Source: Deltaproteobacteria bacterium (GTDB taxonomy: Bacteria > Desulfobacterota > BSN033 > UBA1163). From it: a stretch of 18,990 nt of DNA. The notes under the pieces are model-generated. The model saw only the letters and a program-made list of their open reading frames with translations. It was not told the DNA's origin and searched no databases. Shown here one piece after another: positions 1-18,990 of the stretch. The stretch lies in NCBI GenBank assembly GCA_016875155.1, contig VGSD01000003.1, positions 1 to 18,990 on the forward strand, in the 5' to 3' direction. The stretch's first letter is position 1. The number at the start of each line of letters is the position of its first letter. The position numbers were made by a program, and so were the translations under genes.

Positions 1-1388
1 AATTTCAGAACACCATGATAACCCAGGCCGAAGAGGTTGCGGTCCGAGATGGAGGCAGAGCCCACCACGTTTTCGATCGAGCTATAACCGATCCCAAAAC
101 TGAGAGCTCCTGTGGGCGCCTCTTCGATCTTGATCTCAAGATTCGTTTTCTCCTCCGTGCTTCCCCGGCTGGTGGTCAACTCCACTTCCTTGAAGAAGCC
201 TGTCCGTTTCAATCGGTCTTTGCTTTTACTGAGGCCAGTGGCGCTGTAAAGCTCCTCCTCTGCTACCCGAAGTTCCCGCCGAATCACCTTGTCGCGGGTC
301 TTGGTGTTGCCCACGATCTGTATCTTCTCAAAAAAGACCTGCCTATTTTTTTCGATCTCAAAGGTCAGATGGACTAAAAGATTTTTTTCGTCGGTGGAGG
401 TGGCCGGAGAAATCTCCACATTGGCATAGCCCTGATTGGAAAAATTTTCGGTGAGCGTGTTGATTTCCCTCCGGATGGCCGAGGTGCTATAAATATCGTT
501 TCGTTTGATCTTGATGGCCTTGAAGAGATCTTCCTTTGTGGTGTGGACATCCCCCTTGAAATCGATCTCTCCGATACGATATTGAGGTCCTTCTGCAACC
601 TCGATTTCAACCAAAATCCGTTTGGAATCCTGAAGATCGATCTTCGGCTCGGAGACCTTTACTGCGAGATATCCATGGTCGATATAGTAGGCTGTCAGCA
701 TCTGGGTGTCATTTTTCAGTATATCTTCATCGAGGATGCCAGCCTTGGTGATGATGGAGAAGATATTCTTCTGTTTCGTCATCATGACCTTTTTCAGGTC
801 AGAGGATTTGATCTTCTTATTCCCTTTGAAGACGATCTTTTTAATTTTTCCCTTGACTCCCTCTTCGATCTGAAAGGTGACCATGGCCTCATTCGTCTCG
901 AGATAGTCAACTTTATGGGTCACCTTCACCCCATAATAACCTTTGGAGAAGTAAAGCCTTCGGATCTGTTCGCCATTTTCCTTCACTTTCTCGAGGTTGA
1001 GAATGGAGCGTGAGGTCAGGGTTACTTTCTCCTTGATATCATCGAGCTTCACCTTATCGTTGCCGGTGATCAGAATCTCTTTGATGGAAGGTTTCTCCAT
1101 CACAATGAAGATGATCTCTTTTCCCTTCGGAGTCGTCTTGATATCGACCTGGACATCGGAGAAGTAGCCCAAGCCAAAGACGGATCGGAGGTCTTCCCGG
1201 ACTTGGTCCGTGGAAAAGGGTCCTCCTTCACGGCTCTTCACCGCTCCCCGAACGACCCCTTCTTCAACCTTGACATTTCCAAGGACAGTAATTTTGTGGA
1301 TGACTTCCTCGGATCCTTCAGAATTCGAGAGGACAAGAAGAAAAAGGAGAAGAGCGATTCCTATGCATTTTCCGATCCTACATCCCAT
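1..1388 (-). CDS. bamA: BamA, outer-membrane protein assembly factor (5' part; runs off the window)
   Basis: BamA is the outer-membrane core of the BAM complex; its periplasmic POTRA repeats receive unfolded barrel proteins and its C-terminal barrel inserts them. The minus-strand frame is open from an ATG at 1388 to the window edge, giving 462 codons with no stop. Residues about 1-25 form a signal peptide (basic start, then a long Leu/Ile core). Five POTRA-like repeats follow at roughly 28-99, 100-178, 179-268, 269-347 and 348-423, each with the typical Gly-Asn/Gly-Asp turn after the first strand (for example ITGN at 107-110, IVGN at 358-361). The barrel starts near 425 with FGIGYSS and the NLFGLGYHG segment near 451-459. 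The rest of the barrel lies outside the window. The gene is 115 bases downstream of lolD on the same strand. In related bacteria, skp and lpx genes often follow, but those would be outside this window. Confidence 0.95.
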   Translation of the reverse strand, partial: MGCRIGKCIGIALLLFLLVLSNSEGSEEVIHKITVLGNVKVEEGVVRGAVKSREGGPFSTDQVREDLRSVFGLGYFSDVQVDIKTTPKGKEIIFIVMEKPSIKEILITGNDKVKLDDIKEKVTLTSRSILNLEKVKENGEQIRRLYFSKGYYGVKVTHKVDYLETNEAMVTFQIEEGVKGKIKKIVFKGNKKIKSSDLKKVMMTKQKNIFSIITKAGILDEDILKNDTQMLTAYYIDHGYLAVKVSEPKIDLQDSKRILVEIEVAEGPQYRIGEIDFKGDVHTTKEDLFKAIKIKRNDIYSTSAIRREINTLTENFSNQGYANVEISPATSTDEKNLLVHLTFEIEKNRQVFFEKIQIVGNTKTRDKVIRRELRVAEEELYSATGLSKSKDRLKRTGFFKEVELTTSRGSTEEKTNLEIKIEEAPTGALSFGIGYSSIENVVGSASISDRNLFGLGYHGVLK

Positions 1389-1434
1389 ATCCGTTCCTGT
1401 CGGCTCCTTTTCCGGTTTGAGTTTTAACTTCCAT
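1378..1434 (-). other. possible 18-codon leader ORF overlapping the bamA start
   Basis: An ATG at 1434 is preceded at 6-base spacing by a strong Shine-Dalgarno-like AGAAGGA. It opens an 18-codon frame whose TAG stop (1380-1378) lies just inside the bamA coding sequence in another frame. The bamA ATG at 1388 has a more distant AAGGAG. The layout would suit translational coupling of bamA to a leader peptide, but the encoded peptide resembles nothing I know and the frame could be accidental. Confidence 0.25.
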
Positions 1435-1503
1435 ATCAAATCCTTCTTCTTTTGTCTACCCCTGTTAAAAAAGAGGAGTATATTTAAAGGGAGAAAGGCT
1501 CAC

Positions 1504-2178
1504 TTAACCCATGGCTTTCCCATCGGTGAGAATGACCTGCCTGGGCATTTGGGCAGCCAGATTCGGGTTGTGCGTCACGACGATGAGTGTTATGTTCTTG
1601 ATCCGGTTCAGTTCCTGAAGAAGAGCGAAAACCGATTCCCCTGTTTTTGAATCGAGATTTCCCGTGGGTTCATCCGCCAGGAGGATTTTCGGTTCCAGGA
1701 CCAGGGCCCTGGCAACGGCTACCCTCTGCTGTTCTCCTCCGGAGAGTTCTCCCGGTTTATGGGGGAGTCGATCTTTTAAACCTACGAGGGTGAGCATGGC
1801 TTCAGCACGAAGGGCGGCCTCTTTCTTTGACGTCCCTTGGATTAGGCAGGGCATCATCGTATTCTCCAGGGCAGTGAATTCCGGCAAGAGATGATGGAAC
1901 TGGAAGACGAATCCGATCTCTTGATTACGAAACGAAGCAAGCTCTTTTTCATTTAGCGTGAAGATATCTCGTCCGCTGTAAAGCACCTTTCCAGAAGTAG
2001 GCCGGTCAAGTGTCCCAAGGATATGAAGCAAGGTTGTCTTTCCCACCCCAGAGGCACCCACAATGGCGGCCTTTTCACCTTGGGAAAAAATGAGATCAAT
2101 TCCCCTGAGGACCTCAACCTTCTTTGCTCCATTTCCAAACGATTTGAAGAGCTGCTGAACCTGAATCAATTCCTTCAC
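1504..2178 (-). CDS. lolD: LolD-type lipoprotein-releasing ABC transporter ATP-binding protein
   Basis: This is the ATPase that powers extraction of outer-membrane lipoproteins from the inner membrane by a LolC/E-type permease. The 224-residue length is normal for the family. Visible motifs are Walker [10 protein letters not shown] (41-49), the Q-loop glutamine in [12 protein letters not shown] (Q93), the ABC signature LSGGEQQ (145-151), Walker B ILLADEP (165-171) followed by the D-loop region TGNLD, and the H-loop histidine H203 in VVTHN. The start is a GTG at 2178 that overlaps the stop of the preceding gene as GTGA. An AAGGAG lies 8 bases upstream, so translational coupling is likely. Its permease is encoded two genes upstream, separated by the cyclic-nucleotide-binding protein gene. 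MacB-like export is the alternative role, but the FtsX-type partner and bamA neighbour favour Lol. Confidence 0.92.
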
Positions 2179-3353
2179 ACCAAGGGCTCCTTCTCCCTAT
2201 CTATCAATCCCCCGGAAAGGGCTTCTTTCATCCGGACGAGACGTTTTGAAGAGATCTCTTTCCCAACGGACTGAAAATGTGGAAACTTCTGTGCGAGGTT
2301 GTCAAAATCCCCCTTTGACAATTCCAGCAGTTCAGTAGGACAGGTCGTTTTTGCAAAAGCCATCCGGGGCGTATTGAGAACCACGCCGATCTCTCCAAAG
2401 AGATGGCCGCTTCCCAATTTTCCAAGGATCACGCGCTTTTTATGACGGTCCTGCGTGAAGATCTCAACCTCCCCGCTTTTAATCAGATAGAGGCAATGGG
2501 GAGGATCCCCTCCTTTAAAGATAGACGTTTCTTCCGGGATGTTCGTCAAACGAAACCGTTTTAAAACCTCTTCTCTGTCCGATATAGAAAGAGGTGAGAA
2601 GAGAGGGGAGAGGGCGAGCAGGTTATCCAGAACCCGTTTTTTAAAGAGATCCTCGAGCACTTCTTTCACCCGGGAGTGGTTTTGTATCATTCCCTCCAGT
2701 TCGTTTCGGGTGATCTCAAGGGTTTCGCATTCGATAAAGCTTTTGACGTCGGCATGCCTTTTCCGGTCGAGGAAGAAGCCGAACTCTCCAAAGCAATCCC
2801 CCTCTTTGAGGTTGCGGATCCATACCTCTTTCCCTTCGAAATGTTTATAGACTCCCACCTCCCCCTGACAGATCACCATCAAAGAATCTCCGGGTTCACC
2901 TTCGCGACAGAGAAAGCTCCCTTTTGGGAAGGTCCTGAATTGAACACGGTTGAGCAGGGCTTGAAGCTCTTCTTCTCTCAGATCGGAAAGCAATGGGATG
3001 CGGGGCAGGGGCCGGGAGGGTTTTGTTTCCTGGGCTCTCGCCATATAGAGTTGTGTTAATCGTTCGTTGGTATCTTTTGAAAGGGGGTCGATCCTCAAAA
3101 TCATCTTGTTCACAGAGATGGCCTGGAGCAGGAAACCCTCACTGGCGTAAGCCTCAGCCACGTGCCGGTACTCAGTGATCGCCTCCTTCTTCCTTCCCAA
3201 CCGCTCTGACAATTCAGCCATTTTCAACCGGGATCGAAGATCTTCAGGCTCCTGGTCCATATGCTTTTGAAAGGACTCCATGGCCTTTTTCCATTCTCCC
3301 CGGGAAAGAAATGAGAGCGCTTCTTCTTTATAGGAGATCCGTTCCTTATTCAT
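2175..3353 (-). CDS. TPR protein with two tandem cyclic-nucleotide-binding domains, inside the lol operon
   Basis: Function is unknown; the architecture suggests a ligand-sensing regulator or adaptor in the cytoplasm. Residues about 5-108 are helical with TPR-like periodicity (two to three repeats). CNB domain 1 spans about 118-240 and CNB domain 2 about 246-365. Each carries a phosphate-binding-cassette-like segment: FGE at 188-190 with R199 in domain 1, and [14 protein letters not shown] at 319-332 with R330 in domain 2. Domain 2 keeps the FGE...PR pattern that binds the cyclic phosphate in PKA/CAP-type domains; domain 1 has Lys in place of the Pro. The 27 residues after domain 2 leave no room for a helix-turn-helix, so it is not a CRP-like transcription factor. 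No signal peptide or membrane segment is seen. The ATG at 3353 overlaps the lolC stop by 8 bases and the gene ends overlapping lolD by 4. Domain assignment is firm; ligand and role are not. Confidence 0.85.
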
Positions 3354-4617
3354 ACCGCAATGCCTCAGCCGGGTCGAGTTTTGAAGCCCTCCAGGAGGGA
3401 TAGAGGGTGGCCAGCAGACTGATCAGGATGGCGGTGATGACGATCAGCGATACATCGAGTGGATTGACCTGTGAGGGAAATTTATCGATATAATAGACAT
3501 CCCTCGCAAGAATTTTGAATCCAAAAGAGTTCTCCAGGAAATCGATGATCTTCTCCAAATTGAATGCGATGAGCAGTCCTGCGATGGTTCCCAGGATCGT
3601 TCCAAAGAAGCCGATCACACCTCCCTCGATGACGAAGATCCTGAGGATGGATTTTGAAGGCGCGCCCATCGATTTCAGAATGGCGACATCCTTATTTTTC
3701 TCCATGACCACCATGATGAGCGTGGAGATGATGTTGAAGGCGGCCACCAGGACGATCAGAACGACAATGATAAACATGATAATTTTTTCCAGCTTGAGGG
3801 CGGAGAAGAGGTTGCGGTTCATCTCCATCCAGTCTTTGGTCCAGAAGGGGAACCCCATTGTTTTCCGGATCTCTCTGCCGATCTCTTTGACCTGATAGAT
3901 ATCTTCGGTCTTAATCTCGATTCCCGTGATGCGACCTTCCATTGCAAAAAACTTCTGCGCGCTTTCGAGGGAGACATAGGCCATGGTATTATCATATTCA
4001 TACATTCCGGAATAAAAGATTCCCTTGACCAGAAACCGTTTCATCTTGGGCATCATGCCCATGGGGGTCATCGTGCCCAGGGGAGAGATGACCTGAATAG
4101 GATCATTGACCGTGACGGAGAGGTGTTTGGCTAATTCCACACCGAGGATGATGCCAGGAAGGTCTTTCTCCTTCCCTTCTTTTGCCCTGTCCCCTTTAAG
4201 ATCCTCGAGGCGGCCAGCTTTGAGATTGCGGGCCAACTCCGTCACCTTGGCCACACGGTCGGGATCGATCCCCTTGAGGACGACCCCGGAAACCCCCGAT
4301 TCCGAAGAGAGCATCACCTGGCTGAAGATGAAGGGAGCCGCCGAAATCACGCCCTTTACCCCTTCCACCTTCTGGATCGCCTCTTCGTAATGGTCCATTC
4401 CCTTTTCGCTGGCTTTGAGCACCACGATATGGGCTTGGGTTCCGAGGATCTTCTCTTTGAGGGTCTGCTGGAATCCATTCATCACGGAGAGAACGACGAT
4501 GAGGGCCATCACACCCAGCATCACGCCTGCAATCGAGATGACGGTGATGATGGAAATGAAAGTCTGTTTTCGTTTGGCCTTCAGGTATCGCAGGCCGATG
4601 AACCATTCATATCGCAT
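3346..4617 (-). CDS. lolC: LolC/LolE-type lipoprotein-releasing system permease
   Basis: Inner-membrane permease of the Lol system, working with LolD to hand lipoproteins to the periplasmic carrier. At 423 residues it has the family size and topology: TM1 at about 19-45 ending in the conserved MNGF (46-49), a large periplasmic domain at about 50-270, then three C-terminal FtsX-type membrane segments at about 279-303, 328-352 and 388-408. It closes with the family-typical [17 protein letters not shown] (407-423). Only one LolC/E-type gene is present here, so the permease may be a homodimer (the LolF arrangement), although a second copy elsewhere cannot be excluded. It starts 48 bases after lysS, and its Shine-Dalgarno (GGGGAG) is rather far from the ATG. 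Its stop overlaps the start of the cyclic-nucleotide-binding protein gene. Confidence 0.92.
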   Translation of the reverse strand: MRYEWFIGLRYLKAKRKQTFISIITVISIAGVMLGVMALIVVLSVMNGFQQTLKEKILGTQAHIVVLKASEKGMDHYEEAIQKVEGVKGVISAAPFIFSQVMLSSESGVSGVVLKGIDPDRVAKVTELARNLKAGRLEDLKGDRAKEGKEKDLPGIILGVELAKHLSVTVNDPIQVISPLGTMTPMGMMPKMKRFLVKGIFYSGMYEYDNTMAYVSLESAQKFFAMEGRITGIEIKTEDIYQVKEIGREIRKTMGFPFWTKDWMEMNRNLFSALKLEKIIMFIIVVLIVLVAAFNIISTLIMVVMEKNKDVAILKSMGAPSKSILRIFVIEGGVIGFFGTILGTIAGLLIAFNLEKIIDFLENSFGFKILARDVYYIDKFPSQVNPLDVSLIVITAILISLLATLYPSWRASKLDPAEALRYE

Positions 4618-4631
4618 AGACGCATACCAGC

Positions 4632-4664
4632 TCCCCTCTCCTCTGTGAAAGAGAGCGGAGGGGG
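4632..4664 (-). repeat. imperfect inverted repeat in the lysS-lolC gap
   Basis: On the minus strand the 48-base gap between the lysS stop and the lolC start folds as CCCCTC...GAGGGG with an inner CTCT/AGAG pairing around a small loop. No T-tract follows, so it is not a convincing terminator. The same C-rich/G-rich style of palindrome recurs at the right end of the window, suggesting a dispersed intergenic repeat. The 3' arm also supplies the only purine-rich ribosome-binding candidate for lolC. Confidence 0.4.
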
Positions 4665-4665
4665 C

Positions 4666-6147
4666 CTACTTTTCCAGCCTCAACAAAGGGAAGAAGATGA
4701 CATCCCGGATGGAAGGAGAATCCGTCAGAAGCATGACCCACCGATCGATCCCGATCCCTTCGCCCGCAGTGGGCGGCATTCCGAATTCGAGGGCGTGGAG
4801 AAAATCCTCGTCAAAAAAGAGAGAGGAATCCCCTTCCTCTGTTTTTTCCTTCAACTGCTGGAGGAAACGCTCTCTCTGATCCAGAGGATCATTGAGTTCT
4901 GAAAAACCATTGGCGATCTCCCGGCCTGCCATGAAAAGTTCAAACCGATCCACCACGTCCGGATCCTTCTCATTCCGGCGGGAGAGCGGTGAGACCTCAG
5001 TCGGGTAATGGGTGATGAAGGTGGGTTCGAGGAGATTGGGTTCCACCCGTTCCTTGAAGAGATCAGCCAGAACCCTTCCATGAGAGGTCCCTTTTTTCAG
5101 TTCCAGACCGACCCCCTTTGCGACTTCAATCGCCTTTGATGGATCCTTTAAAATCATCGGGTCGAGCTTTCCGATCTCGACGAGAGAATCCTTGAAACGC
5201 ATTCGCCTCCAGGGGGTGCTAAAATCAATCTCCTTTCCCTGATAGGCAAGACGAAGCCCTCCATGAATTTCTTTGACCATGGAGCAAAGGAGTTCTTCGG
5301 TCATCTCCATCATTTCGATATAGGTCGCATAACTCTGGTAGAATTCGAGCATGGTAAATTCCGGATTATGAAAAGTGGAGATGCCTTCGTTGCGGAAACT
5401 CCGGTTGATCTCGAAAATTCTCTCAAGCCCGCCGATGACGAGCCGTTTCAGGTAAAGCTCAGGAGCGACCCTGAGAAAGAGTTTCATGTCGAGGGTATTA
5501 TGATGTGTCCTGAAGGGTTTGGCCGTTGCTCCTCCGGGAATGGGATGGAGCATGGGGGTTTCGACCTCACAGAAGCCTCTACGGTTAAAGAATTCACGGA
5601 TCTTCTGGATGACAAGGGCACGCGTGAGAAAGACCTCTTTAACCTTCGGGTTGGCGATCAGATCGAGGTAACGCTGGCGATAACGAATCTCGATATCGGT
5701 TAAGCCATGCCACTTCTCAGGAAGGGGACGAAGCGACTTTCCGAGAAGGCAGAACTTCTGAACCTGAAGGGTGAGTTCTCCTGTTTTGGTCCGGAAAACT
5801 TTTCCTTCTAATCCGACAAAATCTCCGATATCCAATCTTTTAAAGAACCGGAAGGGTTCTTCACCGATGATCTCTTTCTGAAAATAAGCCTGTATCTTTC
5901 CATCCCGGTCCTTGACCTGAATGAAACTGGCCTTGCCAAAATTCCGGATGGCCACGATCCTTCCAGCAAGGCAGAAGCTCTCTGAAACGGATTTGAGTTC
6001 TTCTTCGGAAAGGGCGCCAAAGGCTTTCAGGATATCTCCGGAGGTATGGGTCACCTTGAAATCATTAGGATAGGGGTTTCGTCCCTCCTCCCTCAAGGCC
6101 TCCAGTTTTCGTATTCTCTGTTGGATCAATTCATTTGTCTCATCCAT
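4666..6147 (-). CDS. lysS: lysyl-tRNA synthetase, class II
   Basis: Charges tRNA-Lys with lysine using ATP, in the cytoplasm. The 493 residues match the class II LysRS length. An N-terminal OB-fold anticodon-binding domain lies at about 55-140 (LAGRIVAIRNFGKASFIQ). The class II catalytic core follows with motif 1 near 181-200 (REFFNRRGFCEVETPML), motif 2 near 244-266 (FEINRSFRNEG then the FHNPEFTMLE segment), and motif 3 near 463-490 (GEGIGIDRW, then the conserved R481 region RDVIFFPLLR). The HPIPGGATAKPF segment (201-212) is characteristic of LysRS. It is the first gene of the lysS-lolC-cnb-lolD-bamA run. The ATG at 6147 has only a weak purine stretch before it. Confidence 0.97.
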   Translation of the reverse strand: MDETNELIQQRIRKLEALREEGRNPYPNDFKVTHTSGDILKAFGALSEEELKSVSESFCLAGRIVAIRNFGKASFIQVKDRDGKIQAYFQKEIIGEEPFRFFKRLDIGDFVGLEGKVFRTKTGELTLQVQKFCLLGKSLRPLPEKWHGLTDIEIRYRQRYLDLIANPKVKEVFLTRALVIQKIREFFNRRGFCEVETPMLHPIPGGATAKPFRTHHNTLDMKLFLRVAPELYLKRLVIGGLERIFEINRSFRNEGISTFHNPEFTMLEFYQSYATYIEMMEMTEELLCSMVKEIHGGLRLAYQGKEIDFSTPWRRMRFKDSLVEIGKLDPMILKDPSKAIEVAKGVGLELKKGTSHGRVLADLFKERVEPNLLEPTFITHYPTEVSPLSRRNEKDPDVVDRFELFMAGREIANGFSELNDPLDQRERFLQQLKEKTEEGDSSLFFDEDFLHALEFGMPPTAGEGIGIDRWVMLLTDSPSIRDVIFFPLLRLEK

Positions 6148-6170
6148 CTCTGTCTATCACAGTCTCCCGA

Positions 6171-6213
6171 TTAAAAATAAATGTAAGATTAAAGGGTTAT
6201 CCCACTTATCTTA
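6171..6213 (-). terminator. stem-loop with T-rich tail between rimO and lysS
   Basis: On the minus strand, positions 6213-6184 fold into a 13-position stem (two mismatches, one G-T) with a four-base loop, starting TAAGAT and ending ATCTTA. The downstream bases 6182-6171 are T-rich (TTTATTTTTAAT). It can serve as a rimO terminator. If the promoter at 6251-6223 is real, it sits at the very 5' end of the lysS leader and could instead stabilise or attenuate that transcript. Confidence 0.4.
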
Positions 6214-6222
6214 AGATTTCCT

Positions 6223-6251
6223 AAATTAACCCATTTTCCAAATCCCGTCAA
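6223..6251 (-). promoter_or_regulatory. candidate sigma-70-type promoter for the lysS-lol-bamA operon
   Basis: On the minus strand, TTGACG (6251-6246, five of six to the -35 consensus) is separated by exactly 17 bases from TAATTT (6228-6223), a weak -10. It lies just after the rimO stop and would start transcription near 6216, leaving a leader of about 70 bases before lysS. The position is sensible but the -10 match is poor. Confidence 0.4.
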
Positions 6252-6278
6252 GGTAATAGCGGCCTTTTGTCAGGGGGT

Positions 6279-7613
6279 TCAGGGGAGAGTCTTTTTGATC
6301 TCACCGACAAGATCATAGGGCAGGGCCTGGATGATCCGGGCTTCCACCCAATCACCAGGTTGGGCTTTGCCTTTTAAAAAGACACAGCCATCAATCTCGG
6401 GGGCCTGGGTTTGAATTCTTCCTCTCAAAGAGGCTTTCTCCTGGCCCATCCCTTCGACTAGGGCCGTTACGTTGCGCCCAACCATCCTTCGATATTGTTT
6501 GAGTGAAATCTTCTTTTGAGCCTCCATCAGGATTTTCAGCCGCTCATCTTTTACCTCCTCAGGGACCGGGTTGGGAAGCCTGAAGGCAGGGGTCCCCTCT
6601 TCAGGAGAATATTTAAAAGTCCCGAGGTGATCGAACTGAACCTCTCCGACGAAACGAAGTAGGGCATTGAATTGGGTTTCGCTCTCACCTGGAAATCCTA
6701 CAATGAGGGAGGTTCGAAGGGCGATCCCTGGGATAGAGGCTCGAATCCTCTGAATAAGGTTCAGAATCTCTTGACCTTTGGATCGGCGGCCCATCCGCCT
6801 GAGCATGGCATCATCGATGTGCTGAATGGGAAGATCAAGGTATGAGCAGATCTTTTCTTCCTGTCCGATAAGTTCGAGAAGGCTCTCCGTAAAACGGGCG
6901 GGATTCGGGTAAGCATAGAGGATCCGGATCCATTGCAACCCCTCCACCTTAATTAATCCTTTAAGAAGCTGTTCAAGAGAGGTTCCATCCCGAAGGTCTT
7001 CCCCATAAGCTGTCGTATCCTGTGCGATCAGGATCAACTCCCTGACACCCTGATCCGCAAGGTTCTTTGCCTCTTTCAGAACGGAGCGAATCGTTCTGCT
7101 CCGGTAGGGTCCTCTGATCTGCGGCACGGTACAGAAGGTGCAGGTCCTGGAACATCCCTCTGCGATCTTCAGATAAGCAGTAAAGGAAGGGGTCGAGAGG
7201 ATACGAGGTGTCCGGTCATTATAGAGAAAGGTTTGCCCGGAGAGATAACTCTTTTTCTTTCCCATCTGTGCAATGAGGTGTGGGATCTTTTGAAAAGACC
7301 CTGTGCCAACGAAAAGGTCGACCTCGGGAAGCTCCTTTTCCAAAACCTTCCCATAGCGCTGGGGAAGGCAACCGGAGACGATGAGAAGGCGACAGCGGCC
7401 TTTTCTCTTATAAGGGGTGAGTTTGAGGATGGTTTCAATGGCTTCCTGTGTGGCATCTTTAATAAAGGAACAGGTGTTGACGATGATGACCTCACCCCTT
7501 GAAGGATCGGTAGTGAGGGGATGGCCCTCTTTGGCAAGAAGGCCAAGGATCACTTCGGAATCGACCAAGTTCTTCGGACACCCCAGGCTCACCAGGCAGA
7601 CCATCTCTTTCAT
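6279..7613 (-). CDS. rimO: RimO, ribosomal protein S12 methylthiotransferase
   Basis: RimO is a radical-SAM enzyme that adds a methylthio group to the conserved aspartate of ribosomal protein S12. Numbered from the upstream TTG at 7622 (447 residues), it has the N-terminal UPF0004 domain with the three cluster cysteines C15 (SLGCPKNLVDSE), C51 (VNTCSF) and C85 (SGCLPQRY). The radical-SAM motif is C157-x3-C161-x2-C164 (GCSRTCTFC), and a TRAM-type C-terminal region spans about 380-445. SLGCPKNLVDSE and the following PQIRGPYRSR favour RimO over MiaB. The start is ambiguous: a TTG at 7622 has an AGGA 5 bases upstream, but a good -10 box overlaps it. I therefore prefer the ATG at 7613, with the ATG at 7604 also matching typical homolog lengths. 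The gene is divergent from the LUD-domain gene. Confidence 0.93.
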   Translation of the reverse strand: MKEMVCLVSLGCPKNLVDSEVILGLLAKEGHPLTTDPSRGEVIIVNTCSFIKDATQEAIETILKLTPYKRKGRCRLLIVSGCLPQRYGKVLEKELPEVDLFVGTGSFQKIPHLIAQMGKKKSYLSGQTFLYNDRTPRILSTPSFTAYLKIAEGCSRTCTFCTVPQIRGPYRSRTIRSVLKEAKNLADQGVRELILIAQDTTAYGEDLRDGTSLEQLLKGLIKVEGLQWIRILYAYPNPARFTESLLELIGQEEKICSYLDLPIQHIDDAMLRRMGRRSKGQEILNLIQRIRASIPGIALRTSLIVGFPGESETQFNALLRFVGEVQFDHLGTFKYSPEEGTPAFRLPNPVPEEVKDERLKILMEAQKKISLKQYRRMVGRNVTALVEGMGQEKASLRGRIQTQAPEIDGCVFLKGKAQPGDWVEARIIQALPYDLVGEIKKTLP

Positions 7614-7621
7614 GGCTTTCA

Positions 7622-7650
7622 ATTATATCCTACCCATATTTAATGTCCAA
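7622..7650 (-). promoter_or_regulatory. candidate rimO promoter overlapping its 5' end
   Basis: On the minus strand a perfect TATAAT (7627-7622) lies 17 bases downstream of TTGGAC (7650-7645). The expected start of transcription is about 7615, immediately before the ATG at 7613. If used, the mRNA would be essentially leaderless, and the TTG at 7622 could not be the start codon. Confidence 0.5.
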
Positions 7651-7728
7651 TGTTCCTTTCAATACATCCTTGTTTTGTCCTTTGAAAAGTTGCAAAATTA
7701 GACACGAAAAAGAATAGGAGATTTTCAA

Positions 7729-9744
7729 ATGGGCCTGATCCAGAAACAGTATGATTCTCTAAGAAAGAAGATTAAAAAGTCAGAACTGGAAAACCAGAGG
7801 CGTGCCTTCAAGGAGACGCGCACCCGCCAAAAGCAAAACCGTTTTCTCTTTGATGATCTTGAGAAGGCCAGAGAAGAGATCAAAAGAATTCGGTCCTCCT
7901 CTCTCGGGAACCGGGATCTCCTTGAAGAAGCAATCGCTCATCTTAAGAAAAATCAATTCAAAGTGCTTTTGGCAAAAGACGGAGAAGAAGCCTGCGAGAT
8001 CTTCCTAAAAGAGATCGGGGAGGAGAAGCTTATCGTCAAATCGAAATCGAATCTCTCCAAGGAGATCGGGCTGACCCCGTTTCTCGCACGGCATGGGATT
8101 GAAGTCATCGAAACCGATATCGGTGACCGGATCAATCAACTGATCGGAGGACGTTCTTCCCATTATACCGGGCCCATTGTTCATCTGACTCGATTTGAAA
8201 TTTCCGAAATCCTTTCCAGACACTTGAATAGAGAAATTCCTCCTGTTCCGGAAGAGGAGATGCAGGCAGTCAAAGAAGATATCGAAACCTATTTACAGAA
8301 GGCGAAAGTGGGGATCACGGGCGCCAATGCCATTGCTGCCAGGGAAGGAGCGGTCCTGATCATTCATAATGAAGGGAATGTGACCCGGGTTCGGACAAGA
8401 ACGAAACATCTCATCATCGCCTCTATTGATAAAGTCTATCCCAATATTCAAGATGGACTGTTCATGGCAAGACTGGAGACTTATCTCGCCACCGGTTCTA
8501 TCTTTCCTTCCTTTATTGATATCGTTGGAGGAAGATCGAAATCTTCAGACGTGGAGAAGATCCCCTTTTATGGGATGCATGAGCCGAATGAACTGGTGAT
8601 CGTCCTGCTCGATCACGGAAGAAGCCGGATTCTTGAGGAGATGAAAGAGTTTTCTGACCTCCTCTACTGCATTGGTTGTGGTAACTGTCTTCTCGACTGC
8701 CCTACCTATAACTCGATTGGCCCCTCCTTCGGGGCGGATGGCATGTTAGGTGGGAGGGGGGTAGCGCTTTCCTCTCTTATGCGTGGCATGAAAGAGGGGG
8801 TTGAAGATGGGCTCTTCCTCTGCACCACCTGCGGCCTCTGTGGGGAGGTCTGTCCGGTTGGGATCGATGCAGGAAAGAGGCTGAAAGACCTGAGGCGTTT
8901 AAGTTTAGGGAGTCCGGAAGTTTCCTCTGAACTGAATGAGGTGGCTCAACTTCAATCCACGATCGATCGATTCGGGACGCCCTATGGAGAGATGGAAAGG
9001 ACCAAGTTCCCATCCCTGAAGAAGAAAGCGCCTATCGTCCTTTATGTCGGGTGTGTGGGATTGATAACAGAGGCAGAGACCACCGCCAGAGTCGTGGAAC
9101 TTCTCCGGCGATTGGGCATCGATTTTACAATGATCGATGAGGTCTGCTGTGAGGCGGTCAAGGAAGATACGGGGTCCAGTCCCAATCCAGAAAGGATCCA
9201 GAAAAACATTGAGAGGATTAAAGAGGCCGGTGGTCGAGAAGTTCTCTTCACCTGCCCGACTTGTCTTAAGACTTTCTTAGAATATGGCGAAAAACATTCC
9301 ACAGAACTCGTCTTTAAGGACCTTCTCTCTTATTTGACCGGCGATTTCAACTTCAAGGTTTCTGATTCCGATTCGGCGACTATCACCTATCACGATCCCT
9401 GCCACCTCGGAAGAGGGCTCGGCTCCTTTGATGGATCGAGAGAACTTTTAAGAAGTATCGGAGCCAAATTCGCAGAGATGGAACATCATCACCGGGAATC
9501 GCTCTGCTGTGGAGCCGGAGGAGGGATAAGGGGATTCTACCCCAAGTTCTCCAGAGATATCGCACGTAGAAGGGTGAAAGAAGCAGAAGAGGTAAGGGCG
9601 GATATCCTGTTGACCGACTGCCTTTCCTGCAAACATAACCTGAGACAGGGCGTCCCCCTTGATGGAAAGACAAAAGTGATGACCACCCCAGAATATCTTC
9701 TGGAAAGAATCAAAACCGGAAAAGTTACATCCTCAAGAAAATAA
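7729..9744 (+). CDS. LUD-domain / 4Fe-4S / CCG-domain fusion protein (LutB-LutA-like)
   Basis: This is a redox protein related to the LutA/LutB subunits of lactate-oxidation complexes, fused into one 671-residue chain. Residues 1-60 are highly charged and probably helical. A LUD domain spans about 65-300, with the LutB-like VGITGANAIAAREGAVLIIHNEG region (194-216). Two 4Fe-4S motifs follow: C314-x2-C317-x2-C320-x3-C324 and C365-x2-C368-x2-C371-x3-C375. Two CCG-type cysteine-rich domains complete it: C442, C473/C474, C509 and C512, then C558 (HDPCHLGR), C593/C594 (CCGAGGG), C631 and C634. In the first CCG domain the glycine after the cysteine pair is Glu, but all cysteines are kept. An AGGAG sits 8 bases before the ATG. 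No LutC or FAD-linked dehydrogenase gene is nearby, so substrate and electron acceptor are uncertain; lactate or another hydroxyacid is only an inference. Confidence 0.85.
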   Translation: MGLIQKQYDSLRKKIKKSELENQRRAFKETRTRQKQNRFLFDDLEKAREEIKRIRSSSLGNRDLLEEAIAHLKKNQFKVLLAKDGEEACEIFLKEIGEEKLIVKSKSNLSKEIGLTPFLARHGIEVIETDIGDRINQLIGGRSSHYTGPIVHLTRFEISEILSRHLNREIPPVPEEEMQAVKEDIETYLQKAKVGITGANAIAAREGAVLIIHNEGNVTRVRTRTKHLIIASIDKVYPNIQDGLFMARLETYLATGSIFPSFIDIVGGRSKSSDVEKIPFYGMHEPNELVIVLLDHGRSRILEEMKEFSDLLYCIGCGNCLLDCPTYNSIGPSFGADGMLGGRGVALSSLMRGMKEGVEDGLFLCTTCGLCGEVCPVGIDAGKRLKDLRRLSLGSPEVSSELNEVAQLQSTIDRFGTPYGEMERTKFPSLKKKAPIVLYVGCVGLITEAETTARVVELLRRLGIDFTMIDEVCCEAVKEDTGSSPNPERIQKNIERIKEAGGREVLFTCPTCLKTFLEYGEKHSTELVFKDLLSYLTGDFNFKVSDSDSATITYHDPCHLGRGLGSFDGSRELLRSIGAKFAEMEHHHRESLCCGAGGGIRGFYPKFSRDIARRRVKEAEEVRADILLTDCLSCKHNLRQGVPLDGKTKVMTTPEYLLERIKTGKVTSSRK

Positions 9745-9764
9745 ACCCATCCAGGTAGAGAAAA

Positions 9765-9789
9765 GGGGTCACATCTTCATATGTCATTA
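9765..9789 (+). repeat. left 25-bp inverted repeat of the RAYT unit
   Basis: It begins GGGGTCACATC and is the exact reverse complement of 10762-10786. Just inside it are further GTCA/TGAC words (TTGACA at 9795-9800, GGTCAC at 9821-9826) and a short ATAAA/TTTAT stem, which may form the hairpin recognised by the transposase. Confidence 0.9.
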
Positions 9790-9794
9790 TTTTC

Positions 9795-9821
9795 TTGACA
9801 TAAAAACTGTGTTTATATAAG
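9795..9821 (+). promoter_or_regulatory. candidate promoter of the transposase gene
   Basis: A consensus TTGACA (9795-9800) is followed after 15 bases by TATAAG (9816-9821). The spacing is short for sigma-70, and the ATG at 9830 would be almost leaderless, with AAGG as the only ribosome-binding candidate. Because all downstream genes are co-oriented, activity here could reach them. Confidence 0.35.
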
Positions 9822-9829
9822 GTCACGAT

Positions 9830-10774
9830 ATGGCCAGATCCGTTAGGATGGAGTATCCCGAGACTTTCTATCATATATTGTCACGTGGAAATGAAAAGCG
9901 AGACATATTTTATGGCAGAGAGGATTATCTACGGTTTCTTGATATTCTTGAGAAAACAGTGGAGCGTTTTAAATTGGAGATACATGCTTATGTGTTGATG
10001 AAAAATCATTATCATCTTTTAGTCCGGACGACAGAGAGCAACCTTTCCCGGGCAATCCAGTGGTTGGGTGTAAGTTATTCTGTTTGGTTTAACCGCCGCC
10101 ATCAGCGAAGTGGTCATCTGTTTCAGGGGCGCTTTAAAAGTTTTATGATTGAGAATGATCGTTACTTTGCAGCTACATGCCTTTACATTCATGGGAATCC
10201 GCTTAGGGCTGGACTCGTGAAAAGCTTGTGGGATTATCCATGGAGTAGTTGCCGAGCGTATATGAATAAAAGGCAAGAGGTATCATGGTTAACAACAGAA
10301 TTAATATTAGGGATGTATGGAGGGAACCGGAAGGCGTTTATCGCTGCGCAGGAGGATTCGGTTAGAAGCAATGAGAATATTTTGGATAAACTTTGGCATG
10401 GATTATATCTTGGGAGTAAAGAATTTGGTGAAGAATGTATCAAAAAGTTAAAGAGAGAGAGTCATCGAGAAAAGCCCCAAGGTAGGTCATTGTTACGGGA
10501 GAGAAATATACAGAGCATGGCTTTAGAGATCCTTGAGAAATTGGGAGAGAGAAATCCCCAATTAGTGCTGCAAGTCCGGAAGTCTCGTTGTTGGAATAGA
10601 GATATAACAATGTATATTTTATATCAACTGGGTATCTATCGGAATAAAGAGATTGGGGAGCTATTCGGAGTAGGATATACGGCGGTGTCAGGAGCAGTAA
10701 AGCGGGCTCTATTATATTTTAACAGAGATCACCACCTGGAGAGAGAGGTTAAGAGAATAATTAATGACATATGA
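9830..10774 (+). CDS. REP-associated tyrosine transposase (RAYT, Y1/HUH family)
   Basis: A single-strand DNA transposase-like protein of the IS200/IS605 superfamily branch associated with palindromic repeats. The 314-residue chain starts with the family-typical RMEYPETFYHILSRGNEKRDIF. It carries the HUH metal-binding motif H60-Y61-H62 in MKNHYHLLV, the conserved GHLFQGRFKS (95-104), and the likely catalytic tyrosine Y119 in YIHGNPLRAGLV. The C-terminal third adds a helix-turn-helix-like segment (NKEIGELFGVGYTAVSGAVKRA, 272-293), as in the longer RAYT types with a DnaA-like HTH. All catalytic residues are intact and there is no frameshift. Codon use is more AT-rich than the neighbours. Its stop codon lies within the right inverted repeat, and its last 11 bases overlap the next reading frame. 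Confidence 0.92.
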   Translation: MARSVRMEYPETFYHILSRGNEKRDIFYGREDYLRFLDILEKTVERFKLEIHAYVLMKNHYHLLVRTTESNLSRAIQWLGVSYSVWFNRRHQRSGHLFQGRFKSFMIENDRYFAATCLYIHGNPLRAGLVKSLWDYPWSSCRAYMNKRQEVSWLTTELILGMYGGNRKAFIAAQEDSVRSNENILDKLWHGLYLGSKEFGEECIKKLKRESHREKPQGRSLLRERNIQSMALEILEKLGERNPQLVLQVRKSRCWNRDITMYILYQLGIYRNKEIGELFGVGYTAVSGAVKRALLYFNRDHHLEREVKRIINDI

Positions 10775-10786
10775 AGATGTGACCCC
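10762..10786 (-). repeat. right 25-bp inverted repeat of the RAYT unit
   Basis: Exact reverse complement of 9765-9789. It contains the transposase stop codon (10772-10774) and the apparent ATG (10764) of the downstream flavoprotein gene, so two genes share it. Confidence 0.9.
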
Positions 10787-11984
10787 AAATTTACATGATG
10801 TGATTGTAGTAGGGGCAGGGCCTGGGGGATCCACGGCAGCGCGCTTCTGCGCCCGGTCGGGGCTCAAGACCCTTCTGATCGAGAAAGAGAAATTTCCCAG
10901 ATACAAACCCTGCGGAGGATGTCTTTCCCTTAAGACAATTCAACTCCTGAACCTTGATCTTAGTCCTGTCATCGAGAACACCATTTTCGGAGCCAAGTTC
11001 AGCTATTGCCTCAAGGATTCTTTTTACATCGAATCGAAAGAACCGATCGCCTATATGGTCATGAGGGATCGTTTTGATCAGTTCCTCAAGGAGAAGGCGC
11101 TGGAAGAGGGTGTGAAGATCCTGGAAGGAGAAAAGGTTGTTCAAGTTCAGGAGAAGGAAAATGGAGCCGAGATAGAGCTGGCCAATGGAGAGAGACTTCG
11201 TTCGCACTATCTCATCGGTGCAGATGGAGCTGAAAGTATCGTTGCAAGATCACTCTCTTTATCTCCTCATGTGAATGATGAAAACGGGATTGCCATTCAG
11301 AGCGAAATTCGATTCGACTCTTCCATCCCTTTCCCTGAAAAAGAACTTCAGTGCGTTCACCTGGATTTTGGCCAAATCCCAAACGGTTACGGCTGGGTCT
11401 TTCCCAAAAAGGAATGGCTTTCGATCGGGATCGGCGGGATGTTCAGGGAGACGAAGAAGATAAATCCCCGCCAGCACCTGAATCGTTTTATGAAAGGTTT
11501 GGCTTATGTTCCAGAGGGAAAAACAGAAAGAATGAGGGGCCACCTTCTTCCTTCCTTTTATAATGAGCAGCAGAAGGTTTCCCGGGGAAGGATACTCCTG
11601 GTGGGAGATGCAGCCCATCTGATGGACCCTCTTCAAGGAGAAGGAATTTACTATGCCATCCGAAGCGGAATATTTGCCGCAGATGCAATTGTCGGATCAA
11701 TGAAGCAAGGAGTTCTTCCTTCCAACCTCTATCAGGAGGCGGTTCAGTTTCACATCTCAGCGAATCTGAAGTGGGCTCTCTCTTTCTCGAGATTTGTTTT
11801 CAGGTTTACAAAGCTTGCCTACCGGGCACTGAAATCCTATCCCGAATTGAGCAACCTCTATCTTCAGGTCCTGGAGGGAAGAGAGACCTACCAAGGTTTT
11901 GTAGCCAATGTAAAAGAACGGATCAGGGATCTCATGAAGGGAAAGCTCAGTGACAGAATTAGGAAGGCGATGGCAAGAACATGA
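10764..11984 (+). CDS. geranylgeranyl-reductase-family FAD-dependent oxidoreductase
   Basis: A flavoprotein of the family that reduces isoprenoid double bonds (geranylgeranyl groups, archaeal lipids, some menaquinones); the substrate here is not known. The 406 residues show an N-terminal dinucleotide-binding motif GAGPGG (17-22), the family PCGG motif (49-52), a DG-type motif LIGADGAESIVAR (150-162), the YGWVFPK segment (209-215), and the FAD-binding GDAAHLMDPLQGEG (281-294). No membrane segments are obvious. The ATG at 10764 and the first seven codons lie inside the right repeat of the RAYT unit, so the native N-terminus may have been replaced. The in-frame GTG at 10800, right before the flavin motif, is the main alternative start but lacks a clear ribosome-binding site. 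The 3' end overlaps the endonuclease gene by 35 bases. Confidence 0.85.
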   Translation: MTYEDVTPNLHDVIVVGAGPGGSTAARFCARSGLKTLLIEKEKFPRYKPCGGCLSLKTIQLLNLDLSPVIENTIFGAKFSYCLKDSFYIESKEPIAYMVMRDRFDQFLKEKALEEGVKILEGEKVVQVQEKENGAEIELANGERLRSHYLIGADGAESIVARSLSLSPHVNDENGIAIQSEIRFDSSIPFPEKELQCVHLDFGQIPNGYGWVFPKKEWLSIGIGGMFRETKKINPRQHLNRFMKGLAYVPEGKTERMRGHLLPSFYNEQQKVSRGRILLVGDAAHLMDPLQGEGIYYAIRSGIFAADAIVGSMKQGVLPSNLYQEAVQFHISANLKWALSFSRFVFRFTKLAYRALKSYPELSNLYLQVLEGRETYQGFVANVKERIRDLMKGKLSDRIRKAMART

Positions 11985-12639
11985 GGTTTTAAAAAGAAAG
12001 CTCAAGAAGATTACCCTCCTTCTTGAAAAACAGTATGGGATTCCAAGCAGGGAAGGTTCAGGAGACCTTCTCGCCATCCTCATCGAGACCATTCTCTCAC
12101 AGAACACCAACGATCAAAACCGAGATCGAGCCTATCGGAGATTAAGAAGTCGGTTTCCCCGCTGGAGAAATATCCTTGAAGCGAAGACCAGAAGCATTGT
12201 CTCAGCTATCCGACCTGGAGGATTAGCCGAACAGAAGGCAAGGCGTATCCAAGAGATCCTCTGCTGGATTCAAGAAAGAGAGGGAAAACTGAGCCTCTCC
12301 TTCTTAAGAGGGATGGATTCAGAGGAGATTAAAGAGTTGATCGGAGGGCTTAAGGGGGTTGGTCCGAAAACAGTCCATTGTCTTCTTCTCTTCGGTCTGG
12401 GAAGAGAGGCCTTCCCGGTGGACACTCATATCCTCAGAATAGGAAAACGTGTCGGTTTCATCCCTGAGGCCTTAGATGCCGTGAAGGCCCATGCTTGGAT
12501 GAGTCATCTCATTCCAAAAGGAAAGTCCCTATCCCTTCATCTCAACCTCATCCGATTTGGCAGATCTGTCTGCACAGCCAGGCACCCTCAATGCGAGAAT
12601 TGTTTCCTTGCAGAGGAGTGCCTCTATCTTTCACAATAG
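11950..12639 (+). CDS. nth: endonuclease III-family DNA glycosylase/AP lyase
   Basis: A base-excision-repair glycosylase expected to remove oxidised pyrimidines and nick abasic sites. The 229-residue protein has the helix-hairpin-helix LKGVGPKTVH (134-143) with the catalytic lysine K140, followed by the catalytic aspartate D158 in FPVDTHILRIGKRVG. A complete C-terminal 4Fe-4S loop is present: C208-x6-C215-x2-C218-x5-C224. The region around SQNTNDQNRD (50-59) matches the family start of the HhH-GPD fold. The start is a GTG inside the upstream flavoprotein gene, with AGGG 8 bases before it. It abuts mfd with no gap, suggesting a repair pair in one transcript. Divergence from classical Nth means its substrate range is uncertain. 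Confidence 0.9.
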   Translation: MTELGRRWQEHEVLKRKLKKITLLLEKQYGIPSREGSGDLLAILIETILSQNTNDQNRDRAYRRLRSRFPRWRNILEAKTRSIVSAIRPGGLAEQKARRIQEILCWIQEREGKLSLSFLRGMDSEEIKELIGGLKGVGPKTVHCLLLFGLGREAFPVDTHILRIGKRVGFIPEALDAVKAHAWMSHLIPKGKSLSLHLNLIRFGRSVCTARHPQCENCFLAEECLYLSQ

Positions 12640-12645
12640 GTGGTG

Positions 12646-15600
12646 ATGAAAGCGTTAACCTTATCTGGCATCAACATAGAATCCCTAAAGGGATTGAGAC
12701 GGATTGGCCTGACCGGATTGAAGGGATCGTCCATAGCCTATCTTTTATCCGTATGGCGAGAGAAGGTGAAGGACCCTATTCTGGTCATCACGCCTCACCT
12801 GCGTGACGCTGAATACCTCCTTGAAGACTTCCGGTTTTTTCAGAAGAAAGACGATAGGCTGGCCTGCCTCTTTCCTCAATGGGAAACCCTTCCCTATGAC
12901 GAGATTCCTCCCCATCCTGAAATTATCCGGGAAAGGGTCAATTGCCTTTTCACACTGATGGAGAATGACAATGCAGTTATCTTCTCCTCTGTCAAGGGCT
13001 TGATGCAAAGGGTTCTCCTTTCTTCAGACTTAAAGAGATCGACCTTTGTTCTTACCAGAGGGGAAGAGGTTGAGCGGGACGAATTTGTTCGTTTTCTTGA
13101 TGAAAGCGGATATGGATCGGCCAAGGTGGTTGAAGAGAGAGGCGATTTCAGCCTCCGGGGAGCAATCATTGACCTCTTTAGCCCTCTTTATGAAGAACCG
13201 CTCCGGTTCGAATTCGACGGAGACCGCTTGGAGTCGATCCGGAAGTTTGATGTGAATAGCCAGCGCTCGATTAGGGGAGCAGAGATGAAGGAGGTCACGC
13301 TTCTGCCTGCCAGAGATATTTCAAAAGCTCCCTCTGGACGGACCATGGCCACACTTTTTGATTATCTCAAGAAAGGGGGATGGATTTTTATAGTTGAGGG
13401 GGAAGAAGTGAAAAGAGAAGCAGGGGCCTTCTCTCACTTGGCGGAAGTCCATTATGAGAAGGCAAGGGTCAAAAAACCCTCTATTCCTCCTCTTGATACG
13501 CTTTACCTCTGTTCTGAGGACCTCCTGAATCATCTCGAAAGATTTCAAACAGTCTTTCTCCAGGCAGGCCCTGTTGCTCCTCCCGGATGTGAGCACATGG
13601 GTTCATTCGAAGTGGAGAGCAACGAAGATCTACAGAGGGAGATCAAGTCAGTTTTTCAAACAGAAGGACATTTGACTGAAGCTTCACCTCTATCTGTTAT
13701 CATGAAACACATTCATCACTGGCAGAAAGAGGCAAAGGGTGTGTTTATTGTCTCCCATACTCTGAGCCAGGCTGAGAGGATGAGGGACCTTCTTTCCCGC
13801 TATGAGATCGCTTCCCGATTGGAGCAAGGAAAGAGGTTTAATGAGGAAATGGCTGAAAGGGGAATGATCACACTTCTCACCGGACGGCTTTCATCCGGAT
13901 TCAGAGCCCCGGAAGAGGGCTGGGTCATATTAACTGAAGAGGAGATCTTCGGAGAGAGAAGGAGGTTCAAAGAGGAGAAACCAACGAAGCATGCATTGAG
14001 AGGAGAAGGAGAACCCCTCTCTTCTTATGGCGAACTTTGCGAGAATGATTTTATCGTCCACACAGATTATGGCATCGGCCTTTACAGGGGATTGCGGCAC
14101 CTGAAGATTGGGATGGTTTCAAACGACTACCTCCTTCTTGAATATCTCGATGCGGATAAGCTTTATATTCCAGTGGACCGGCTCAATCTCATTCAGCGTT
14201 ATATTGGAGGCGAGGGAAGCCATCCCCGTCTCGATAAATTGGGAGGCAGCCGCTGGCAGAGCGCAAAGAAGAGGGCGAAGGAGGCCATCTCAGAGATGGT
14301 CAAAGAGATTCTCGACCTCTATGCCGAAAGGGAAGCGTTCAAGGGAATCGCTTTTCCTCCGGCTGATCAGTTTTACAAGGAGTTTGAGGCGACCTTTGAA
14401 TATGAGGAGACGCCTGATCAGCTGATGGCTATCGGAGAGGTGATGATGGATATGGGAAATCCTAAACCCATGGACCGGTTGGTCTGTGGGGATGTGGGGT
14501 TCGGAAAGACCGAGGTAGCGCTTCGGGCTACTTATCGTGCGGTGGCCAATGGAAGGCAGGTTGCATTTCTGGTTCCCACCACGGTTCTGGCCCAGCAGCA
14601 CTTTCAGACCTTTTGCGAACGGTTTAAGAAATATCCGGTCATCATTGAGATGCTGAGCCGTTTTAAAAATCCCCGGGATCAGAAGAAGATTCTCGAACGG
14701 TTAAGAGACGGGAAGGTGGATATCCTCATCGGGACGCACCGGCTCCTTCAGAAGGACGTCTGCTTTCATGATCTTGGCTTGGTGGTCATTGATGAGGAAC
14801 ATCGGTTCGGGGTGGACCACAAAGAGAAACTGAAACAGATGAGGAAAATGGTGGATGTGATCACCCTGACCGCCACCCCCATTCCGAGGACGCTCCAGAT
14901 GGCTGTCACCGGCCTCCGTGATCTCAGCCTGATCCAGACCCCTCCTGAAAACCGTCTTTCCATACGCACCATCGTGACACGCTATGATGATGAGATCATC
15001 CGGGAAGCGATTCTAAGAGAACTGGCCCGCGGAGGACAGGTCTTTTTCGTCCACCATCGCGTCCAAAACATCTATTCGATGGCTGCCCATCTCAGGAAAC
15101 TTATCCCCGAGGCCCGGCTGGCCATTGCTCATGGTCAGATGAAGGAGAGGGAACTGGAAAAGGCCATGCTCCAGTTCGTGAGAGGGGATCATAATCTTCT
15201 GGTCTGCACCAGCATCATCGAATCCGGCCTCGATATTCCAGCAGCCAATACGATCCTGATCAATCATGCCGAGCATTTTGGCCTGGCGGATCTCTATCAA
15301 CTGCGTGGACGGGTAGGCCGGGGAAGGCATCAGGCCTATGCCTATCTTCTCATCCCTTCGGAGCTCTCGCTTTCGAGGGATGCGGCAAAGAGATTCCGTG
15401 CGATTCAGGAGTTGAGTGAATTAGGGTCAGGGTTCAAATTGGCTCTTCAGGACCTGGAGATCAGAGGGGCTGGAAATCTTCTTGGCCGTTCCCAATCAGG
15501 GCAAATTACGGCTGTGGGACTCGAATATTATACCCAGTTGATGGAGAGAGCAGTAAAAGAGTTGAAGGGAGAGGAAGTGTTGGAAGAGGTCACGCCAGAG

Positions 15601-16023
15601 ATTAATTTTCACCTTCCTGCCTTCATCCCGGAGAGATATGTGGAGGACCCTGAAGAAAGGCTGCGCCTCTATCGGAGGCTCTCCCATTGCCGATCGGATG
15701 AAGCCGTGGAGATGATTCGGGGAGAACTGATAGACCGATTTGGTAAGATTCCAGAGGAGGCGGCCCATCTCCTGGAAGTAATCAAGGTGAAGATCCTTCT
15801 GACAAAACTCTCCATACTTAAATTTGAAGAGACCCCTTCTCAGGTCATTTTGACCTTTGATCAAACGACACGCCTCTCTCCTCAGAGAGTGGTTGAATGG
15901 GTTCAGAAGGGAGAAGGGAAAATCCGACTGACGCCTGATTCCAGACTTATCATTGAAGGGTGGCCGGGAATGAAGAAAGACCCCTTTGAGGCGACCAGAA
16001 GGCTATTGAAAGCGCTGGCTTGA
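12646..16023 (+). CDS. mfd: Mfd, transcription-repair coupling factor
   Basis: Mfd removes RNA polymerase stalled at lesions and recruits UvrA for nucleotide-excision repair. Numbered from the GTG at 12640 the chain is 1127 residues, normal for the family. The UvrB-like N-terminal region spans about 1-350. The RNA-polymerase-interacting (CarD-like) domain lies near 465-525 (NDFIVHTDYGIGLYRGL). The RecG-like translocase has Walker A GDVGFGKTE (617-625), DEEH (718-721), TATPIPRT (744-751), and motif VI QLRGRVGRG (887-895). The C-terminal TRCF domain runs from about 990 to 1110. GTG at 12640, GTG at 12643 and ATG at 12646 are all possible; the ATG has a TAGG 5 bases before it and is preferred. 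The gene begins directly after the nth stop. No key motif is missing. Confidence 0.96.
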   Translation: MKALTLSGINIESLKGLRRIGLTGLKGSSIAYLLSVWREKVKDPILVITPHLRDAEYLLEDFRFFQKKDDRLACLFPQWETLPYDEIPPHPEIIRERVNCLFTLMENDNAVIFSSVKGLMQRVLLSSDLKRSTFVLTRGEEVERDEFVRFLDESGYGSAKVVEERGDFSLRGAIIDLFSPLYEEPLRFEFDGDRLESIRKFDVNSQRSIRGAEMKEVTLLPARDISKAPSGRTMATLFDYLKKGGWIFIVEGEEVKREAGAFSHLAEVHYEKARVKKPSIPPLDTLYLCSEDLLNHLERFQTVFLQAGPVAPPGCEHMGSFEVESNEDLQREIKSVFQTEGHLTEASPLSVIMKHIHHWQKEAKGVFIVSHTLSQAERMRDLLSRYEIASRLEQGKRFNEEMAERGMITLLTGRLSSGFRAPEEGWVILTEEEIFGERRRFKEEKPTKHALRGEGEPLSSYGELCENDFIVHTDYGIGLYRGLRHLKIGMVSNDYLLLEYLDADKLYIPVDRLNLIQRYIGGEGSHPRLDKLGGSRWQSAKKRAKEAISEMVKEILDLYAEREAFKGIAFPPADQFYKEFEATFEYEETPDQLMAIGEVMMDMGNPKPMDRLVCGDVGFGKTEVALRATYRAVANGRQVAFLVPTTVLAQQHFQTFCERFKKYPVIIEMLSRFKNPRDQKKILERLRDGKVDILIGTHRLLQKDVCFHDLGLVVIDEEHRFGVDHKEKLKQMRKMVDVITLTATPIPRTLQMAVTGLRDLSLIQTPPENRLSIRTIVTRYDDEIIREAILRELARGGQVFFVHHRVQNIYSMAAHLRKLIPEARLAIAHGQMKERELEKAMLQFVRGDHNLLVCTSIIESGLDIPAANTILINHAEHFGLADLYQLRGRVGRGRHQAYAYLLIPSELSLSRDAAKRFRAIQELSELGSGFKLALQDLEIRGAGNLLGRSQSGQITAVGLEYYTQLMERAVKELKGEEVLEEVTPEINFHLPAFIPERYVEDPEERLRLYRRLSHCRSDEAVEMIRGELIDRFGKIPEEAAHLLEVIKVKILLTKLSILKFEETPSQVILTFDQTTRLSPQRVVEWVQKGEGKIRLTPDSRLIIEGWPGMKKDPFEATRRLLKALA

Positions 16024-16066
16024 TTATGATAGAGTTTCTTCGTACTTACTCCTTTTGGGAGGGCGC

Positions 16067-16969
16067 ATGATGAAAAAGAGAATTGTTTTTATTATTGGGA
16101 TCTTTTTCTTATTGAGCACCCTGAGTTGTGGGGATTCAGGGAAGGGGGATTTGGGCAGGAAGGAGCTGGTGAGAATCAACAAACTCTCCATCTCGATCGA
16201 AGAATTTCGCCAAATGTCAGAGAAACAACCCCTTGAAGGAAAGATGAGACTTCTCGATGAGAAGGGGATGAGAGATTTCCTTGAAAATTATGTGATCACC
16301 CGGGAGGTCCTTTACCAAGAAGCGAAGAAGAAGGGATTCGATAAGAAGGAGGAGATCCTGGCTAAAGTAGACGATTTCAGAAGGGCGATGATCATTGATG
16401 CACTTATTGAAGAGGAGTTAAGAGGAAAGAGCGAGGCCACCAATGAGGAGATCCAGCGATACTACAGGGAGAATAAATCGCTCTTTACCGAACCCGTGGA
16501 GGTGAAGGTCCGTCACATCGTAGTCAACTCCGAACCTGTGCTCAAGGAAGTGTTGACGAGACTTTCAAAAGGAGAAAGTTTTGAGAAACTTGCCTCCACT
16601 TTCAATATTGACCGGACACGGGAGGATGGAGGAAATCTCGGTTATATCCGGAGGGGCCAACTGGCGCCCTCCTTTGCTCAATTTGAGGAGGCCGCTTTTT
16701 CACTGGTGAAGAAAGGAGAGCTGAGCGAGGTGGTGAGAACGCCCTATGGATTTCACATCATCCAATTGGAAGAGATGCGTGGGGCCAACCTGAGGCCCCT
16801 CGAACAGGTAAGGGAGAGGATCCGCTTCTTTCTTCAAGCAAAGAAGAGGCAGGAGGCTTATCTCGGCTATGTGAAAGAGGTGAAATCGAAGGCGAGCATC
16901 CTCATCAATGAGAAACTATGGGCCGAGGAAGAGAAGAGAGGAGAAAAGACAAAGGAAGATAAGAAATGA
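16067..16969 (+). CDS. PpiC/SurA-type peptidyl-prolyl isomerase, probable lipoprotein (first of three)
   Basis: A periplasmic folding factor, likely membrane-anchored. From the ATG at 16067 it has 300 residues: a hydrophobic signal at about 3-20 ending at Cys21 (STLSC, an imperfect lipobox), a SurA-like helical N-terminal region at about 30-140, and a parvulin domain at about 145-237. The domain keeps the two active-site-region histidines H150 (VRHIVV) and H230 (YGFHII), plus the GGNLGYIRRGQ loop. The C-terminus is a lysine/glutamate-rich tail. A GGGAGGG lies just upstream, which rules against the earlier in-frame TTG at 16055; the ATG at 16070 is an alternative. It is 43 bases after mfd and overlaps the next gene by ATGA. 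Confidence 0.88.
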   Translation: MMKKRIVFIIGIFFLLSTLSCGDSGKGDLGRKELVRINKLSISIEEFRQMSEKQPLEGKMRLLDEKGMRDFLENYVITREVLYQEAKKKGFDKKEEILAKVDDFRRAMIIDALIEEELRGKSEATNEEIQRYYRENKSLFTEPVEVKVRHIVVNSEPVLKEVLTRLSKGESFEKLASTFNIDRTREDGGNLGYIRRGQLAPSFAQFEEAAFSLVKKGELSEVVRTPYGFHIIQLEEMRGANLRPLEQVRERIRFFLQAKKRQEAYLGYVKEVKSKASILINEKLWAEEEKRGEKTKEDKK

Positions 16970-17898
16970 GAAGGTTTTATTTCCATGTCTGTTGGTTGTT
17001 CATCCTCTTTCTGTTTTCAGGATGCGGGTTGTGGGAAGGTGGGCTTCCAGAGGATATTCTTGCACGAATCAACGGTGAAGAGGTTACCATTGAGGAATTT
17101 AATCGGGAGTTTAAAGAGTTGGTCACCGACCCGAAAAGGGAAGGGAGCCAGCTAGGCCTAAGGGAACTTAAAGAGGCCTATCTCGATCAGATGGTCGAGC
17201 GGAAGATCCTTGCACAGGAGGCCAGACGATTGGGGATCCAGGTCTCCGCAGAAGAAGTGAGCCAGGCGATCCTTGAGATCAAAAAAGACTATCCCGGAGA
17301 GGGATTCGGAGAGACATTAAACCTTAAAGGGATGAACCTGGAGGAATGGAAGGTTCGTCTGGAGGAGAAGTTACTGGCAGAGAAGATGGTCCGAAGCGGC
17401 CACCAGTACCAGGGAAAGATAGAGGAGAAGGAGGCCCGGGAGTTTTACGAGACCCATCGCTCCCTATTTCAACTTCCGAGAAGGGTGAGAGTACGTCAGA
17501 TTGTCGTGGCGGATGGAAATGAAGCGATTCAAATCCAGAAGCGGTTAAAAAAGGGAGAGAATTTTGAGAAACTGGCTAAGGATAAGTCGCTGGGGCTCGA
17601 GAAAGTCCGTGGAGGCGACTTGGGCTATTTTAGCCAGGGAGAAAAACCTGCGGAATTCGATCCTGTCTTCTCGATGGAGGCAGGAACCATCAGCGACGTG
17701 ATCAAGAGTCCTTATGGATACCACATCTTCAAATTGGAGGAGAAAACAGAGCCCCGGGAGGTCTCTTTCGAGGAGGCAAGAAAGAGCATTCTTCAAAAAC
17801 TTGAACGTGAGAAGGGAGAGGAGGCATATCAGAGGTGGTTCAAAGATCTAAGAGAGAGAGCAAAGGTGCAAATCAACAGAAAATGGCTCAAATCATGA
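16966..17898 (+). CDS. PpiC/SurA-type peptidyl-prolyl isomerase-like lipoprotein (second of three)
   Basis: A probable periplasmic chaperone related to its neighbours. The 310 residues contain a lipoprotein signal with FSGC at 17-20 (Cys20 lipidated), a SurA-like helical segment at about 28-165 starting ILARINGEEVTIEEF, and a parvulin domain at about 172-258. The domain has the GGDLGYFSQGE loop and the second histidine H253 (YGYHIF). The first conserved parvulin histidine is replaced by glutamine (VRQIVV, Q178), so catalytic activity may be reduced while chaperone function remains possible. The ATG overlaps the previous stop as ATGA, and its own stop overlaps the next start the same way. The three genes are probably translated together. 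Confidence 0.88.
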   Translation: MRRFYFHVCWLFILFLFSGCGLWEGGLPEDILARINGEEVTIEEFNREFKELVTDPKREGSQLGLRELKEAYLDQMVERKILAQEARRLGIQVSAEEVSQAILEIKKDYPGEGFGETLNLKGMNLEEWKVRLEEKLLAEKMVRSGHQYQGKIEEKEAREFYETHRSLFQLPRRVRVRQIVVADGNEAIQIQKRLKKGENFEKLAKDKSLGLEKVRGGDLGYFSQGEKPAEFDPVFSMEAGTISDVIKSPYGYHIFKLEEKTEPREVSFEEARKSILQKLEREKGEEAYQRWFKDLRERAKVQINRKWLKS

Positions 17899-18866
17899 GA
17901 AGCCTAAGAAAAACCTTTTTTAGACTTGGGATTCTTTTTCTCATATCGGCGTTCTTCTCTTTAAGCGAAGCAGCGGTTGATCGAATCGTGGCTGTGGTCA
18001 ATCAGGAGATCATCACCCTCTCGGAGGTGGAGAAGCTCATCAGTCCTCTCGTGGCGGAGATCAGGGAGGGAAGCCCTCTGGAGAGGCGCGGCCGCATCAA
18101 TGAACTCTCCCGGATGGCACTCGAGAAACTGATTGAGGAGAAGTTGATTGATCAGGAAGCCAAGAAATCTGGGATCAAGGTGGCTGCCAAAGAGGTCGAT
18201 GGGGCCATCGAAGAGATCAGACGGAGAAATTCAATCACCCAGGAAGATCTTGAGAAGGTGTTGGCCAGAGATGGATTGACTCTGGAGGCATTTAAAAAAG
18301 ATATCGAAAAGAAGATTCTCCGGAGCAAGGTGGTTCAATGGGCAGTGAAAGTGGAGCCCAATGTGGGAGAGAAGGAATTGAGGGATTTCTATCTGAAGAA
18401 TTCGGACAGTTACAAGACAGAAGAATCTTATCGCCCTGCCCATATTCTCTTCAAGGTTCCAAAAGAAGCCACCCCCGAAGAAGTTCGAGAAATCAGGGCG
18501 AAATGTCAGAAGGTCCAGGCGAAACTGAAGGCTGGGGAGGATTTTGGAGAGGTGGCCGTCCTCTATTCTGAAGATGCCTCGAGCAAGGAAAAAGGAGATC
18601 TGGGTTTTTTCAAAAAGGGAGAATTGCTTCCTGCATTTGAGAAAGAAGCACTGCGGCTAAAGGTCGGGGAGATAAGTGGAATCATTCGGACCGATCAAGG
18701 GTTTCACATCATCAAACTTCTCGAGCGGAAAGGAGGCCATCCTCTTCCGTTTGAAGAGATAAAAGACAAGGTCCGGCAGGACTATCTTGAGAGAGAATTC
18801 GAAAAGGGTCTCAAGCAGTATCTCAACACCCTCAAGGCAAAAGCGATCATCGAAATCAAATTGTGA
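17895..18866 (+). CDS. surA: SurA-like periplasmic peptidyl-prolyl isomerase (third of three)
   Basis: A soluble periplasmic chaperone for outer-membrane proteins. The 323 residues start with a cleavable signal peptide (about 1-26, SLSEA then AVDR) followed by the SurA-typical VDRIVAVVNQEIITLSEVEKL (28-48). The helical chaperone module continues to about 170 and a single parvulin domain lies at about 178-278, with H183 (PAHILF) and H271 (QGFHII) intact. It has one parvulin domain where E. coli SurA has two, which is common outside gammaproteobacteria. The start at 17895 forms an ATGA overlap with the preceding gene; the ATG at 17883 is a less likely alternative because it lengthens the basic region before the signal. 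It ends just before a palindromic repeat. Confidence 0.88.
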   Translation: MRSLRKTFFRLGILFLISAFFSLSEAAVDRIVAVVNQEIITLSEVEKLISPLVAEIREGSPLERRGRINELSRMALEKLIEEKLIDQEAKKSGIKVAAKEVDGAIEEIRRRNSITQEDLEKVLARDGLTLEAFKKDIEKKILRSKVVQWAVKVEPNVGEKELRDFYLKNSDSYKTEESYRPAHILFKVPKEATPEEVREIRAKCQKVQAKLKAGEDFGEVAVLYSEDASSKEKGDLGFFKKGELLPAFEKEALRLKVGEISGIIRTDQGFHIIKLLERKGGHPLPFEEIKDKVRQDYLEREFEKGLKQYLNTLKAKAIIEIKL

Positions 18867-18928
18867 ACCCCGTTAGAAAGCATTCGACTTTTCAACGGGG
18901 TGGCTCATAAGGAGCTTTCTAACGGGGT
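18867..18928. repeat. 15-bp perfect inverted repeat with a third nested arm, after surA
   Basis: ACCCCGTTAGAAAGC (18867-18881) is exactly inverted at 18914-18928, enclosing 32 bases. A related third arm at 18888-18900, ending AACGGGG, can pair with the left arm instead (12 of 13 positions including one G-T, 7-base loop), and a small GCTC/GAGC stem lies at 18903-18915. The two large folds are mutually exclusive. No clear T-tract follows, so a simple terminator is doubtful; a dispersed intergenic repeat is more likely. Confidence 0.7.
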
Positions 18929-18946
18929 AAATAGTTCGTTTTCTAT

Positions 18947-18988
18947 CCCTTCCCCTTCTCCCGAAATGGGAGAGGGCAGGGGTGAGGG
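18947..18988. repeat. pyrimidine/purine-rich palindromic repeat at the window edge
   Basis: A C/T-rich arm (18947-18962) faces a G/A-rich arm (18968-18988) around GAAAT. The inner TCTCCC/GGGAGA pairing is perfect and the outer part imperfect. The GGGAGAGGGCAGGGGTGAGGG style is one I associate with dispersed repeats in many bacterial genomes. It may continue past the window. Confidence 0.5.
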
Positions 18989-18990
18989 AG

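Follow-up and report, generated by a model that had tools for sequence, protein, structure and literature searches.

A tandem cyclic-nucleotide-binding protein encoded between lolC and lolD, a candidate modulator of lipoprotein export

An 18,990-nucleotide stretch of a deltaproteobacterial contig (here called the window) carries, between the permease gene and the ATPase gene of a Lol-type lipoprotein exporter, a gene that we have termed cnb, whose 392-residue product combines a TPR-like module with two cyclic-nucleotide-binding (CNB) domains. The gene retains its pocket residues, is under purifying selection and occupies a fixed slot between lolC and lolD as an optional element, and relatives encode catalytically complete class III cyclases. 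We see the balance as even on whether cnb is a cyclic-nucleotide receptor that works with and modulates the LolC(F)/LolD exporter, a reading in which we infer the ligand, the physical partner and the direction of the effect. Outer-membrane lipoproteins are released by LolD and its permease together with periplasmic LolA, and on the evidence of sequence the supply of these lipoproteins to the outer membrane may be under second-messenger control. The first-pass annotation knew of no description of such control, and a Lol-linked CNB protein indeed seems to be undescribed, as our search of the open-licence literature found no account of a tandem-CNB receptor paired with a Lol exporter.

The cnb gene and its product

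The genes on the minus strand of the window follow the order rimO, lysS, lolC, cnb, lolD and a bamA-like gene. These genes and the parts of the cnb product are as follows:

7622-6279, minus strand: rimO, the gene 5' of lysS
4666..6147, minus strand: lysS, upstream gene of the conserved cluster, from Pfam and synteny
3346..4617, minus strand: lolC, upstream neighbour of cnb; matches TIGR02212 (LolC/E type) at 460.2 bits against a cut-off of 362.45
2175..3353, minus strand: cnb, open reading frame with an ATG start, 392 aa, TPR, CNB-A and CNB-B in that order, from Pfam, the AlphaFold model and conservation
3030..3332, minus strand: TPR-like module of cnb, residues 8-108, from three helical hairpins in the AlphaFold model, sub-threshold Pfam TPR matches and TPR assignments in relatives
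2676..2936, minus strand: CNB-A, residues 140-226, the best PF00027 stretch
2745..2792, minus strand: phosphate-binding cassette of CNB-A, residues 188-203, FGE...R199, with E190 and R199 conserved
2286..2585, minus strand: CNB-B, residues 257-356, the second PF00027 stretch, with limits from the model
2352..2399, minus strand: phosphate-binding cassette of CNB-B, residues 319-334, FGE...R330, from the conservation of E321 and R330
1504..2178, minus strand: lolD (ATPase), GTG start, downstream neighbour of cnb, from position and TIGR02211
3..1439, minus strand: bamA-like open reading frame with five PF07244 (POTRA) stretches, downstream, cut by the window end

The first-pass annotation had placed a CNB gene between lolC and lolD with overlaps of 8 and 4 bases, and the open reading frame coordinates confirm it: the start of cnb lies within the end of lolC, with 8 bases common to both genes, and at its other end the stop codon of cnb and the GTG start codon of lolD share the 4 bases GTGA. 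The product of lolD finds its best match, among 190 families, in TIGR02211, where its 295.6 bits fall slightly short of the cut-off of 307.75. The permease is of the LolC/E type and probably of the LolF kind. Since 17 of 18 sampled genomes of the class yield a single match of the LolC/E type at E 1e-40, with 4 candidates scored in each, the window transporter is probably a LolF homodimer with LolD, the lipoprotein-release transporter described in PMC11784454. Elsewhere in the window, three consecutive SurA/PpiC-type prolyl isomerase genes follow mfd (16055-18866) and are further candidate outer-membrane-protein chaperones less than 20 kb from the lol-bam cluster. A 314-aa Y1-type transposase-like protein (9830-10774; PF01797, IS200-like) is encoded between LUD/Fe-S oxidoreductase-like and FAD-dependent oxidoreductase genes.

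Pfam finds two PF00027 stretches in the cnb product (E 2e-41) and no DNA-binding domain, with no helix-turn-helix at E 0.001, and reading of the N-terminus reveals no apparent signal peptide. The TPR matches of the window copy fall below the Pfam cut-offs, and TPRs are assigned in many of the 120 listed relatives described below. An AlphaFold model built on a 25-row alignment (mean pLDDT 86, pTM 0.58) is confident for each domain and shows three helical hairpins (residues 8-108), CNB-A, a long linking helix, CNB-B and a single C-terminal helix (residues 359-379) that runs into a low-confidence tail; at so modest a pTM, the placement of the domains relative to one another should not be trusted. 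Its nearest folds are the CNB domains of PKA, PKG, HCN, SthK and CRP-type proteins, in a comparison that covered mainly residues 113-382. The earlier description of a TPR-like region followed by two CNB domains, with no DNA-binding domain, thus agrees with both Pfam and the model. A CRP/FNR-like transcription factor was considered and rejected, as the protein has no C-terminal helix-turn-helix.

An optional gene at a fixed site

A protein search with the cnb product returned at least 623 proteins at E 1e-20 or better among the 7997 candidates scored, those that share most words with it. The 120 relatives listed are 60–95% identical to the window protein and nearly all 370–410 aa long, and many are labelled 'cAMP-dependent protein kinase regulator' or 'CRP-like cAMP-binding protein' in the source databases, labels that do not show the link to Lol. 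Fourteen full-length relatives in named contigs (58–84% identity), titled Deltaproteobacteria, Thermodesulfobacteriota, Syntrophaceae, uncultured proteobacterium or uncultured bacterium, all keep the order lolC-cnb-lolD-bamA. By tblastn coordinates, the 4-base overlap of cnb with lolD is kept in 14/14 (in L008 and L009 via an extended cut alignment) and the 8-base overlap of lolC with cnb in 13/14, the exception being L013. All 26 aligned rows, which comprise the window protein and 25 relatives chosen from the 120, end in a Val; in the window, its codon overlaps the start of lolD.

We then surveyed the class of G001, the nearest genome found (that of locus L001), scoring all candidates in its 23 genomes. 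Matches to cnb occur in 22 of these, one each at E 1e-25 and with no second match in any genome, and in 21 of the 23 the gene lies between lolC and lolD (17 and 4 by two context readings); the G020 copy is split over two frames. The remaining match, in G022, is inside an open frame of 1120 codons, and the lolC and lolD of that genome are adjacent (L120). Among plasmid records, 15 have partial matches and none covers 80% of cnb.

The phylum was sampled with 395 genomes drawn evenly, of which 384 have LolC-type permeases. A wider CNB model (A2) matched 71 genomes at E 1e-40 or better, and cnb is linked to lol in at least 62 of the 395: in 56 on both sides and in 6 with one side cut by a contig end (G044, G065, G116, G131, G258 and G400). 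Lol-linked copies reach down to about 25% identity. Six genomes (G033, G045, G053, G070, G089 and G105) have a TPR-CNB-type protein, in some cases seen in part, only away from lol, and three of the 71 matches (G023, G058 and G394) lie within long open frames of 737–1044 aa. These counts leave out the fragment matches G053:C1:426834, G107:C85 and G044:C38 and some extra weak places, and the numbers of linked and unlinked copies are lower bounds, because scoring was confined to the 4 best candidates of each genome. Scattered orthologues with no link to lol would have spoken against the first-pass annotation, and the outcome was in its favour: of the 68 genomes that have a stand-alone protein of this type, 62 carry it at lol and 6 solely at other places, both numbers being lower bounds and some of the 68 proteins being seen in part.

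The other 324 genomes have no cnb match at E 1e-40, which indicates that the exporter does not need cnb; one of them (G168) has a fragment of the gene behind lolC, where the contig ends (L122). We examined the junction in 39 genomes without a match at lol, picked non-randomly among the higher-scoring LolC entries listed; two of the 39 (G022 and G045) carry a CNB match elsewhere. In 38 of them lolC is directly followed by lolD, the 39th being G168, and bamA follows lolD in 37 of the 38, with the contig ending in the last. The gap between lolC and lolD is -32 to 198 bases in 34 of the 38, and in the other 4 the longest lolD reading extends 62–212 bases back into lolC. The statement in the first-pass annotation that the two genes normally sit side by side therefore holds for these 38 genomes, and their direct adjacency makes cnb an optional element at one fixed site. 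At one locus (L075, 5400-12960) lolC is followed by another lolC-like gene, three cnb copies in tandem, lolD and then bamA, so that this lol site has a triplicated receptor gene and a duplicated permease.

Related proteins also occur away from lol. Two genomes (G035 and G100) carry an extra unlinked TPR-CNB copy besides the linked one. The five unlinked copies placed on a tree do not group as a single clade (4 changes), and a clean 'cyclase-linked sister family' is accordingly unsupported. Three other phyla were covered. The wider model matched 26/148 genomes in the phylum of G404 (Nitrospirae, L019) and 15/149 in that of G403 (Acidobacteria, L018), each with 12 candidates scored per genome, and 5/97 in that of G405 (Halobacteriovoraceae, L022; up to 19 candidates scored); many matches are proteins with a TPR and one CNB, or long proteins. 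None of the 20 contexts read (13, 5 and 2) from these 46 matched genomes has a CNB gene beside lolC or lolD; for L186, L192, L198 and L200 this is based solely on their lack of labelled Lol genes, because pruning of the open reading frames left their CNB gene unlabelled. Distant LolC-like genes (23–27%) stand several genes from the CNB gene in L196. In the phylum of G404, we also observed adjacent pairs of genes for proteins with a TPR and a single CNB, mostly about 260–315 aa (L159, L161-L164, L166 and L168), not beside lolC or lolD in the contexts examined.

It is possible that the protein is a cyclic-nucleotide receptor that uses the lol operon only for the timing of its expression and acts elsewhere, for example as a membrane TPR scaffold or on the BAM/Mla side. 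The TPR-CNB proteins found away from lol, as the only copy in six genomes and as an extra copy in two, fit such a role, as do the 20 contexts from other phyla. We nevertheless think it rather improbable, since every copy examined in a lysS-bamA cluster, across the 62 phylum-sample genomes, lies between the permease and the ATPase.

Pocket residues, selection and cyclases

In known CNB sites, the pocket Glu and Arg contact the ribose and the cyclic phosphate. The FGE glutamate and cassette arginine that the first-pass annotation had reported in both domains are present in the window protein, and the pockets appear intact across its relatives as well: among 65 lol-linked rows of the alignment, E190 and R199 of CNB-A and E321 of CNB-B are each found in 65/65, and R330 of CNB-B in 53/65 (7 H, 5 A; Ala is found in L098, L099, L100 and L102). 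The 65 rows represent 63 different proteins, because L012/L041 and L014/L043 are identical pairs. These counts use CNB matches with at least 300 aligned residues; they leave out L089, L095, L096, L097, L104, L105 and the third L075 copy, as well as L205, L206 and L122, and they treat L062, L072 and L101 as lol-linked. The loss of the CNB-B Arg in 12 of the 65 rows counts against a receptor for cyclic nucleotides.

Compared with four relatives, cnb has a dN/dS of 0.12–0.19, which indicates purifying selection, and the values are 0.05–0.08 for lolC, and 0.08–0.10 for lolD, with lysS, lolC and lolD all within 0.05–0.10. By this measure cnb is constrained, but less so than the transporter genes. 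To judge from its retention in 14/14 relatives and in at least 62/395 genomes together with this dN/dS, the lolC-cnb-lolD arrangement is not a matter of chance. A passenger gene that came to lie between lolC and lolD and persists there without function would be in keeping with the faster evolution of cnb and with its absence from most of the phylum sample. We regard this as highly improbable given the purifying selection and invariant pocket, the retention of the same neighbours at about 25% identity and the triplication in place. No column of LolC or LolD cleanly separates cnb-bearing from cnb-lacking genomes (64 versus 38 sequences for LolD and 61 versus 38 for LolC), a comparison confounded by descent. 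The identities of LolC and the CNB protein are correlated (Spearman 0.66 over 1770 pairs from 60 loci), which is no evidence of co-evolution beyond common descent, as no control gene was compared.

A potential source of second messenger is encoded throughout the class, with PF00211 cyclases above the cut-off in 23/23 genomes. Those with cnb at lol have 1 to 12 matches, and cyclases are also found in the two class genomes without it, most of all in G023, with 36. A 7TM-like membrane cyclase is present at full length in 14 of the 20 class genomes examined (459 aa in G001, with a weak N-terminal 7TM match), and all 14 keep both metal-binding Asp residues, a Lys/Thr pair, which we take to be of the adenylyl-cyclase type, and an Asn/Arg pair. 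In 9 of the 14 (L215:3374-7517, and also L210, L211, L217, L218, L221, L222, L223 and L224) this gene stands tail to tail with mlaD, with mlaF and mlaE next in the 7 where the stretch extends that far, and a gene for a metallo-beta-lactamase-fold protein is mostly found upstream. The other 5 loci have no mla gene within the stretch fetched. This neighbourhood suggests a possible link of cAMP to phospholipid transport. At two loci (L066:3810-9162 and L094:4537-8193) the gene immediately behind one for a CHASE2-class III cyclase encodes an unlinked TPR-CNB-CNB paralogue, with a gene for a GAF-GAF-HD protein next in L066, and these clusters look like a pairing of signal-making with signal-reading. 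Together, the cyclases of the class, the membrane cyclase and the cyclase-linked paralogues make a cyclic mononucleotide the most likely ligand, though they do not prove it.

A further alternative keeps the site and the partner and changes the ligand, so that the protein would be a Lol modulator that senses ppGpp, another nucleotide or a lipid-derived metabolite. In textbook cAMP and cGMP sites the pocket Arg is followed by A, S or T, and in the window protein by the non-canonical residues H (CNB-A) and M (CNB-B). Ligands of other kinds are also known for CNB folds, as in HetC, whose CNB-bearing N-terminal part binds ppGpp with a Kd of 59 uM and gains no thermal protection from cAMP (PMC10986499), and this too counts against our preferred reading. 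The Glu and Arg are, however, invariant in CNB-A, every one of the 23 class genomes has class III cyclases, and two paralogues directly follow a cyclase gene, so that a different ligand seems unlikely to us.

In the reading we prefer, the cnb product would act in the cytoplasm as a soluble receptor. Its ligand would be a cyclic mononucleotide, with cAMP or cGMP the most likely, bound to CNB-A and usually also to CNB-B. On binding, the helices behind each beta-roll would take up a new arrangement, and this would alter the contact of the TPR module with the LolD ATPase or with the cytoplasmic face of the permease. The altered contact would raise or lower lipoprotein release, and the supply of outer-membrane lipoproteins would then follow the level of the second messenger. 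Counting against such a partnership, lysS and bamA in the same operon offer other partners for the protein. The absence of cnb from most of the phylum sample, the lack of a LolC or LolD column that marks its presence, the cyclases of class genomes without it at lol and the similar proteins encoded away from lol weigh against this reading as well. It is also conceivable, though distinctly unlikely as a whole, that cnb is a cAMP-gated third component, with the mlaEFD-linked membrane adenylyl cyclase reporting the state of the envelope via cAMP to a LolD-bound TPR-CNB-CNB protein and thereby tuning lipid traffic and lipoprotein release together.

If our preferred reading is true, a widespread but optional second-messenger receptor would serve as a cytoplasmic control point of outer-membrane biogenesis, and a larger claim would be possible if a cAMP circuit were shown. 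Direct tests are feasible, since the soluble proteins lend themselves to production and assay and natural controls come from related genomes that have or lack the gene.

Comparison with known systems

The cnb product shares with PKA and PKG regulatory regions the tandem of CNB-A and CNB-B with FGE...R cassettes (PF00027 twice; E190, R199, E321 and R330), and many of its best sequence and solved-structure matches are such regions, along with CRP-type and channel CNBs. This resemblance is as expected for tandem CNBs. PKA regulatory subunits have an N-terminal docking/dimerisation domain and, before CNB-A, an inhibitor sequence RRx(S/T/A/G). The cnb product differs in having an N-terminal TPR module and no docking/dimerisation domain, as outside the CNBs there are only the TPR-type Pfam matches of residues 8-108, with their three hairpins. 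Residues 100-121 contain neither the inhibitor motif nor an RR pair. Membership among PKA regulatory subunits was rejected on both grounds.

A literal PKA-type subunit that holds a Ser/Thr kinase acting on Lol proteins strikes us as barely credible. Besides the many PKA and PKG matches, such a protein would accord with the PF00069 kinases found above the cut-off in 16/23 class genomes; however, 7 of the 21 class genomes with cnb at lol, G001 among them, have none above the cut-off (14 do), although these genomes may be incomplete, and the whole tandem superposes poorly, at a TM of 0.26–0.33 by model length among the 50 matches shown. No kinase is needed for the protein as we read it. The original interpretation, second-messenger control by a protein resembling a PKA regulatory subunit, therefore stands in part: the linkage to lol, the intact pockets and the cyclases of relatives support it, and its likeness to PKA regulatory subunits falls away as a claim about family.

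Among bacterial proteins, TIGR03896 (cyc_nuc_ocin) is alike in being a CNB protein, one named by NCBI for its association with bacteriocin-type transport. It has two CNB domains, and we know of no Lol link and no TPR module in it; cnb scores 37.6 bits against this family, below the cut-off of 161.05. The paralogues of the CHASE2-cyclase clusters (L066 and L094) have the same TPR-CNB-CNB domain order at 35% identity to the window protein, and differ in standing beside a class III cyclase gene and not at lol.

HetC of Nostoc is similar to the present case in that a CNB domain is tied to an ABC exporter. It is a peptidase-containing ABC exporter whose N-terminal CNB domain is required for function (PMC10986499); it differs in that its single CNB is fused to the exporter and that the ligand identified was ppGpp, whereas cnb encodes a separate protein with a TPR module and two CNBs beside an exporter of the Lol type. 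The genes that flank cnb appear to be those of the LolDF/LolCDE transporter itself (lolF-lolD operon), and the window locus departs from that system by the extra gene between permease and ATPase. In the usual description, lipoprotein release to the outer membrane is carried out by LolD, its permease and periplasmic LolA, and the accessible text of that account (PMC11784454) names no cytoplasmic regulator, third subunit or inserted regulator for the Lol exporter. The parts of cnb are thus of known kinds, and its pairing with a Lol exporter is the new element, akin to the ABC exporters controlled by CNB domains.
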